A stretch of 64,000 nucleotides of DNA from Phycisphaeraceae bacterium (GTDB lineage: Bacteria > Planctomycetota > Phycisphaerae > Phycisphaerales > UBA1924): NCBI GenBank assembly GCA_019636795.1, contig JAHBWW010000003.1, forward strand, positions 186,001 through 250,000, in the 5' to 3' direction. The notes beneath the pieces were generated by a model. The model did not search any database. It was not told the DNA's origin and saw only the letters and a list, made by a program, of their open reading frames with translations. Below, one piece after another: positions 1 through 64,000 of the stretch; positions within the stretch are counted from its first letter, which is position 1; each line of letters opens with the position of its first letter. The position numbers and the translations under genes are program-made.

Positions 1-1
1 C

Positions 2-934
2 GTCTATGAGCGTGACTGCGGCATCACATTCGTCACCACACAGATCATCGTTCGCACATCAAGCGCCGGCAACCCCTATACAACAAGCAACGCAGAACAG
101 CTCCTCGGTCAGTTCGGCACTCAATGGATTCAGAACCACCAGAGCATTCACCGCGATCTGGCTCACCTCATGACCGGTCGCAACATGGGCGGCGTCCTCG
201 GAATCGCCTGGCTCCAGGGTGTCTGCAGCATCAGCAACGGCTACGGAGTCAGCCGCTCACGCTTCACCACCAACTTCGCACAGCGCACTGCGCTGACCGC
301 GCACGAAGTCGGTCACAACCTCAGCGCGCCACACTGCTCTGGAAGCACCTGCCGGATCATGTGCGCCAGCCTCGGCGGCTGCGGCGGGATCGGACTGCCG
401 AACTTCAGTGTCCCCGAAGCCACCGGCATCACCAACTTCGCCAGCAATCGCTGGTGCATCGACGACGGTTCGCCACCGCCCAATGATCCGCCCACCGTCT
501 TCATCACCACTCCTCAGGCCAACAGCGTTTACAACGAAGGCAGCCCCGTTTTCTTCTCCGCCCTCGCCTCTGACCCTCAGGATGGAAACGTTGCTGCAAA
601 CCTCGTCTGGACGTCCAACATTGACGGGGCATTCGGCAACGGCGCGTTCTTCCAGTACACCCTCCTCTCACCTGGCGCACACACCATCACGGCTTCGGTC
701 ATCGATGCCGGAGGCCTCAGCGGCGAGGATCAGGTCCAACTCACCATCAACGCCGTGAATCCGCCCTGTCCCGCCGATCGCAATGGTGACGGCGAACTCA
801 ACTTCTTCGATATTCAGCATTTCCTCGACGCCTTCGCCGCCCAGAACCCCTCGGCGGATATGAACGGCGACTCTATGTACAACTTCTTCGACGTTCAGAT
901 TTATCTCGATCTTTTCAGCCAAGGTTGCCCCTGA
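2..934 (+). CDS. Secreted M12B-like zinc metalloprotease with dockerin-like tail, 5' end missing
   Basis: Only the C-terminal part of this gene is in the window; the reading frame is open from base 2. The zinc-binding helix HEVGHNLSAPH (HExxHxxGxxH-like) lies near bases 301-335 and is followed by CRIMCASLGGCGG, a plausible Met-turn region. After it comes an Ig-like/PKD-like module starting near NDPPTVFITTP. The last ~50 residues hold two Asp/Asn-rich EF-hand-like loops (DRNGDGELNFFDIQHFL and DMNGDSMYNFFDVQIYL), the dockerin-type tail seen on exported planctomycete proteins. The protein is very similar to the product of the next gene over the catalytic and Ig-like parts, so the two are tandem duplicates. 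An extracellular protease role follows from the family; the substrate is unknown. Confidence 0.85.
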   Translation, partial: VYERDCGITFVTTQIIVRTSSAGNPYTTSNAEQLLGQFGTQWIQNHQSIHRDLAHLMTGRNMGGVLGIAWLQGVCSISNGYGVSRSRFTTNFAQRTALTAHEVGHNLSAPHCSGSTCRIMCASLGGCGGIGLPNFSVPEATGITNFASNRWCIDDGSPPPNDPPTVFITTPQANSVYNEGSPVFFSALASDPQDGNVAANLVWTSNIDGAFGNGAFFQYTLLSPGAHTITASVIDAGGLSGEDQVQLTINAVNPPCPADRNGDGELNFFDIQHFLDAFAAQNPSADMNGDSMYNFFDVQIYLDLFSQGCP

Positions 935-1072
935 TTGGAGTTTCATACCGGCGGGGGGATTCTTACCCCGCCATCAACAGAGTTCATATACCAACAGGTT
1001 TGGACGTGCTTCGAGTCGGGTCGATGCCCGACTGACGCACGTCCCGCCTGTTTAGATTTTGAGGATGCACGA

Positions 1073-3364
1073 ATGGGAAACATCAGATCGCTAGGAAAGA
1101 TGCTCGCTGCATGCGGCCTTCTTGCCCTGGCCGGTCCCGCAACGCTCGCGGCCGGCCCGGACCCGATTCCACCGAGCACATTCGAACGCCTTCAGTCCAA
1201 TTTCATTGACAACACACTGGTTGTCCATTGGGGCATCGACGCCTCCGACTCGCACCGACTCGCTGTCCTCTCGACCATCGACGGGAGCATCGTTGGAACC
1301 GCAGCGGATGGAGCCCAGGTCGTTCGTGCAGGCGTGGGAGCAGGATTTGCACAAACCCTGCTTGCACAGTTCCCCCCCACAGTCGTGGCAGGTGTCGAAA
1401 GCTCCGACATATTCCTCGGCAACCAACTCGGCCTCAACGCACTTGGCCTTCAGTCGCTGACCATCACCCCGCATACCAACGGGCGCGTGCTGGTGCCTGT
1501 CATTCTCGATGGCGGGCTGTACACCCTCGAACTCGCCCCGTTCTCGTCGCGGGCAGCGAACTTCAAGGTCTTCATCGACGATGGTTCGGGTCAACTTGTT
1601 GAGATCGAGCCCCCGGCCCCGAAGACGTGGCGCGGCCGTGTCATCGAAATGCCCGGCAGCGTCGTCGCGGCATCCATCGATAACGGTCTTTCCGCTTCGA
1701 TTCTCCTTCACGACAATGTGCAGGACGGATGGTTCATTCAGCCGATCACCGACGTGCTCGCGGGCGTCGCGGGCGATGTTCATATCGTCTACCACGGCAA
1801 CGCCGTGCGAGAGATGGATGTGCACTGTGGCGGCGGATTGCTGCCCGACTTGGGCGGCTTCAACCCGATCGATCCGCAGATGGATGGCACGTTCCGCGGC
1901 CCAGGGTTCAAGATCTGCGAAATGGCGTATGACGCCGACTTCCAGTTCTATCAGCAGAACGGCAGCAACACCAACAACACCATCGCCGACATCGAAAACG
2001 TCCAGAACGGCATGATCATCGTCTACGAGCGTGACTGCAACGTCACCTTCACGACAACGCAGATCATCGTCCGTACATCGAGCGCCTCGAACCCTTACAC
2101 ATCCAGTAATGCCGAAACCCTCCTCAACCAGTTCCGCAATCACTGGAATGCCAACCACGGCAATGTGCATCGCGATCTGGCCCACTTGATGACCGGTCGG
2201 AACATGGGCGGCGTCCTTGGCATTGCGTGGCTTTCGGTTGTTTGTGTTCAGAATACGGCCTACGGCGTCAGCCGCTCTCGCTTCACCACCGCGATGGCCA
2301 GCCGCATCGCACTCACCGCACACGAGGTCGGGCACAACTTCAGCGCTAACCACTGCTCAGGCAGCACCTGCAAGATCATGTGCGCCAGTCTCGGCGGTTG
2401 CGGCGGCATCGGGCTCCCGAACTTCAGCCCTGCTGAGGCTTCTGTCATCACCAACTACGCCAACGGACGCCCGTGCCTCGCAAACACCGGCCCACCGCCA
2501 AACGACCCCCCCAGCGTTTTCATCACCACGCCATTCAGCGGCGCACAGTTCAATCAGGGCAACCCCATTTTCTTCTCAGTCATCGCTGATGACCCACAAG
2601 ACGGCAACATCGCTGCCAACGTGCTCTGGAGTTCAAGCATCAACGGCGTATTCGGTGCCGGCGCGTCCTTCACCTACAGCAACCTCGCGGTCGGCACGCA
2701 CACTATCACTGCATCTGTAACCGACTCGGGCGGACTCAGCGCCAATCATCAGGTTTCGATCACTATCAACGGTACTGTCGTGAATCCGCCCGATCGCCCT
2801 GCCAAGCCGACTGTCACCGACCAAGGTAACGGATCTGTGCTTGTGCAGTGGATTGACCTTCCCAACGAAACCGCCTGGGACGTTCAGCGTCAGGAGAAGG
2901 TTGGCGGCGTCTGGACCAACTCTGTCATCGTTGGGTCCAACCTGCCAGCAAACACGACTTCGTTCGTGAATAACCCCGGCGGATTTGGGGATTGGCGCTA
3001 TCGCATCCGCGCCAAGAACTCGGCTGGTACCAGTCAGTGGTCTGTGTGGCAGACGATCACGCTGGTTGATCCCAGCATCACGGTCCCGGATCGCCCGGCT
3101 CAGCCTACCGCCACGCATACCGGCGGCGGGAATGTCCTCGTCAGTTGGACCGATCTTCCCAATGAGGACTACTGGCGCATTCAGAGGCAGCAGAACGTCG
3201 GTGGCTCGTGGACCAACACCACGGTCCTCAACAACAACCTGCCTCAGAACACCACGTCATACAACGACGCTCCGGGTTCTGGCCAGTTCCGTTACCGCAT
3301 TCGTGCGGGCAACGTCGCCGGGCTTTCGCCGTGGTCACCATGGCGCACCATCACGGTGCCATAA
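1073..3364 (+). CDS. Secreted M12B-like zinc metalloprotease with two FN3-like domains
   Basis: The product has 763 residues. I placed the start at 1073 because GAGG lies 8 nt upstream and the N-terminus MGNIRSLGKMLAACGLLALAG is a good signal peptide; the frame is open 46 codons further upstream, but that stretch does not look coding. A long prodomain-like region precedes the catalytic domain. The zinc site HEVGHNFSANH begins at residue 417 and is followed by the same Cys-rich CKIMCASLGGCGG segment as in the upstream paralog. Next are an Ig-like/PKD-like module (NDPPSVFITTP) and two copies of a fibronectin type III-like unit, each opening with PDRPA(K/Q)PT. Unlike its neighbour it has no dockerin-like tail. 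Probably an exported protease; the substrate is unknown. Confidence 0.85.
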   Translation: MGNIRSLGKMLAACGLLALAGPATLAAGPDPIPPSTFERLQSNFIDNTLVVHWGIDASDSHRLAVLSTIDGSIVGTAADGAQVVRAGVGAGFAQTLLAQFPPTVVAGVESSDIFLGNQLGLNALGLQSLTITPHTNGRVLVPVILDGGLYTLELAPFSSRAANFKVFIDDGSGQLVEIEPPAPKTWRGRVIEMPGSVVAASIDNGLSASILLHDNVQDGWFIQPITDVLAGVAGDVHIVYHGNAVREMDVHCGGGLLPDLGGFNPIDPQMDGTFRGPGFKICEMAYDADFQFYQQNGSNTNNTIADIENVQNGMIIVYERDCNVTFTTTQIIVRTSSASNPYTSSNAETLLNQFRNHWNANHGNVHRDLAHLMTGRNMGGVLGIAWLSVVCVQNTAYGVSRSRFTTAMASRIALTAHEVGHNFSANHCSGSTCKIMCASLGGCGGIGLPNFSPAEASVITNYANGRPCLANTGPPPNDPPSVFITTPFSGAQFNQGNPIFFSVIADDPQDGNIAANVLWSSSINGVFGAGASFTYSNLAVGTHTITASVTDSGGLSANHQVSITINGTVVNPPDRPAKPTVTDQGNGSVLVQWIDLPNETAWDVQRQEKVGGVWTNSVIVGSNLPANTTSFVNNPGGFGDWRYRIRAKNSAGTSQWSVWQTITLVDPSITVPDRPAQPTATHTGGGNVLVSWTDLPNEDYWRIQRQQNVGGSWTNTTVLNNNLPQNTTSYNDAPGSGQFRYRIRAGNVAGLSPWSPWRTITVP

Positions 3365-3389
3365 TCCAGACCTGAAGGCATGATCCATC

Positions 3390-3422
3390 AAGGGGTCGCG
3401 ACACAGGTCGCGGCCCCTTTTT
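3390..3422 (+). terminator. Intrinsic terminator after the metalloprotease pair
   Basis: A 13-bp stem (3390-3402 with 3407-3419, one G-U type mismatch) with a 4-nt loop runs into a T-run, 26 nt after the stop of the second protease. It faces a convergent gene. Confidence 0.8.
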
Positions 3423-3466
3423 CATGCGCTGGTGTCGCGGCGACGAGTTGATATCCCCGTGCGGTC

Positions 3467-3901
3467 TCAGAGCATGTCTTCGGGCCGAGGCTCGTCCACG
3501 ATCTGATCCCGAATCTGGTCGAGCATTTCGAGCAACTTCTCGCGTTCAGGCCCATCGAGTTGATTCGCCATCGCGAGCAGGCTTTGCGGAGTGATGCGTT
3601 TTCGCTGCGCCGACCCGTCGGGCATGCGCCGAAGCGCAAGCCCCGGCGACGCGCTGAGCATGTCGCCGTTGCGTTCGATCAGATCGGCAATCTTGCGAAG
3701 CAGTGTCGCGGCAGTCGCCGGCGAGACACCATGCCCCACACGCACCCGCACCGGCACAAGACCCGGGTCGCCGGTCTCGCGGCGAAGCACCGTCGCCGTC
3801 ACGACGTGCCCTTCGCTGTCGGCTGAAGGATCATCGGCGCGGTCATAGGTCTCGGCATTGAACCCTGTCAGATACACCGCGAGGTGTTTCGAATCGCTCA
3901 T
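3467..3901 (-). CDS. Conserved-looking hypothetical protein (144 aa)
   Basis: I do not recognise the family. The protein begins MSDSKHLAVYLTGFNAETY and is soluble, with no signal peptide or membrane segment. The middle part (HVVTATVLRRETGDPGLVPVRVRVGHG) looks like a beta-rich domain and the C-terminal half is a charged, probably helical region. The start was set at 3901, where AAAGGGA precedes the ATG and the ATGA overlaps the stop of mnmA by 4 nt, so the two are translationally coupled. A longer frame adds 11 residues with no better ribosome site. The only functional hint is co-transcription behind the tRNA thiolase. Confidence 0.75.
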   Translation of the reverse strand: MSDSKHLAVYLTGFNAETYDRADDPSADSEGHVVTATVLRRETGDPGLVPVRVRVGHGVSPATAATLLRKIADLIERNGDMLSASPGLALRRMPDGSAQRKRITPQSLLAMANQLDGPEREKLLEMLDQIRDQIVDEPRPEDML

Positions 3902-5070
3902 GATTTCCCTTTTCGCACTGCCCGCTCGATCCATCCTCCGCCCAGCACCAGACTTGGCTCATCACGCCCATACAGCACGATTGCCTGCCCCGGCGCCACA
4001 GCGAACTGAGGCTCGGCGAAGCGAACCTCAAAGCGGCCAGAGCGTCCCGATTGCGTCGCCGCATGACCCGGTGCAATCACGCGATACTCAGCCAGACATG
4101 CGTCACTGTTGTAGCGGTGCTGCGCTCGGCATGGTGTCCAGTCGGCTGCAGGCTCGACGAACCACTGCGCCTCGCCGCCGGTGCACGACTCAAAGTAGAG
4201 TTCCTCGCGCGAGCCCACGACAATTGTGTTGTCCGCAGTCCGCTTGTCGACAACGTAGATCGGGCTTCCGGCCGCAACGCCAACGCCGCGACGCTGCCCG
4301 ATCGTGAAGCGATGGTGCCCCTGATGCCGACCGACTTCACGCCCGGCTGTGTCGATGATTTTCCCTTCGACGCGTAACTCAGGCCGCTGCCGCTCGACAA
4401 AACCCGCGTAGTCGTTGTCCGGGACAAAACAAATCTCCTGACTGTCGGGCTTGTCGAAGACAGGAAGCCCGAGCGCCTTGGCGCGCTCGCGCACTTCGGA
4501 CTTGTGCATGCCTCCAATCGGGAGCATCATGTGGCCAATCGCATCGGCTGCCGCACCGAACAGGACGTACGACTGGTCCTTCGATTCATCCAGCCCCCGC
4601 ATCAAACGCGGTCGTCCGTCACGCTGCTCGATGCGCGCGTAGTGCCCGCTCGCGACCAGATCGGCACCAAGCTGCTGCGCGTACGACTTGAGTTTCCCGA
4701 ACTTGAGCCAATCGTTGCATCTGATACAGGGGTTGGGGGTGCGCCCGTCGGCATACTCGCTGACAAAGTGGCGGATGATGCGTCCGAAGTCTTCGCGGAA
4801 GTTGCAGACATAAAAAGGCACATCAAGAATCGCCGCGACCAATCTTGCGTCGGCCGCGTCCCCCACCGAACAGCACCCCTGATGTCCCACCTTGAGCGAA
4901 CGCGTGTTGCAGCCGTCTCCCTCCTTGACGATGAGTTCATCGCCCGGGGAACCAAGCCGCATGAAGCACCCGATCACTTCGTATCCATCGTTGCGCAAAA
5001 TCGCCGCGGCGACCGAGGAATCAACACCCCCGGACATCGCGACCAAGACCTTTCCCCGTGTTGCACGCAT
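3898..5070 (-). CDS. mnmA: tRNA-specific 2-thiouridylase MnmA
   Basis: MnmA activates the wobble U34 of tRNA(Lys/Glu/Gln) with ATP and inserts sulfur to make the 2-thio group of mnm5s2U. The product has 390 residues, slightly longer than the usual ~360-370. The PP-loop SGGVDSS is at residues 13-19. The first catalytic Cys is Cys118 in the NPCIRCND segment, and the persulfide-accepting Cys214 is in SQEICFVPD. An extra Cys-rich stretch around residues 54-68 (GCNTRS...GCCS) lengthens the N-domain. It lies downstream of a zinc-ribbon membrane protein gene (20-nt gap) and overlaps the next gene by 4 nt, suggesting one transcript with purQ at its head. Confidence 0.95.
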   Translation of the reverse strand: MRATRGKVLVAMSGGVDSSVAAAILRNDGYEVIGCFMRLGSPGDELIVKEGDGCNTRSLKVGHQGCCSVGDAADARLVAAILDVPFYVCNFREDFGRIIRHFVSEYADGRTPNPCIRCNDWLKFGKLKSYAQQLGADLVASGHYARIEQRDGRPRLMRGLDESKDQSYVLFGAAADAIGHMMLPIGGMHKSEVRERAKALGLPVFDKPDSQEICFVPDNDYAGFVERQRPELRVEGKIIDTAGREVGRHQGHHRFTIGQRRGVGVAAGSPIYVVDKRTADNTIVVGSREELYFESCTGGEAQWFVEPAADWTPCRAQHRYNSDACLAEYRVIAPGHAATQSGRSGRFEVRFAEPQFAVAPGQAIVLYGRDEPSLVLGGGWIERAVRKGKS

Positions 5071-5090
5071 GAGCCTGATCGTAGGTGTGG

Positions 5091-6134
5091 TCAGATGCGC
5101 GGGAGCCCCGGCAGATCGTCGCCCGCATCGCTCACCGAAGGCTCGGCCAGAGGGATCGGGAGGTCGTCGGAAAGCGATGCCAAAGGAATCGAAGGCGACG
5201 GCTTGGGAGGCGGAGGAACCCTCGCTGCCAGGCTTGCAATGCGCTCTTCACGCCGTGCCGAAACCCGGGCGTCGCGCTCGCTGGCTGTCACGGCATTGTT
5301 GACAGCCCATGTCGCCATGTGCGATAGCTGAAGCAGAAAAAACAGAAACCCAACCGTCGCGATTCCACTCACCGAGACCGACCACATCAGCACCAACGCT
5401 GCCATCCCGCGCATCCCGACCGATCCGACAAGAATCATCGCCATGACGACCGCAGTCATAGTGCACAGCGCAATGACCGAACTCGCCAGACGGAAGCGCG
5501 TGCTCAGGCTCCCGTCGCCCGCCCAATCGCATAGCGCCGACAGATAGACACCCAGCGGCACAAGCGCCACCACGCACAGAAGCACAATGCCCAGCCCCGC
5601 CAGAAGCAGAACCTGAGCGATCAATGGTAAGCCCACGGGTGTACTCATCTGCGTCAAATATCCCGCAAAGATCAACCCTGCCGCGACGATGGGCAGCATG
5701 TGCACGACCCGAAGCGTCACGCGGAGTTTGCGATGATCCAGCACCGAGTCCCGCGGCAATCCGCTTGGCCGTTTCCACGTCGTGAGCCAGACTCCAGCCG
5801 CCCAAGCCGGCGTGAGCCCGAGCATTGACACGGGAACGATTGCGTACTGCCCCGTCCACCACGCTGCTGCAACCGTCACAATGGCACCGATCGAGACAAC
5901 TGCGAGCAGAAGCAAAGCCCATCGCAGATGTCGCAGATAGTTCAGCGGTGCATCAACAAGATTGTCGCCAAACCTCCCGGATGGTCGGTGCATCACAATT
6001 GGCCGCCCGCACTCGGGGCAGACACCGCCAGCCACGAGCCCGATCAGGTCATACTCGCAGTTCGGGCAACGCTGATGCTCGCGGATCACCGATCCGCGCG
6101 AACGCCCTTGCAGACTCGAAGGCAACGAAGTCAT
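5091..6134 (-). CDS. Zinc-ribbon multi-pass membrane protein
   Basis: About 347 residues. The N-terminus carries a rubredoxin-like zinc ribbon, CPNCEYDL...CPECGRPI, where the two CxxC pairs would bind one zinc. A membrane domain of roughly six hydrophobic segments follows (for example LLLAVVSIGAIVTVAAAWW and LLLAGLGIVLLCVVALVPLG), then a charged, proline-rich cytoplasmic tail with SARREERIASLAARV. This architecture is common in planctomycetes but I know of no assigned function. The start at 6134 is the first Met before the zinc ribbon; GGGAGG is 13 nt upstream, which is longer than ideal, so the start is uncertain. It lies 37 nt behind purQ in the same direction. Confidence 0.75.
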   Translation of the reverse strand: MTSLPSSLQGRSRGSVIREHQRCPNCEYDLIGLVAGGVCPECGRPIVMHRPSGRFGDNLVDAPLNYLRHLRWALLLLAVVSIGAIVTVAAAWWTGQYAIVPVSMLGLTPAWAAGVWLTTWKRPSGLPRDSVLDHRKLRVTLRVVHMLPIVAAGLIFAGYLTQMSTPVGLPLIAQVLLLAGLGIVLLCVVALVPLGVYLSALCDWAGDGSLSTRFRLASSVIALCTMTAVVMAMILVGSVGMRGMAALVLMWSVSVSGIATVGFLFFLLQLSHMATWAVNNAVTASERDARVSARREERIASLAARVPPPPKPSPSIPLASLSDDLPIPLAEPSVSDAGDDLPGLPRI

Positions 6135-6171
6135 ATCGCTCGTTCTACCTCCCGCTGCCGCACGGGTTGCA

Positions 6172-6969
6172 CTAGGCCAATGTGCCCGCTGCTGCAGCAA
6201 CCGCCGCGTTGAACATCACCAATCCCGGCGTCTGGCGGCCTTCACGCGGACCAAGCCGCGTCCAGAATGGGTGCCGCGTCCAGTCCAGATACCGCTCAGG
6301 GTGCGGCATGAGTCCGAAAATCCGCCCGGTCGCGTCGCACACGCCGGCAATCGATCGGGCAGAACCATTGAAGTTTTCCCGATACCGCAGCGCGACCTGC
6401 CCGCTCGTTTCGAGGCGATCAAGCACCGCTTCGGACCGGGCGACCAGCCTCCCCTCGCCGTGCGCGCTCGGGAGCATCAGTTCATCCTCGCCATACCCCT
6501 CACGCCAAGGCGCAGTCCAGACGCACACCGAGTTGGCCGGCACCTCGACCCGAGTCCATTGATCGACGAAACTCCCGCCGACGTTGTGCGCCAGCGCCAG
6601 TTCCTGCTCAGGCCGCGCTAGAGGCATCCGTTCCCCGGGCGTCGGCCCCGGCAGAAGCCCAACCTGAACCATCACCTGAAACCCATTGCACGCCCCGATC
6701 ATCAACGTGCCTCGATCCGCTGCTGCCCGCAAAGGCTGCCACAAATTTTCGCGGATCTTCATCGCCAGGATGCGCCCGGACGCGATGTCGTCACCATGGC
6801 TGAACCCGCCCGGAAAGCCGATCAGGTCTGCTCGCTCGATGGGCGAAGCATCCTCGATCAGGCGATCGATGTGAACCAGATCGACACCGGCCCCCGCCAG
6901 CGCGAACCCGCGCACCATCTCCGCTTCGCAGTTGGTCCCAGCAGTCCGAATCACCAGTGCCCGTACCAT
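6172..6969 (-). CDS. purQ: Phosphoribosylformylglycinamidine synthase, glutaminase subunit PurQ
   Basis: PurQ hydrolyses glutamine and feeds ammonia to PurL for step four of purine synthesis. The 265-residue protein is a complete class I glutamine amidotransferase: the nucleophile is Cys94 in GACNGFQ, and the His/Glu pair is H223/E225 in MPHPERY. The early motif GFPGGFSHGDDI is typical of PurQ. The purL and purS partners are not in this window, so the FGAM synthase genes are dispersed. The ATG at 6969 faces the DUF1015 gene across a 90-nt divergent region. Confidence 0.93.
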   Translation of the reverse strand: MVRALVIRTAGTNCEAEMVRGFALAGAGVDLVHIDRLIEDASPIERADLIGFPGGFSHGDDIASGRILAMKIRENLWQPLRAAADRGTLMIGACNGFQVMVQVGLLPGPTPGERMPLARPEQELALAHNVGGSFVDQWTRVEVPANSVCVWTAPWREGYGEDELMLPSAHGEGRLVARSEAVLDRLETSGQVALRYRENFNGSARSIAGVCDATGRIFGLMPHPERYLDWTRHPFWTRLGPREGRQTPGLVMFNAAVAAAAGTLA

Positions 6970-7035
6970 GCCGATCCCTCACAACTTCCCTTTGACGATA
7001 GGAGCGGCACCGGCGCGCCGAACCTCGGCCCTCCG

Positions 7036-7041
7036 TATAGT
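7036..7041 (+). promoter_or_regulatory. Possible -10 box for the DUF1015 gene
   Basis: TATAGT ends 18 nt before the DUF1015 start codon, in the divergent region facing purQ. No matching -35 is present at 16-18 bp, so this is a weak call. Confidence 0.3.
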
Positions 7042-7059
7042 CTGGTGAAAGGAATCTCC

Positions 7060-8403
7060 ATGCCCAAGGTCTACCCCTTCCAGGCTATTCAATACAACAA
7101 AGGGATCGGCGATGTCAGCACCCTCGTCGCGCCGCCCTATGACGTACTCAACGCGACACAGAAGGCGGACCTTGTGCGCCGCAACCCCGCCAACATTGTC
7201 GGGGCCGACCTGCCACACGTTCCTGCCAAGGAACTCGGCCCACCGCAGGCATACCGCGCCGCTGCCGATCTGATCGCACAGTGGACTGCCCAGGGCACGC
7301 TTTCGAAGCGATCAGCTCCCGCCATGTTTGCCTACGTTCAAACCTTCGACTTCCAGGGCCACCGATTCCGCCGCAAGGGCATCGCCTGCACCGTCGAAAC
7401 ACTGCCACTCGGCCCGCGCGACGGGGGCGGCGTTCTCCCCCACGAACACACCTTCTCCGGGCCAAAGGAAGACCGCCTCGCGCTCATGAAGTCAACCGCG
7501 ATGCAGATCTCCCCGATCTTCGGGCTGCATGCCGACGAGTCCGGCCGCGCCACCGCGCTCATCGAACACGTCATCGCTTCTCGCTCTCCCGACATGACGG
7601 CAAACCTCGGCGACGGCGTTGTACATGAAGTCTGGACCATCGAAGACGCGCCGACCATCGCTGCGTATCAGGACGCACTCGCGGGAGAAGACATTTTCAT
7701 CGCCGATGGCCATCATCGCTATAACACCGCAGTCAACTATCTTGCCCACCTCGAATCGCAGCAACCAGTTCCCGCCAGTCATCCCGCGCGGCGCACCATG
7801 TTTGTCATTGTCGGCATGTCCGACCCTGGGCTTGCCATCGGTCCAACTCATCGCGTCCTGGGCGGCATGAAGCACTACACCATCGAGAAGTTCATCGAAG
7901 CCTCGCAAGGGTTTCTCAACATTGAGCCCGTCGACAACGACCCGCACACGTTTGACAAGTCCATCGCCCACATCGCCGACCGCGAGGGTACCAATGTGTT
8001 TGGGATCATGGATTTTGCCACGGGTCTGTGCTATTGCGCGTGGTCCGTCGTCGATGATCCGCTTGAGGACCGTTTTCCCAAGATGCCCGAAGCCTGGCGG
8101 CGACTGGATGTCGCGATCATTCAGCACCTCATCGTCGAGGAAATCTGCCAGCCGATGCTCAACGAAGACAAACCCGTCACCTGGGCTTTCCCGCACTCGA
8201 TCGATGAACTCCTCGAAATCGGACGCGGCGGCGAAACAGGCGCAGGTGGTGGCTCAGGATTCGCACAACTCGCTGTCGTCGTACGCCCCACGCCTCTGGC
8301 GTCGGTCCGCGATGTGAGTCTTGCCGGCGAGGTCATGCCTCAGAAGTCGACCTTCTTCTATCCCAAACTCGCGACCGGGCTGTTCCTCAATCCTCTGTCA
8401 TGA
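7060..8403 (+). CDS. DUF1015 family protein
   Basis: The product has 447 residues and starts MPKVYPFQAIQYNKGIGDVSTLVAPPYDVL, the hallmark beginning of DUF1015 proteins. The start at 7060 has GAAAGGA upstream; a longer open frame from 6796 is antisense to purQ and was discarded. The motif DGHHRYNTA sits mid-protein. A DGHHR motif also occurs in ParB/sulfiredoxin-fold free-serine kinases, so a nucleotide-dependent small-molecule kinase is conceivable, but that is inference. The protein is soluble, with no signal peptide. The last 17 nt overlap the convergent thioredoxin gene. Family assignment is firm; function is not established. Confidence 0.88.
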   Translation: MPKVYPFQAIQYNKGIGDVSTLVAPPYDVLNATQKADLVRRNPANIVGADLPHVPAKELGPPQAYRAAADLIAQWTAQGTLSKRSAPAMFAYVQTFDFQGHRFRRKGIACTVETLPLGPRDGGGVLPHEHTFSGPKEDRLALMKSTAMQISPIFGLHADESGRATALIEHVIASRSPDMTANLGDGVVHEVWTIEDAPTIAAYQDALAGEDIFIADGHHRYNTAVNYLAHLESQQPVPASHPARRTMFVIVGMSDPGLAIGPTHRVLGGMKHYTIEKFIEASQGFLNIEPVDNDPHTFDKSIAHIADREGTNVFGIMDFATGLCYCAWSVVDDPLEDRFPKMPEAWRRLDVAIIQHLIVEEICQPMLNEDKPVTWAFPHSIDELLEIGRGGETGAGGGSGFAQLAVVVRPTPLASVRDVSLAGEVMPQKSTFFYPKLATGLFLNPLS

Positions 8404-8854
8404 CCAGGCGCCGGTGAGCTTCTTCAACTGCCGAACGAAGCCATGCCAGGTAGGCAGAAGCCTTCTGCTCGCCTTCGAAGCGCGTTATTTCGTGTGCACC
8501 AAGCCTCACCACGCTCGTCGGGAGGTAGCGGACGTTGCCGAGTTCCAGCGCATCGCGCCGGTCATTGTCCGCATCGACATACACCGCAATGAACTCGCGC
8601 CGGATGAACGACTCGACCTCGGAATTCGACAGCGTGTGCCGCTTCATCTTCTGGCACGAACCGCACCAGTCCGCCGTCACGAACGCCAGCACGGGCTTGC
8701 CTGATTCATCGCTCTGCTCGGTCGCCATATTCAGCGTGATGTTGCGATCAAAAACCGCAGGCGTGGCTGCGACTCCTCCAAGTCTCGGAAGGACCATTGC
8801 CGCTGCTGCAATCCCGACGATGGCAACCAGAACTCCAAGTCGTTTCACAAACAT
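8387..8854 (-). CDS. Membrane-anchored or exported thioredoxin-fold protein
   Basis: A 155-residue protein with an N-terminal hydrophobic segment (VKRLGVLVAIVGIAAAAMVL) that is either a signal peptide or an anchor, so the thioredoxin domain acts outside the cytoplasm. The redox site is C64-G-S-C67 in ADWCGSCQKM, the pattern of DsbD C-terminal-like or Thioredoxin_7 domains. The cis-Pro loop is YLPTSVV. Probably a periplasmic disulfide reductase or carrier. Its 3' end overlaps the DUF1015 gene by 17 nt on the opposite strand. A DsbD-alpha-like protein and a peroxiredoxin-like exported protein are encoded 4-5 kb away and could be functional partners. Confidence 0.85.
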   Translation of the reverse strand: MFVKRLGVLVAIVGIAAAAMVLPRLGGVAATPAVFDRNITLNMATEQSDESGKPVLAFVTADWCGSCQKMKRHTLSNSEVESFIRREFIAVYVDADNDRRDALELGNVRYLPTSVVRLGAHEITRFEGEQKASAYLAWLRSAVEEAHRRLVMTED

Positions 8855-8900
8855 GCTCCGTTCTGCCCCCGCTCTTGTTCAAACTCCGATCGCTCTGATC

Positions 8901-9866
8901 CTATTTCACATCTTTGACGAGCGAACCCAGCAGCGGCTCGATCAGCCTCCGCGTGGTTATCAGGCCAAAATCCAGCGAGCCACGCGTCACAATCGCCTCG
9001 CGAGCCCCTGCCGCCGACATGCGAGAAAGCCCCTCACGCACCGTCACGTTCTCATCGATGCGTAGCGGCGTACGCACCGGCCAGCCCTTCCCCGCATCCG
9101 GCACCCCCGAGATCAACCCCTCCACTCTCCCACGCTCGCGCATCACCACCACGGGGTCGCGTGCTGCACGCTGCACCGCTGCCGCCACGCGAGCACGATC
9201 CGCCGCATTGACCACCGACACCGAGGCCGTGAGAGGTACTGCGTGACGACCAACGGTCGTTCGACTCAGTTCCATTGCCTCATCGACCAGTGAAGCCTGA
9301 ACTTCGCTGATCGCCCCGTGTGTCGCGCCTTCCTTGAGCATCCACGCGATTTGCGAACGACGGTCGGGCGTCGCCTTTTGCCCTCCAAAGGCACGCGACG
9401 CACCTCTGGCCAGCAGGACCACCAGCACCATCACAGGCCAGCACAACACACGCAAGACGCGAACCAGCCACACCAACCGATATGAAAACCGATCCGCCCC
9501 GACGCGAAACAACTCCTTGGGCAGCGATTCGCCAAACACCAGCAGCACCGGAGTCAGCGCCAACGTCTGCAACCCCACCACCCAGCCCTCTGAAAACCCC
9601 ATCGAGAGCAGAGCCATGCTCAGTCCAAGAGCGCCCATATTGTTGAATACGTTGTTCCAGATCAGGAGCGTCGTCAACAGGCGATCGGGCTCATCGAGTT
9701 CCTGCTGCACCGCCACTGCTGCCGCATCAGGTGGCGTTTCGCCCGCACGCAGGCGAAGCCGGACACGATTGACACAGTAGAACCCCATCTCCAGCCCGCT
9801 GCACAAGGCCGAGCCGAAGAGTCCGACCACGCCAAGCGCAATGCCTGTCATCATCGACTCATTCAT
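8901..9866 (-). CDS. CNNM/DUF21 membrane protein (HlyC/CorC-like family)
   Basis: The product has 321 residues. An N-terminal DUF21 membrane domain (about residues 5-150) contains several hydrophobic helices and the segment LIWNNVFNNMGALGLSMALL. It is followed by a weakly conserved CBS-like cytoplasmic region (RDPVVVMRERGRVEGLISGV). Members of this family are linked to divalent cation (Mg/Co) efflux. I chose the start at 9866 because GGAG lies 8 nt upstream; it overlaps the 3' end of the preceding paralog by 8 nt. The CorC-type C-terminal domain is absent, so it may work as a heteromer with the upstream paralog. Confidence 0.85.
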   Translation of the reverse strand: MNESMMTGIALGVVGLFGSALCSGLEMGFYCVNRVRLRLRAGETPPDAAAVAVQQELDEPDRLLTTLLIWNNVFNNMGALGLSMALLSMGFSEGWVVGLQTLALTPVLLVFGESLPKELFRVGADRFSYRLVWLVRVLRVLCWPVMVLVVLLARGASRAFGGQKATPDRRSQIAWMLKEGATHGAISEVQASLVDEAMELSRTTVGRHAVPLTASVSVVNAADRARVAAAVQRAARDPVVVMRERGRVEGLISGVPDAGKGWPVRTPLRIDENVTVREGLSRMSAAGAREAIVTRGSLDFGLITTRRLIEPLLGSLVKDVK

Positions 9867-11133
9867 CGCCAATCTCCGTCGAGCCGAGTCGTCGCACGCG
9901 AACCCTCCGCACCGCACGCCCACGCAACTGACTCACTTCAAGCCTCAGGCCTCCGACTTCCACAGCGTCACCCACCACTGGCATACGTCCGAGTTCGGCC
10001 TGTACCAAACCCCCGATGGTGCTCACCCGTGCCGACCCGGTCCAGGGCTCGACCTCACCGAGTTCAAGTTCTTCCGCAAAATCCCGCAATCCCAGCCGCC
10101 CAGTCACAATCCACGCGCCTTCGCCCGCCGGCCTTATGTCTCGCGCATCGGCATCACCTGATCCGATACCCGCCGCAAGTTCATCGACAATGTCGTCAAG
10201 CAGCACCATGCCGATGATCGCGCCCATTTCGTCGACGCAGTACGCACACTCCGCCGCGCGCTGCGTCAGCACACCAAGCACCTGGTCGAGCCTGGCTTGC
10301 TCCGGGACGAACACGGGAGGCAACACCATGCCACCCTTAAGACCCGCCGCAACCCGACGAACGTCGATTGTCCCGCGAACATCGTTGTGCAACTCGTCAC
10401 CGCTGATCGGAATGAACATCTGATCAGCATCGAGCACTTCTCCAATCGACCAATCTGCACGCACCCACTTCAGATCAATCCGAGGCGTCATGATTTCGCG
10501 CGCTCGCCGCAGCCGCAGTTCGAGCACGTCCTGCAGAAGCGCCTGCTCCTCAGCCGACAGGTGCAAACTCTCCATCTGCACTAGTTGGGTCAACTCGATT
10601 GTGCTCACCGACCCTGACGATTGATCGGGGTGAACCAGCCTCGACAAAGGTGCAATCACAAGCGAGTCCAGCACCGAAAGCACAGGCCACCCGATCTTGC
10701 GAAGCACATACAGGGGTCTGGCGATCATCAGGCACACCCACACACGGGCGCTTCCCGCTGCAATCTTCGCAAACACCTCGCCGAACAGAATCATCGCCAG
10801 AAGCGCAGCCCCAGTCATGATCGACGCGTGAAGCGGATCGGCAAAACGCAGCGAGAGCACCGAACTGACCGCGAAGTACGCGACGTTGATCGTCATGTTC
10901 AAAACGAGAATGAGGATCAGCAGCACGCGGGGAGAACCGAGCAGCACCCCCACGATCCGGGCGGTCGCATTTGATTGCATCGCGAGCTTTTCCCGGTCCG
11001 CAGCCGTGAGCCCGAACAGGGCCGTCTCCGAGCCTGACGCCAAGGCGGAAAGCACAAGAAGCAAGGGCAAGATCAGGAGTAATCCGTACAACTCACACCC
11101 GTTCCGGGCTTCAAGCCCGCATGACCCTATCAT
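9859..11133 (-). CDS. CNNM/DUF21-CBS-CorC domain membrane protein
   Basis: About 424 residues. The order is DUF21 transmembrane domain (LLLILPLLLVLSALASGSE...), a pair of CBS domains (beginning REIMTPRIDL, second copy VFVPEQARLDQVLGVL) and the C-terminal transporter-associated domain (GRLGLRDFAEELELG). The MTPR motif is the classic CBS entry of HlyC/CorC proteins. In this family CBS pairs bind adenine nucleotides and gate cation (Mg) transport. The start is uncertain: 11133 is the first plausible ATG but has no good ribosome site, and a TTG just before LYGLLLILP is an alternative. The 3' end overlaps its shorter paralog by 8 nt, so the two are co-translated. Confidence 0.88.
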   Translation of the reverse strand: MIGSCGLEARNGCELYGLLLILPLLLVLSALASGSETALFGLTAADREKLAMQSNATARIVGVLLGSPRVLLILILVLNMTINVAYFAVSSVLSLRFADPLHASIMTGAALLAMILFGEVFAKIAAGSARVWVCLMIARPLYVLRKIGWPVLSVLDSLVIAPLSRLVHPDQSSGSVSTIELTQLVQMESLHLSAEEQALLQDVLELRLRRAREIMTPRIDLKWVRADWSIGEVLDADQMFIPISGDELHNDVRGTIDVRRVAAGLKGGMVLPPVFVPEQARLDQVLGVLTQRAAECAYCVDEMGAIIGMVLLDDIVDELAAGIGSGDADARDIRPAGEGAWIVTGRLGLRDFAEELELGEVEPWTGSARVSTIGGLVQAELGRMPVVGDAVEVGGLRLEVSQLRGRAVRRVRVRRLGSTEIGDE

Positions 11134-11224
11134 AAACCAATCGCACAGAAACTGGAAGCGACATTGACGCGAAAGGCAAAAGTCTGGACGATACAAGCAC
11201 AGACTCAACCCACGGAGCACACGC

Positions 11225-11917
11225 GTGGCAAAGCATATCGGAATGGTTGGAATCAGCCCTGTCGGAGCGGCGTTGTGCTATCGACAACTTTTTCGACACG
11301 CAAGAGCAAATCTGCCCCCGCACGAGCATCCCGCCTTCACGATGCACTCGCTGCCGTTGCATGGCTTCCTTGAAGCGGTGCGACGCGACGACTGGCACCG
11401 CGTGGCCGCCCTCCTGCGACAGTCCGTCGACATCCTCGCCAATGCGGGCGCGCAGATCTGCTTCACCCCAGACAACATGGTTCAACACGCACTGCCCTTG
11501 ATTGCCCGCAACTCCCCGATTCCATGGATCAGCATGGCTGAAACCGTTGCCGAAACAATTTCGAAAGACGGTCGCACACTCGTCGGCATCATCGGCACCA
11601 CCATCGTGACCTCCGGCTCCACCTATCAGGCACATCTTGGGGTCAAAGGTATCAGAATCCACAAGCCTCAGCATGACGAAGCCGACACCATCCAGCGCAT
11701 CATTCTTGAGCAACTTGTTCATGGTGTGCTCGACGACGCGAGCCTCGACGCTCTGCACGCGATTGTGGTGCAGATGAAGGAACGCGGGTGTGACGCTGTG
11801 CTCTTCGGGTGCAGCGAAGCCCCACTTCTTGTGGAAAAGGGAGATTGGGCGCTCCCTGTCTACGACTCGAACGACATCGTTGCCCGAGAAGTGTTCAACC
11901 GATCAACTCAGCCCTGA
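11225..11917 (+). CDS. Aspartate/glutamate racemase-like protein with altered active site
   Basis: The 230-residue protein starts with GTG at 11225 (GGAG 7 nt upstream) and MAKHIGMVGIS, the GxxG-type opening of Asp/Glu racemases. The C-terminal catalytic Cys is present as Cys196 in GCSEAPLL. The N-terminal one is not: the usual PCN motif reads PDN (Asp83), with only an upstream Cys79 in ICFTPDN. Family members use the two thiols to (de)protonate the alpha carbon from opposite faces. With one replaced by Asp, the enzyme may prefer one direction, act as another hydrolase or isomerase, or be inactive as a racemase. It is divergent from the CNNM operon. Confidence 0.8.
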   Translation: MAKHIGMVGISPVGAALCYRQLFRHARANLPPHEHPAFTMHSLPLHGFLEAVRRDDWHRVAALLRQSVDILANAGAQICFTPDNMVQHALPLIARNSPIPWISMAETVAETISKDGRTLVGIIGTTIVTSGSTYQAHLGVKGIRIHKPQHDEADTIQRIILEQLVHGVLDDASLDALHAIVVQMKERGCDAVLFGCSEAPLLVEKGDWALPVYDSNDIVAREVFNRSTQP

Positions 11918-11938
11918 TCGAAATGAACCGGACTCGAC

Positions 11939-12376
11939 TCACTGGCTCGATTCAAGCGGGTATCCCGCCCGAGTCCACGCTTCGATTCCGCCATCGAACA
12001 TCCGCGCCCGCTTCATGCGCATCTTGAGCAGTTCCTTTGTGACACCCTTGGCCACACCACTGCCCGGGTTGGTTCCGTACACCACGATGCTGCTGTGCTG
12101 TCCGATCGCGGGGTCAACCCCAGCAGGGGCGTGAAAGTCGGCTGGGCGAAGTGAGCGGGCGGTTGGAATATGCCCCGCGTTGTAATCTGCCAGTGGCCTG
12201 GCGTCGAGCACAATGACGCGCATCGGGTCACGTTCCTTTTCGTTGAGCATCTGTCGCAGTGCAGCCACATCCACATACTGGATGTCCTTGTCCGTCACAT
12301 TGCGTTCTCCGCAACCCCCCAGAATTGCAGTGATTCCAAGACAAATTGACCCCGAAATCGGTAGAAATGACCTCAT
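11939..12376 (-). CDS. Rhodanese-like lipoprotein lacking the catalytic cysteine
   Basis: A 145-residue protein with a lipoprotein signal (lipobox LGGC, Cys22), so it is predicted to be membrane-tethered outside the cytoplasm. Residues ~32-143 form a rhodanese domain: VIVLDARPLADYNAGHIPTA is the CH2A-like motif and FDGGIEAWTRAGYPLE the characteristic end. The active-site loop after VVY reads GTNPGSG, so the sulfur-carrying Cys is replaced by Gly101. It is therefore probably a binding or regulatory rhodanese rather than a sulfurtransferase. It is transcribed divergently from the DsbD-alpha-like gene, with 91 nt between them. Confidence 0.85.
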   Translation of the reverse strand: MRSFLPISGSICLGITAILGGCGERNVTDKDIQYVDVAALRQMLNEKERDPMRVIVLDARPLADYNAGHIPTARSLRPADFHAPAGVDPAIGQHSSIVVYGTNPGSGVAKGVTKELLKMRMKRARMFDGGIEAWTRAGYPLESSQ

Positions 12377-12467
12377 AGTCTGACCCCCAATACATCAACC
12401 CACGAAATATGGAACAAAACACCGAACTGAACGTTCAACAGAAGAGAATACTCCCGTCAGGGGCTTC

Positions 12468-13382
12468 GTGCACCCCGTACCAAACGATTCCCTCACCATG
12501 ACGAACCACATCGCCACTCTCGCCATCGCTGGTTCCCTCTTGGTTTCAACCGTGGATGCCAAGGCCAGTGTGCCTCCGTCCGACGAGGGCCCCAAAGCGA
12601 CGTTCACGCTCATTTCCGATGTGTCGCACGCCAAACCCGGAGATGTCTTCTGGATTGCAGTGCAGTTCAAGATTGAGCCAGAGTGGCATATCTACTGGCC
12701 CGGACAGAACGACACCGGCATCGCTCCGATCTTCAACTGGACTCTGCCGAGCGGCTGGAAGATCGGTCAACCGCGATGGACAGCACCGAGGCGCTACGAA
12801 ACGAATAGCGACATGCTCGACCATGTGCTCGAAGGCTCGCCTGTGATTCTTTTCCCCGTGCAGATCGCGCCGGATGCAGCGCTCGGCTCGACCCAGCAGA
12901 TCGAAGCCGACATCGAGTGGTTTGTCTGCCGCGATGTCTGCCTCGCGGAGTTCGACCAGGCTTCGCTCTCGCTGACGATCGCAGAATCCACAGTCCTTTC
13001 TCCCACAGAAGCTCGCGTCCGTGCGCACAAGGCTGCGCTTCCGGCAGCGTGGCCCGCGTCAGACGCCCCCATAGAAATCAATCGGCCAGGGGCGAACTCG
13101 TTGAGCGTGTCGAGCTCGCTCCCGGGTGTCCTGTCGTTTTATCCCGCTGCGAGTGGCCGAGGGGTGCTCGATATCGCCGAATCGTGCCAGACCCGCTCGG
13201 GCACGTTGCGCATCGAGTTCGCGTCTGAGTCGCGGGCTCCGGTCGTGGGCATCGTGCATTTTGCTGGCGACGATGGGTCGTCATACGCTTATCTGTATCG
13301 TGATCCCGTTGAGCCGGATGCTCGGCGAGACGGATTTGAGATCAGGTTGGACACCGTGAAACAAGAAGCATCAAAGGAGTGA
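12468..13382 (+). CDS. Exported DsbD-alpha-like protein
   Basis: The product has up to 304 residues. It begins with a signal-like hydrophobic stretch (IATLAIAGSLLVSTVDAKA) followed by a beta-rich domain containing WHIYWPGQNDTGIAP and WFVCRDVCLAE. These match the N-terminal domain of DsbD/ScsB-like proteins, whose two cysteines (CRDVC) pass electrons to periplasmic partners. The membrane and thioredoxin parts of DsbD are missing, so this is a stand-alone alpha domain. The GTG at 12468 has AGGGG nearby; ATG at 12498 is an alternative giving a shorter signal peptide. The exported peroxiredoxin-like gene starts 6 nt downstream, so the two form an operon. Confidence 0.8.
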   Translation: MHPVPNDSLTMTNHIATLAIAGSLLVSTVDAKASVPPSDEGPKATFTLISDVSHAKPGDVFWIAVQFKIEPEWHIYWPGQNDTGIAPIFNWTLPSGWKIGQPRWTAPRRYETNSDMLDHVLEGSPVILFPVQIAPDAALGSTQQIEADIEWFVCRDVCLAEFDQASLSLTIAESTVLSPTEARVRAHKAALPAAWPASDAPIEINRPGANSLSVSSSLPGVLSFYPAASGRGVLDIAESCQTRSGTLRIEFASESRAPVVGIVHFAGDDGSSYAYLYRDPVEPDARRDGFEIRLDTVKQEASKE

Positions 13383-13388
13383 ATCATC

Positions 13389-14150
13389 ATGAATCTGCGT
13401 ACGACGAAGATTGCTGTTCTTATTGCAGCCATGGGTATTGCCGGCACTGCCTTCGGCCAAGCCGAAGCCATCAAACCCATCACGAAAGACGCTGAAAAAC
13501 AGGTTGAGAAGATTGAGAAGAAACTCGACCAGACCGGCAAGGACATCACCAAGAGCATCGAGAAGATGAAGGCAGCCAAGAAGTTCGAGTTCGGGCAGGC
13601 TGCGCCTGAGTTCGAACTGGTCGATTCGGCCGGCAAGAAGCATGTCCTCAGCGAGTACGTCGCGGCGGGCAATGTCGTTGTGCTCGAGTGGTTCAACCCG
13701 CAATGCCCGGCAGTCGTCAAGCACTACAACGCTGAAGGCACCGGCACCACGCTCAAGATCGAGAAGGAACTGGCCAACGAAAAGGTCGTCTGGCTGCGCA
13801 TCAACTCGGGCAGCGAAGAGAGCAAGACCAGCGGCAAGGAATACACCGAGAAGGTTCGCAAGGACTGGAAGATCGCCAGCCCGGTGCTGCTCGACATGGA
13901 CGGCAAGATCGGACGCAAGTACGCCGCCCGCGTCACGCCCGAAATGTTCATCATCAACCGCGAGGGCGTGGTCGCGTATCACGGCGCGATTGACAGCGAC
14001 CCGAGCACCCGCAAGGTCGGCGACGACCTCTGGGTCCGCGACGCGGTGCGTGCGGTGATCGCCGGCGAAACCGTCGAGAAGCCCCAGACCAAGGCGGTCG
14101 GGTGCAGCATCAAGTACGCCCCCGAGAAGAAGGCCGACGCGCAGGATTGA
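13389..14150 (+). CDS. Exported redoxin (AhpC/TSA-like thioredoxin-fold) protein
   Basis: A 253-residue protein with a clean signal peptide (KIAVLIAAMGIAGTAFGQA). A Lys/Glu-rich, probably coiled-coil stretch (~residues 28-62) leads into a redoxin domain starting FGQAAPEFELVDSAGKKHVL. The single redox Cys is in WFNPQCPAVVKHY, and the cis-Pro segment is RVTPEMFIINREG. This resembles periplasmic single-Cys thioredoxin-like/AhpC proteins with NPxCP sites. The strong ribosome site AAAGGAG lies across the stop of the upstream DsbD-alpha-like gene, so they are coupled. Likely an extracytoplasmic peroxide- or disulfide-handling protein that receives electrons from its neighbour. Confidence 0.85.
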   Translation: MNLRTTKIAVLIAAMGIAGTAFGQAEAIKPITKDAEKQVEKIEKKLDQTGKDITKSIEKMKAAKKFEFGQAAPEFELVDSAGKKHVLSEYVAAGNVVVLEWFNPQCPAVVKHYNAEGTGTTLKIEKELANEKVVWLRINSGSEESKTSGKEYTEKVRKDWKIASPVLLDMDGKIGRKYAARVTPEMFIINREGVVAYHGAIDSDPSTRKVGDDLWVRDAVRAVIAGETVEKPQTKAVGCSIKYAPEKKADAQD

Positions 14151-14178
14151 GTTTCAACTTTTCATACTGCTGATCTCC

Positions 14179-14214
14179 GCGTGCCCCGGCCTCGTGTCGG
14201 GGTACGCACTTTTT
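14179..14214 (+). terminator. Intrinsic terminator after the redoxin gene
   Basis: A 10-bp GC-rich stem (14179-14188 with 14198-14207, one G-U) is followed by ACTTTTT, 28 nt past the redoxin stop. It separates this redox operon from rseP. Confidence 0.65.
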
Positions 14215-14305
14215 GCGCCCAGCCAGAAACCCTGAGCACCAATTTGCAACCGCGAGTCTCGGGTTGTTTCGTCCGCACGCCTCCGGACCGATACCATTGC
14301 TGCAC

Positions 14306-16420
14306 ATGTTTGGAATCCCAGGCCCAATTGGTACTGTGCTCGATCTGCTCGTCGTCATCTTCGGCTTCGGGCTGATTATCTTTATCCACGAACTTGGCCA
14401 CTTTGTCGCTGCCCGGTGGGCGAAGATCCGTGTGCTGGCGTTCGCGCTGGGTTTCGGCCCGGCGATGGTGTCGTACCGCAAAGGCATGGGCTGGACGCGC
14501 GGCACAAGCGAACCGAGATATCTCTCGCTCTTGTCGCGAGGCGAGGCTGGGGGAATCTCATCGACCGAGTATCGCCTCAATACGCTGCCGCTCGGTGGCT
14601 ATGTGAAGATGCTCGGACAGGAAGACCTCGACCCCGGCGCAGTAAGCGGCGAGCCTGACAGTTACCAATCCGCCAAGCCCTGGAAGCGCATGGTCGTGAT
14701 CTCGGCGGGTGTGGTGATGAATCTCATCACCGCTGCCATTCTGTTTGTCGTTGTGTTCATGGTTGGGCTGAAGGTTGAGCCACCCAAGATCGGGCAGGTC
14801 GAGCCCAACTCCCCCGCTGCTCAAGCCGTTGCGATCAACGCATCGGAAATCGGCATCGTTCAGCCGGGGCTGCAACCGGGCGATGTCGTGATCGAGATCA
14901 ATGGCCGGCAACCCAAGTCGTATTCGGATCTGTTGGTCGAAGTGGCCATGACCGCGCGGAACGAGCCTGCTCGCCTGTCGATTGCGAGACCCGGCATCGC
15001 ATCGCCCCTGACATTCGAGATCAAGCCCGAAGCCAGCCGCCTCGATCGACTGCTCTCGATCGGTGTTTCGCCGGCGATGTCGAGCACGCTTCGCTCGTGG
15101 CGCGGCGAGGATGCCGAACGCGCGATCGAATCGATCGGGCTTGCAGGCGTCAAGCCGGGCATGCGTCTGATCAGCGTCGCAGGCCAAACCGACATTGCGG
15201 GCTATCACGACTTGCTTGCTGCGTGCGCCGCTTCGGGTGGCGAGCCGGTGCGAGTCACTTTTGCCAATGATGCGGAGACTGTCGAGATCGAGCTTACGCC
15301 AGCGTCGCAACTGCAGACCGCATTCGTGCCCGGCAGCGAGAAAGACGCTGTTTCGGTGATCGAGCACATCCTCGGGCTGACGCCTGTCATCGCAGTTGCA
15401 CCGGGCGAAGACAGCGTGACATCGGCTGCACACGAAGCCGGGCTGAGGCCTGGCGACATCTTCGCCCGCATCGGCAGTGTGGAATTCCCGAGCATCGCAA
15501 CGGGCATTCGCGAAGTGCGCCTCCATCGCAACAAGATGATTGATGTGGTGGTGCTCCGCGACGTCAATGGCGTGATGACAAGCCTTCCTCTGACCACAAA
15601 GGTCACATCGGAAGGACGCATCGGGTTCAACGCCTCCGACACGCGCGCAATGAATACGCTTTTGTCGCTCCCACCCACTCAGATGCGAGAGCCAAACGCG
15701 ACTGACTGGTCTCCATCGCCCGCGTCGAGCGCCATTCTCACCAGTGGACAGCGCATTGTTGAGGTGAATGGCACGAAGGTCTCGAACTTTTCCGAGTTGC
15801 GCTCGGCCCTGCAAGACGCGACGCGCGAGGCTGCCTCAACCGAATCGAGCGCCACCGTCCGCCTGACGCTCGAGTGGTTCGCGCTCGCGGGAGATCGACC
15901 TCGAGTCGAACGTGAGTGGGCCATTGCCGCGGCCGACGTTGCGGAGTTGCATGCTCTAACCTGGGTTCCGCCGTTTCGCGCCGAACTCTTTGAGCCTGAG
16001 CAGGTGCTCCTGCAAGCAGCGACTCCTCTCGAAGCGGTCCGCACGGGCCTGAGCGAAACCCGGCGCGTACTCATCTCGACGTACATTACGTTCGCACGTC
16101 TGTTTCAGCAGACGGTCAAGATTGAACACATCAAGGGCCCGGTCGGCATCGCGCACATGGGCACGATCATTGCCGAACGCGGGTTCATCTGGATCCTGTT
16201 CTTCATGGCGATCATCAGCGTCAATCTGGCGGTCATCAACTTTCTGCCGCTGCCGATCGTCGATGGCGGGCAGTTTCTGATGATCGTCTACGAGCAGATT
16301 CGCGGCAAGCCCGTTCCCATCGTCTTCCAGAATGTCGTCACCATGGCGGGGTTGATCCTCATCGTTTCACTGTTTCTCGTCGTCACGTTCAACGACGTCA
16401 AAAATCTCTTTGGCCTCTGA
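14306..16420 (+). CDS. rseP: RIP site-2 metalloprotease RseP, extra-long
   Basis: This is a site-2 protease that cuts anti-sigma or signal-peptide substrates inside the membrane. The zinc site HELGH is at residues 28-32 in the first helix, and the second metal motif NFLPLPIVDGG is near the C-terminus between hydrophobic helices. Between them lie PDZ-like segments (GIVQPGLQPGDVVIEINGRQP; AGLRPGDIFARIGSVEF; GQRIVEVNGTKVSNFSEL). At 704 residues it is much longer than E. coli RseP (450), because the extracytoplasmic part is expanded to at least three PDZ-like repeats. The start at 14306 is the first Met before the first helix; the upstream extension is not hydrophobic. Confidence 0.92.
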   Translation: MFGIPGPIGTVLDLLVVIFGFGLIIFIHELGHFVAARWAKIRVLAFALGFGPAMVSYRKGMGWTRGTSEPRYLSLLSRGEAGGISSTEYRLNTLPLGGYVKMLGQEDLDPGAVSGEPDSYQSAKPWKRMVVISAGVVMNLITAAILFVVVFMVGLKVEPPKIGQVEPNSPAAQAVAINASEIGIVQPGLQPGDVVIEINGRQPKSYSDLLVEVAMTARNEPARLSIARPGIASPLTFEIKPEASRLDRLLSIGVSPAMSSTLRSWRGEDAERAIESIGLAGVKPGMRLISVAGQTDIAGYHDLLAACAASGGEPVRVTFANDAETVEIELTPASQLQTAFVPGSEKDAVSVIEHILGLTPVIAVAPGEDSVTSAAHEAGLRPGDIFARIGSVEFPSIATGIREVRLHRNKMIDVVVLRDVNGVMTSLPLTTKVTSEGRIGFNASDTRAMNTLLSLPPTQMREPNATDWSPSPASSAILTSGQRIVEVNGTKVSNFSELRSALQDATREAASTESSATVRLTLEWFALAGDRPRVEREWAIAAADVAELHALTWVPPFRAELFEPEQVLLQAATPLEAVRTGLSETRRVLISTYITFARLFQQTVKIEHIKGPVGIAHMGTIIAERGFIWILFFMAIISVNLAVINFLPLPIVDGGQFLMIVYEQIRGKPVPIVFQNVVTMAGLILIVSLFLVVTFNDVKNLFGL

Positions 16421-16572
16421 GGCGGGCGGTCCATGGGCCACATCGCCCAGCCCCACGGACCGACTGCAGATGCGCTCAGGAGTCGTGCGCATGCAGTGTC
16501 TGGCGGCGTGCTGTGACGCCGTAATGCCGTTGTGGCTTGGGAGTTTTCGGTGCCGCGCTCGATCGGTTGCTC

Positions 16573-16578
16573 TACAAT
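16573..16578 (+). promoter_or_regulatory. Possible -10 box for the aldehyde dehydrogenase gene
   Basis: TACAAT ends 6 nt before the ATG at 16585, which would give a nearly leaderless transcript. No -35 of standard type is visible. Confidence 0.3.
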
Positions 16579-16584
16579 CCCCTT

Positions 16585-18165
16585 ATGAGCGTTGCTCCGC
16601 GAAAGCCCGTGATAACCGCCCCTGATGAGTCTGTCGCAAAGACAGCGCGCTGCGAATCGTCGAACCCTCCGGCGTCGCACGTGTGGGACTATGCGCCAGC
16701 TCCGGAATCGCTCAAGGTTACGATCCTTCCGCGTTACGGCCACTTCATAGATGGTGTATTCGTCGAACCCAATACCGGAGTGGACACCGGCCGGCCCACG
16801 CATTTCGCCACGATCAATCCCGCGACCGAAGCGGTGCTGAGTGAAATCGCGCACGGTTCGGCTGCCGATGTCGATGCGGCGGTGGTGGCGGCACGCGATG
16901 CTCTGCCGGCCTGGGCTGCCCTGCCGGCGCTCGAGCGCGGAAAGTTTCTGTATCGCATCGCCCGACGGATCCAGGAGCGCAGCCGCGAACTCGCGGTGCT
17001 TGAAACAATGGATGGCGGCAAGCCCATCAAGGAAAGTCGCGATGTTGACGTGCCCCTGGCAGCGGCTCACTTTTTCTACCACGCAGGCTGGGCCGACAAA
17101 CTGGCGTATGCGTTTCCCGGTCGCGGCAAACCCGGGCCTGTCGATGTATGCGGGCAGATCATCCCGTGGAACTTTCCGCTGCTGATGGCTGCGTGGAAGA
17201 TCGCCCCGGCACTTGCGTGCGGAAATACGGTCGTCCTCAAGCCCGCTGAAACGACATCGCTCACGGCACTTCGCCTTGCGGAAATCTTCGCTGAAGTCGG
17301 ATTGCCCCGAGGCGTGGTCAACATCGTCACCGGCGACGGCCGCACCGGGGCTGCACTCGTCGAACATCCTGGCGTCGATAAGATCGCCTTCACAGGTTCG
17401 ACCGAAGTCGGCAAGCGCATCGCGGCGGCAACGGCTGCGAGCGAAAAGAAACTCACGCTCGAACTCGGCGGCAAAAGCCCGCACATCATCTTCGAAGATG
17501 CAAGCCTCGATCAGGCAGTCGAAGGCATTATTCAAGGCATTTTCTTCAACCAGGGGCATGTGTGCTGTGCGGGCAGCCGATTGTTCGTGCAGGAATCAGT
17601 ACTCGATGAAGTCGTGCAGAAGTTGACGCTGCGTCTGCGGACATTGCGCGTGGGCGACCCGCTCGACAAAAACACCGACCTTGGCGCCATCAACTCTGGC
17701 GAGCAGTTATCGCGGATCGAGCGGTACCTGTCACAGGGAGTGGACGAGGGGGCTGGGCTTTGCGTCGGGGGCGTGAGTGCGATTGCTGGCTGGGATGGAG
17801 ACACGCCGATTCGTCCTAAGGGCGTCAAAGGATTCTGGTGCCGCCCGTGCCTGCTGACGAGTGTGCAGCCGAGTCATGTAGTCGCCAGAGAAGAAATTTT
17901 CGGGCCCGTATTAGCGGTGATGAGTTTCCGCACACCCGAAGAGGCAATCGCACGCGCAAACAACACGCGTTATGGTCTAGCCGCTGGCGTATGGACCGAC
18001 AAGGGCTCGAAGATCTTTGAACTTGCCGCAAAGTTGCAGGCGGGCGTGATTTGGCTGAACACCTACAACCGATTCGATCCGTCGAGCCCGTTCGGGGGCT
18101 ACAAGGAATCGGGATTTGGACGCGAGGGCGGAATGCATGGGCTTCGCGGTTATGTGAAGTTCTAG
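16585..18165 (+). CDS. NAD(P)-dependent aldehyde dehydrogenase
   Basis: A full-length ALDH superfamily enzyme (526 residues) that oxidises an aldehyde to its acid. It has the oxyanion motif IIPWNFPLLMAAWK, the cofactor loop FTGSTEVGKRI, the general base in LELGGKSP and the catalytic Cys327 in NQGHVCCAGSR. The C-terminal signature NTRYGLAAGVWT is intact. An extra ~45-residue N-terminal arm precedes the conserved domain. Start 16585 is preferred over an upstream in-frame start because the peptide before it looks non-coding. A GNAT gene and a half-length ALDH follow closely, so the three probably form one unit. The substrate cannot be told from sequence. Confidence 0.92.
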   Translation: MSVAPRKPVITAPDESVAKTARCESSNPPASHVWDYAPAPESLKVTILPRYGHFIDGVFVEPNTGVDTGRPTHFATINPATEAVLSEIAHGSAADVDAAVVAARDALPAWAALPALERGKFLYRIARRIQERSRELAVLETMDGGKPIKESRDVDVPLAAAHFFYHAGWADKLAYAFPGRGKPGPVDVCGQIIPWNFPLLMAAWKIAPALACGNTVVLKPAETTSLTALRLAEIFAEVGLPRGVVNIVTGDGRTGAALVEHPGVDKIAFTGSTEVGKRIAAATAASEKKLTLELGGKSPHIIFEDASLDQAVEGIIQGIFFNQGHVCCAGSRLFVQESVLDEVVQKLTLRLRTLRVGDPLDKNTDLGAINSGEQLSRIERYLSQGVDEGAGLCVGGVSAIAGWDGDTPIRPKGVKGFWCRPCLLTSVQPSHVVAREEIFGPVLAVMSFRTPEEAIARANNTRYGLAAGVWTDKGSKIFELAAKLQAGVIWLNTYNRFDPSSPFGGYKESGFGREGGMHGLRGYVKF

Positions 18166-18200
18166 TCGAATTGCACCTTTGCGGACTGAAAGGAGTATCG

Positions 18201-18734
18201 ATGGGCGATCAGGCACAGGACGGATTCAACCCGGCATCGATTGTCCCTGCGGGAGCAAACTTTGAACTGCGCGCGATCACCGAGGCCGACAAGCCCTGGA
18301 TCGAACGCACGTTGATCCGGTACTGGGCGTCGACGTCAATCTATTCGCGTGGCAAAGTCACCGACGCCTCGACGCTCTCCGGCTTCGGCGCGTTTCGCGA
18401 CGAAGAACCGATTGGTCTGGTCACCTATCTCATCGATGGCGACTCGTGCGAGATTGTGACGCACAACAGCATGGCTGGCTCGGGCGGAATCGGGACATGC
18501 CTGCTGGCTGCAGTTCGGCAGGAAGCTCGAGATCGCGGATGCCGACGCCTGTGGCTTGCGACCACCAACGACAATATCCCGGCGCTCAAGTTCTATCAAA
18601 GACGAGACTTCGATCTGGTCGCGCTGTATCACAACGTGATGACTGATGCTCGCAAACTCAAGCCGGAGATTCCTGACGTGGGCTTGTTCGATATTCCGCT
18701 TCGACATGAGCTTGAACTGGAGTTTCTGTTGTAG
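18201..18734 (+). CDS. GNAT family N-acetyltransferase
   Basis: A 177-residue single-domain acetyltransferase. The acetyl-CoA region is around SGGIGTCLLAAVRQEARDRG (close to the Q/RxxGxG/A loop), followed by the beta strand RLWLATTNDNIPALKFYQRRDF, the typical GNAT motif B. AAGGAG lies 8 nt before the ATG at 18201. It sits 35 nt after the aldehyde dehydrogenase and 26 nt before the half-length ALDH, so it belongs to that cluster. The acceptor is unknown; a small amine or amino sugar is possible given the neighbours. Confidence 0.88.
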   Translation: MGDQAQDGFNPASIVPAGANFELRAITEADKPWIERTLIRYWASTSIYSRGKVTDASTLSGFGAFRDEEPIGLVTYLIDGDSCEIVTHNSMAGSGGIGTCLLAAVRQEARDRGCRRLWLATTNDNIPALKFYQRRDFDLVALYHNVMTDARKLKPEIPDVGLFDIPLRHELELEFLL

Positions 18735-18760
18735 GCACGAAGCGAAAGAGGCACAGCGCG

Positions 18761-19630
18761 ATGAGCGAACGGATTGAAGTTCTCAAGACATACAAGTTGT
18801 TCATTGGAGGCAAACTCCCTCGAAGCGAATCGGGCCGCACGCTCGCAGTCCGTGGGGAAACGGGCCAGATCCTGGCGCATGTGTCGCAGGCAAGCCGCAA
18901 GGACCTTCGCGATGCTGTAACCGCAGCCCGGGCTGCTGGTCAGGGATGGCGTGCAGCAACCGCGTATCTGCGCGGGCAGATCGTCTACCGCATGGCGGAA
19001 ATGATGGAAGGCAAGCGCGAGGAATTGGCCCGGGCTTTGATCGAGGTCCGCCCTGGCCGAACCAAGATCGACGCTAGCAGCGAAGTCGATGCAGCGATCG
19101 ATCGTGTCGTGAGTCTGGCCGGGTGGGCTGACAAGTTTGCGCAGGTGATGGGGTGTGCCAATCCGGTTGCCGGGCCATATCACAACTTCACGGTGCCCGA
19201 ACCGGTCGGCGTCGTGGGCGTTATCGTAGAGCATGAACAACCGCTCGTCGCGCTCGTGACACTCATCGCAGCCGCGATGTGCACTGGCAATGCCGTTGTC
19301 GCGATTGCCGATGAAGCAAACCCTATCGCGGCGTGCATTCTGGGTGAAGTGTGTGCGACCAGTGATGTCCCGGGCGGCGTTGTCAATATCCTGACAGGCC
19401 TGCACTCAGAACTGCTGCCGCAGATGGCCGAGCATGGCGGACTGGATGCGGTGGTCGGGCTGGGGATTGGAACCGAAGGCCGGGCACGCCTTCGAGCGGG
19501 CATCGCAGGTAACCTCAAGCGCGTCCACTTCGTCGATGTCGCGTCTGTCGCACACGAAGACTCGGCGGGGCCTGTGGTGCTCGAACCATTCGTCGAGTTC
19601 AAGACAATGTGGCACCCGGCCGGAAGTTGA
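18761..19630 (+). CDS. Half-length aldehyde dehydrogenase family protein, no catalytic domain
   Basis: The 289 residues align with the N-terminal NAD-binding half of ALDH: LFIGGKLPRSESGRT, VRGETGQILAHV, VPEPVGVVGVIVEHEQPL (in place of the WNFP motif) and GGVVNILTG. The chain then ends with a short divergent tail (FVDVASVAHEDSAGPVVLEP...KTMWHPAGS) instead of the catalytic Cys and bridging domains. There is no frameshift or remnant downstream, so it appears to be a stable short form rather than a fresh pseudogene. It may be a partner subunit of the full ALDH encoded 0.6 kb upstream. AGAGG precedes the ATG. Confidence 0.8.
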   Translation: MSERIEVLKTYKLFIGGKLPRSESGRTLAVRGETGQILAHVSQASRKDLRDAVTAARAAGQGWRAATAYLRGQIVYRMAEMMEGKREELARALIEVRPGRTKIDASSEVDAAIDRVVSLAGWADKFAQVMGCANPVAGPYHNFTVPEPVGVVGVIVEHEQPLVALVTLIAAAMCTGNAVVAIADEANPIAACILGEVCATSDVPGGVVNILTGLHSELLPQMAEHGGLDAVVGLGIGTEGRARLRAGIAGNLKRVHFVDVASVAHEDSAGPVVLEPFVEFKTMWHPAGS

Positions 19631-19645
19631 CCTCCCCGCTTTCCA

Positions 19646-20335
19646 TCATGCACTGAGCGCCAGCACGGGCTTGAGTGGCTCGCGACGTGGCGCATCTGGC
19701 GCGGGTCCGGGCTGCGCTTCTTCATGCCAGACCCATTCGACGTGGACATTGAAAAGCCCGAGCAGTGCTGCCAGATGTCGCTCGATCGTCTCGCGCGCCT
19801 GATTGGTGTACTTATCTTCGTGCAGATCGTACAGCCGCGATGCCTGCTGCTGTGCGTCGCGCATCAGTTGAGCCTGACGGTCCGCATTCATTGAAATCAC
19901 TTCGAGCAAGCCAAGCATGCGACCCTGCTGAATGTCGTACGGGGTGACATCGACCAGCCGGAGCGAACCTTCGATCGGAGGCAAGTGCACGCGATAACGA
20001 TCGGGCGCGAGTTGCACGACATCGGCTCCGCGCACAGCTGCAAGATCGACGCTGTACTGCTTCTCGAAATGGAAGATCATGGCAAGTTTTGCCTGACTCA
20101 GCAGAATCGGAGGACACCACGACCACCCCGATCGGGCAGTCGCAATCTCCTTGGCGAAGACTTCAAGCCCGACGAGTTTGCCAACCGAGCGCACACGTTC
20201 AGCGATCGTGCGAGTCTCCGTGCTTGTGCGCGCTCTGCGCCCGACGAACAAACGCAGCACAAGCCACGCGCATAGAACGCCAACAGCAAATGTTCCGAAA
20301 AGGACCAGAGCGACGAAGAGCGTCGTGAGCAGCAT
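19646..20335 (-). CDS. DUF4230-like single-pass membrane protein
   Basis: A 229-residue protein with one N-terminal membrane helix (LLTTLFVALVLFGTFAVGVLCAWLVLRLF), then a soluble domain starting VRSVGKLVGLEVFAKEI. The pattern KLVGLE...LAMIFHFEKQYSVDLAAVRGADVVQLAPDRYRVHLPPIE resembles DUF4230 proteins, which have no established function. The C-terminal third is helical, ending in a Pro-rich tail. It converges on the half-length ALDH gene (16 nt between stops) and lies downstream of another membrane protein gene. Confidence 0.7.
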   Translation of the reverse strand: MLLTTLFVALVLFGTFAVGVLCAWLVLRLFVGRRARTSTETRTIAERVRSVGKLVGLEVFAKEIATARSGWSWCPPILLSQAKLAMIFHFEKQYSVDLAAVRGADVVQLAPDRYRVHLPPIEGSLRLVDVTPYDIQQGRMLGLLEVISMNADRQAQLMRDAQQQASRLYDLHEDKYTNQARETIERHLAALLGLFNVHVEWVWHEEAQPGPAPDAPRREPLKPVLALSA

Positions 20336-20379
20336 GAAAGGTTGTTGGGAGAGAGGCCAGTTGCGTTTCTCACCGGCAC

Positions 20380-21012
20380 TCAGCGCTTGGCAGCGTCGGC
20401 TTGCGTCTTTGTGCGCTCAAAAGCGGTGATCAGCAAATGTCCGCTAACTGAAAGCAGGGCAATAGAAATGATGCCGATCACGAAAAGCGCTGACATGCGA
20501 ACAATTTCCGCACCGCCTTCTCGCGTGTCGAGCAGGAATCCGAGTTTGCGGAACCAAAACGCCACACCGAGCATGAACACCGGAAGTCCGAACGCGAGGC
20601 CCAACGCGATTCTCTTGAACTCGGCAGGCCTGCGGAGCAGAACCGCCAAAGCACCGAGACCGGCGATCAAGACCCCGAGCACCACCCGAATCAGGACCAC
20701 AGGCAAGACAAACTTTCCCAGCGAGGTTGTGGCAAGATTGGTTGAAAAATCGAGCGAGCCAAGAACGCTTGCTCCGAGAATGCAGCCCCCGATCGAAGCA
20801 GCGGCGATTCCGAATCCACGGTCGAATCGCCCGGTGCTGGAGATCAGACCGACGATTCCAGCCAGGAGAAGAACGAGTTCGAAACTGAGTCCCCCCCAGA
20901 TCGGGGTTCCGATCGCAAACAGCGCGACTCCAAGGCCTGCGAGGGCGGTCAGGGTCATCACCGCACTGGCAAGTGCTACGAGTACTCGGATGAATTGAGG
21001 AGTCGGAGGCAT
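20380..21012 (-). CDS. Multi-pass membrane protein of unknown function
   Basis: A 210-residue protein with about five or six hydrophobic segments, for example VALASAVMTLTALAGLGVALFAIG, ELVLLLAGIVGLISS, VVLIRVVLGVLIAGLGALAVLL and ALFVIGIISIALLSVSGHLLI. I do not recognise a family. It is followed at 44 nt by the DUF4230-like gene on the same strand, suggesting a two-gene operon. Confidence 0.7.
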   Translation of the reverse strand: MPPTPQFIRVLVALASAVMTLTALAGLGVALFAIGTPIWGGLSFELVLLLAGIVGLISSTGRFDRGFGIAAASIGGCILGASVLGSLDFSTNLATTSLGKFVLPVVLIRVVLGVLIAGLGALAVLLRRPAEFKRIALGLAFGLPVFMLGVAFWFRKLGFLLDTREGGAEIVRMSALFVIGIISIALLSVSGHLLITAFERTKTQADAAKR

Positions 21013-21064
21013 GATGGGTCGCTCAGGTTATCGGCGAGATCGACTGTTTACGTTAGGAGGCGAC

Positions 21065-21283
21065 ATGGGGTTCGTGCACGACCGGGTGAAACGCTATCGG
21101 ACGTATGCAACGCGCAAGAACGCGCGCGACCGACCGGTCGAAGTGGTCATGGGTGCGCAGGGAAGACCCAAGCCGAACCGTCACAAGAGATTGGCCGATG
21201 AAGGAGTTACGCGATGGCGCATCGGTTGGGTGTTTAACCTTCAGACCTGGCTCGTTTTTGCGCGGCACGCTGTTTGTGGTTGA
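21065..21283 (+). CDS. Possible small basic protein (72 aa)
   Basis: A short open frame begins with ATG at 21065, 4 nt after a near-perfect TAGGAGG. The N-terminal half is strongly basic (DRVKRYRTYATRKNARDRP, RPKPNRHKR) and the C-terminal part is hydrophobic (WVFNLQTWLVFARHAVCG). There is no recognised domain, and the third-position GC bias is weaker than in neighbouring genes. It fills the gap between a divergent membrane protein and fliD and would overlap the candidate fliD promoter. It may be a real small gene or only leader sequence. Confidence 0.35.
   Translation: MGFVHDRVKRYRTYATRKNARDRPVEVVMGAQGRPKPNRHKRLADEGVTRWRIGWVFNLQTWLVFARHAVCG
21263..21277 (+). promoter_or_regulatory. Candidate sigma-54-type promoter for fliD
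   Basis: CGGCACG-N4-TTGT (21263-21277) matches the consensus TGGCACG-N4-TTGC in all but the first and last defined bases. It would start transcription near 21289, about 19 nt before the fliD ATG, with GGGAGG between. The -12 C is replaced by T, so this is tentative. Confidence 0.35.
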
Positions 21284-21307
21284 ATCAGAGCAGGGAGGCT
21301 CCACGGC

Positions 21308-24193
21308 ATGAGCGGTATCACATCCGGCATCGGCCTGTTCAGCGGCATCGATACACAGAGTCTGATCGAGCAGTTGCTCTCGGTTGCGGCGCGGCCTCGG
21401 GCGCTTGCCGAGCAGCGACTTGTACAGTTGCAGGTTCGGCAATCGGCGTTTCTTGCGATCAACTCTTCGCTCGGTGCGCTCAAGACCGCGGCTTCGACGT
21501 TTCGATCGAGCTCGATCTTCGACACCAAGGGCGTGTCAGTATCGGACCCGACGATTCTGACCGCGTCGGCGGACAAGAACGCAGTGCCCGGAAGCTACAA
21601 CTTTCTGGTCGATCGTCTCGTCTCGACACAGCAGTTGCTCTCGCGCGGATTCGCGGATCTGAATACATCGGGCCTCAACGCAGGGTCGTGGTCGTTCGAG
21701 TCGAGCGAGGCCAGGCTTGATCGCGATGTGGCGCTTGCCGCACTCAATGGCGGTGCTGGCGTCAGTCGCGGGAAGATCGTAGTCCGCGACAGCAATGGCG
21801 ATTCGGCAACGGTCGATCTGTCGCGTGCAGGAACGGTCAATGAAGTGCTCGATGCGATCAACGGCGCAAGCGGCATCAATGTGACCGCGAACGTGCGCGA
21901 CGGACGGTTCGTGATTGACGGCGCAGTTTCGGTGACCAGTTCGCCGGGGTTTACGACGGCGGCATCGCTCGGGCTCAACTCGGGCACAGCGACGATGGAA
22001 GGCAGCACGCTGGTCGGCGGATCGGTCTACGCCATGGGCGTGAACACAGCGCTGAGCGCGCTCAACGACGGCAATGGCGTGAACTTCGGCGTGGATGTCG
22101 GCGAATCGCGCTACGACTTCATCATCAATGTCGATATGGACGGAGCAGGAGGCGATGGACCGATCGCGGTGCGTGTCAACATCGGCTCGATCTGGGAAAT
22201 GACCGACGACGGGCTCAAGGAATCTGCGACGCGCGTAACAACGGTCGGGGGCGTGGTGGATCGCATCAACGCGGCGCTCGAGGCTGCGACGGGAGTCACG
22301 GGCGTCTCGGCGTCGATCGATCCGGCCAATGGGCGCATCGTCATTGGCGCGGGTGCTGGAGTCGATATCACGGTCGAAGAAAAAACAACCGGAGCGTCGG
22401 GTCAGGCGTCCACAGCACGCGACCTTGGATTGCTCGGTTCGGGAACCGGCGGCGTCAATGGCCAGCGTGTGCTAGCGGGCATGAACACGACGCTTCTGCG
22501 CAACCTCAATGGAGGCACAGGCCTCGGCGGGGACGAACTCGACTTCACGCTGCGTTCGGGTGCATCGCTCTCGATCAGCGGGCTCTCGGCAGCGACAACG
22601 GTTTCGGAGCTGATGAATCTCATCAACAATGACACGACCAATGCCGGACGCATTGTGGCTTCGCTCAACTCGAACGGAACCGGTCTGACACTGACGGATA
22701 CCACCGGCGGCAGCGGCAACCTGATCATCGGCGGCTCGGCGGCCGAGAGTCTTGGGGTCGAGACGGATGTCGCGGGCGTGGCTGCGAGTTCTGTGCGCGG
22801 TGCGAATCTGCAGCATCGGTACATGAGCGAATCGACGCTGCTGACTTCGCTCAATGGCGGCAAGGGCATCGGCACCGGCAAGTTCCGCATCACTGACGCT
22901 TCAGGGAGCATCGCGGAAATCAACATTGATTCGGGCGCCTTCACGCTCGGGCATGTGATCAAGCGCATCAACGATGCCGGTATCGGAGTCAAGGCTCGCA
23001 TCAATGAAACCGGCGACGGAATCATGATCGAAGAGAAGGTTGCCGATGGCGCGGCACACGGAGCGGTCAAGATCAAGATCGAGGATGTGAGCGGGTCTAT
23101 CGCCAGAAATCTGCGCCTTGCGGGCGAGGCCAAGGACACAGGGAGCGACAACCTGATCAATGGCTCGTTCGAGACGACCATCGAGTTCGATGCGACTGCA
23201 ACGCTGAGTGATATCGTCAAGAAAATCAACGATTCGGGCGCGGGTGTGCGGGCGAGTGTCATCAGCGACGGAACAGGCGTAAACCCATACCGCCTGAGCC
23301 TGTCGTCGACGCAGAGCGGCACGACGGGCCGATTCATCCTTGATTCGGGTGCATTTGATCTGGGGCTCGACACACTCGACAAGGGCGAAGACGCGCGAGT
23401 GTTCTTTGGTTCGAGCGATCCGGCCAAGGGAGTGCTACTGACAAGCAGCACGAACGCTCTCGACGGCGTGGTAACGGGCGTGACGATCAACCTCAAGAGC
23501 GCGTCGGAAACGCCCGTCACGATCAACGTGACCCAGGACACCGATGCGATCGAGTCGCGTGTGACGCAGATGGTTGATGCGTTCAACACGGTGATCTCGC
23601 GTATCGCCACACAGACACGCTATGTGCAGGAGACCAGGGAGCGCGGGCCTCTGCTGGGCGATGGCACGGCCATTTCGCTGCGCAATGCTCTGTTTAATGA
23701 AATACTCGGCAAAAATCGAGGCTTCGGTGGAACCTTCGATGACCTGACAGATGTGGGCATCTCGGTCGGGAGCGGGGGCAAACTTCAGTTTGACAAGGCG
23801 ACCTTCCGAGCGGCGATGGAGCAGGATGCGGCGGCTGTCAAGGATCTGTTCACACGCCGCGTCATCGAAGCCGACGGCAACTCGATCGACCTGGGTGATG
23901 GCATTACGGGGCGAGATCCGGACGCTGCGCCGATATATTCGGAACTTGGCGTCATCCCCCGGATCGAGCAGTTCATCGATACATACATCAGCTCGATCGA
24001 TGGCGTGCTGACGCGCAAAAACACGTCGCTCAACTCGCAGATTGCGCTTCAGCGAGGCCGCATCACGAGTATCAACAAGGGCTTGGAAAGCAAGCGGCAG
24101 ATTCTGCTCAGGCAGTTTATAGCGATGGAGCAGGCGATCGGACAGTTACAGAGCCAGCAAGGGTCACTGGGCGCGATTCAGCGGATCGGCTGA
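21308..24193 (+). CDS. fliD: Flagellar filament cap protein FliD (hook-associated protein 2)
   Basis: FliD caps the growing flagellar filament and helps flagellin subunits insert. The N-terminal D0 helix region MSGITSGIGLFSGIDTQSLIEQLLS is the family signature and the C-terminal coiled coil (NTSLNSQIALQRGRITSINKGLESKRQILLRQF) closes the D0/D1 domain. At 961 residues it is about twice E. coli FliD (468). The extra length is a middle region built from repeated hook_IN-like units: NGG.GxxxGxxxIxDxxGxxAxxxL patterns recur around residues 140, 240, 395 and 515. It pairs with fliS 42 nt downstream. The cell is therefore probably flagellated at some life stage. Confidence 0.92.
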   Translation: MSGITSGIGLFSGIDTQSLIEQLLSVAARPRALAEQRLVQLQVRQSAFLAINSSLGALKTAASTFRSSSIFDTKGVSVSDPTILTASADKNAVPGSYNFLVDRLVSTQQLLSRGFADLNTSGLNAGSWSFESSEARLDRDVALAALNGGAGVSRGKIVVRDSNGDSATVDLSRAGTVNEVLDAINGASGINVTANVRDGRFVIDGAVSVTSSPGFTTAASLGLNSGTATMEGSTLVGGSVYAMGVNTALSALNDGNGVNFGVDVGESRYDFIINVDMDGAGGDGPIAVRVNIGSIWEMTDDGLKESATRVTTVGGVVDRINAALEAATGVTGVSASIDPANGRIVIGAGAGVDITVEEKTTGASGQASTARDLGLLGSGTGGVNGQRVLAGMNTTLLRNLNGGTGLGGDELDFTLRSGASLSISGLSAATTVSELMNLINNDTTNAGRIVASLNSNGTGLTLTDTTGGSGNLIIGGSAAESLGVETDVAGVAASSVRGANLQHRYMSESTLLTSLNGGKGIGTGKFRITDASGSIAEINIDSGAFTLGHVIKRINDAGIGVKARINETGDGIMIEEKVADGAAHGAVKIKIEDVSGSIARNLRLAGEAKDTGSDNLINGSFETTIEFDATATLSDIVKKINDSGAGVRASVISDGTGVNPYRLSLSSTQSGTTGRFILDSGAFDLGLDTLDKGEDARVFFGSSDPAKGVLLTSSTNALDGVVTGVTINLKSASETPVTINVTQDTDAIESRVTQMVDAFNTVISRIATQTRYVQETRERGPLLGDGTAISLRNALFNEILGKNRGFGGTFDDLTDVGISVGSGGKLQFDKATFRAAMEQDAAAVKDLFTRRVIEADGNSIDLGDGITGRDPDAAPIYSELGVIPRIEQFIDTYISSIDGVLTRKNTSLNSQIALQRGRITSINKGLESKRQILLRQFIAMEQAIGQLQSQQGSLGAIQRIG

Positions 24194-24235
24194 TGGAAGT
24201 CAAGACCGAGCCGTTGTAGGACGATAGTCAAGGCG

Positions 24236-24724
24236 ATGGAGAACAGTGCACAGGTTTATCTGAGGACTCGGGTCATGTCGGCGGCGCCGGAGGAACTTCG
24301 GCTGATGCTGCTCGATGGCGCGATGAAATTCACGCTGCAAGCGATCGAAGGTCTCAAGCAGAAGAACTTCGAGATGTCGTTCAACGGGTTTTCGCAGGGG
24401 CGCGCGATTGTGCTCGAACTGGCGACGGGCATCAAGGAGGATGCCGACCCGGAACTGGCCGAGCGCGTGCGGTCAATCTTCCTGTTCATCTATCGCGAGC
24501 TCATGGACGCGAGTTTTGCCAAGGATGCTGCCAAAGCGGAAAAAGCACTGGAACTGCTGACCTATGAGCGTGAGACGTGGGTGCTGGCGATGCAGCGTGC
24601 AGCGGCCGAGCGTGGGCAAAGCGTGCCAGGACGTTCGGCGGAACACAATGCGGGGCGTGCCGATGTGGGGAGCGCTGTGAACAAGACTCCAACCCCGGCT
24701 CGCAGTTTCAGCGCTCAGGGCTAG
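24236..24724 (+). CDS. fliS: Flagellar export chaperone FliS
   Basis: FliS binds flagellin in the cytoplasm and keeps it unfolded for export. The 162-residue protein begins MENSAQVYLRTRVMSAAPEELRLMLLDGA, which fits the FliS pattern Y....v.tasp.eLi.mLydgai. The rest is a four-helix bundle, followed by a disordered Ser/Ala-rich tail from about residue 125 that is longer than usual. It lies directly after fliD, the common gene order. Flagellin itself is not in the window. Confidence 0.88.
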   Translation: MENSAQVYLRTRVMSAAPEELRLMLLDGAMKFTLQAIEGLKQKNFEMSFNGFSQGRAIVLELATGIKEDADPELAERVRSIFLFIYRELMDASFAKDAAKAEKALELLTYERETWVLAMQRAAAERGQSVPGRSAEHNAGRADVGSAVNKTPTPARSFSAQG

Positions 24725-24758
24725 CAACCAGGTTGCATTGAGCAGGGTTGCATCGAGA

Positions 24759-25886
24759 TCAACCAAGCGTAACGGTCAGGTCGGCTGCCAGGGCATCGAA
24801 GGCGAGCGATGGCTGAACGTTTGAAGCAAGTTCGCGCTCGGTCTGCTCGATGCGCATGATGGCCATGGAAGCCCAATCAGCGGTTGCCGCATCTCGCAGT
24901 TGAGGCCTGATGCGCTGGCTGAGGATGCTCAGCACGTTGCGTGCGGCGACACGATTCGCGGCTTCTTTGCTGCGGTTGGGGCGGGCATCGGCCCATGCGG
25001 TGGCGTAGTTTTGAATTAGTTGATTGGCGATCGGTCCGAGGTTGAAGATCGAGCCGCCGGGCTTGAGTTCACGCAGGATCGGCGCGAGCGTCTGATGCCA
25101 TTGATACATGCCGCTGTCGAGGGCTTCGACAAGTCGGCCGGGCGAACCCTGTGCAAAATCGAGCATCCATGCGTGGCCTTCGGCGGGCACTTGCAGGTTC
25201 TGGCGACGGATGCACTCTTTCATCTCGGCATCGGTCAACGCGCGAAAGCCGACACGCTGCGAGCGACTTCGGACGGTTGGGAGCAGGCGGTCCTCGCTTG
25301 TTGTGAGCAGAATGATGACTGTGCCCACGGGCGGTTCTTCGAGCGTCTTGAGCAGCGCGTTCTGAACCGGTGCGTTCGAGAGACTGCGATCGAGCAGTTC
25401 GGCCTCGTCGACGATGAAGACTTTGGACGCAAGGGCGCTGCTTGCGATCATCGCGGCCCGATGCGCCGGTTCGAGCAGGGAGTCCCGAATGACATCGATC
25501 GGAAAGGACGCGAGTTTGCGGCTGCGGACGTTGGCGTCGTGGTGGTACTGCGCCAGTTCCTTGCGGATGATGTGCAGATCGGGGTGCGCCCCGGCAGCCA
25601 GTCGCTGCTGCGTCGGACTGTCCGGATCCGGCTCGATGACGCCCGAGAGCGTCGGAGCGGTGGAATCGTCCATCAAGGCTGCGGCAAAGGCGAGTGCGGT
25701 GGTGAACTTTCCGACTCCTCGCGGGCCATGAAAGATCCACGCGTGATGAATGTTCCCAGAAGCGAGGACTGATTGAAGCAGATCGACAGCCTGAGTCTGC
25801 CCGATGATGTCGTCCCATCGCGGAATGGGCGGCAGGCGGAGTTCAGGGGGAATAGCAGCAGGTTCGTCGAATGCTTTGCGGGCCAC
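24759..25886 (-). CDS. holB: DNA polymerase III delta' subunit-like clamp-loader ATPase
   Basis: The delta' subunit is the stator of the clamp loader that places the beta sliding clamp on DNA. The 375-residue product has the start WDDIIGQTQAVDLLQSVLASG...HAWIFHGPRGVGK, with the P-loop at residues 54-60, and a Walker B region KVFIVDEAELL. The sensor-1/SRx segment LLTTSEDRLLPTVRSRSQRV replaces the usual SRC with SRS. The zinc-binding cysteines of DnaX-type proteins are absent, which supports delta' over tau/gamma. It converges with fliS (34 nt between stops). Confidence 0.85.
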   Translation of the reverse strand: MARKAFDEPAAIPPELRLPPIPRWDDIIGQTQAVDLLQSVLASGNIHHAWIFHGPRGVGKFTTALAFAAALMDDSTAPTLSGVIEPDPDSPTQQRLAAGAHPDLHIIRKELAQYHHDANVRSRKLASFPIDVIRDSLLEPAHRAAMIASSALASKVFIVDEAELLDRSLSNAPVQNALLKTLEEPPVGTVIILLTTSEDRLLPTVRSRSQRVGFRALTDAEMKECIRRQNLQVPAEGHAWMLDFAQGSPGRLVEALDSGMYQWHQTLAPILRELKPGGSIFNLGPIANQLIQNYATAWADARPNRSKEAANRVAARNVLSILSQRIRPQLRDAATADWASMAIMRIEQTERELASNVQPSLAFDALAADLTVTLG

Positions 25887-25931
25887 GATTGAGGGTAGGA
25901 GGAGTGCGGCTGATGCGTCACAGCGTCGGTC

Positions 25932-27344
25932 TCAGACCCCGCGGAGCTTGTTGAGACCATTGAGCGCGGCGACCTTGTAGCACTCGGCCAGAGTCGGGTA
26001 GTTGAAGACTGCGTTGACGAAGTACTCGACGGTGGCGTTGAAGGCGATGGCCGCCTGACCGATATGAATGAGTTCGGTCGCGCCGGTACCGATGGCGTGG
26101 ACGCCGAGAATCTGATGAGTTTCCTGATGGATGAGCATCTTGAGCATGCCGGTGAGGTCGCCCAGCAACTGCCCGCGTGCGATCTCGGAGTATTGGGCGA
26201 TGCCGGACTCATACGGAATCCCCTCGGCTGTGAGACGTTCTTCGGTCCAGCCGACCATCGAGATCTCGGGAATCGCGTACACGCCGTACGGGATCTGCTC
26301 CGGGACGTTGGTGCAGGCGGTATGGAACATGTGGCACGCGGCGATGCGTCCCTGCTCCATCGAGGTCGAGGCCAGCGCGGGGAAACCGATCACATCGCCG
26401 CACGCATAGATGTGCGGCACCGCGGTCTGGAGATGTTCATTGACGGCCAGGCGACCGCGAGAATCCGACGAGAGACCGATTTTCTCGAGGTCAAGCCCAT
26501 CGGTTGCCCCCTGCCTCCCGACGCAATACAGGAGACAATCGGCGCGGAGCACCTTGTCGCTTTCGAGCACGGCCTCGACCAGACGGTTGTTGACCGACCG
26601 CGCGCCCGATTGCGGCGCGACAGTGCCGATCGACACGACTTTTTCACCCAGGCGCAGCGTCATGCCGCTGCGTCGCAGGTGATATTGCAGGGCTTCGGAG
26701 ATCTCGGCGTCCACAAAATCAAGCAGGCGATTGCGCCCTTCAACGAGCGTGACCTTGACCCCAAGCGCCGCGAGCATCGAGGCGTACTCCGTCCCGATCA
26801 CTCCCCCACCGACGACCAGCAGCGAGTGCGGAAGGAACGGGAGCGAGAGCAGTTCATCGGACGTGATGATGTTGGCGCCGTCAAACTCGATATCGTCCGG
26901 TTTGGCGGGATGCGAACCGACGGCGATGATGAAATGGTCGGCCTCGATGCGCGCGATGCCCGACTCGCTGACCGCTTCGATGACATGCGGCTCGACGAAG
27001 CGTGCGCTGCCGTGAAACAGGTTGATCCCGTTCGAGCGAAAGTGCCGTTCGATCATCTCGACTTCGGTCAGGATGACCTTGCGGCACGAGGCGATGAGTT
27101 CGGTAAACGAGCGGTTGCGTGCGGCGGCGAAGTCGCGTTCGAGCGGGGTGGCCGAGGCGTGTCCGATCATGTGCAGGATTGCCTCGCGCAGGGCTTTGGA
27201 AGGGATGGTGCCCGTGTTGACCGTGACGCCGCCGACGACTTCGCGTTTTTCGATGACGCAGACGGACTTTCCGAGTTTGGAGGCCTGAATGGCGCCCTTC
27301 TGCCCGGCCGGGCCGCTGCCGATGACGCAGAGGTCGTATCGCAT
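25932..27344 (-). CDS. sthA: Soluble pyridine nucleotide transhydrogenase
   Basis: SthA is an FAD protein that moves hydride between NADPH and NAD+. The 470-residue protein has the FAD-binding start MRYDLCVIGSGPAGQKGAIQASKLG, a second Rossmann motif VVGGGVIGTEYASMLAALG and the C-terminal dimerisation domain ending in NYPTLAECYKVAALNGLNKLRG. The redox-loop position reads VGGVTVNTGTIPSKALRE, with no cysteines where lipoamide dehydrogenase has CxxxxC. That favours a transhydrogenase over a disulfide reductase. The start at 27344 has AGGA upstream; a second ATG 18 nt earlier is possible. Divergent from alaS. Confidence 0.9.
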   Translation of the reverse strand: MRYDLCVIGSGPAGQKGAIQASKLGKSVCVIEKREVVGGVTVNTGTIPSKALREAILHMIGHASATPLERDFAAARNRSFTELIASCRKVILTEVEMIERHFRSNGINLFHGSARFVEPHVIEAVSESGIARIEADHFIIAVGSHPAKPDDIEFDGANIITSDELLSLPFLPHSLLVVGGGVIGTEYASMLAALGVKVTLVEGRNRLLDFVDAEISEALQYHLRRSGMTLRLGEKVVSIGTVAPQSGARSVNNRLVEAVLESDKVLRADCLLYCVGRQGATDGLDLEKIGLSSDSRGRLAVNEHLQTAVPHIYACGDVIGFPALASTSMEQGRIAACHMFHTACTNVPEQIPYGVYAIPEISMVGWTEERLTAEGIPYESGIAQYSEIARGQLLGDLTGMLKMLIHQETHQILGVHAIGTGATELIHIGQAAIAFNATVEYFVNAVFNYPTLAECYKVAALNGLNKLRGV

Positions 27345-27420
27345 GGAGGAGTTTCCTGTCATGAAGTGAATCCTACCGACCAGTGTCGCGCGGTGCTCGG
27401 GTGGTGGAGAAACGCCCTCC

Positions 27421-27426
27421 TACAAT
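27421..27426 (+). promoter_or_regulatory. Possible -10 box for alaS
   Basis: TACAAT lies 28 nt before the alaS ATG, in the ~110-nt divergent region shared with sthA. No clear -35 is seen. Confidence 0.35.
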
Positions 27427-27454
27427 CGAAGCCACACCGCTCTGAGAGGCTGCA

Positions 27455-30325
27455 ATGACCCATGTGAGTGCGTCCACGATTCGCCAGACCTTTATCGACT
27501 TCTTCCGCGCCAGGGGCCACAGTTTCGTGCCCTCGTCGCCGACGGTCCCGCACGATGACCCGACGCTGCTGTTTGCCAATGCGGGCATGAACCAGTTCAA
27601 GCCGATCTTTCTGGGGCAGGTGGACCCATCGAGCCCCCTTGCCAGCCTCAAGCGGGCGGTCAACAGCCAGAAGTGCATCCGCGCCGGCGGCAAGCACAAC
27701 GACCTCGAAGACGTCGGCAAGGACACCTATCACCACACGTTCTTCGAGATGCTCGGCAACTGGTCGTTTGGCGACTATTTCAAGGTCGAATCCATCGACT
27801 GGGCGTGGGAACTGCTGACCAAGGTCTTTGGCCTGCCCGCCGATCGGCTGTATGCGACCTACTTCGGCGGCGACGAGAAGCAGGGCCTCGCGCCCGACGA
27901 GGAAGCACGCCAGCTCTGGCTGCGCTATCTGCCCGACGATCATGTCCTGCCCGGCAACATGAAGGACAACTTCTGGGAGATGGGCGAGACCGGGCCCTGC
28001 GGGCCGTGCAGCGAGATTCACTTCGACCGCATCGGCGGGCGCAACGCCCGGGCGTTTGTCAACAGGGACGACCCGAACGTCATCGAGATCTGGAACCTCG
28101 TGTTCATTCAGTTCGATCGGCAGGCCGATGCGTCGCTCCGGCCTCTGCCGGCCAGGCATGTCGATACGGGCATGGGGCTCGAGCGGCTCGTGAGCATCCT
28201 GCAGGCCAAGAGTTCGAACTACGACACCGATGTGTTCATGCCGATCTTCGCCGCCATCGAGCGCACCACCGGCGACGCGCGCGGCTATCACGGCAGACTC
28301 GGCAAGGATGACATCGGCGAACATGACATGGCCTATCGCGTGATCGCCGATCACATCCGCACGCTCACGTTTGCGCTGACCGATGGTGCGATCCCGAGCA
28401 ACGAGGGACGCGGGTATGTGCTGCGGCGCATCCTGCGTCGGGCCGTGCGCTACGGGCGGCAGAAACTCGGTGCCAAGACCGGCTTCCTGTCGCAACTCGT
28501 GCCGACGGTCGTCGAGACGATGGGCGATGCCTTCCCCGAACTGCGCCGCGACCCCAAAGGCGTGGCCGCGCTGATCTACGAAGAGGAAGAGAGTTTCGGC
28601 AAGACGCTCGATCGCGGGATCGGGCTCTTTGAAGAGATCGCCGCCTCGGCCTCGGGCACGATCGCGGGCACTGACGCCTTCAAGTTGTACGACACCTTCG
28701 GCTTCCCGCTCGATCTGACGCAGCTCATGGCGGCCGAGCGCGGGATGTCGGTCGATGTCGAGGGGTTCGAGGCGTGCATGGCCGAGCAGAAGGCCCGCAG
28801 CCGCGCGGGCGGCAAGGCCGGCAGCAACGACGAAATAGCGCTCGACACCGACGCCATCGCCCGGCTCCAACATCTGCGCGTGCGCCCGACCGACGACTCA
28901 CACAAGTTTCACGCCCGCGACATCCGCGCGACGGTGCGCGCGATCTGGAACGGACAGAACTTCGACGAACACACCGGCACGCGCGCGACCCAGCGCGTCG
29001 CCATCATCCTCGACAAGACCAACTTCTACGCCGAGATGGGCGGGCAGGTGTGCGACCACGGCCGCATGCTCGTCAGCCGCGAGGCCCGCACCGGCGGCAG
29101 CAGCCACGGCGGGGAGTTCAAGGTCGAAGAAGTCCGCTCGCTGGGCGGGTACGTGCTGCACATCGGGCACATCAAGCGCGGCGAACTGCGTGTCGGCGAC
29201 GATGTGCACCTGCACATCGAGAATCAGCGTCGCCAGCAGATCTCGGCCAACCACACCGCGACGCACCTGCTCAACTTTGCCCTGCGCAAGGTCCTCGGGG
29301 CCACAGTCGATCAGAAGGGCTCGCTGGTCGCGCCCGATCGCCTGCGGTTCGACTTCAACTCGAATCGCCCGGTCGAGCCTGGCGAACTGGCCGAGGTCGA
29401 ACGTCTCGTGCGTGATGCGATCGCGCGCGACCTGCCGGTGCACGCCGACCTGGGGCCGCTGATGGTCGCGCGCGGCATCACCGGCCTGCGCGCGGTCTTC
29501 GGCGAGACGTACCCCGATCCGGTCCGCATCATCAGCATCGGCGCGCCGGTGACCGATCTGCTCGATTCGCCCGAGAAGCCCGACTGGGCTGCGCTGAGCG
29601 TCGAACTGTGCGGCGGGACGCACCTGGCGCGCACGGGCCAGGCGGGCGCGTTCGCGCTGGTGAGTGAAGAAGGCATCGCCAAGGGTGTGCGGCGCATCAC
29701 CGCGCTGACCGGTGCGGCCGCGACGGCGGCTTCGACAGAAAGTGACGCGCTGGCCGCGCGCATCGCAGCGGTCGAGCCGCTGCGCGGAGCAGCGCTGGCA
29801 GCGGCCGTCACGGAAGTCGGCGCGGCGATCGACGCGGCCACGCTGCCTGCGGCGCGCAAGCACGAGCTGCGCTCGAGCCTGGCGTCGCTGGCTGAGCGCG
29901 TCAAGGCTGAGCACAAGGCCCAGAGCGCATCGCGCGCCAGCGAGGCCAGCGGCATGGCGCGGCAGATTGCCGAGATGGCAGCGGGCTCGATGGACCCGAT
30001 CATCATCGCGGCGCTCGAGCTGGGATCCGATCGCGACGCGCTGACCGCCGCGATGAACACGATCCGCCAGCGCGCCCCGACCATCGGCATCATGCTGCTC
30101 AGCGCCGACCACGAAGCGGGCAAGGTGTCGGTCATGGCCACTGTCCCAAAAACCCTCATCGCCAAGGGTCTCAAGGCCGGCGACTGGGTGCGCGAGGTGG
30201 TCGGGGTTCTGGGCGGCAAGGGCGGAGGCAGCCCCGAGATGGCCCAGGGGGCCGGGCCCGAGATCGGCAAACTGCGCGACGCCGCGAGCCACGCGCGCTC
30301 GTGCGCCTTTACAGCGCTGTCATAA
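27455..30325 (+). CDS. alaS: Alanyl-tRNA synthetase
   Basis: AlaS charges tRNA(Ala) with alanine. The 956-residue protein (E. coli: 876) has the class II catalytic domain opening with IRQTFIDFFRARGHSFVPSSP and DDPTLLFANAGMNQFKP. The editing domain has the zinc ligands HTATHLL and CGGTHLARTGQ. A long helical segment and the C-Ala domain ending GKGGGSPEMAQGAG follow. AGAGG lies 6 nt before the ATG. The next gene, atpZ, begins 39 nt later on the same strand, so alaS may feed transcription into the ATP synthase operon. Confidence 0.96.
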   Translation: MTHVSASTIRQTFIDFFRARGHSFVPSSPTVPHDDPTLLFANAGMNQFKPIFLGQVDPSSPLASLKRAVNSQKCIRAGGKHNDLEDVGKDTYHHTFFEMLGNWSFGDYFKVESIDWAWELLTKVFGLPADRLYATYFGGDEKQGLAPDEEARQLWLRYLPDDHVLPGNMKDNFWEMGETGPCGPCSEIHFDRIGGRNARAFVNRDDPNVIEIWNLVFIQFDRQADASLRPLPARHVDTGMGLERLVSILQAKSSNYDTDVFMPIFAAIERTTGDARGYHGRLGKDDIGEHDMAYRVIADHIRTLTFALTDGAIPSNEGRGYVLRRILRRAVRYGRQKLGAKTGFLSQLVPTVVETMGDAFPELRRDPKGVAALIYEEEESFGKTLDRGIGLFEEIAASASGTIAGTDAFKLYDTFGFPLDLTQLMAAERGMSVDVEGFEACMAEQKARSRAGGKAGSNDEIALDTDAIARLQHLRVRPTDDSHKFHARDIRATVRAIWNGQNFDEHTGTRATQRVAIILDKTNFYAEMGGQVCDHGRMLVSREARTGGSSHGGEFKVEEVRSLGGYVLHIGHIKRGELRVGDDVHLHIENQRRQQISANHTATHLLNFALRKVLGATVDQKGSLVAPDRLRFDFNSNRPVEPGELAEVERLVRDAIARDLPVHADLGPLMVARGITGLRAVFGETYPDPVRIISIGAPVTDLLDSPEKPDWAALSVELCGGTHLARTGQAGAFALVSEEGIAKGVRRITALTGAAATAASTESDALAARIAAVEPLRGAALAAAVTEVGAAIDAATLPAARKHELRSSLASLAERVKAEHKAQSASRASEASGMARQIAEMAAGSMDPIIIAALELGSDRDALTAAMNTIRQRAPTIGIMLLSADHEAGKVSVMATVPKTLIAKGLKAGDWVREVVGVLGGKGGGSPEMAQGAGPEIGKLRDAASHARSCAFTALS

Positions 30326-30364
30326 AACGCGCAGCACGCGCGGCTGGCAGAAACGGAGCTCGCG

Positions 30365-30622
30365 ATGGGCAGCAGGATCCCCAGGTCGGACATGTCGAGC
30401 CTCGGCCGGGCGTGGGCGGTGGGCATGGACCTGGTGATCTATGTCATTGCGGGCGGGCTGCTCGGGTTCGGGCTTGATCTGCTGTTCAAGACGCGGCCGT
30501 GGCTGATGATCGTTGTTGCTCTGCTCGGCCTGGCGTCGGGGATGCTGCGGTTCATCCGCGAGGCGATGGTGCTCAACCGCGAAGTGACACGCAAAGCCGA
30601 GCGAGAGCGCGACGCGCGCTGA
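30365..30622 (+). CDS. atpZ: AtpZ/AtpI-type F0F1 ATPase accessory protein
   Basis: An 85-residue protein with two membrane helices, VGMDLVIYVIAGGLLGFGLDLLF and WLMIVVALLGLASGMLRFI, separated by the short turn KTRP. This fits the small AtpZ family found at the head of ATP synthase operons, which helps assembly or Mg uptake. The ATG at 30365 is preceded by GGAG. It is the first gene of the atp group and is split from atpI by an unusual repeat block. Confidence 0.8.
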   Translation: MGSRIPRSDMSSLGRAWAVGMDLVIYVIAGGLLGFGLDLLFKTRPWLMIVVALLGLASGMLRFIREAMVLNREVTRKAERERDAR

Positions 30623-31202
30623 GCGGCCGGGCACCGCACGGGCGAACCTTCGCGCGGGTCCGAAGCGTTTATTGACGGTGCCAGGGCTGAGCCGCGCAAT
30701 TTTTGCCCGCGGCGGCACTCCTCAAGAGGCCTCTGGCACTCCTCAAGAGGCCTCTCGCGCTCTTCGAGAGGCCTCTGGAACTCCTCAAGAGGCCTCTCGC
30801 GCTCTTCAAGAGGCCTCTGGAACTCCTCAAGAGGCCTCTCGCGCTCTTCGAGAGGCCTCTTGCGCTCTTCAAGAGGCCTCTTGCGCTCTTCAAGAGGCCT
30901 ACGGAACTCTTCAAGAGGCCTCCGGCACTGTCCCGCAGCACATCCCGGCAGCACCGCACCGCCCACAAACTGCCCTGCCCCGGCCCGTGGCCCTGTTGCC
31001 CGGCGGTCGGCGGCCGCAGTTCCTGACCGCAACGTTCAAGGACCTGTTTTTTCGCGTGCTGCAGACTCGCCGAACAGGCCGCAAGCCGCTATTCTTCTCG
31101 TCCCGCAGGCAGGGGTGCGCGGGGGCAGGAGCGGATTGCTTTCTGTCGCGTTCTGTTCGGGGTCTGGCGGCCGCACTGGCCGCATCGGAGCGACTTGGGG
31201 AT
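30623..31202. other. 580-nt intergenic region between atpZ and atpI
   Basis: No convincing gene is seen here. It holds the 21-nt repeat array in its first half; the rest (30925-31202) is GC-rich with no recognised promoter or RNA motif. An open frame from 30672 runs in phase into atpI, but its extra N-terminal 177 residues are repeat-derived and low complexity. Confidence 0.7.
30715..30924. repeat. Ten tandem 21-nt repeats with palindromic core in the atp operon
   Basis: Ten head-to-tail units of exactly 21 nt fit the consensus G(C/A)(A/G)CTC(C/T)TC(A/G)AGAGGCCTCT(G/C/T), with sequence drift in the last two. Each contains the palindrome AGAGGCCTCT or a close variant. Neighbouring copies can pair (GGCCTCTT with AAGAGGCC, ~9-nt loop), so the transcript would form a chain of hairpins. 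Because 21 is a multiple of three and no stop occurs, all three forward frames read through it (heptads such as SGTPQEA or LLKRPLA), but none looks like a genuine protein domain. Confidence 0.95.
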
Positions 31203-31658
31203 ATGGCTTCGCTGCTCACTGCGCCTGTGGTCAGACTCCCGCTGCGATCGGCGATCGCGTGGTCGGCCGCGCCCGGACTCTTCGCAGCTGTCGCCATAGC
31301 GATCGTCTTCAGCCTGATCCACGGCCAGAGCGGACTCGTCGGGGTCGCGCTGGCAGCCGCAGGCGTCACGGTCGGAGCCGCCGCCGGATGGGGTGTGCTC
31401 GCGGTCGGCGGCGCAAGCGCGCGATCGGCCGGAGCGTGGAGCCTCATCATTGTCTATGCTCAGGCCGCCCGCATGATGATGGCGCTGGTCATCGGCGGAG
31501 GTCTGTTCTTTCTGTTGCGCCCCGCACCAGCCGCGTTCTGGGCGACGCTGCTGGCGATGTTGCTGGCGATGCTCGCGGTTGAATCCGCGTGCTCGATCAG
31601 GTGGATCCGGGCCGCAAGCCCCAAGCCGGAGTCTGGAGTGAGGAACGTTCATGCCTGA
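31203..31658 (+). CDS. atpI: AtpI-like membrane protein of the ATP synthase operon
   Basis: A 151-residue protein with four hydrophobic segments (SAIAWSAAPGLFAAVAIAIVFSLI; GVALAAAGVTVGAAAGWGVLAVGG; SLIIVYAQAARMMMALVIGGGLFFLL; FWATLLAMLLAMLAVESACSI). The size, topology and position just before atpB fit subunit I, a non-essential assembly factor for the c-ring. The sequence itself is not diagnostic. I set the start at 31203 (GGGGAT upstream) and not at the repeat-spanning upstream start. It overlaps atpB by 8 nt. Confidence 0.7.
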   Translation: MASLLTAPVVRLPLRSAIAWSAAPGLFAAVAIAIVFSLIHGQSGLVGVALAAAGVTVGAAAGWGVLAVGGASARSAGAWSLIIVYAQAARMMMALVIGGGLFFLLRPAPAAFWATLLAMLLAMLAVESACSIRWIRAASPKPESGVRNVHA

Positions 31659-32604
31659 CGCATTTTCGGCCGTGGTCGCTGGCCTGACGCTGGGTGCCTC
31701 GAACCCGCTCGACCACGTGCTCAATCACAAGTGGATCGAAGTCAACGGGTGGATCGTGTGGTCGGCCATTCAGACCAACCTGGTCCTGACTGTCATCATC
31801 ATGCTGGTGCTCGGTTCGTGGATCGCAAAGCAGATCGCCACAGGCCCCCAGAGCGACGGGCACGATCGGTTTGTCACGCGCAATCCATTCGCGCACATGG
31901 TCGAGGTCATCTGCGTGTACCTGCGCGACAAGGTGGTTCGGCCGCTGCTGCACGAACGCACAGACGCGTTCATGCCGTTCCTCTGGACTGTCTTCTTCTT
32001 CATCCTCATCAACAACCTGCTCGGGCTGATCCCGATTCTCGACCTGATCACGCTCTTCGCCCCAGACATGGTGCAGGGCGAACACAAGGCCCCGGTCGGC
32101 GGCACCGCCACGCAGCACCTCTGGGTCACCGGTGCCCTCGCGCTGGTCGCCGGCGTCGTGATCAACATCGCCGGGCTCAAGGCGCTCGGGCCGGTCGAGT
32201 TCGTCAAGCACCTGACCGGCGGCGTGCCGTTCAAGCCAATGTACCTGCCGGTGATCGCGATCGTGTTTGCGATCGAAGTCGCGGGCATTTTCATCAAGCC
32301 GATCGCGCTGGCCATTCGTCTGTTTGCCAACATGACGGCCGGGCACACGCTGCTGGCCACTCTGGCGATGTTTGTCGGGCTGGCCTTCGCTGCCAATACG
32401 CTGCTGGTGACCGTGCCGATCACGGCGGTCTCGGCAGCCGGGATGATTGCGATCTATTTCCTGGAGATCTTCGTCGGGTTCCTTCAGGCGTTCGTGTTCA
32501 TGTTCCTCACGACGGTGTTCATCAGCCTGCTCTCGCACCACGGCGAACACGCTGAAGATCACGCTCACGACCATCACGGGCATCATGACGTTGCGCACGC
32601 GTAG
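31651..32604 (+). CDS. atpB: ATP synthase subunit a
   Basis: Subunit a forms the proton half-channels against the c-ring. The 317-residue protein contains the diagnostic helix PIALAIRLFANMTAGH, with the essential Arg at residue 223, and the earlier motif LWTVFFFILINNLLGLIP. It ends in a His-rich tail (HHGEHAEDHAHDHHGHH) that is not part of the usual family and might bind metal. The start overlaps atpI by 8 nt. Confidence 0.95.
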   Translation: MPDAFSAVVAGLTLGASNPLDHVLNHKWIEVNGWIVWSAIQTNLVLTVIIMLVLGSWIAKQIATGPQSDGHDRFVTRNPFAHMVEVICVYLRDKVVRPLLHERTDAFMPFLWTVFFFILINNLLGLIPILDLITLFAPDMVQGEHKAPVGGTATQHLWVTGALALVAGVVINIAGLKALGPVEFVKHLTGGVPFKPMYLPVIAIVFAIEVAGIFIKPIALAIRLFANMTAGHTLLATLAMFVGLAFAANTLLVTVPITAVSAAGMIAIYFLEIFVGFLQAFVFMFLTTVFISLLSHHGEHAEDHAHDHHGHHDVAHA

Positions 32605-32623
32605 GGTGCGTGCGAGAAGTTGA

Positions 32624-33061
<438 letters not shown>

Positions 33062-33072
33062 TCGAACTTCCC

Positions 33073-33100
33073 CCGTCCGTGGCTGAAAGGCAACGGACGG
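33073..33100 (+). promoter_or_regulatory. Stem-loop between atpE and atpF
   Basis: CCGTCCGT (33073-33080) pairs perfectly with ACGGACGG (33093-33100) around a 12-nt loop, starting 12 nt after the atpE stop. There is no T-run, so it is more likely an mRNA 3'-end protector for the atpE segment than a terminator. Confidence 0.5.
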
Positions 33101-33158
33101 ACTTGGTGCCTCGAACGTAGAGCGGGCATGACACCTCGCGCCCGAGATGGAGATCGTG

Positions 33159-33764
33159 ATGAATCGTGTGCTCTCGCTGCTGACTGTGTTGATCGTGATG
33201 TTCGTGTCGATGGCGACGGTGCCGGCCTCTGCTGCGCCCGAGGGCGAGAAGCACCCTCCGGCCGTGCTCCCCGACGCCAAGGGCGGCATCGCGCCCGCCG
33301 TCACCACACTGATCGCGTTCGCGATCGTGTTCTTCTTCCTGTACGCCAAGGTCTGGCCCAAGATCACCAAGGGCCTCGAAGAGCGCTCGGCCAAGATCCG
33401 CGAAGAGATCGCCGCCGCCGAAGCCGCCCGCAAGCAGGCCAAGATGGCGCTGGACGATTACGAAGCCAGCCTCTCCGAAGCCCGCGCCGAAGCCCAGAAG
33501 ATGCTCGAAGAAACCAAGGCCCAGCAGGTCGCGCTGGCGGCCGAACTTCGCGCCAAGGCCGATGTCGAACTCAACGCGATGCGCGACCGTGCCAAGCGCG
33601 ACATCGAAGCAGCCAAACGTACAGCCCTCAACGAGATCTACGCCCAGTCGGTGTCGCTCTCGACAACCATGGCCTCGAAGATCCTCGGGCGCGCGATCAC
33701 TCCCAGCGACCAGCAGAAACTGATCGAAGATTCGCTCGCCGAGATGCAGGCCCGGAGCAACTGA
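33159..33764 (+). CDS. atpF: ATP synthase subunit b
   Basis: Subunit b is the peripheral stalk. The 201-residue protein has a signal-like N-terminus (MNRVLSLLTVLIVMFVSMATVPASA), then the true anchor PAVTTLIAFAIVFFFLYAKVWPKI, then a long Ala/Glu/Lys-rich coiled coil (RSAKIREEIAAAEAARKQAKMALDDYEASL...). The extra N-terminal hydrophobic stretch makes it ~45 residues longer than E. coli AtpF (156). Start 33159 is favoured because GGAGA lies 6 nt upstream; ATG 33147 is in frame. Confidence 0.93.
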   Translation: MNRVLSLLTVLIVMFVSMATVPASAAPEGEKHPPAVLPDAKGGIAPAVTTLIAFAIVFFFLYAKVWPKITKGLEERSAKIREEIAAAEAARKQAKMALDDYEASLSEARAEAQKMLEETKAQQVALAAELRAKADVELNAMRDRAKRDIEAAKRTALNEIYAQSVSLSTTMASKILGRAITPSDQQKLIEDSLAEMQARSN

Positions 33765-33799
33765 CCGCACGCTGGTGACACCACCAACCTGGAGACTTC

Positions 33800-34426
33800 A
33801 TGCCTCTGATCGAGTCACAACCCGACGCGCTGGCAACCATGTATGCCCGGAGCCTTTTTGAACTGGCGCTCGAACATGGCGGACAAAGCCTCGCCGAGTC
33901 AATCGCCGGACAGATCGAAGACATCATCGAACTGGCAAGGCAGGATCGGACGTTCAGCGAGTTCCTCGCGTCGCGCGTGCTGCCGATGAAGGCTCGCGAC
34001 AAGTCGATCGACCGCATCTTCAACGGGCACGTTCACCCGCTCGTGCTCAACTTCCTGCGCCTGCTCAACCGCAAGGGCCGCCTGAGCCATCTCCCCCCGA
34101 TCGGAGCCGCACTCGACGCGATTCTTCAGGCCCACTTCGGGCGCGTCGAGGTTGATGTCTTCACCGCTGCACCGATCGAAGAGCGGCAACTGAACCTCAT
34201 CCGCGACCGCCTGGCCGTCGTGCTCGGCCGCCAGCCGGTCCTGCATGCCTACACCGAGGCATCGATGATCGGGGGCATGAAACTACGCATCGGCGACCAG
34301 TTGATCGACGCTTCGATCGCCTCGCGTCTGAGGCTGATGCAGGAGAGGCTGACCAATCGAGGCGGAGCCAAGATCCGCGGCCTCGGAGCCGACCTGATCG
34401 AGGGCTCTGGCCACCAGGAGGGGTAA
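33800..34426 (+). CDS. atpH: ATP synthase subunit delta
   Basis: Subunit delta links the stalk to the F1 head. The 208-residue protein begins with the N-terminal helical domain (ATMYARSLFELALEHGG; FLASRVLPMKARDKSI) and ends with the beta region VDVFTAAPIEERQLNLIRDRL...YTEASMIGGMKLRIGDQLIDASIASRL, which is typical of AtpH. GGAG precedes the ATG at 33800. In most operons atpA follows directly; here pgk starts 4 nt after the stop. Confidence 0.92.
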   Translation: MPLIESQPDALATMYARSLFELALEHGGQSLAESIAGQIEDIIELARQDRTFSEFLASRVLPMKARDKSIDRIFNGHVHPLVLNFLRLLNRKGRLSHLPPIGAALDAILQAHFGRVEVDVFTAAPIEERQLNLIRDRLAVVLGRQPVLHAYTEASMIGGMKLRIGDQLIDASIASRLRLMQERLTNRGGAKIRGLGADLIEGSGHQEG

Positions 34427-34429
34427 AAC

Positions 34430-35638
34430 ATGTCAAAGAAGAGCGTGACCTCGGTCGACGTCGCCGGCAAGCGTGTCCTGATTCGAGTCGATTTCAATGT
34501 CCCGATCGAAGGCGGACGCATCACCGATGACCGCCGCATCGCAGCCGCATTGCCCACGATCCGCAACGTCATCGACCGCGGCGGGCGCGCGATTCTCATG
34601 AGCCATCTTGGCCGGCCCGAGGGCCAAGGCTACGAATCGAAGTATTCACTCAAGCCCGTAGCCGAGAAACTCGCCGCGCTGCTCGGCAAGCCCGTTGCCT
34701 TCCCGTCAAGCGACTGCACCGACGCCGCCAGCGAGCAAGCCGTCGCCGCCATGAACAATGGCGATGTCCTGCTGCTCGAAAACCTCCGCTTCCACGCTGG
34801 CGAGAAGAACGGTGATGCAACCTTCGGTGCCCGCATCGCATCGTTCGGCGATGTGTACGTCAATGACGCCTTCGGAACCTGCCATCGCCTCGACGCCTCG
34901 ATGGTCGCCGTGCCCGAAGCCATGAGCCCCGGCAGCCCGCGTGTGACTGGACTGCTCGTCGAAATGGAAATCAAGTTCCTGTCTGGCGCGCTGGCTGCTC
35001 CTGCCAAGCCCTTCGTCGTGGTCCTTGGCGGGGCGAAAGTCTCGGACAAAATGGGCGCGATCGAGAATCTGCTTCCCAAAGCCGACGCGGTCCTGATCGG
35101 CGGAGCCATGGCCTACACCTTCCTCAAGGCCCTCGGGCGCGAAGTCGGCACCAGCCGCATCGAAACCGACCGCCTCGGCGATGCCAAGCGAGCCATTGAC
35201 CTGGCCGCCCGCGAGAACGTCGATCTGCACCTGCCTGTCGATCACATCTGCTCGACCGCATTCGCCGAGAACGCCGGCAACATCGAAGTCTTCGACGACA
35301 ACATCAAGCCCGGGTTCATGGGGCTGGACATCGGACCCAAGACTCAGATGCAGTTCGGCTCGATCCTGACCAAGGCAAAGACCATCGTCTGGAACGGCCC
35401 GATGGGCGTGTTCGAGTGGCGCCCCTTCCGCGTTGGCACCCGCGCCGTCGCCACCGCTGTCGCCGAAGCAACCGACGCCGGTGCGACCAGCATCGTCGGT
35501 GGCGGAGACACAGCCGCCGCGGTCGAAGCCTTCAAACTCGCCGATCGCATGAGCCATGTCTCGACCGGAGGCGGCGCCAGTCTCGAAATGCTCGAAGGCC
35601 GCCCATTCGCCGCCGTCGAACTCCTCGACCGCGCCTGA
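34430..35638 (+). CDS. pgk: Phosphoglycerate kinase
   Basis: Pgk makes ATP from 1,3-bisphosphoglycerate and ADP in glycolysis. The 402-residue protein has the family start RVLIRVDFNVPIEGG, the substrate motif ILMSHLGRPEG, VVLGGAKVSDKMGAI and the C-terminal nucleotide-site region IVGGGDTAAAVEAF...HVSTGGGASLEMLEG. The strong ribosome site AGGAGGGG overlaps the end of atpH, so pgk is translationally linked to the atp genes, coupling two ATP-forming systems in one transcript. Confidence 0.97.
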   Translation: MSKKSVTSVDVAGKRVLIRVDFNVPIEGGRITDDRRIAAALPTIRNVIDRGGRAILMSHLGRPEGQGYESKYSLKPVAEKLAALLGKPVAFPSSDCTDAASEQAVAAMNNGDVLLLENLRFHAGEKNGDATFGARIASFGDVYVNDAFGTCHRLDASMVAVPEAMSPGSPRVTGLLVEMEIKFLSGALAAPAKPFVVVLGGAKVSDKMGAIENLLPKADAVLIGGAMAYTFLKALGREVGTSRIETDRLGDAKRAIDLAARENVDLHLPVDHICSTAFAENAGNIEVFDDNIKPGFMGLDIGPKTQMQFGSILTKAKTIVWNGPMGVFEWRPFRVGTRAVATAVAEATDAGATSIVGGGDTAAAVEAFKLADRMSHVSTGGGASLEMLEGRPFAAVELLDRA

Positions 35639-35668
35639 TGAGTTCCCAGCCATCGGACCTGTACGTTC

Positions 35669-35677
35669 TGGTATAAT
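35669..35677 (+). promoter_or_regulatory. Extended -10 promoter
   Basis: TGGTATAAT is a perfect extended -10 element (TGN plus TATAAT). Its predicted start point, about 7 nt after the box, falls within 2 nt of the ATG at 35686, so the mRNA would be leaderless. No -35 is needed for this promoter class and none is seen. Confidence 0.65.
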
Positions 35678-35685
35678 CCCGTCGT

Positions 35686-35856
35686 ATGGGCGGACCAAGC
35701 TTTGACATGCTGCTGGTCATCCTCGGGCTCGTGGGTGTGCTGCTGATCATTCCCGCGATCATGCTCGTCGTACTCGTGCTCGCCAAACGGCACACGCCCA
35801 AAAAAACCGGCTCGCGCCGCGACTCGCGCCCCCGCAACAATCGCAAACGCCGCTAG
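35686..35856 (+). CDS. Small single-pass membrane protein (56 aa)
   Basis: A 56-codon gene begins with ATG just after an extended -10 promoter and no ribosome site. The peptide MGGPSFDMLLVILGLVGVLL opens a hydrophobic helix that continues IIPAIMLVVLVLA. It is followed by a very basic tail (KRHTPKKTGSRRDSRPRNNRKRR). The expected topology is an N-out helix with a cytoplasmic cationic tail that could bind RNA, DNA or acidic lipids. The stop codon overlaps the stop of the convergent DUF1552 gene at a shared CTAG. The family is unknown. Confidence 0.65.
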   Translation: MGGPSFDMLLVILGLVGVLLIIPAIMLVVLVLAKRHTPKKTGSRRDSRPRNNRKRR

Positions 35857-37208
35857 GCCGTCAGCCCTCCCAGTGGCCCCGTCGAGTCGCCGAAACTCTC
35901 GACCTCGCACCCCATCCGATCCAGCATCGACATATACAGATTGCACAGCGGCGTCTCTCGCTTGAACCCGACCACCCGCCCCGTGTCAATCGTCCCGCCC
36001 CCTCGCCCGGCAAGTATGATCGGCAGGTCTTCATGGTTATGCCGATTACCATCGCTGATGCCACAGCCGAAAAGAATCATCGAGTTGTCCAGCAGCGTCC
36101 CTTCCCCCTCGGGCGTCTGCGAAAGTTTCGCGATGAAGTGCCCGAATCGCTCGACATAGAACCGATCGATGCGCCGAATCTTCTCGATCATCTCCTCGTT
36201 ATTCTGATGGTGCGAGAGATGGTGGTGCCCCTCGTTGATGCCGATCTCAGGCAGCGTGCGGTTCGAGCCATCCACACCGAGCATGAATGTGCTGATGCGC
36301 GTGACATCCATCTGAAAGGCCAGCAGCATCATGTCATACATCAGATCAATATGCTCGCCAAATCGGCGTGGAATCCCCATCGGCGCCGCGACATCCGGCA
36401 TCGCCACCTCGCCCGATTCAGCCCTCGCCCGCTCGACACGCTGCTCGATCTCTCGCACCGATGATTGAAACTGATCGAGCTTTCTTCGATCATTCACGCC
36501 GAGCGAGCCTTCGAGCCTCTTCGCATCATCGAGCACAAAATCCAGAATGCTCTGCCGTCGGCTCAATCTCGCTTCGCGCGCCGAAGCCTCGCTGGCGTCC
36601 CCGAACAGCCTCTCGAAAACCGCTGCAGGATCGATCAACTTCGGGACCGGCGTGTCCTCGGCTCGCCACGAGATATTCGACGTGTACGCACACGAATACC
36701 CCGAATCGCAGTTGCCCGCTGCCGGTCCGTTCTCGCATCCGATCTCGATCGAGGGCAGCCGTGTTCGCTCCCCAATCTGCCTCGCAGCAAACTGATCGAC
36801 GCTCACGCCAATGCGAATATCGTTGCCCGCGGTCTTGCGAGCCTGATGCCCGGTCAGGAACGACGCACTCGAACGCGCATGATCGCCAGGCCCATCGCCA
36901 TTGGCACGCGCCTTGTCAAGCGTCAGACCAGTCAGGACATTGATATGCTCGCGCACGCCCGCCAGAGGTTCGAGCGTTGGCGAGAGCATGAATTCGCGCC
37001 CGGCACCCTTGGGCGCCCAATGCGCATAGTTCACACCATTGGGCATGAAAATGCACGCCATGCGCACAGGAGCCGCAGCCGGTGTACCCGTCGCACCCAC
37101 CGCCGCTCGCGCGCTGCGCCCCAGCCCACCCATCGCTTCGAGATACGGCAGCGCCATCGTGACGCCCAAGCCTCGCAACACCGTTCGACGTGAAATGCCG
37201 TTATTCAT
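35853..37208 (-). CDS. DUF1552 family Tat-exported protein
   Basis: A 451-residue protein with a twin-arginine signal (SRRTVLRGLGVTMALPYLEAMGG), so it is exported folded. The motifs MACIFMPNGVNYAHWAPKG, SASFLTGHQARKT and NMSMLFGCGISDGNRHNH-like text (NSMILFGCGISDGNRHNHED) are typical of DUF1552 proteins, which occur almost entirely in planctomycetes and related bacteria beside DUF1592-type cytochromes. Function is unestablished; a sulfatase/phosphatase-like fold has been suggested for related families. The start at 37208 (GGGAG upstream) overlaps the upstream gene stop as ATGA. Confidence 0.88.
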   Translation of the reverse strand: MNNGISRRTVLRGLGVTMALPYLEAMGGLGRSARAAVGATGTPAAAPVRMACIFMPNGVNYAHWAPKGAGREFMLSPTLEPLAGVREHINVLTGLTLDKARANGDGPGDHARSSASFLTGHQARKTAGNDIRIGVSVDQFAARQIGERTRLPSIEIGCENGPAAGNCDSGYSCAYTSNISWRAEDTPVPKLIDPAAVFERLFGDASEASAREARLSRRQSILDFVLDDAKRLEGSLGVNDRRKLDQFQSSVREIEQRVERARAESGEVAMPDVAAPMGIPRRFGEHIDLMYDMMLLAFQMDVTRISTFMLGVDGSNRTLPEIGINEGHHHLSHHQNNEEMIEKIRRIDRFYVERFGHFIAKLSQTPEGEGTLLDNSMILFGCGISDGNRHNHEDLPIILAGRGGGTIDTGRVVGFKRETPLCNLYMSMLDRMGCEVESFGDSTGPLGGLTA

Positions 37209-39625
37209 GGTGCCTGCTCCCTTCCTCGACACGAGCCAAATGTCTCACTCAACACCACCGCCTCGATGATCGCGCCCAGCGTGTCGCCCGACGCACGCGC
37301 CTGGCGCGCAATCTGCCGAACTGCGGGTCGATCAAAAGGCTCAAGCCCGCGACCGATCGCATACATCAGCACCGTCCCGCTCAGATTCTCGATGAACTGC
37401 TCATCACGTTCGAGCAGAATCCGCTTCAGATCCGCTGCGCCATCGATCCTGACCCCGCCGGGCAGCGTCCCGCTCGCGTCGATCGGCCTGTCCTCGTCGT
37501 GCGTGCGCCAGCGCCCGATCGCGTCGAAATTCTCGAACGCCAGCCCCAGCGGGTCGAGCCGATTGTGGCAGACCGCGCACGTCGGATTGGCAACATGCGC
37601 CGCCAGTTGTTCACGCAGACCCGGACCCGCAGCCGCAAGGGCCGCCTGTTCGAGCGGCGGAATGTCGGCGGGAGGCGGAGGTGGCGGCATGCCCAGAATC
37701 TGATCCAGCACATACAACCCACGCTTGACCGGGCTCGTCCGTGTCGGATTGCTCGTGACCGTCAGCACCGCACCCATCGTCAGCACGCCCCCTCGCTGCG
37801 AAGTTGCGCCGAGTTCGACACGCCGCATCTCGCGCCCCTCGACGCCCTCGATCCCGTACAGCGCAGCGAGCCGATCGTTGACAAATACCATGTCCGAGTC
37901 GATGAAGTTCAGCACGCTCCGATCATGCTTCAACACATCGGCAAAGAACATGGTCGCTTCTGACTTCATAGCCGAACGCAACTCGTCGTCAAACTCCGGA
38001 AACCGACTCGTATCCATCGCCATCTCGTCGAGCGACCGCAGATGCAGCCACTGCCCGGCAAAGTTCTCGCAGAACACACTCGACTTCGAATCCGCCAGCA
38101 TTCGGCGTACCTGACTTCGCAGCGTATCGTCTTCCAACAGCGAGCCATCGATGGCCGCTGCCATCAACTCCTCGTCAGGCATGCTGCTCCAGAGAAAGTA
38201 CGACAACCGACTCGCCAGTTCAGTGCCCGTCAGGCGATGCACATGCGACACATTATCAGCGTCAGGATTGTCCACCGCACGATACAAAAAGTGCGGCGAA
38301 ACAAGGCAAGCCGTCAACGCGAGCCGCACCGCCGACTCAAACCCTTCGCCGCCCGCACGCGACTGCTCATACAGCGACATCAGTGCTTGCACATCGTCCG
38401 CCGTCGCAGGCCTGCGATACGCGCGCGTCGCAAACGCCAGGAGAATTGCTCTCGCACGCTCCGCTTCATCCTCGATCGCGCGATGCGGCCCAAAGATCGA
38501 ACGCCACGCCTGAGGCCTCTGCGTCGTCTCCTCATCCAGAGGCCCCGCCACAGTGATCCACTCGATCGCAAGATTCCGGTCCGCGACGTTGGGCACCCAA
38601 TAGTCGTTCGTGAAGAAACCCGACACTGTTCGCAAGCCGCCACGAACCCGCACACGCATCGAAACTTCCTCAGGCTCCGCTTGCGTGCCCGAGATCGAAA
38701 ACGCACCCACTTCGCGTCCGTCAACACGCACACTCAGCCTCGCGTGCTCGTCGCCCGCTTTTGTCTCCCACGCGCTCAGGCGAATCTCGTACTCGCCCGT
38801 GGCGCCAAACTCATGCGTCCCCTGCACCGCCCCGTTCGAAAACAACAAGAATCCGCCTTGCCGTTGAGGCTGACCGTTGGCCGTGCCTCGCAAAGGTCGC
38901 ACGGGCACTGGCTTGCTGCCAATCTCCACGATTCGACCCAGTGCGAGATCAATCGCACGCTCCGAGGCTTCGAGATACTGCTCGATCGCGAGCGGCGAAA
39001 CGCTCAGCACGTCCGCGATGTTGTCGAGCCCATACCCGGTGTCGTCACGCGGCAATCTGGCTGCCAGATCAACCTCGCCCGGGTCGATCCCCAGCAGATC
39101 GCGCAGCGTGTTTCGATACTCTGTTCGATTCAGGCGATGAATCGTGAACCATCCAGGATCGATCTTGGCATCCGGCGGAATATACGCCAGTGCGTCATCG
39201 AGCCATTGCACCACGATCAGCCTCTCATGGCTGCTCGGTTCCTCTTCATCCGCCGGCGGCATCTCATGCGTGCTCACCATCTCTCGCACCATCGCAAGAT
39301 CGCCCGATGACGCCAGAATGTCCTTGATCGTGCGCACTGCGCTCAGGTCGACGCCGCCCTTGGACTTAGCACCCGAGTGACAGGAAACGCAGTACGCTTC
39401 AAGAATCGGCCCGACGTCTTCAGCCAGACGCCTCTCAAGTTCAATCGCCTGAATGTCCGGCTGTGCGATCGGCTCCGCCCGGTTCTCAGGCGACCACCAC
39501 GCCAGGCCGAGCATTACCCCCCCACTGGCGATCAGCATGCACACCATCGCCCCGGCCCAAAGTCCGGAAATACCTGACATTCCCAGGAAATCGCGAGGCG
39601 CAACCACAACATCAGACGACCGCAT
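37205..39625 (-). CDS. DUF1592/DUF1588/DUF1585-type cytochrome c protein
   Basis: About 806 residues, with an N-terminal membrane segment (GLWAGAMVCMLIASGGVMLGLAWW). A haem-binding CVSCH sits in a planctomycete-type cytochrome domain near the N-terminus. Next come the DUF1587-like region (FTIHRLNRTEYRNTLRDLLG), a ligand-binding-like beta region, DUF1595/1592 (AFATRAYRRPATADDVQAL; LSYFLWSSMPDEELM), DUF1588 (RGGVLTMGAVLTVTSNPTRTSPVKRG) and DUF1585. A second haem motif CAVCHNRLDPLGLAFENFD lies near the C-terminus. Probably an extracytoplasmic redox enzyme acting with the DUF1552 partner. The start is uncertain: ATG 39625 or GTG 39649. Confidence 0.88.
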   Translation of the reverse strand: MRSSDVVVAPRDFLGMSGISGLWAGAMVCMLIASGGVMLGLAWWSPENRAEPIAQPDIQAIELERRLAEDVGPILEAYCVSCHSGAKSKGGVDLSAVRTIKDILASSGDLAMVREMVSTHEMPPADEEEPSSHERLIVVQWLDDALAYIPPDAKIDPGWFTIHRLNRTEYRNTLRDLLGIDPGEVDLAARLPRDDTGYGLDNIADVLSVSPLAIEQYLEASERAIDLALGRIVEIGSKPVPVRPLRGTANGQPQRQGGFLLFSNGAVQGTHEFGATGEYEIRLSAWETKAGDEHARLSVRVDGREVGAFSISGTQAEPEEVSMRVRVRGGLRTVSGFFTNDYWVPNVADRNLAIEWITVAGPLDEETTQRPQAWRSIFGPHRAIEDEAERARAILLAFATRAYRRPATADDVQALMSLYEQSRAGGEGFESAVRLALTACLVSPHFLYRAVDNPDADNVSHVHRLTGTELASRLSYFLWSSMPDEELMAAAIDGSLLEDDTLRSQVRRMLADSKSSVFCENFAGQWLHLRSLDEMAMDTSRFPEFDDELRSAMKSEATMFFADVLKHDRSVLNFIDSDMVFVNDRLAALYGIEGVEGREMRRVELGATSQRGGVLTMGAVLTVTSNPTRTSPVKRGLYVLDQILGMPPPPPPADIPPLEQAALAAAGPGLREQLAAHVANPTCAVCHNRLDPLGLAFENFDAIGRWRTHDEDRPIDASGTLPGGVRIDGAADLKRILLERDEQFIENLSGTVLMYAIGRGLEPFDRPAVRQIARQARASGDTLGAIIEAVVLSETFGSCRGREQAP

Positions 39626-39700
39626 GCAATCGTGATCGGCTTGCTTCACACGACCAGACTACAGAATCATGGGCTGTTCGTCAAGATTCCCGCAAGATCT

Positions 39701-40357
39701 TCAGGGCGTCACCAGCCCGACGCGAATCGCAAAACGCACCAGATGCGCCCGATCCCGTACCCCAATCTTGTCCATGATCGAACCCCGATGAGCATCAACC
39801 GTCTTGGGACTGCGGAAGATGACCTCGGCAATCTGAAGCCGTGACTGCCCCTCGCCAATCAGCCTCAAAACCTCGATCTCGCGTGGCGTCAATCGGGCAA
39901 GGGCTGCATGATCGTCTGACAGAATGTGCCCGTTGTGCGTCAGCCCATCGGCCGACACTGGCACATTCGACATGGCGGGCAAAGGCACCGTTGCACGCCC
40001 CCGGATAGACCGAATGAGCGACTCGAGAGGTTCAGACTTGGTCACAACCTGCGATGCCCCGGCATTGAGCAACGAATCATTGGTGAACCTGTCCTCACTC
40101 GAAGTACACACCACAATCCGAAGCGATGGGAGTAGTTCGGAGACTTCCTCCATCAGATCAATGATGTCCGACTCCATTGAGTGAAGGTCGATGGCCAACA
40201 CATCCGGCTTCAACTCGACAGCCGCGTCGATCATGCTCTCAAATGCTGTCGGTTCACCCACAATGCGCATGTCCGGCTCTTGCGCCAGACACCGCCGAAG
40301 GCAATCCAAGATCATCCGGTGTGCCCCCGCAAACATTACACACAATACCGGTGCCAT
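39701..40357 (-). CDS. LuxR/NarL-family response regulator with degenerate receiver
   Basis: A 218-residue protein with a receiver domain and a C-terminal LuxR-type helix-turn-helix (LTPREIEVLRLIGEGQSRLQIAEVIFRSPKTVDAHRGSIMDKIGV). The receiver keeps the phospho-acceptor position Asp57 (AIDLHS), Thr85 and Lys107 but lacks the acidic pair after the first strand (VLCVMFAGAH instead of xDDH), so Mg binding and phosphorylation may be impaired. There is no adjacent histidine kinase. It lies downstream of glnN on the same strand; a palindrome ACAGATCTGT (40476-40485) sits in its upstream region. Confidence 0.88.
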   Translation of the reverse strand: MAPVLCVMFAGAHRMILDCLRRCLAQEPDMRIVGEPTAFESMIDAAVELKPDVLAIDLHSMESDIIDLMEEVSELLPSLRIVVCTSSEDRFTNDSLLNAGASQVVTKSEPLESLIRSIRGRATVPLPAMSNVPVSADGLTHNGHILSDDHAALARLTPREIEVLRLIGEGQSRLQIAEVIFRSPKTVDAHRGSIMDKIGVRDRAHLVRFAIRVGLVTP

Positions 40358-40511
40358 CGGCTGCACCCCCACTTCGTGGGGCTCAACCGCCTAAATCCGT
40401 CTTCTTCCCCAGAAGTAGACCAGATCAGGAAAACGACCCCACTACAGTAAGTAGCGTCATTTGCAACTCTTCCTGACAGATCTGTATGAAATATCTATCG
40501 AAAAGGGGTGT

Positions 40512-42713
40512 TCACCGGATGGACATGAGCTCGCGGTAAGTAGGCAGTGGCCAAAGGTCGTCTGCGACCACTTTCTCCAGCTCGTCCACAATCTCTCGTA
40601 AATCACCCAAAATGGGGTGGATCTTGGACTTGATGTACTCGGCCGCCGGCTGGGGCTTCTCTTCGAGGTCGAACTCGCGTTCGAGAGCCGAGCTCAGACT
40701 TGTCAGGATTACCTGCAACTGGGTGGTCATCTCGACAAAATCTGCCAGGGCCGCACGAGAGGCATCGCAATCGACTCCTGCCCCCTCTGTCGCGGCCACA
40801 GCCTCCGCCACCCGTGACTGGTGCTCAAGTGCTGCGGGCAGGATCAGCGTCCGCGCAATCGTCAACATCTGCTCGGCCTCGATCAGGCAGGTCTTGGCGT
40901 ACTTCTCCATCAGAATTGTCACGCGACTTTCCAATTCAGGCTTGGTCAGCACGCCGTACTTCTTGAACAACGCGACCGACTCGCGGCTGCGCAGGACCGG
41001 AATCGCCTCGACCGAGTTCTTGAGATTGGGCAATCCCCGTCGGGCAGCCTCTTCGTGCCATTCGGTGGTGTAGTTGTCGCCGTTGAAAATGATCCGCTTG
41101 TGTTCAGTCACCAGCGACTTGAGCAGTTTCTTGACAGTCTGCTCCAGTTTGGCTTCGGATGGCTTGGCACCGAGTTGTTTCTCAAGTTCGGTCGCGATGT
41201 GATCGAGCGCCTCAGCGACGATGACGTTGATGACCGTGTTGGGCCACGCGACTGAAGCCGTAGATCCGACAGCACGAAACTCGAACTTGTTGCCAGTAAA
41301 TGCAAAGGGACTGGTGCGATTGCGATCGCCAGCGTGCCTTGGAATGTTCGGCAGTGTGCGCGCGCCAAGGTTGATTGCGCCGCCCTTGATTGTGCGACTG
41401 GTATCGCCTCGTTCGATCTGATCGATAATGTCGGTGAGCATTTCGCCCAGGAAGATTGACATGATGGCTGGAGGCGCTTCGTTGGCACCAAGCCGATGAT
41501 CGTTGCCAGCGCTGGCGATCGACGCGCGCAGCAGATCGGCGTGCATATCGACAGCCCGAATGACAGCGCAGAGGAAGACCATAAACTGCATGTTGGTGTG
41601 GGTGTCGTCGCGCGGGTCGAGGAGGTTGACCCCGGTATCGGTGGTCATGGACCAGTTGTTGTGCTTGCCCGAACCATTCACCCCGGAAAAGGGCTTTTCG
41701 TGCATCAATGTGCGCAACCCGAAACGAGGGGCTACGCGAGTAAGCGTTTCCATCACCAGCATCTGATGGTCACAGGCGACATTGGTCTCTTCGAAGATTG
41801 GAGCGAGTTCATACTGGGCTGGGGCGACTTCGTTGTGACGAGTCTTGATCGGGACACCAAGGCGGTGCAGTTCGTATTCGACTTCGTCCATGAACGCCAG
41901 AACGCGCTCGGGGATAGACCCGAAGTAGTGGTCAGCGAGCTGCTGCCCCTTGGGCGGACGACACCCGAAAAGGGTGCGATTGCAGGACATGAGATCAGGT
42001 CGGGCGTGGTAAAGGTTTGCGTCGATGAGGAAGTATTCCTGTTCGGAGCCGAGGGTGGTGTAGACGCGCGAGACCCCGACATCGGTGCCGAAGATCGCCA
42101 GGATGCGTTTTGCCTGCTGACTGAGGGCATCGATTGAGCGCAGCAGGGGTGTTTTCTTGTCGAGTGCTTCGCCGGTCCAAGAGACAAAGGCGGTAGGAAT
42201 GCACAACGTCGGGGAATGGCTGCCTCGGACGATGAATGCGGGGCTTGAGGGATCCCATGCGGTGTAGCCGCGTGCTTCGAATGTGGCGCGAAGTCCGCCG
42301 GAGGGGAAACTGGAAGCATCGGGCTCGCTCTGGATGAGTTCTGAACCTGACAGGCCATAGATCGCACGTCCGGAGTCATCGGGAATGATGAGGGATTCGT
42401 GCTTCTCAGCGGTGGAGCCTGTGAGGGGCTGGAACCAGTGGGTGTAGTGGGTGACGCCACTGGCGACTGCCCAGTCCTTCATTGCGGCAGCGACGGCATC
42501 GGCCACAGTTGGGTCGAGGGGCTCGCCATGCTCGATGGTGCGAAGGAGGGATTTGAAGATGGGCTTTGGGAGGCGTTCTCGCATGGCCTGGAGGCCGAAG
42601 ACATCGGCCCCGAAGACCTGATCGGCGCGTTGGTCGCCATTGACGCGACGTGCGCGTTCTCGCCAGTGGATGGACTCATCAACTGCCCGATTGACTGCGG
42701 TCTGCCTGTTCAT
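40512..42713 (-). CDS. glnN: Glutamine synthetase type III
   Basis: GlnN makes glutamine from glutamate, ammonia and ATP. The 733-residue length is that of the GSIII class (~730), far from GSI (~470). Signature motifs include [68 protein letters not shown] and [13 protein letters not shown]. The frame stays open 528 nt upstream, but the start is set at 42713, where GGAGG lies 9 nt before the ATG and the protein matches GSIII N-termini. The leader contains two stem-loops and may regulate expression. Confidence 0.94.
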
Positions 42714-42954
42714 GCGTGGTGGCCTCCGTTGACGGTGTACCAAAAAAGACGAACTGCCCCGTGTGGATTCGGGGATATTCACAAATCGTGATTGGAGTGG
42801 GTGTGAACCGCTCAGGTGTCCTGAATCACACGACTCCGAACGGGATTGATTCTTTGCGCGCGCAGTGGCTTCGGCAAGCGCGTCGTGCAAATGAATGCAA
42901 AAAAGGAGCGAAGTCGGCTCAATCGTAGACGCTGGACGTCCATTCACGGACCGA
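42714..42954 (-). promoter_or_regulatory. Structured 5' leader/promoter region of glnN
   Basis: The 241-nt gap upstream of glnN holds two potential hairpins on the minus-strand transcript. One has nested helices GTGTGA/TCACAC and TCAGG/CCTGA (42801-42841). The other is CCCCG/CGGGG (42757-42774), followed 9 nt later by six Ts (42742-42747). The second could be an attenuator, though the spacer is long. No known riboswitch was recognised. Confidence 0.35.
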
Positions 42955-43899
42955 TCAGGGCGAGTGCTTTCTGGCGATGGCAGCGACGGCTGCGATTTCG
43001 GAATCGGAATACTGGGTCGGGCGTGGCGTCTGGAACTTGACCTGCTCGCCGGTGAGGGCGAGGATGGCTTCGAGCGCGACATCACAGACGCGGAAGGGGT
43101 GCGTGTCGGGGAAATCCGCGGCCAGATGCAGAGCGACATCGCGGCGAGAAAGCAAGGGAATGAGGTGAGGGATGATCCAATTATCCTCGAAATATACAGT
43201 GCCGCGAATGGTGTCGAAGGCTTTGCGTCCCTGGGCAGCATTCATGGTTGCGACGAAATCCTTGCGGGCGGGTTCGTCTCCCATGCGGGCCAGTGCTTTG
43301 GCAATATCTTCCTTGGTGTACGGATCGGTTTCGCTTGCCCAGTGCATGCGCCATGCGTCGATGGCTTCAGTAGGTGTAACTCGTCCGGCAAGGAGCGCGA
43401 TCTGCCCTCGCAGGGCGGGTTCTCTGGCGGTGGCGTAGGCGCTGAGCAAATGCGCCATGATTCCGGCAGGCGGGTTGGGTCGCAAGATGGCGACGGCGAA
43501 AGTCTTGACGTCGTCGGATGGGTCGGAGAGGGATTGGACAGCCAGAGGCTGGGCGCGCTGAGCGTCGGCCGCGTCGAGCACACGCAGGCTGATGGCGCGG
43601 ACTTGAGGCGATGAATCGCCCAGCAGAGGCTGAACGGAATCAAAGACGCCTGGTCCTGATGCCGACGCCATGGTGATGGCGCGATCGTCGTACCCTGCGC
43701 GGATCAGTGAGATCAACTCTTGGGTGCTCATGGTGGTCTCCGCAGTCGGGGGCGACTGCTCAGGTGCGGGTGTGGCTGAGGATGCATTGGGCGAAACGGA
43801 ATCGCGCAGCGGCGCAGGTCCATCGGGGTTGGGCGTCGACTGCTCGCACCCGGCAAGTGCGATGAAAACAGCGAGCAAGACTGAGGCGGTGCGGCTCAT
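42955..43899 (-). CDS. HEAT-repeat-like lipoprotein
   Basis: A 314-residue lipoprotein (signal [11 protein letters not shown], lipobox LAGC) followed by a Pro/Ser-rich linker, then helical repeats such as [43 protein letters not shown]. These look like HEAT/PBS-lyase-type repeats, a protein-binding scaffold. It is the last gene in the minus-strand T6SS run, 6 nt behind the predicted metallopeptidase effector. A lipid-anchored periplasmic binding protein next to an effector is a common form for an immunity protein, but here that is inference only. Confidence 0.8.
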
Positions 43900-43905
43900 A
43901 GACCT

Positions 43906-45078
43906 TCAACTCCATCGTCCGCCCTGGACTGCCAAGGCTCGCCGGCGTGCCTTGGCGACTTCGTCGTCGGTTTCGTGGTGGTCGAGATTCTTGAGTGTGA
44001 GCATCCAGCCGCGGACTCGATTGCCGTAACCATTGTCGTTGAATCGATGGTCGCTGGTGAGAGTTCGTGGCGTGACTTCGGCTGCGATGTTGGAAAGGGG
44101 ATACATGAGATGCCGCCTGGAGCAGGTATCGCCTGCGGGATTGTCGGAGTTTCGGCGGTGGACGTGTTCGAGAGTGAGAAAGTGGCCGATCTCATGGGCG
44201 ATGGTCCGGGCGCGGAGTTCGACAGCGGCGTTGTTGCCGACAACGCCTTGGGAGGTGACGAAAATACCGGGGGGGCAACCGAGTTGCGTCGCGAGATCAG
44301 GCGTGATGCCTAGCCCGACGGTGGTTGTGTCAGGCGCGGCGGGGTTGGGTGCAAAGCGGTTGATGATGAAGAGGTGAACTTTGTCATCAAGCACACTGTG
44401 CCTGCGGAGGAGTTCGGGCACTTCGCCGAACCCGCCGCCGAAGAGTTTGACCTCGTCCTTGACGGCGAGCGTGATGTTGTTGTCCTGATCTGGGCGTGCG
44501 GCGGGATCGTGCTCCATGTCGAGTCCTGCGGGCCACCAGATTGCGCGAACGCGCTGAGCCATTTGTGCGATGGGCAACGTGGCACGTGTGCCCGAGCCGG
44601 AGGCATCGTCAACGCGAACATTGTGTACGACGAGTTTGACTTTTTTGGGGGTGAAGATATGAGGCTCAATCTCGGCGAGCACTGGGCCTGTGGTGCTACC
44701 CAGGCGAATCTCAACAGAGACGGGTCGATTGGCGTAGTCGGCCACGCCGAGGATTTTGAAGTCACCGGATGCTGGGATCGGGCCTCCGTTTGCGGGTTCG
44801 ACGATCTTGACGACGGCGGTGTCGGTGCTTTTTGCGAAGAGCGGCGCGCCTATGTCGATGTCCTCGCGAAGAAGGCGAACGGTGACGGGGAATCCTGTCG
44901 TGAGTCCGACCATTGGTCCACGGGCCTTGGATTGACCCCATGTGCCGGCGCGAGTGCCCATGTGATAGCCACGGTCGTCGATCTCGGGGAACTCGCGTTC
45001 TGCATCGACATCGCTGGCTCGCCGAAACCGGAGTGGCACGACGATCTGCTTATCCTGGATCACGTTCAATCTGATCAT
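43906..45078 (-). CDS. Signal-less zinc metallopeptidase, candidate T6SS effector
   Basis: A 390-residue protein with a zinc site AHEIGHFLTLEH (H295, E296, H299, H305: HExxHxxxxxH) and a Met-turn candidate SRRHLMYPLS at ~321-330, which is the metzincin layout. The N-terminal ~280 residues have no recognised domain but are beta-rich. It has no signal peptide, so a catalytic domain of a normally secreted class would have to leave the cell another way. Its place at the end of the vgrG run supports T6SS delivery. Natural targets could be periplasmic or cell-surface proteins of rivals. The fold is clear; the role is inferred. Confidence 0.8.
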   Translation of the reverse strand: MIRLNVIQDKQIVVPLRFRRASDVDAEREFPEIDDRGYHMGTRAGTWGQSKARGPMVGLTTGFPVTVRLLREDIDIGAPLFAKSTDTAVVKIVEPANGGPIPASGDFKILGVADYANRPVSVEIRLGSTTGPVLAEIEPHIFTPKKVKLVVHNVRVDDASGSGTRATLPIAQMAQRVRAIWWPAGLDMEHDPAARPDQDNNITLAVKDEVKLFGGGFGEVPELLRRHSVLDDKVHLFIINRFAPNPAAPDTTTVGLGITPDLATQLGCPPGIFVTSQGVVGNNAAVELRARTIAHEIGHFLTLEHVHRRNSDNPAGDTCSRRHLMYPLSNIAAEVTPRTLTSDHRFNDNGYGNRVRGWMLTLKNLDHHETDDEVAKARRRALAVQGGRWS

Positions 45079-45130
45079 TCGAGTTCCTTCTGATTGTCAG
45101 TTCGATGTGCTGACGAGCGAGCGATGTGGA

Positions 45131-45655
45131 TCAAGGGATTGCGTTGACGGCGGTGTTGAGGTTGGTGATGGTGGTGCCCGAGGCGTGGCCGTCGAAAGCG
45201 AGCTTTTGATCGATCTGGAAGTCGAGAATGGCTCGGTCGGTGAGTTTCGTGATATCGGATGTGATGCCGTCGGCATCGGGACCGTCATGACCCAGTTGAT
45301 GGCCGAGCATGCGCAGGCGGCGCTGAACGCCGGGAATTGTGTTGTCGGCTTCGAGGGCAGCGGATCGCACGCGGACGTCGTAGGTGGCGACCGGATTGCC
45401 GTTGTGAAGGATTTCCAGGGTTGCGCGCCCGCCCGGGAGCCTGACGATGATCCGGCCATCGGCTGGTGTGCGGCCTGTCTGGACGACGCTGCCTCCGGAG
45501 GTCACGCGAAAATCCATGCCGGAGATGCCTCGATCGTTGCCTGTGGCGACGCCGGGTGCTCTTTGAAAGATGATGGGGACGGTGGGCGTGTTGAGGGTGT
45601 TATGACCCGTCGCCTCACGAAAGAGTCTGGATATGAAAGCGCTGAATCCGCTCAT
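45131..45655 (-). CDS. Peptidoglycan-binding-domain protein, T6SS-associated
   Basis: A 174-residue protein. The N-terminal part (VPIIFQRAPGVATGNDRGISGMDFRVTSGG...RIIVRLPGGRATLEIL) is a beta-rich, transthyretin-like module. The C-terminal part (GVQRRLRMLGHQLGHDGPDADGITSDITKLTDRAILDFQ) is a PG_binding_1-type helical domain. It lacks a signal peptide, overlaps the next gene upstream by 4 nt and follows the vgrG group. It may attach to the spike tip and anchor cargo to the target cell wall. Confidence 0.75.
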   Translation of the reverse strand: MSGFSAFISRLFREATGHNTLNTPTVPIIFQRAPGVATGNDRGISGMDFRVTSGGSVVQTGRTPADGRIIVRLPGGRATLEILHNGNPVATYDVRVRSAALEADNTIPGVQRRLRMLGHQLGHDGPDADGITSDITKLTDRAILDFQIDQKLAFDGHASGTTITNLNTAVNAIP

Positions 45656-46299
45656 TGTCCGGAGACCTCCTTCAGTTTCGACTTCACTTCGTCGTTCATG
45701 GCTCCGGTTTCCTCGATGGAGTGGTCGTGCTGAAAGTTCTTGATCGCGACTGAGAAGTCGGCGAGGTCGTATCCGAGGTTTTGCAGGCGGCGTTTTTGGC
45801 CGATCTCGGTATCAATCGGTGCGAGCGTGCCGAATACGAAGTGGTAGTGGTCGTTTCCGCCGTCATCGCGATCAACGATCAGTTCGCCCTGGCTGGCGTC
45901 GACGGGAATGAAGTGTTCGAGGAATCCATCGCCATCGGTCTTGCCTTCGATGATCTGTGCGTCGACCACAAGCCGATATGCGATGAATTTGCGCGGCTGA
46001 CCATCGTCGAGAAGTCGGATCTTGAGTTTGCCGGGGACACCTTTGCGACGAAAGCGATGCCTTGCTTCGGTCGCGCGAGATTCTTCCTTGATTTCGATGT
46101 CTGGAATTGTGATGCGGTCGCTGGGCAGCAGGGTATTGGGATCCTTGCGGATGTCACGAAGTTCGCGGTTGTCGGCGAGGTTCCAGAGTTTTTCCCAGAA
46201 ATGGCCGTAATGCTCGGCAATGCTCTGGACGCATTCGCCATGGCGAACAACGTGAGATCCCGAGCCAACGGGGGAGTTGTATTGAGCTTCGGTAGGCAT
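45652..46299 (-). CDS. LysM and peptidoglycan-binding domain protein, T6SS-associated
   Basis: A 215-residue protein. Residues ~15-68 form a LysM-like domain (SHVVRHGECVQSIAEHYGHFWEKLW...LLPSDRITIPD). A transthyretin-like beta domain follows (GVPGKLKIRLLDDGQPRKFIAYRLVVDAQIIEGKTDGDGFLE), then a short PG-binding-like C-terminus (IGQKRRLQNLGYDLADFSVAIKNFQHDH). LysM proteins of this type accompany contractile injection systems, where LysM holds the baseplate or spike together, and a peptidoglycan-binding role is also possible. There is no signal peptide. It overlaps the next gene by 4 nt. Confidence 0.8.
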   Translation of the reverse strand: MPTEAQYNSPVGSGSHVVRHGECVQSIAEHYGHFWEKLWNLADNRELRDIRKDPNTLLPSDRITIPDIEIKEESRATEARHRFRRKGVPGKLKIRLLDDGQPRKFIAYRLVVDAQIIEGKTDGDGFLEHFIPVDASQGELIVDRDDGGNDHYHFVFGTLAPIDTEIGQKRRLQNLGYDLADFSVAIKNFQHDHSIEETGAMNDEVKSKLKEVSGQ

Positions 46300-46399
46300 C
46301 GGGCAAGACTCCTCAAAGTTTCCAAGGTTCGTGACTTTCTAGTTTGCGGCTACGAAGCAAGATGTCGAGCCGCAATGGAGGGCGATGCGTGAGGGTTGC

Positions 46400-46795
46400 T
46401 CATGCGGGCTCCCAGGCGTCCTTATCGAGTTTTGGAAACGTGATTTTGCACGTACCGGGTTCGAGGTTGTTGACGCGAGCGAAGCCATCGCCATTGAGTG
46501 TGCCTTCGGCGACGCGTCCGTCGGGCGCGGTGATGCGGTAGCGCTCGCCGGGGATTGGCTTGTCATCTTCGCCGACGAGTTCGATCTCGATCCAGACAAG
46601 ATTCTTTGCGTCTTCGGGATCTTCGGGGGGCTGGAGGGGCTTGACTTTTTCTTTGCCGTACTTGCCTTCCTTGAGTTCGCGTTGACGTGCCTTGACCTCG
46701 GAGACTTTTCCGGGGTCTGCGTTATCTGCTTCCTCAGCGGCTTGGGCTTCGGCAGCCGAGATTGGGCTTGGTGCGATGGGGTCCTTGGGAGTCAT
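46400..46795 (-). CDS. Small transthyretin-like-domain protein after vgrG
   Basis: A 131-residue protein. The first half is charged and probably disordered; the second half (NLVWIEIELVGEDDKPIPGERYRITAPDGRVAEGTLNGDGFARVNNLEPGTCKITFP) matches the short beta-sandwich found fused to, or encoded next to, VgrG spikes, where it serves as an adaptor for effectors. It starts 13 nt after the vgrG stop, so co-expression is near certain. It is likely a VgrG-tip adaptor. Confidence 0.8.
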   Translation of the reverse strand: MTPKDPIAPSPISAAEAQAAEEADNADPGKVSEVKARQRELKEGKYGKEKVKPLQPPEDPEDAKNLVWIEIELVGEDDKPIPGERYRITAPDGRVAEGTLNGDGFARVNNLEPGTCKITFPKLDKDAWEPA

Positions 46796-46808
46796 CTTCT
46801 TCTCCGAG

Positions 46809-48935
46809 CTAGTTGATCATGACAACGCCGCCGCTGATTGTCGTCATTGCCGATCCGTCGACGGTGGTCGAGAGTGATTTCAATTCGGCCGTGGCGGTGC
46901 CTTCGAGAGCGAGGTTGATTCCACCCTTTCCAGTCAAGTCACCAGCGGTTGCTTCGAGACTGACGGCACCGGTCTTCGAGGTGACGGCGATGTCGCCATT
47001 GGCTTCGAGGACGATCTGCCCGTTGGTGGCGATCTTGATGCCGTCGGACTGAATGGCGATGTATGACTCGCCGACCTTGAGGGTGATGTTGGTGGCACAC
47101 TTGATGACGGCGGTGTCGGCGACGAGCGAAGATTGGTCCGTGACTTCGGTCGAAATGTTTGCGCCGAAAACCTGGTGAACATCGGCGTCGACTTCGAGGG
47201 TCTGCTCGCCGACAACTTTGGTCGAATCATTGCCTTCGACGAGGAGATGGCGGTCCTTTTCGATCTTTTCCTTGTGGTCAGCACCGACAATCTCGTCGCG
47301 GTTGTTCTTGATGTGTTCGAACTTGTCGTTCTCGACAACGAGGTGCCGATCGTTCATGATTGTTTCGAAGCGATCGTTGAGGACGCGGATGTCGAGGTTC
47401 TTCTGAGCGTGAATAAAGAACTGCTCTTCATCCTTTTTGTCTTCGAAGCGGATTTCGTTGAACCCTGCTCCGCCTTTTGATGAACTGCTCTTGATCGTGC
47501 TGACGGTGCCCATTGATTTGGGTTCATAGGGGGGCATGTTCTGCCCGTTGTAGACGCGCCCGGTGATGATGGGGCGGTCGGGGTCGCCTTCGAGGAACTC
47601 GACGATGACTTCCTGACCGATGCGTGGGAGAAAGAAGACGCCCCATCGCTTGCCAGCCCAGTTCTGGCTGACGCGAACCCAGCACGAACTGTTTTCGTCG
47701 CCCTTGGTGTAACGGTCCCAATGGAACTGGAGTTTGACGCGGCCGTGCTCGTCAGTCCAGATTTCCTCACCATCCTTGCCGGCAACGATGGCGGTCTGCG
47801 GGCCTTGGATGATGGGTTTTGGTGTCGTGCGTGCGGGTCGAAAGACTTCGGTTGCCGGGATGACAGAGAACCCGAGCGAGTAGACCTGCCCATCGCCGCC
47901 GTCGCCGGAACTGAAGAGGTCCTGACTTGCCTGAAGGCCTGACGAGACGATGATGTATTCGCCGCCTTGATCGTCGCGCAGGCCCCCGATCGGGATGGTG
48001 AGTGTGAAGCGTGCGCCTACGTGCATGCGAAGAACGTCGCACTGCCCGTTGATCTGGGCGTAGCGGGCCTGGAGTTCCTGGAGGCGAATGGTGGCGTAGT
48101 TCTCGGCTTCTGTTGCAGTGACATATTCGCCGGGATAGTCGTACATGGCCTCCCATGGACCATTGGCGTGATCGCGGGACTTGCGGGCTTTTGCGACAAC
48201 GGGAGCGGTTGGATTCTCGAAGTCGAAGTCGGCCAGTTCATATTCGAGCGACTGGACCTGCTTCTGCTGCGACCACGAACGGATGTACTGCTCATCGCGG
48301 ATGCCCTGGTCGGGTGGGTAATACGGAATTTCGGAGCCGTCGGCGAGTTCCGGGTGAGAATCGTGACCATCGCAGAGTACGAGTGTGTGCTTGCCGTTTT
48401 CGTGCTTGAAGTAGTAGTAGATACCTTCCTGCTCCATGAGACGCTGGACGTAGTTGAAGGTGGTTTCGCGGTACTGGACGCAGTATTCTCGCTCTTCGTA
48501 GGAGCCGGAGAGTTTGTCGTCGAGGTCGGTAAAGCCGGCGTCCTTGAACACCTTTTTGATGATGTCGGGGATGGTCATGTTCTGGAAGATCGCACAGTCT
48601 GATTGACGTGTGAGGAACCACAGCCACGGGACCACGGTCGCGCGGTAGACAGCGTATCCGTTGCGATATTCATGCTGACTGACGCGACTGATGTAGCCAT
48701 TGACGTATCTCACGTCGGGTCCGTCTTCGCCGACGCCGATGCGGACGGTGACGTTCTGTCCGAGAAGAGTGTCGAAGTCGATTTTGTCGTCGGTGCTGAG
48801 GAGTTCGAGTTCGTATTGGAAGAGGCGACCGAGTTCCTCGGTGCCATAAATGGATTGGATGGCGACGTTGTCTTCGCCAAGCGGGGTCTGGACCGCGATG
48901 CTGCGTTCAGATTGCGGCAGGATTGTGGGGGGCAT
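46809..48935 (-). CDS. vgrG: T6SS spike protein VgrG (TssI)
   Basis: VgrG trimers form the spike at the tip of the Hcp tube and carry effectors. The 708-residue protein has the gp27-like base (DNVAIQSIYGTEELGRLFQYELELLS; IPDIIKKVFKDAGF; VQYRETTFNYVQRLMEQEGIYYYF), then the gp5 OB-fold motif VWTDEHGRVKLQFHWDR-like (EEIWTDEHGRVKLQFHWDR) and SCWVRVSQNWAGKRWGVFFLPRIGQEVIVEFLEGDPDRPIITG. A long C-terminal beta-helix needle follows, with repeated Asp/Val/His units. No enzymatic C-terminal extension is visible, so cargo is probably carried by separate proteins encoded nearby. No PAAR gene was found. Confidence 0.96.
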   Translation of the reverse strand: MPPTILPQSERSIAVQTPLGEDNVAIQSIYGTEELGRLFQYELELLSTDDKIDFDTLLGQNVTVRIGVGEDGPDVRYVNGYISRVSQHEYRNGYAVYRATVVPWLWFLTRQSDCAIFQNMTIPDIIKKVFKDAGFTDLDDKLSGSYEEREYCVQYRETTFNYVQRLMEQEGIYYYFKHENGKHTLVLCDGHDSHPELADGSEIPYYPPDQGIRDEQYIRSWSQQKQVQSLEYELADFDFENPTAPVVAKARKSRDHANGPWEAMYDYPGEYVTATEAENYATIRLQELQARYAQINGQCDVLRMHVGARFTLTIPIGGLRDDQGGEYIIVSSGLQASQDLFSSGDGGDGQVYSLGFSVIPATEVFRPARTTPKPIIQGPQTAIVAGKDGEEIWTDEHGRVKLQFHWDRYTKGDENSSCWVRVSQNWAGKRWGVFFLPRIGQEVIVEFLEGDPDRPIITGRVYNGQNMPPYEPKSMGTVSTIKSSSSKGGAGFNEIRFEDKKDEEQFFIHAQKNLDIRVLNDRFETIMNDRHLVVENDKFEHIKNNRDEIVGADHKEKIEKDRHLLVEGNDSTKVVGEQTLEVDADVHQVFGANISTEVTDQSSLVADTAVIKCATNITLKVGESYIAIQSDGIKIATNGQIVLEANGDIAVTSKTGAVSLEATAGDLTGKGGINLALEGTATAELKSLSTTVDGSAMTTISGGVVMIN

Positions 48936-49005
48936 CGTCGTGTGACTCCGTTGTGCAGCGTTGATCGATCGCGTGTTGGTCTTTACGAGTGATCCTCAGG
49001 TGTAG

Positions 49006-49830
49006 TCAAGAGAGCCATACTGGGCGAGGTCGCATGAATCCCCAGAGTTTCGGACTGGCCATGCGGTCGGTGCGCAAGTAGACGCCGTCGCCGTCTTCGA
49101 TTCCTCCCGAGTCGGTGTTGCCCTCGATGGTTGTGAGAGTCTGGGTAGAAGCGTCGTACGACACAACCAGGCCCGCGTGGCCGTTAAGCATCGTGGGAGT
49201 TTTTCCAGAGTTGAGCATTGAAACGTTCACAGGGTTACTTACCATCGCAAACACATCGCCAGCCATTGGAGTGCGTGAACCGTCCAGAACGCTTTTTTTG
49301 GGAAAGGTGAGATTTCCTGCTTTGCGCCCATCGAAGATCATGAAGACAGCGCGAGTGGTTCGTGGGCAGGTCGTATCGGCGCAAAGTAAATCTGCTGCCT
49401 CGCGATGGCAATGAAATGCAAAGGCTGCGCACCACGAATTCCCGGGGCTGCCCCCTGCGGATGAGAGTATTCCTTCAACATCCTTTCCTCGGTTCGCGCC
49501 TTGCTCTCGAACGTGGAAGTATTGTGTCGCAACTTGTTGGACAGCGAATGCGTAGACTGCCTGCGACAGCGTCACTCCAATCGACAGCGCTGGCCGCGCT
49601 CCTTCGGTTGCGCGCGCCAGTTCAGCGGCGTTTTTGATGTCATCCCAACTCATCGAAACGAGTGCCTGAGTTTCGAGGGCTCGAATGATGGTGTTGACTG
49701 CCGAGAGAGCGGATGAACCTTCGCCAGCGGGTCCGGACCGTGTACTCCAGACGCGAGCAAGCGTGCCATTACCTACCGGTGTTCCTGCTTGACACTGACA
49801 CATCACTCCTGGCGTTCGTTGGACCGACAT
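49006..49830 (-). CDS. CHAP-like cysteine amidase, candidate T6SS peptidoglycan effector
   Basis: A 274-residue protein without a signal peptide, encoded between clpV and vgrG. A Cys-His-Glu/Asn set is arranged as in CHAP/NlpC-P60 hydrolases: Cys134 in NSWCAAFAFH, His218 in NGHAGLVVSYD and Glu236/Asn238 in TTIEGNT. Such enzymes cut amide bonds in peptidoglycan. The N-terminal ~120 residues (CQCQAGTPVGNGTL...) have no known domain and could dock on the spike. AGGAG lies 8 nt before the ATG. The context makes delivery by this T6SS likely, though the effector role is inferred. Confidence 0.8.
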   Translation of the reverse strand: MSVQRTPGVMCQCQAGTPVGNGTLARVWSTRSGPAGEGSSALSAVNTIIRALETQALVSMSWDDIKNAAELARATEGARPALSIGVTLSQAVYAFAVQQVATQYFHVREQGANRGKDVEGILSSAGGSPGNSWCAAFAFHCHREAADLLCADTTCPRTTRAVFMIFDGRKAGNLTFPKKSVLDGSRTPMAGDVFAMVSNPVNVSMLNSGKTPTMLNGHAGLVVSYDASTQTLTTIEGNTDSGGIEDGDGVYLRTDRMASPKLWGFMRPRPVWLS

Positions 49831-49893
49831 GCGCTGACTCCTGGGCCCAATCGGGGTTTGGGCCAGTTTCCAAGCGAAAACCGGCCCCGTTGC

Positions 49894-52644
49894 TCACTCG
49901 AATTCGTATTCAAACTCGCTCTCCTTGACCCGAACAGCCACCCGAGCGATCTTGGCCCCCTCCATCATTCGATGCAGGAAGGCAGACGAAATCTCCGGCA
50001 GCATGGTCTGGGTGAGGATGGCGTCGATCATGCGGCCTCCGGATTCGAGTTCGGAGCAGCGACTCACGATCAAATCCAGAACATCGTCGCCGAAATCGAA
50101 CTTCGCTCCGTGGTTTTCGGAGATGCGGCGTTGGATTCGCTTCATCTGGAGACGGGTGATTTCGCGGAGCATGTCCTGGCTGAGCGGGAAGTAGGGAATG
50201 ACGGTGATACGCCCGAGAAGTGCGGCGGGGAATACCTTGAGCATGGGCTCGCGGAGCGCCTTCTGGAGACCTTCGACCGCGGGCATGAGATCCGGATCCT
50301 TGCACATATTCATGATGAGATCGGACCCGACGTTGGTCGTCAGGAGGATGATGGTGTTCTTGAAGTCGATGAGGCGGCCTTCGCCGTCTTCCATCTGACC
50401 CTTGTCGAAGACCTGGAAGAAGATCTCGTGAACGTCGGTGTGGGCCTTTTCGACTTCGTCGAGAAGGACGACAGAGTAAGGCTTGCGACGGACAGCTTCG
50501 GTGAGGATGCCGCCTTCGCCATAACCGACATACCCGGGAGGCGCGCCCTTGAGCGTGCTGACGGTGTGTGACTCCTGAAACTCTGACATGTTGATGGTGA
50601 TGACGTTCTGCTCGCCGCCATAGAGCGACTCGGCAAGTGCGAGTGCGGTCTCGGTCTTTCCGACACCTGATGGACCCGCGAGCATGAACACGCCGATGGG
50701 TTTGCTGGGGTTGTCAAGACTTGCGCGACTTGTCTGGATGCGTTTGGCGATGGCGTCGAGGCCGTGGCGTTGACCGATGACACGCTTGTTGAGTGTTTCA
50801 CCGAGATCGAGGACGGCCTGAATCTCATTCTTGACCATGCGCCCGACGGGGATACCGGTCCAGTCGGCAACGACGGCCGCGATTGCATTGGCATCGCAAT
50901 CGGGCAGGATGAGGGGGGCGTCACCTTGAAGTTCGGCGAGTTGCGACTTGAGTGCTTCGAGTTCAGTGCGCAGTGCGGTGCGTTCTTCAGGCGAAAGAAT
51001 GCCTGCACCGGTGCGTTCGGCTTCGGTGACAACCGCCGTTTTCGCTGCCTTCTCGGCCTTGCTTTGCGTGCCTTCGACAGGTTCGGCGCCGGTCGGGCCG
51101 CGGAGTTGCTCGCGGATCGCGAGGATGCGGTCGATGAGACCCTTCTCCTGTTTCCAGCTGTCTTCGAGCTTGGCGAGGCGCTCGGTTTCGAGTCCGATGG
51201 TGTCTTCGATGCTGCGAAGGCGGTCGTTGTGGTTCATGCCGACGACTTCTTCACGCATGAGAATGTCGCGTTCGGTTTCGAGGGCGGCGATGCGTTTGCG
51301 TGTGTCATCGACTTCGGCGGGCACGGCGTGCTGCGCGATCGCGACGCGAGCGCAGGCTGTGTCGAGCAGGCTGACCGATTTGTCGGGGAGTTGGCGAGCG
51401 GGAATGTATCGGTGACTGAGCCGAACGGCTGCCTCGATGGCTTCATCGAGGATCTGCACGCGATGGTGCTTCTCGAAGATCCCGGCGACCTTGCGCATCA
51501 TGAGGATCGCGCGGTGTTCGTTGGGCTCATCGACAAGTACGGTCTGGAAACGCCGCGTGAGGGCGGGATCTTTTTCGATGTGCTTCTTGTATTCGGCCCA
51601 GGTGGTCGCGGCAATGGTGCGCAGGAGTCCACGCGCCAGCGCGGGCTTGAGCAGCTGTGCCGCATCGCCGGTGCCTGCCTGCCCGCCGGCGCCGATAAGG
51701 CGATGGACTTCGTCGATGAAGAGAATCGTCGGGGTTGTCGAGGCCTGAACTTCCTCGATGACTTGCTTGAGACGTTGTTCGAACTCGCCCTTCATGCTTG
51801 CTCCGGCCTGAAGGGCAGAGACATCGAGCTCGAGCAACCGCACTCCCTGGAGCGGCGGGGGTACGTCGCCTTCGATGATGCGGTGCGCGAAACCCTCGGC
51901 AACAGCGGTCTTGCCGACACCGGCCTCGCCGACGAGAACCGGGTTGTTCTGTCGGCGGCGCATGAGAATATCGACGACCTGGCGTGTTTCTTCATCGCGC
52001 CCGACGATGGGGTCGATCTTTCCGCTGCGAGCTTCTTCGGTCATGTCGCGGCAGAAGCGTTTGAGGGCTTCCTCTTTGCCCATCTGTGCGGGGGACAACG
52101 CGCCCGAAGCTTCACCCGGGACCGCCCCACCACCGACGGCCGAACCATCGCTGGCGCGCAAGCGTGATTCGGGTGATTCACCGACGATCTTTTCATAATT
52201 GGTAGCGAGATCATCGGGCTTGATGCGGCTGAACTCTTCGCTGATGGCCATGAGTGCTCGCGCAAGGCCCTTGGTTTTGAGGATGCCGAGGACAATGTGA
52301 GAGGTGCGGACGGCGCCTTCATTGAAGAGCAAACTGCCATAGACCCACCCGCGCTCGACCGCTTCTTCGAGGTCGCTCGAAAAACCCGAGAGCGAAGACG
52401 CGCCGCGCGGCAGTCGGTCGAGGGTGGCGGTCAGGTCGGCAGCAAGTTTGGAGGGGTTGAGTTCGTAGTGGCGAATGATGCGGTGCAGGTCGGAGTCCTG
52501 AAGTTGCAGAACCTGATGAAGAAAGTGGATGATGTCCACATGCGGGTTGCCTCGCATCTTGCAGAATACGGTGGCGCTCTCTGCACTCTTGTAACACAGG
52601 CTGTTCATTTTTCCGAACAAGGCTTTAAGACTGATGTCTGCCAT
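49894..52644 (-). CDS. clpV: T6SS sheath-recycling ATPase ClpV (TssH)
   Basis: ClpV is a double AAA+ ATPase that pulls apart contracted TssB/TssC sheath for reuse. The 916-residue protein has a Clp_N-like start ([22 protein letters not shown]), first Walker A GEAGVGKT (residues 239-246), second Walker [22 protein letters not shown] and the sensor/arginine regions of Clp family proteins. The start at 52644 has GGGAG upstream; the 20-residue extension from 52704 is not homologous. The N-domain is longer than in ClpB, as in TssH proteins. Confidence 0.95.
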
Positions 52645-52717
52645 GGCAGTTTCTCCCGCGAGCCGCACAACCTGCGGCTGATGATTATTCCGATCATGCC
52701 GCAACGGTGTGCGGCGT

Positions 52718-53752
52718 TCATACCGGATCTGGCGGCCTCAGAACCAGATCATCGCGATCGCTCGCGCTTGGCCCGGTGCTGAGCCACGTTGTCCAACCGA
52801 GTTGACCGGACATCCCGAGACGTATGCTCGGGATGTCCTGCTTCTTGAGCACCAGCTGAGCATCCCAACGATATTCATAGCCGACGTAGTTGCGCACCCA
52901 ATCGACCATCTTCCTGAAACTTTGACCGGTCGGGAGGAATCGCTCGTAGGTCTTGAGCGAGACGGGGCCGATGCGAATGCGAAACTTCTGCTGTGTTTCC
53001 CAGACCTGTGAACCGATGACAGCGGTCGAGCCGAGAGATCCGGTGCGTGGCGACTCGCCGAGGCGACATTTGCTGTCTTCTGGCAGTTCCATCCAATGCC
53101 CGACGAACTCGATGATCCGAGCGGGAACCCGGAAGAAATCGGCAACGATGGCTTCGAGCCCTTCGGCGTTCTTGGCGCCGAACGCGAGCCTCCCGATGTA
53201 GTGGAGTTTGGCCAGATCGCTGACGTGATCGCGGAGGCGCATCTGAGGCGAGCCATAGCCGGCGATTGACCCGACGTAACTCCCGATGCGATCGCTCAAT
53301 GGGTCGCGGGCGGCGCGGTCGAAACTGGCGGTGGGCTGATTGACAGCCCAGGCGCGGTAGAACATTGAGATCATCCGATGATGGAAGACATCGAGAAAGC
53401 GTGCGAGCGTCGGGTCGTGGTGGTTGTGCTTGCGGTCGAAGACGTACTCGGTGATGTGAAGGGGCATTGGGCCATTAGGGCCCAGCAGACCGAAGAAATG
53501 AACATCGAGTTTGCTCGCGGTCGATCCTTGCGCAGGGTTGAATGATGCGATGGTCGAGGGCGCGAACGCGAGTGAAGGCCTCTGCCCAAAGCGTACGGGA
53601 TCGCTTGCAATTCTGGCCGAGGTGCCGACGCACTCACTCGATGCGTACGCGCAGTCGAGGCGTCGCACGGCCTGGAAGAAGTCGAACGAGTATGGCTTCT
53701 CCGTTAGGCGGAGAATCAGAGCGTATGTCTCTGACCGATTCGTGTCGGCCAT
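52718..53752 (-). CDS. tssG: T6SS baseplate protein TssG
   Basis: TssG is part of the baseplate wedge with TssE and TssF. The 344-residue protein begins YSFDFFQAVRRLDCAYA and contains ITEYVFDRKHNHHDPTLARFLDVFHHRMISMFYRAW, the family hallmark, plus VPARIIEFVGHWMELPED. Its start overlaps the end of tssF by 37 nt, as is usual in T6SS baseplate operons. Confidence 0.93.
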   Translation of the reverse strand: MADTNRSETYALILRLTEKPYSFDFFQAVRRLDCAYASSECVGTSARIASDPVRFGQRPSLAFAPSTIASFNPAQGSTASKLDVHFFGLLGPNGPMPLHITEYVFDRKHNHHDPTLARFLDVFHHRMISMFYRAWAVNQPTASFDRAARDPLSDRIGSYVGSIAGYGSPQMRLRDHVSDLAKLHYIGRLAFGAKNAEGLEAIVADFFRVPARIIEFVGHWMELPEDSKCRLGESPRTGSLGSTAVIGSQVWETQQKFRIRIGPVSLKTYERFLPTGQSFRKMVDWVRNYVGYEYRWDAQLVLKKQDIPSIRLGMSGQLGWTTWLSTGPSASDRDDLVLRPPDPV

Positions 53753-55590
53753 CGCATGATCTCCCCGCGTTCGGTGGTATTGACGACGGTTTCAGTGAAC
53801 GAGTTGAGCGAAACGTACTTGGCAAAGAAGCGTTCGAGCACGCCTCCGAGAAGGAATGGCCCCGAGCCCATGAAGGCGGAATCCTCTAATTGGCACGAGA
53901 CTTCCAACCCGCGTGCGAATGCGATTGGTCCTGGCGTCGGTACACGCCGCGAGATGGGGCGGGCGGAAAGTTTGCGCACGCCCTCGATCTGCTTGCGTAC
54001 GGCCGAATCGGCAAGATCGCCATAAAGTGAGAGGAGTTCGCGCATCGCGGCTGCGCTGCGTTGTGTGTCTTCATCGGCTAGTGATAGATAGTTCAGCGAA
54101 AGGTGGCTGATGAGTCGCCACGCGGTTTCACCCTCGGCTAGCGACGGCTTGGGGGCGGTCGGGCCCCCGACGCAGCGGATTGAATCCACTGCAACGCCCG
54201 ATTCGGTTGTGAAATCGGTTCGCCCAGCGCCGATCGGCATCCGCAACGGCAGATCGCGGTTTGTGCACCGGATCTGCGAACCGAGTTGGCGCAAGTCCGA
54301 CGAATACGGCGCGGCATGTGCGTCAACGAGCGAGATGTAGACATCGCTTCCTGTGTAACTTGAACGTCGGCCCTGTCGTTTTTCCTTGGCTGTCAGAGTG
54401 CGCGGAACGCGGTTGGTCGAGTAGTACGCTCCGATGCGTTCGGCGTGCTCGTCGTAATCGCTGGCAGCATAGAACGGTCGAAACGGTGTTTCGTCATCGG
54501 CTGTGGTGCCGAATCCTGTCACATCCAGCACGTCATAGACCTCAAAATCCAGTGGTCTCGTGCGATCTGGAACGAGATGAAACTCGGGAAACTTGTCCGA
54601 TAGGTGGATTCGGTCGGCACGTTTCTCGAAGAGATTGATCGCGGGCGTGCAGTGCAGGAGAAAGTTTTCGACCGTCAGCGCGCCTTCGAGTTCAGGATCG
54701 GGCTGACGGAGAAGAACGACGATTTCGAACTGAGGCCCATCGGCGCGAGCGAGGGCCTTGTCGAGATCGCTGATTTCGAAGAACATGAAGCGTGATGGGA
54801 ACGTGAAATACTCGTGCAGATGGCGATAGCCTTCGAAACTTCGTGCGCCGGCGGGGATGAGCGCCTCGTCACGGTGAAACCCGATCTGGCGGATGCTCGA
54901 TGCGGCGACACGCGAATGCCACTTGGCGGGGCGTGTCGTAGGACGCACGATCACGCCCAGTGAGTGAGCGAGGATTTGCTCATAGACGCGCATGGGTGTG
55001 TCGCCATGGCCACGAATGTAGAACGGCAGGCGCTTGATCGCGAGTTCATTGGGCATAAGGCCCGCAGTTGATCGCAATCGCAGGCGAATGGCTGCCCGTG
55101 CGTCGGACGCACTGGGGACATCGAGGCTCGCCAAATCGCGGTCGTGGTACTGTGCCTCGACAAGTTCGAGCGGCCAGAGCTCGATCTGGTGGGCAGTGCG
55201 ATACTCGCATGCGGTCTGATCGTCCTTGCCGATCATGCTTCGGATGGAAGTCTGGCGAGGCACGGTAAACCCGCCTGCGAGCCCGCTGTCATCGAGGTCG
55301 GGCTGAAATTGCGCGATGAGCATCGATGGCGTCGGGCAGAGATAATGCGGATACACGCTTTCGAGCATGTGCTGCGTGAAGCGCGGGAACTCGGCATCGA
55401 GTTTGAGTTGCACACGAGCCGCCAGAAACGCAAAGCCTTCGAGCAATCGCTCGACATACGGATCGGCACACTCGAGCGCGTCGAGCGCGAGTCGCCCCGC
55501 GATTTTCGGGTATTCCTGCGCGAACTCTCCCGCGGATTCGCGGATGTGTCGCAACTCGCGTTCGTAGTAGCGCAGCAGCCTCTTATCCAC
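53716..55590 (-). CDS. tssF: T6SS baseplate protein TssF
   Basis: TssF is the largest wedge protein of the baseplate. The 624-residue product starts MDKRLLRYYERELRHIRESAGEFAQEYPKIAGRL and has YVERLLEGFAFLAARVQLKLDAEFPRFTQHMLESVYPHYL, which are diagnostic. The C-terminal part has VNLFEKRADRIHLS-like text (AINLFEKRADRIHLSDKFPE). The length is normal (~590-630). It overlaps tssE by 8 nt and tssG by 37 nt. Confidence 0.94.
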   Translation of the reverse strand: MDKRLLRYYERELRHIRESAGEFAQEYPKIAGRLALDALECADPYVERLLEGFAFLAARVQLKLDAEFPRFTQHMLESVYPHYLCPTPSMLIAQFQPDLDDSGLAGGFTVPRQTSIRSMIGKDDQTACEYRTAHQIELWPLELVEAQYHDRDLASLDVPSASDARAAIRLRLRSTAGLMPNELAIKRLPFYIRGHGDTPMRVYEQILAHSLGVIVRPTTRPAKWHSRVAASSIRQIGFHRDEALIPAGARSFEGYRHLHEYFTFPSRFMFFEISDLDKALARADGPQFEIVVLLRQPDPELEGALTVENFLLHCTPAINLFEKRADRIHLSDKFPEFHLVPDRTRPLDFEVYDVLDVTGFGTTADDETPFRPFYAASDYDEHAERIGAYYSTNRVPRTLTAKEKRQGRRSSYTGSDVYISLVDAHAAPYSSDLRQLGSQIRCTNRDLPLRMPIGAGRTDFTTESGVAVDSIRCVGGPTAPKPSLAEGETAWRLISHLSLNYLSLADEDTQRSAAAMRELLSLYGDLADSAVRKQIEGVRKLSARPISRRVPTPGPIAFARGLEVSCQLEDSAFMGSGPFLLGGVLERFFAKYVSLNSFTETVVNTTERGEIMRWPTRIGQRHTL

Positions 55591-56089
55591 CGATGCGCTC
55601 CTGCACCATGCACTGACCGGTTTCGAGATCGACCTCGGTCTTGAGATACATCGGGTCGGGTATGGGCTGAGCCCAGAGATCGCCGGTGATCTCGAACATC
55701 AGCGTGTTGCGGTTCATGAGCTGAGTGTTCTTGACCGCTCGAACCTTGATCGTGCCGGGGAGCATGCGGGGTTCGTAGCGTTGGATCGCGCGTGCAACCA
55801 TGGCTTCGAGTTGTACTACGCTGACACCTGACGCAGTGGTTCCTGAAAGATCCACGATCCCGAAGTTGACGACCGAACTCTCGACATTGGGAAACCCCGA
55901 GAGATCCTCGGCTGTTGAGCGAGCGGGGGTATTGAGCAGCCACGACAGATCGCGCAACACCGCCTGACGGATCTGTCGAAGAGAAAACACTCGCTTGTTG
56001 CGACTCTCCTTGTTGTGCTCGGGCTCTTCATCAGTCAGCCGATCGAGCAAGCAAGGTTGAAGCCGTTCACTCGGAGTCAGTTCGGCCAT
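55583..56089 (-). CDS. tssE: T6SS baseplate gp25-like protein TssE
   Basis: TssE is homologous to phage T4 gp25 and starts sheath assembly on the baseplate. The 168-residue protein has the gp25 end motif AIQRYEPRMLPGTIKVRAV and the upstream pattern RQIRQAVLRDLSWLLNT. The start at 56089 (MAELTPSERLQPCLLDRLTD) is inside the end of tagJ (23-nt overlap), typical of translational coupling. Confidence 0.92.
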   Translation of the reverse strand: MAELTPSERLQPCLLDRLTDEEPEHNKESRNKRVFSLRQIRQAVLRDLSWLLNTPARSTAEDLSGFPNVESSVVNFGIVDLSGTTASGVSVVQLEAMVARAIQRYEPRMLPGTIKVRAVKNTQLMNRNTLMFEITGDLWAQPIPDPMYLKTEVDLETGQCMVQERIGG

Positions 56090-56933
56090 GGTCCTCGCCC
56101 TGCTGGGGATGATCGAACTCGATGCGGCGTGTCTGCATGATCGGAAACTCGCCGACGTCAGTTGCCCACATTCTCTGCCCGAAAACAACGAACATCTCAT
56201 CGCCTAGGTCCACGAACTCGGTTCGTCGCGACATGCGGATCGCGTAGTCATCGTGTATCTCGGACCCAGGGTAACGCGTTGGGATCAGCCCCATGGCGTC
56301 CCCGCCATTGACCCATCGCAGGCTTACAGGTGTCCAGACGGCATCGCGCAGATCCTGCGGCGGCTCGACATCGATCGACGCGATATGCGACATCGGCACC
56401 CAGTAATACTTTCCTTCGAGCATGAGTTCGATCATCGGGCCGAGGCGCTCGTCGGCGTCTGCTGCCCAGGCGAACTCGGTAGTCTCGGCTTGGTCACCGG
56501 AGTGAACGGTGATGCGGCCAGCGACGGCCGGGGCATCCTCGAAGGCCTGCGCCCTCAACTCGCCGGCGGCACGATGCTGTCCGCGGGCCGTCATCCCGCA
56601 AGCCTGTACCATCATGCCAACCCATGGTGCGGGCTCGCCGAGGAGGAGTGGGCTGCGATTGCCAGCAAAGACTTCACGCCGAAAGGCTTCGCACTGAATG
56701 ACGCTGCGCCCGACGGTTGAGAGCATCTGGTTGAGGCCATCGAGATCCGATGCCACACTGGCCTGAGTGAGCGCTTTGTCCCAATCGCCAAGGACGCACA
56801 GGAGCTGGAAGAGAAAGACGCGTTTGGCGGGGTCAGAGGGATCCTGCCGAATCGCGTCCTTGAGCTTGTCGAGGGCTTCGGCGGGCTTGCCCTGCCTGAT
56901 GAGTTCTTCAGCGGCGATTGCTTTGGTAGCCAT
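56067..56933 (-). CDS. tagJ: T6SS accessory protein TagJ (ImpE)
   Basis: TagJ/ImpE binds the sheath protein TssB and modulates ClpV recruitment. The 288-residue protein opens with a TPR-like helical part (AEELIRQGKPAEALDKLKDAIRQDPSDPAKRVFLFQLLCVLGDWDKAL) and continues with the ImpE core (GRITVHSGDQAETTEFAWAADADERLGPMIELMLEGKYYWVPMSHI). The presence of TagJ points to the T6SS subtypes that carry it beside tssE. The gene begins 119 nt after hcp ends, beyond a strong terminator. Confidence 0.92.
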   Translation of the reverse strand: MATKAIAAEELIRQGKPAEALDKLKDAIRQDPSDPAKRVFLFQLLCVLGDWDKALTQASVASDLDGLNQMLSTVGRSVIQCEAFRREVFAGNRSPLLLGEPAPWVGMMVQACGMTARGQHRAAGELRAQAFEDAPAVAGRITVHSGDQAETTEFAWAADADERLGPMIELMLEGKYYWVPMSHIASIDVEPPQDLRDAVWTPVSLRWVNGGDAMGLIPTRYPGSEIHDDYAIRMSRRTEFVDLGDEMFVVFGQRMWATDVGEFPIMQTRRIEFDHPQQGEDHGRTDSE

Positions 56934-56980
56934 GAAACCCTCTTGTGCTCAGGAGCGATGAGTCGGGACCGAGTGTACCC

Positions 56981-57018
56981 GAAAAAAGAACCGGCAGCGA
57001 GCCGAAACTCGCTGCCGG
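56981..57018 (-). terminator. Intrinsic terminator after hcp
   Basis: A perfect 11-bp stem (56991-57001 with 57008-57018) with a 6-nt loop is followed on the minus strand by TTCTTTTTTC. It lies 33 nt after the hcp stop, so hcp can be made as a short abundant mRNA. Confidence 0.9.
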
Positions 57019-57051
57019 AAGTGTATGGTGGGTTCCACGGTTGTAGAGCGG

Positions 57052-57552
57052 TCAGATGGGCTTGTTCTCGAGGGTGCTCCATGCGGCCTTGACGTCCGCG
57101 CCGGTCTTGCCGCCGCCGCGTGGGTCGGTCGGGGTGTAGGAGAGGTGGATCTCGCCGTAGCGGAAGGAGATCTCTTCGAGGGGGATCAGGTCGGAGCCTT
57201 CGGTCGAGCCTGACGCCCGGCAGGAACTGACGATGACGTCCTTCATGATGTAGGTCATGAACGTGGTCTTCTCGCCCATGGCGCGAGCCAGTTCGATCTT
57301 GATCTCGGGAATCGGCTTGGCATTGCAGCAATGGAGGAAGAGTTGGGGGCTTGCGGTGTCGAGGCGCTTGACGATGCTGAAGTCAGAGTGGTCGCTGCGG
57401 CCTCCGGCGTGAGTGCCTTGTGCGCTGGCTGCACCACCGGTGGACTGGGTGACGCCCTGGTTGAAGGCCTGGATTTCGATCCAGTCCTTGTGAGCCGCGT
57501 CGGTGCTGTCGCCTTTGATGCCCTGAATATTCAGAAATCCGTCGAATGACAT
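57052..57552 (-). CDS. hcp: T6SS tube protein Hcp (TssD)
   Basis: Hcp hexamers stack into the inner tube that is fired by the sheath. The 166-residue protein begins MSFDGFLNIQGIKGDSTDAAHKDWIEI and contains FSIVKRLDTASPQLFLHCCNAKPIPEIKIELARA and EEISFRYGEIHLSYTPTD, the Hcp1 pattern. The size is typical. It is flanked by terminators on both sides (57675-57720 before, 56981-57018 after), so it is transcribed on its own, as suits a protein needed in bulk. Confidence 0.95.
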   Translation of the reverse strand: MSFDGFLNIQGIKGDSTDAAHKDWIEIQAFNQGVTQSTGGAASAQGTHAGGRSDHSDFSIVKRLDTASPQLFLHCCNAKPIPEIKIELARAMGEKTTFMTYIMKDVIVSSCRASGSTEGSDLIPLEEISFRYGEIHLSYTPTDPRGGGKTGADVKAAWSTLENKPI

Positions 57553-57674
57553 TGCTGTTCTCCTTGCCCGTTGTGGGTGAAACGTGTGTTCTGCCTTGCC
57601 CGTCGTTTTTGTTGTGTGCCGTCCGGGCCCAGTTTACAAGCGTGAACGAGCCCGGTTGCTCACGCAACTTGGTC

Positions 57675-57720
57675 AAAAAATCCCCAGTCGCGACTGCAAG
57701 TCGAGTACGACTGGGGATTT
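57675..57720 (-). terminator. Intrinsic terminator after tssC
   Basis: A perfect 13-bp stem (57678-57690 with 57708-57720) with a small inner hairpin (CGACT/AGTCG) runs into six Ts on the minus strand, 16 nt after the tssC stop. It ends the tssB-tssC unit. Confidence 0.9.
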
Positions 57721-57736
57721 CTATCAATAACCGAAA

Positions 57737-59230
57737 TCAGCCCTTCTGGCTCGGGAGCTTAGAAACCAGCCTCAGGGAGACGGTCAGGCCTTCGAGTTGG
57801 TAGTGAGGCCTGAGGAAGAACTTGGATGAGTAGTACCCCGGATTTCCTTCAACTTCTTCAACCGTGACCTCGGCAGCCGCCAATGGACGACGGGCTTTGG
57901 CTTCCTCGGTTGCGGATTCGGGGATCGGCTCGACATACTGCATGATCCAGTTGTTGAGCCACCGCTCCATGTCCGCCCGCTCCTTGAACGAACCGATCTT
58001 GTCGCGGACGATGCACTTGAGGAAGTGCGCAAAGCGGCACGTCGAGAACAGATACGGAAGGCGAGCGCCAAGATTTGCATTGGCAGTCGCATCCGGATCA
58101 TCATATTCCGCAGGCTTGTGGAGACTCTGGGCACCGACGAACACCGCGTAATCGGTGTTCTTCCAGTGGCTCAGCGGCATGAACCCGTTCTTGGCCAGTT
58201 CGGCTTCACGACGGTCCGTGATTGCGATTTCGGTCGGGCACTTCATGTCCACGCCACCGTCGTCGGTCGGGAATGTGTGGCAAGGGAGCCCCTCGACCAT
58301 ACCACCCGACTCGACACCGCGAATGCGGCTGCACCAGCCGTACATCTTGAACGCGCGGTTGATGTTGACCGCCATGGCGAACGCAGAGTTTGACCAGGTG
58401 TACTTGCTGTGGTCGGCACCTTCGGTGTCTTCTTCGAATGCGAAGTCCTCGACGGGGCTGGTCTTTGAGCCGTAAGGCAGCCGCGACAGGAACCTCGGCA
58501 TCGCGAGGCCGATGTACTTGGAATCTTCGCTTTCGCGCAGGCTCCGCCACGGCGCATACTCGGCCGAGCCGAAGATCTTGGTCAGATCGCGGGGGTTGCT
58601 CAGTTCCTGCCATGAATCCATGTTCATGACCTTGGGGTCAGAGCCTGCGATGAACGGTGCGTGGGCAGCAGCTGCGATCTGCGCCATGCCCGTCAGGATC
58701 TCGACATCGGGGGGTGAATGGTCGAAATGATAATCGCCGACGAGGCAGCCATAAGGCTCGCCACCTGGCGACCCGAACTCTTCTTCGTACATCTTCTTGA
58801 ACAGCGGGCTTTGATCCCACGCGGTTCCCTTGAATTTCTTGAGAGTTTTGCCAAGATCCTTCTTGGAGATGTTGAGCACGCGGATCTTGAGTTGCTCGTC
58901 GGTCTCAGTGTTGTTGACGAGGTGATGGAGGCCTCGCCATGTGCCTTCGAGTGTCTGGAAATCGGGGTGGTGCAGAATCAGATTGATCTGCTCAGTGAGT
59001 TTGCGATCGAGTTCAGCGATCATCGACTCGATCGTCTTGACTACGTCGTCGCTGATGAGTGTCGTCTGCGACAGCGCTTGAGCAGCGAGCGTCTGCACAC
59101 CTTCTTCGATTGCCGACTTCTGCCGATCGCTCTTTGGCTTGAAACTGCCTTCGAGAAGGGCTGCAAACTCTCCCTCCTGCATGGTTTCAACTGGTCCGGA
59201 CTGTGCTTGCATTTCTGGATTGTCAGCCAT
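57737..59230 (-). CDS. tssC: T6SS sheath large subunit TssC
   Basis: TssC and TssB assemble the contractile sheath. The 497-residue protein has LILHHPDFQTLEGTWRGLHHLVNNTETDEQLKIRVLNISK, the typical entry, and the core ISDRREAELAKNGFMPLSHWKNTDYAVFVGAQSLHKP-like segment. It ends EGLTVSLRLVSKLPSQ. Its ATG overlaps the tssB stop by one base (TAATG). Confidence 0.96.
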   Translation of the reverse strand: MADNPEMQAQSGPVETMQEGEFAALLEGSFKPKSDRQKSAIEEGVQTLAAQALSQTTLISDDVVKTIESMIAELDRKLTEQINLILHHPDFQTLEGTWRGLHHLVNNTETDEQLKIRVLNISKKDLGKTLKKFKGTAWDQSPLFKKMYEEEFGSPGGEPYGCLVGDYHFDHSPPDVEILTGMAQIAAAAHAPFIAGSDPKVMNMDSWQELSNPRDLTKIFGSAEYAPWRSLRESEDSKYIGLAMPRFLSRLPYGSKTSPVEDFAFEEDTEGADHSKYTWSNSAFAMAVNINRAFKMYGWCSRIRGVESGGMVEGLPCHTFPTDDGGVDMKCPTEIAITDRREAELAKNGFMPLSHWKNTDYAVFVGAQSLHKPAEYDDPDATANANLGARLPYLFSTCRFAHFLKCIVRDKIGSFKERADMERWLNNWIMQYVEPIPESATEEAKARRPLAAAEVTVEEVEGNPGYYSSKFFLRPHYQLEGLTVSLRLVSKLPSQKG

Positions 59231-59748
59231 TACTGAGCCCCTCCTTCACCCGAACCGTCCTTGGCCTTGGACGCCAGCGCCGAGAGCAGCGCCGAATCCT
59301 TGAGGGCCTTGCTGAGCAACTCTTCGGCGTTGCTCTTGCCGTCCATATATGACAGCAGGTTTGACAGTTGCGTACGCGCCGTGAGCAACTTGTTCAGGGC
59401 ATCGACCTTGCGGGCGACGGCTGCGGGCGAGAAGTCGTCCATGCTCTCGAAGGTCAGATCGAGGCTGAGGTTGCCCTCGCCTGTAAGAGTGTTTGGCACC
59501 TGGAACGCCACGCGTGGCTTGGACGCCTTGAGTCGATCGTCGAAGTTGTCGACATCGATCTCGAGAAACTTGCGGTCGGCAACCCCCGGCAACTCCTCGG
59601 CTGGCTTGCCCGAGAGATCTGCCATCACGCCCATGACGAACGGAAGGTTGACCTTTTTCTCAGCACCGTACAACTCGACGTCATACTCGATCTGGACGCG
59701 CGGCGCGCGATTGCGGGCAATGAACTTCTGACTGCTTGCTTTGGCCAT
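59230..59748 (-). CDS. tssB: T6SS sheath small subunit TssB
   Basis: TssB pairs with TssC in the sheath. The 172-residue protein has the diagnostic start FIARNRAPRVQIEYDVELYGAEKKVNLPFVMGVMADLSG and FLEIDVDNFDDRLKASKPRVAF. A perfect AAGGAG lies 6 nt before the ATG at 59748; the longer upstream frame was discarded. It is separated from tssA by 144 nt that probably contains a promoter, though none was recognised. Confidence 0.95.
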   Translation of the reverse strand: MAKASSQKFIARNRAPRVQIEYDVELYGAEKKVNLPFVMGVMADLSGKPAEELPGVADRKFLEIDVDNFDDRLKASKPRVAFQVPNTLTGEGNLSLDLTFESMDDFSPAAVARKVDALNKLLTARTQLSNLLSYMDGKSNAEELLSKALKDSALLSALASKAKDGSGEGGAQ

Positions 59749-59892
59749 TGATTGCTCCTTCGTCACTTCGCCAGAGACGACTCTGATAGATTGTCTGAAC
59801 GGATCCCTTGAACTGGCAAACAGGTGCGTCCGCTCGATCACGCTGCCCGCTCGAATGGATCATACCACAAACTCCCCATTTCGCCAATGGGA

Positions 59893-60966
59893 TCAATATT
59901 CGTTGAACGTCTCGACCCCTGCGACCATCTTCAACTGTGAAAGCGCATCTGGAGAAAGATCCCTTACTGCGTCCACAAAACTCTTACCCACAAGTCTTTC
60001 CGCACGCCGGAGGAGAATCGGAACTGGGCTGGAAGGCTCATACTTCTGATAGTACTCACAGATTTTCCCGATCAGCATGATCACATCGCCCGTCCCGCGG
60101 ACCGACCCCCTGATCGGATCGTTAGCCCCACCGCCGCCCGAACCAGGATCGCCGCTCGCCTGATCTGCAACAGCTTCGGTCGGGGCGGCACCGTACCCTC
60201 GCTTGGCCAATTGCTCCTGCATGAAGCGATCGATCTGCTTCAGAAGATCGAGCAAGGAAGCCAAATCAGGCGCGTTGTGGGCCCCGACTTTAGCAGTGAC
60301 CCATTGATCGATCTCCTGCGCCAGTGTATTCGCAGTGCTCGCAGCCTGCCCAAACGCCAGCAAATCGCTCGACTCGGTCTCGGCAAACGCGCCCTCGATG
60401 ACCCCCATCGTTGGCGGAGCCGGCATCGAGGACGGCGCAGGCATGTCACCACGTGCGATCAGAACATCGCGAAACGAAAACGAACCCAGCTGGCGGCTTT
60501 TGCACAACGGTGCCAAGCGTATGTTGGCCTGGTACTTCCTGATGTCACCAGTTGCCCCCGGAGCAGCTGCCAGCGAGGCGACGATGTTCATCCGTTCGAG
60601 GAAGGGGTCGTCCTTCTCGTCGGGATCGATGCGAGGATGGAATCCATCCCAATGGCGCTCGAGCAAGGCTTTGAGCAACCCCAGTCCGTCGGCCAGACCG
60701 GTCATTCCGTCGTTGTGGACCATCGCAGCCAGAAGAGTCATGACAACATTGAGGTCTTTTGATCGCGCGAGTAATTCGATCGCGCGGCTCTTGACATCGC
60801 GCCAGTCAGGCTCCTCGCCTTCCTTGACCGAGTCGCCGATTTGCTGCGCGGGGGTGCCTTCAGCGGCCCGCATCAGTTCAAAGTACGCAGTGTCATAGCT
60901 CAGGTCCGGCCCGCACGGTTCATCGGGCGAGACCTCAGCGAGCAAACGATCTATGTCGAGCGCCAT
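59893..60966 (-). CDS. tssA: T6SS protein TssA (ImpA-type)
   Basis: TssA primes and caps the growing tail. The 357-residue protein has an ImpA_N domain (MALDIDRLLAEVSPDEPCGPDLSYDTAYFELMRAAEG...DWRDVKSRAIELLARSKDLNVVMTLLAAM) and the motif GLGLLKALLERHWDGFHPRIDPDEKDDPFLERMN. The short C-terminal region (RRAERLVGKSFVDAVRDLSPDALSQLKMVAG) matches the ImpA-type class. It is the first T6SS gene from the right and sits 102 nt after the large surface-protein gene. Confidence 0.93.
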   Translation of the reverse strand: MALDIDRLLAEVSPDEPCGPDLSYDTAYFELMRAAEGTPAQQIGDSVKEGEEPDWRDVKSRAIELLARSKDLNVVMTLLAAMVHNDGMTGLADGLGLLKALLERHWDGFHPRIDPDEKDDPFLERMNIVASLAAAPGATGDIRKYQANIRLAPLCKSRQLGSFSFRDVLIARGDMPAPSSMPAPPTMGVIEGAFAETESSDLLAFGQAASTANTLAQEIDQWVTAKVGAHNAPDLASLLDLLKQIDRFMQEQLAKRGYGAAPTEAVADQASGDPGSGGGGANDPIRGSVRGTGDVIMLIGKICEYYQKYEPSSPVPILLRRAERLVGKSFVDAVRDLSPDALSQLKMVAGVETFNEY

Positions 60967-61021
60967 GTGGGTTCGATCTCCATACCGAACCCCTCGAAAG
61001 GGGCCACAATGTCTTGCCCGA

Positions 61022-61055
61022 GGTCATGCCCGTCTCCGCCGGGCTCGATATGACC
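61022..61055 (-). other. Stem-loop between surface protein gene and tssA
   Basis: GGTCAT/ATGACC and GCCCG/CGGGC helices form an 11-bp stem with a 5-nt bulge in the 102-nt gap. It lacks a T-run, so it may be a weak terminator for the surface protein transcript or part of the tssA leader. Confidence 0.35.
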
Positions 61056-61068
61056 AGGGACACCGTGC

Positions 61069-63999
61069 TTACTGCTCGATCTCGATGACCGGAGCGAGTC
61101 CGTTGTGCTCGCTCGACCGGACAATCTCGACCGGTGCCTGACCAGCCACGAGCCTGCGGAAACCATCGCGATCCAGGCCACGGGGTGCCAGTTCATTGAG
61201 TTTCAGATCCCAGACACGGCGCAACTCGTCGGCTGAGAGACCCATCGCCCGCAACGATTGCATCAGGGCTTTGAGTTCATTGACGTATGTCGCAGCGGCC
61301 GGATAACGCGATTCGTTAGCCATCAAATACGCCATCCAGACATCGGCAGGCAGTTCGCGTGCTTCGGCCAATTCCGGGTCGGTTGCCTTCAGCGAATCGC
61401 GGCAGTCCTCAAGAACCTGCTCAAACGATGCCAGGATCTTCGCGGAGGGGGCATCGGCGGGGTTTTCCGCGATTGTCCGGCCGTCCATCATCACGGGCTT
61501 GACTGCGCCGGTCTGAGGATCGACCTCGGTCATGAGTCGGCCCGAGTCGTCACGACGACCATACCACAACAGCAGATACCGTTCAACAGTTTGTTCGGTG
61601 ATCGTGCGTTCGAGACGTTCGAGGGTGATCTCAGGTGCGCCATCGCCACTGAGATTGGCAACGTCGATGAACATGCCGACGCCATCGAGCGAACCGAGAA
61701 TCGTCTGGGTGACATCCTGGCGGGCGTACGAGCCTTCGGGATAGTCGCCAGCGTACCCGCGCGGGTCGAGTCCAATCTCACGCAGAATGTCGCGCACCGT
61801 CGAAGCAACGACCGTACCCGCTTCGACCGAGCCACCTTCTTCAGTCCGGACAGCACCCGCGATCGACTCGGCGATGTTGGTGTTGCCGGGGCCTTGTGCA
61901 CGCAGATCAAGCACGAACCCGTTACTGATGAAGAGGTCTGCCGATGCAAGCGGAAGCGACCGGATCTGAAGGTCGCCCAAGTCCTGCACGCTGCCCGTGA
62001 TCAGGACATTGGCACCCGTCGCGGCCAGCGACACCGCACGCAAAATCTCGCCCTCGAAGAGTTCTCCGCGGCGTCCTTCGACACGCAGGGTCTGGCCACC
62101 CACAAAGATCCGCATTGAGCCGGTGGAGACCAGGTCCGTGCCGTCGTCATCGGTCAGTCGCAGCGTGATCGGGTCGAAGGTCTTGCCACTCGGGCGATTG
62201 CGGATGGTCAGGTCGTTGCTGAGACGCAAGACCATGTCGCCGAAAGTTGTGATGTCGGCGATCCGGGCGTTGGTGGCATCGAGCGTGAAGTTGCCCAGCG
62301 CGGTCAGCGCTTCGCCATGGCCCATGTGCAGTTCGCCGACGTTGACCGTGAAGTTGCCCCGCTGGCCATTGGCAACGAACGCCTGAGGATCGCCAAAGAC
62401 TATGGTCGCAAGGATCGATGAGAACCGCTTGCCATCCGTCGTCATGCGTCCATCAATGTCCGCGCCGTCGATATTGAGCATCAACTGCCCGAGGCGAACG
62501 CTGTCGCCGACGTTTCCGCGGAACTCGATCACGGGCATGTTCGTCGGGATCGCATCGGTCCCGCCGACATCGTTCAGTGCGAACCCGGTCGAACGATCGA
62601 CAATGATCGTGAGTGAATCGGCGCCCGCGGTTGCACCATTGACATTGCCGAGGAACCGGATGGTGTCAGCAGCGTTTGGCGCGATGCCATCGCCGTGTGC
62701 CTGCATGCGCACATCGCCTCTGATCGTCACGTTGTTTTCGTAGAGTTGCTCGCTGCTGGTGTTGATCGTGGTGGCTCCGCCGGTCTGGCCGACGACAAGC
62801 CCACCTCCACCGAACATCAGCGAACTGAATCGTCCGGTTGCCCCGACGTTGCCCGCGATTTCGGTCTGGCTGCCGCCACGAATCTCGATCGAGTTGAGCC
62901 CGGTGCCCGAGTCGATGTTGCCCAGGAAACGCACTACACCCGCCGAGATGGCGCGGTTGCCGAACATCAGCGCGTCGGCATCGACAACAAGTGCGTCGAA
63001 TCCGGAGGTGTTGCCTCGGAACTCAACAAGTCCGTTGGCACCCGTGCGAAGCGTGAGACGTTCGTCGAACTTCTTGTCAACCGTGCCGCCGATCTCGCCG
63101 ACGCGGATTCGGCCGTTGCCGCCCGTTTGCACTGTGTGAACATTGCCGACGATGAGGCGGTTATTAAAGACGATGTCACCCGAAAGCGAGTTAAGCACAC
63201 CGCCACCCAGTTGCAGCGACTGGTTCCCGGTATAGGTCTGGTTCCCCGAGGTGAAGACGTTGGAAAGCACAAGGTTGTTGGCAATGAGATTGACCGAACG
63301 GAGGCGAGTCGTCGTGCCGATGCCGCTGCCGGGCGCGAGATTGATGTTCCCACGTCCGACATTGAGGTTGAAATCGCCCTGATTAGCAACGAGGCCCTGA
63401 ACGCCACCCGTGACGGTGAAGTTGCCATCGCGAGCCGCCCCGAGTGTGTTGAGTGTTGCGTTGGAGGAGATCAGAGCGTCGGAAAGCATGAAGAGATCGC
63501 CGCCGCCGGTATTGATGCTTGATGCGAGAATCGATTGATTCCCGCCGATGGTGATCGTCCCACCCGAGCCCGCGATAGCGCCATTGAGACGCGTTGTGTC
63601 GGTGGAGTTCATCCTCATCGCCGCAGCATTATTCAAAGTCAGCGTCTGCCCGCTGAGAATCTCAATCCCCTGTCCGAAGAGATTGAGCCTTGAACCGAAC
63701 GCGAGGTCGCTGATACGAATCAGGCTGTTCGACTGCTCGAAGATCTGATTGAACCCGGGGTTGCTCTGGTCATTCGACGCCGCGATGCCGCCGATGTTCA
63801 GGGAACTTGTTGCAAGAGTAGAGCGGAACCGATCAAAGGTTGCCTGACTGATTTCGAGAATGTTGTTGCCCAGAATCTGAGCCGTACCGAGCGCGATCTC
63901 GCGCCCATCGGTGAAAGGCCGAATCAGTGTTTCACCACGGACGAACACATTGCCGAGGACTGCCAGCTCATCGCCAAAGATGAGCAACGACTGAATGCC
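61069..63999 (-). CDS. C-terminal part of a very large repetitive surface/adhesin-like protein
   Basis: At least 976 residues are visible; the gene continues past the right edge. It is rich in Gly, Asn, Thr and short beta-strand repeats such as NLIANNLVLSNVFTSGNQTYTGNQSLQLGGGVL and IRGGSQTEIAGNVGATGRF, fitting a beta-helical filamentous haemagglutinin-like passenger. The last ~250 residues are different: mixed alpha/beta with Glu/Arg-rich helices (ADVWMAYLMANESRYPAAATYVNELKAL), and I see no outer-membrane barrel. It is probably exported and surface-bound. It lies just upstream of tssA on the same strand, but whether it belongs to the T6SS is unknown. Confidence 0.7.
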   Translation of the reverse strand, partial: GIQSLLIFGDELAVLGNVFVRGETLIRPFTDGREIALGTAQILGNNILEISQATFDRFRSTLATSSLNIGGIAASNDQSNPGFNQIFEQSNSLIRISDLAFGSRLNLFGQGIEILSGQTLTLNNAAAMRMNSTDTTRLNGAIAGSGGTITIGGNQSILASSINTGGGDLFMLSDALISSNATLNTLGAARDGNFTVTGGVQGLVANQGDFNLNVGRGNINLAPGSGIGTTTRLRSVNLIANNLVLSNVFTSGNQTYTGNQSLQLGGGVLNSLSGDIVFNNRLIVGNVHTVQTGGNGRIRVGEIGGTVDKKFDERLTLRTGANGLVEFRGNTSGFDALVVDADALMFGNRAISAGVVRFLGNIDSGTGLNSIEIRGGSQTEIAGNVGATGRFSSLMFGGGGLVVGQTGGATTINTSSEQLYENNVTIRGDVRMQAHGDGIAPNAADTIRFLGNVNGATAGADSLTIIVDRSTGFALNDVGGTDAIPTNMPVIEFRGNVGDSVRLGQLMLNIDGADIDGRMTTDGKRFSSILATIVFGDPQAFVANGQRGNFTVNVGELHMGHGEALTALGNFTLDATNARIADITTFGDMVLRLSNDLTIRNRPSGKTFDPITLRLTDDDGTDLVSTGSMRIFVGGQTLRVEGRRGELFEGEILRAVSLAATGANVLITGSVQDLGDLQIRSLPLASADLFISNGFVLDLRAQGPGNTNIAESIAGAVRTEEGGSVEAGTVVASTVRDILREIGLDPRGYAGDYPEGSYARQDVTQTILGSLDGVGMFIDVANLSGDGAPEITLERLERTITEQTVERYLLLWYGRRDDSGRLMTEVDPQTGAVKPVMMDGRTIAENPADAPSAKILASFEQVLEDCRDSLKATDPELAEARELPADVWMAYLMANESRYPAAATYVNELKALMQSLRAMGLSADELRRVWDLKLNELAPRGLDRDGFRRLVAGQAPVEIVRSSEHNGLAPVIEIEQ

Positions 64000-64000
64000 G

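Follow-up and report, generated by a model that had tools for sequence, protein, structure and literature searches.

Introduction

Satellite sequences of prokaryotes have been surveyed (PMC6749651). The described repeats closest to those reported here are bacterial tandem repeats of constant size (20–21 or 52 nt) and variable sequence, which are in general non-coding and largely species-specific (PMC8161180). These arrays were collected with a search setting of at least four repeats per array. Subirana and Messeguer, the authors of that study, which cites J Bacteriol 2020 202:e00229-20, observe that 20–21 nt equals two helical turns and offer nucleoid proteins or small RNAs as guesses for the role of the repeats. 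They describe most arrays of a species as containing a characteristic short sequence and report partial conservation with length change between strains for the 52-nt kind. None of the papers compared explains why certain bacteria have several such arrays that agree in length but not in sequence. Literature on 21-bp or palindromic minisatellites and on Planctomycetes offered nothing that we judged closer by titles and abstracts.

The window analysed here is a stretch of 64,000 nt from a Phycisphaeraceae bacterium. It contains a tandem array that occupies part of the 580 nt separating atpZ from the gene in the atpI position, which atpB follows (Table 1). The middle gene is labelled only by its position and by weak similarity to the corresponding site in some relatives. 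Because the gap measures 580 nt, a transcript shared across it is only putative.

Table 1. Features of the window array and of the surrounding atp genes.
Feature	Coordinates	Strand	Basis
Tandem array, ten 21-nt units	30715..30924	.	direct reading and Tandem Repeats Finder
Eight exact palindromic cores AGAGGCCTCT, spacing 21 nt	30725..30881	.	motif count
atpZ (ATPase_gene1, PF09527), upstream neighbour	30365..30622	+	Pfam
Gene in atpI position, downstream neighbour	31203..31658	+	no Pfam match; position and weak tblastn similarity
atpB (ATP synthase subunit a, PF00119), locus finder in relatives	31651..32604	+	Pfam

Results

The window array is built from contiguous palindromic units

Tandem Repeats Finder reports the region 30714-30929 as a repeat of period 21 with 10.3 copies and 0% indels, which bears out the near-perfect head-to-tail arrangement described in the initial annotation. 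The array also fits a period of 42 (4.9 copies, 90% matches). The longer period scores above 21 because two unit types, GGAACTCCTCAAGAGGCCTCT-like and CGCGCTCTTCRAGAGGCCTCT-like, alternate in part of the array and form a 42-nt higher-order step. The units had also been called palindromic, and eight of the ten indeed carry the exact core; units 9 and 10 are variants. All eight copies of the core in the window lie inside the array, and shuffled sequences are expected to hold 0.06 copies per window. All three forward frames are open across the array, as had been noted, and one reverse frame contains nine stops. The window units diverge by 10% from their consensus, compared with 13–30% in the other 12 arrays described below.

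A search for further copies in the genome had been proposed as a check. The exact core occurs once outside the array in the whole 3.49-Mb genome, and what recurs instead is arrays of the same 21-nt period with other sequences. A 17-mer searched with up to two mismatches is found at three places outside the array, one of which is the L210 array. A REP/BIME element would be one palindrome scattered through the genome in many copies, which the single outside copy of the core does not fit, and a CRISPR, with identical repeats, is not matched by contiguous 21-nt units that have no unique spacers between them.

The array is not shared by the atp loci of relatives

atpB was located in 59 of 61 genomes (own included), and 30 loci were taken, the own locus among them. 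No 21-nt array was detected by the lag scan at any of the 29 other loci, one of which (L049) spans only ~600 nt upstream of atpB. The best lag-21 score at these loci is at most 0.71, compared with 0.89 at the window array, and the two highest (L041 and L044) fall on the atpE-aligned region. Of the 29, 20 have a recognisable atpZ and 14 a recognisable alaS, and wherever these genes were recognised they stand in the order alaS-atpZ-atpB-atpE. At the 19 loci with a usable atpZ (L043 was left out, its atpZ frame having run on into atpB), 481–753 nt separate the atpZ stop from the beginning of the atpB match, versus 1029 nt here, and the array makes up 210 nt of this extra length. The segment from the array to atpI (30925-31202) is itself long compared with the gaps of the closest relatives. 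Barring the inverted match of the array to itself, the atpZ-atpI gap is matched only weakly elsewhere in the genome (E 0.04 or worse).

Two terminator-like sites were found (0.9 expected), one at 31124-31147 and both outside the array; a search for a GC-rich hairpin followed by a T run returned neither a T run nor a terminator-like site within it. Because none of the 29 other atp loci has such an array, a feature specific to the atp locus is not supported. The suggestion that the array sets the ratio of upstream to downstream atp messages loses ground on both results, and is further weakened by the occurrence of similar arrays next to other genes, where the flanking genes may be co-directional, divergent or convergent. 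Absence in relatives with an unchanged operon structure had been named in the initial annotation as a result that would support neutral expansion, and the outcome favours turnover.

Arrays of exactly 21 nt recur in the genome and in a related genus

The genome was sampled over 1.204 Mb, comprising the window and 57 stretches of 20 kb, which is about a third of its length, and was scanned for ungapped self-identity at fixed lags. Lag 21 gives 13 rows, and lags 42 and 63 give 12 and 9. The neighbouring lags 19, 20, 22 and 23 give zero rows, both in this sample and in 0.651 Mb of G024, a genome of a related genus (AtpB 70% identical). Eight intergenic period-21 arrays with different sequences are left in the own-genome sample after removal of L110 9627 and L116 11208 (inside predicted genes) and of (AAC)n at L089 5935, with two L089 rows merged as one array and the weak L115 10218 set aside. 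G024 contains four arrays, and beyond lags 21, 42 and 63 its rows occur only at lags 9, 30 and 60. The 288,906 readable bases of G033 yielded no array, and one row in 380 kb of G036 is coding-like by eye and no clear member; both samples are too small for an absence call. The 12 intergenic arrays have 6–13 units each.

The arrays show limited kinship in sequence. L089 and L091 have ~20 nt of the unit in common, oppositely oriented; by eye, AAGAGGCCTCTTC occurs both in the window array and in L210. Within one genome, array pairs have 7-8-mers in common beyond chance (k=7: 29 versus 6.6, sd 3.2), which hints at exchange between arrays or at a common reader. No 6-mer is present in more than three of the eight own-genome arrays, which is within the null, and no 6-8-mer is present in most arrays. 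Identity at lag 42 exceeds that at lag 21 in 10 of 13 arrays. Since the other arrays differ in sequence, a methylase or other protein reading AGAGGCCTCT, as had been proposed, is unlikely to explain the class.

The sequence of the window array has no match in phages or plasmids and none in 60 related genomes. Among 400 genomes of the order (own included), the search returned the own array and, in the related genus G313, two matches that overlap within one array. This four-unit array (L071) resembles the window array and is the nearest to it in sequence outside the own genome. When 2 kb of G313 was queried with alaS, atpZ, atpI, atpB and atpE, only a 24-residue atpZ match was obtained (E 0.003), which suggests that the G313 array probably does not lie at the atp locus. 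The array, at L071:433-580, is preceded by an ATG and looks by eye like a short ORF of RPLEEF-like heptads, which is probably a by-product.

An exact two-unit pattern matched six stretches in genome_contigs, of which five are by eye two-copy terminator-looking hairpins. The sixth, L014, is from a Myxococcales MAG and holds a GC-rich 21-nt array at the contig end, with ~12 GC-rich 21-nt units like GCCTCCGAGGGGCCCTGAGAG at L014:2889-3160. It was reached through the palindromic pattern and possibly represents the same class in another phylum. In viral_contigs, five stretches matched, by eye four two-copy hairpins and a coding-looking repeat (L019). All seven Rfam matches are sub-threshold.

Two further kinds of repeat were observed in the own genome. 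A dispersed element around AGAGCCATGGCCAC has eight exact copies; its places include L091:17407 and 19023, L092:149, L203:6564 and L207:15654, with a shorter variant at L110:10394, and CTGATCGTGGCCA precedes AGAGCCATGGCCAC at four of the six places seen. Two of the 21-nt arrays have it close by: a copy stands ~140 nt ahead of the L091 array, and the shorter variant ~110 nt ahead of that in L110. L116 carries three arrays with 117-120-nt units and GGGCGTTGGGGGTT-like stretches within 3.5 kb (10194-10527, 11789-12095 and 13320-13697); the scan of 804 kb showed no others with this period.

Unit length is held while the sequence changes

Across 13 arrays and 120 units, at least 231 substitutions were counted (distinct letters per column minus one, a lower bound), with no register shift inside the arrays. 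The choice of arrays by ungapped lag-21 identity biases this count towards no shift; a long shifted half would show as a second row. In several cases, unit-like sequence directly flanks an array in register, and out-of-register matches occur at about the background rate.

The arrays are mostly intergenic and show no coding constraint

Eleven of the 12 arrays overlap no predicted gene, and the remaining one (L121) overlaps a weak ORF; non-gene DNA makes up 16.3% and 19.8% of the samples. The gene caller behind these figures is home-made, codon-usage based and crude, and leaves 3.5 kb (L200) and 2.1 kb (L120) geneless beside the arrays; at L091, the stretch ends right of the array. The neighbouring genes are co-directional (e.g. 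the window array, L110 and L115), divergent (L122 and L153) or convergent (L202 and L210). Because the arrays occupy gaps of every orientation, no single transcriptional role fits. The gene beside the L089 array is, we assume, miaB, and no array is present at this gene in five relatives.

Observed substitutions were compared with randomly placed ones in all six frames of 13 arrays. Only one of the 78 tests for synonymous excess gave p<0.05 (L115, frame +0, p 0.03), and the window array shows no such excess in any of its six frames. A unit length divisible by three would yield heptad peptides as a by-product, which is therefore their most likely origin. Coding heptads had been attractive for the RPLEE-like reading on the minus strand of the window array and in G313, and were dropped on these frame tests.

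Dyad symmetry resides mainly in the consensus

The circular 21-mer of each array was folded about its best axis and compared with column permutations. The resulting z is above zero in 12 of 13 arrays and singly significant (p<0.05) in five, and an arm test gives p<0.05 in eight of 13. The symmetry is clear in the window array (z 2.8, p 0.01), L200 (4.0), L210 (3.5), L120 (2.5) and L071 (2.4), and weak or absent in L115 (0.8) and L153 (-1.0). Palindromes were part of the reason why the initial annotation singled out the window array, and a pattern derived from it led to the G313 array. The 11 arrays found by period alone have a mean z of 1.61. By comparison, 350 intergenic 21-mers average 0.01 (Mann-Whitney p 5e-5), and 10 tandem arrays with periods other than 21 nt average -0.38 (p 0.003). 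With the window and G313 arrays included, the mean over the 13 is 1.76, versus 0.05 for 400 random genomic 21-mers. No word beginning with palindrom, hairpin or symmetry occurs in the main text of PMC8161180. Dyad symmetry of the 20–21-nt class was not met in the literature compared, and we do not claim novelty for it.

The expectation in the initial annotation that the mRNA would fold into serial hairpins agrees with a strong predicted fold of the window array (-127.2 kcal/mol, z -6.8 versus dinucleotide shuffles). Its first eight units fold better than column-permuted (p 0.007) and block-permuted (p 0.027) versions. With up to eight units per array and the in-gene L116 array counted in, fold energy is below the column-permuted mean in 13 of 14 arrays; six reach p<0.05, versus four by block permutation.

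Covariation among units gives a different picture. At distances 4–20, there is no excess pairing (1013 cells versus 1030 by shuffle among units), and 41 compensated cells were counted versus 43.6 expected. The result is similar at distances 21–41 (1058 versus 1068) and 42–62 (913 versus 924), and the only single tests that are positive are L153 (p 0.005), L091 for compensated cells (p 0.028) and L110 at 42–62. The symmetry thus belongs mainly to the consensus, and one-sided mutations go unrepaired. This lack of overall covariation favours a palindromic founder and weakens the case for selected hairpins, which the fold and symmetry tests had made attractive; it may also be compatible with a protein that tolerates many sequences.

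Discussion

On balance, we favour the reading that the window array belongs to a genome-wide, non-coding intergenic class in which the unit is fixed at 21 nt, the sequence differs by locus and the arrays arise by amplification of a palindromic seed. The shared period, the differing sequences, the mostly intergenic placement, the lack of coding constraint and of register shifts, the dyad symmetry of the units as a class and the absence in relatives at the two loci tested together form its basis. Each array would start locally, when a palindromic stretch is duplicated, and would then grow in whole units by slippage or unequal exchange. A growth step that is often 42 nt would produce the A/B alternation of units, the step would be locked at two helical turns, and the array would soon be lost or replaced. 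A symmetry inherited from the founder would predict the lack of compensatory excess, and the array can be accounted for without an ATP synthase-specific role. We are not aware of a mutational process whose step is exactly 21 nt, and selection explains the 21-nt step equally well.

One form of such selection, which we regard as possible if rather doubtful, is a DNA lattice: a dimeric protein, of the nucleoid or otherwise, would read spacing more than sequence, with two turns per unit and, by geometry, dyads every 10.5 bp. This proposal is consistent with a length that stays fixed while the sequence drifts, with a dyad symmetry that, of the arrays tested, only the 21-nt class shows, and with the placement of arrays in gaps of every gene orientation; a similar suggestion was made for the published class (PMC8161180), whose sizes of 20–21 and 52 nt by our arithmetic approximate two and five turns. 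It is harder to reconcile with arrays that have no common motif, as the 6-mer counts within the null indicate, and that are not kept in relatives at the two loci tested. A more specific version, in which we have little confidence, is that an abundant dimeric chromosome protein polymerises on any 10.5-bp dyad lattice, with length and dyad symmetry rather than sequence as the signal. If the lattice were true, new arrays born from any palindrome would still work, and the 52-nt kind would follow the same principle.

An RNA element of the atp operon is unlikely; its serial hairpins would act on the mRNA where atpZ gives way to the genes downstream, through attenuation, stabilisation or processing. 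The strong predicted fold, with an energy below that of column-permuted arrays, argues for it; an array free of T runs and of terminator-like sites, Rfam matches that stay sub-threshold, the lack of overall covariation at three ranges of pairing distance, the absence in the relatives examined and the occurrence of the class in unrelated contexts all argue against it. That the array encodes a heptad-repeat peptide (e.g. RPLEERE/RPLEEFQ on the minus strand) seems highly improbable. A unit of 21 nt is a multiple of three, several frames are open, and the G313 array after its ATG reads as RPLEEF-like by eye; however, the synonymous-excess tests give no such signal in the window array, the corresponding frame contains stops in L091, which has its unit in common with L089, and nearly all arrays lie outside predicted genes. 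Equally little speaks for an ordinary young minisatellite in which 21 nt is accidental and no fixed-length class stands behind it. Absence in the relatives examined and the low divergence of the window units fit such an origin, but the period recurs at eight loci in a third of the genome and at four in G024 with neighbouring lags empty, and the other 12 arrays are 13–30% diverged. The minisatellite of the initial annotation is close to the truth, and it is the bare accidental version that the recurrence at these loci disfavours. The length lock, the dyad symmetry and the missing compensatory excess narrow the choice and speak against coding and against selected RNA hairpins. The choices that remain are a birth process locked in its spacing, as in the favoured amplification of a palindromic seed, and a protein that reads spacing.

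Comparison with known repeat systems

REP palindromes are extragenic and palindromic, as are the arrays here, and measure 20–40 bp (PMC3733652). They are high-copy and dispersed, whereas the core of the window array is confined to one array and one single copy. Borg tandem repeats are of independent origin, turn over fast and are about half intergenic, with one 20–21-nt intergenic example (PMC9879509). Unlike the arrays here, which have one length and are 10–30% diverged, they consist of perfect copies, are A-rich and occur in many lengths.

The 52-nt Bacillus repeats are alike in fixed length and free sequence, and often contain short characteristic sequences together with their reverse within one repeat (PMC8161180). 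They differ in that 52 nt is not a multiple of three and that they are reported only from Firmicutes. By our own arithmetic, 52 nt approximates five helical turns of 10.5 bp as 20–21 nt approximates two; the paper states only the latter. Partial conservation between strains is reported for the 52-nt kind; the comparison here is between genera, and the 21-nt arrays differ at the two loci examined (atp and miaB).

The constant-size 20–21-nt repeats are the nearest system, with a fixed unit, several unrelated sequences per genome and mostly non-coding positions (PMC8161180). Against the published minimum of four repeats, the window array has ten units and the intergenic arrays 6–13. Size is constant, with lag 21 populated and neighbouring sizes empty in both genomes. 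Sequence varies by array, with families (L089/L091; window/L210), and placement is largely outside predicted genes (11 of 12), matching the generally non-coding published class. Compared with the characteristic short sequence of most arrays in a species, the 7-8-mers found here join pairs of arrays and none spans most of them. The arrays here come from a different lineage, and their dyad symmetry, lack of register shift and lack of covariation are measured in this work. The window array is a member of this published, unexplained class of constant size and variable sequence.
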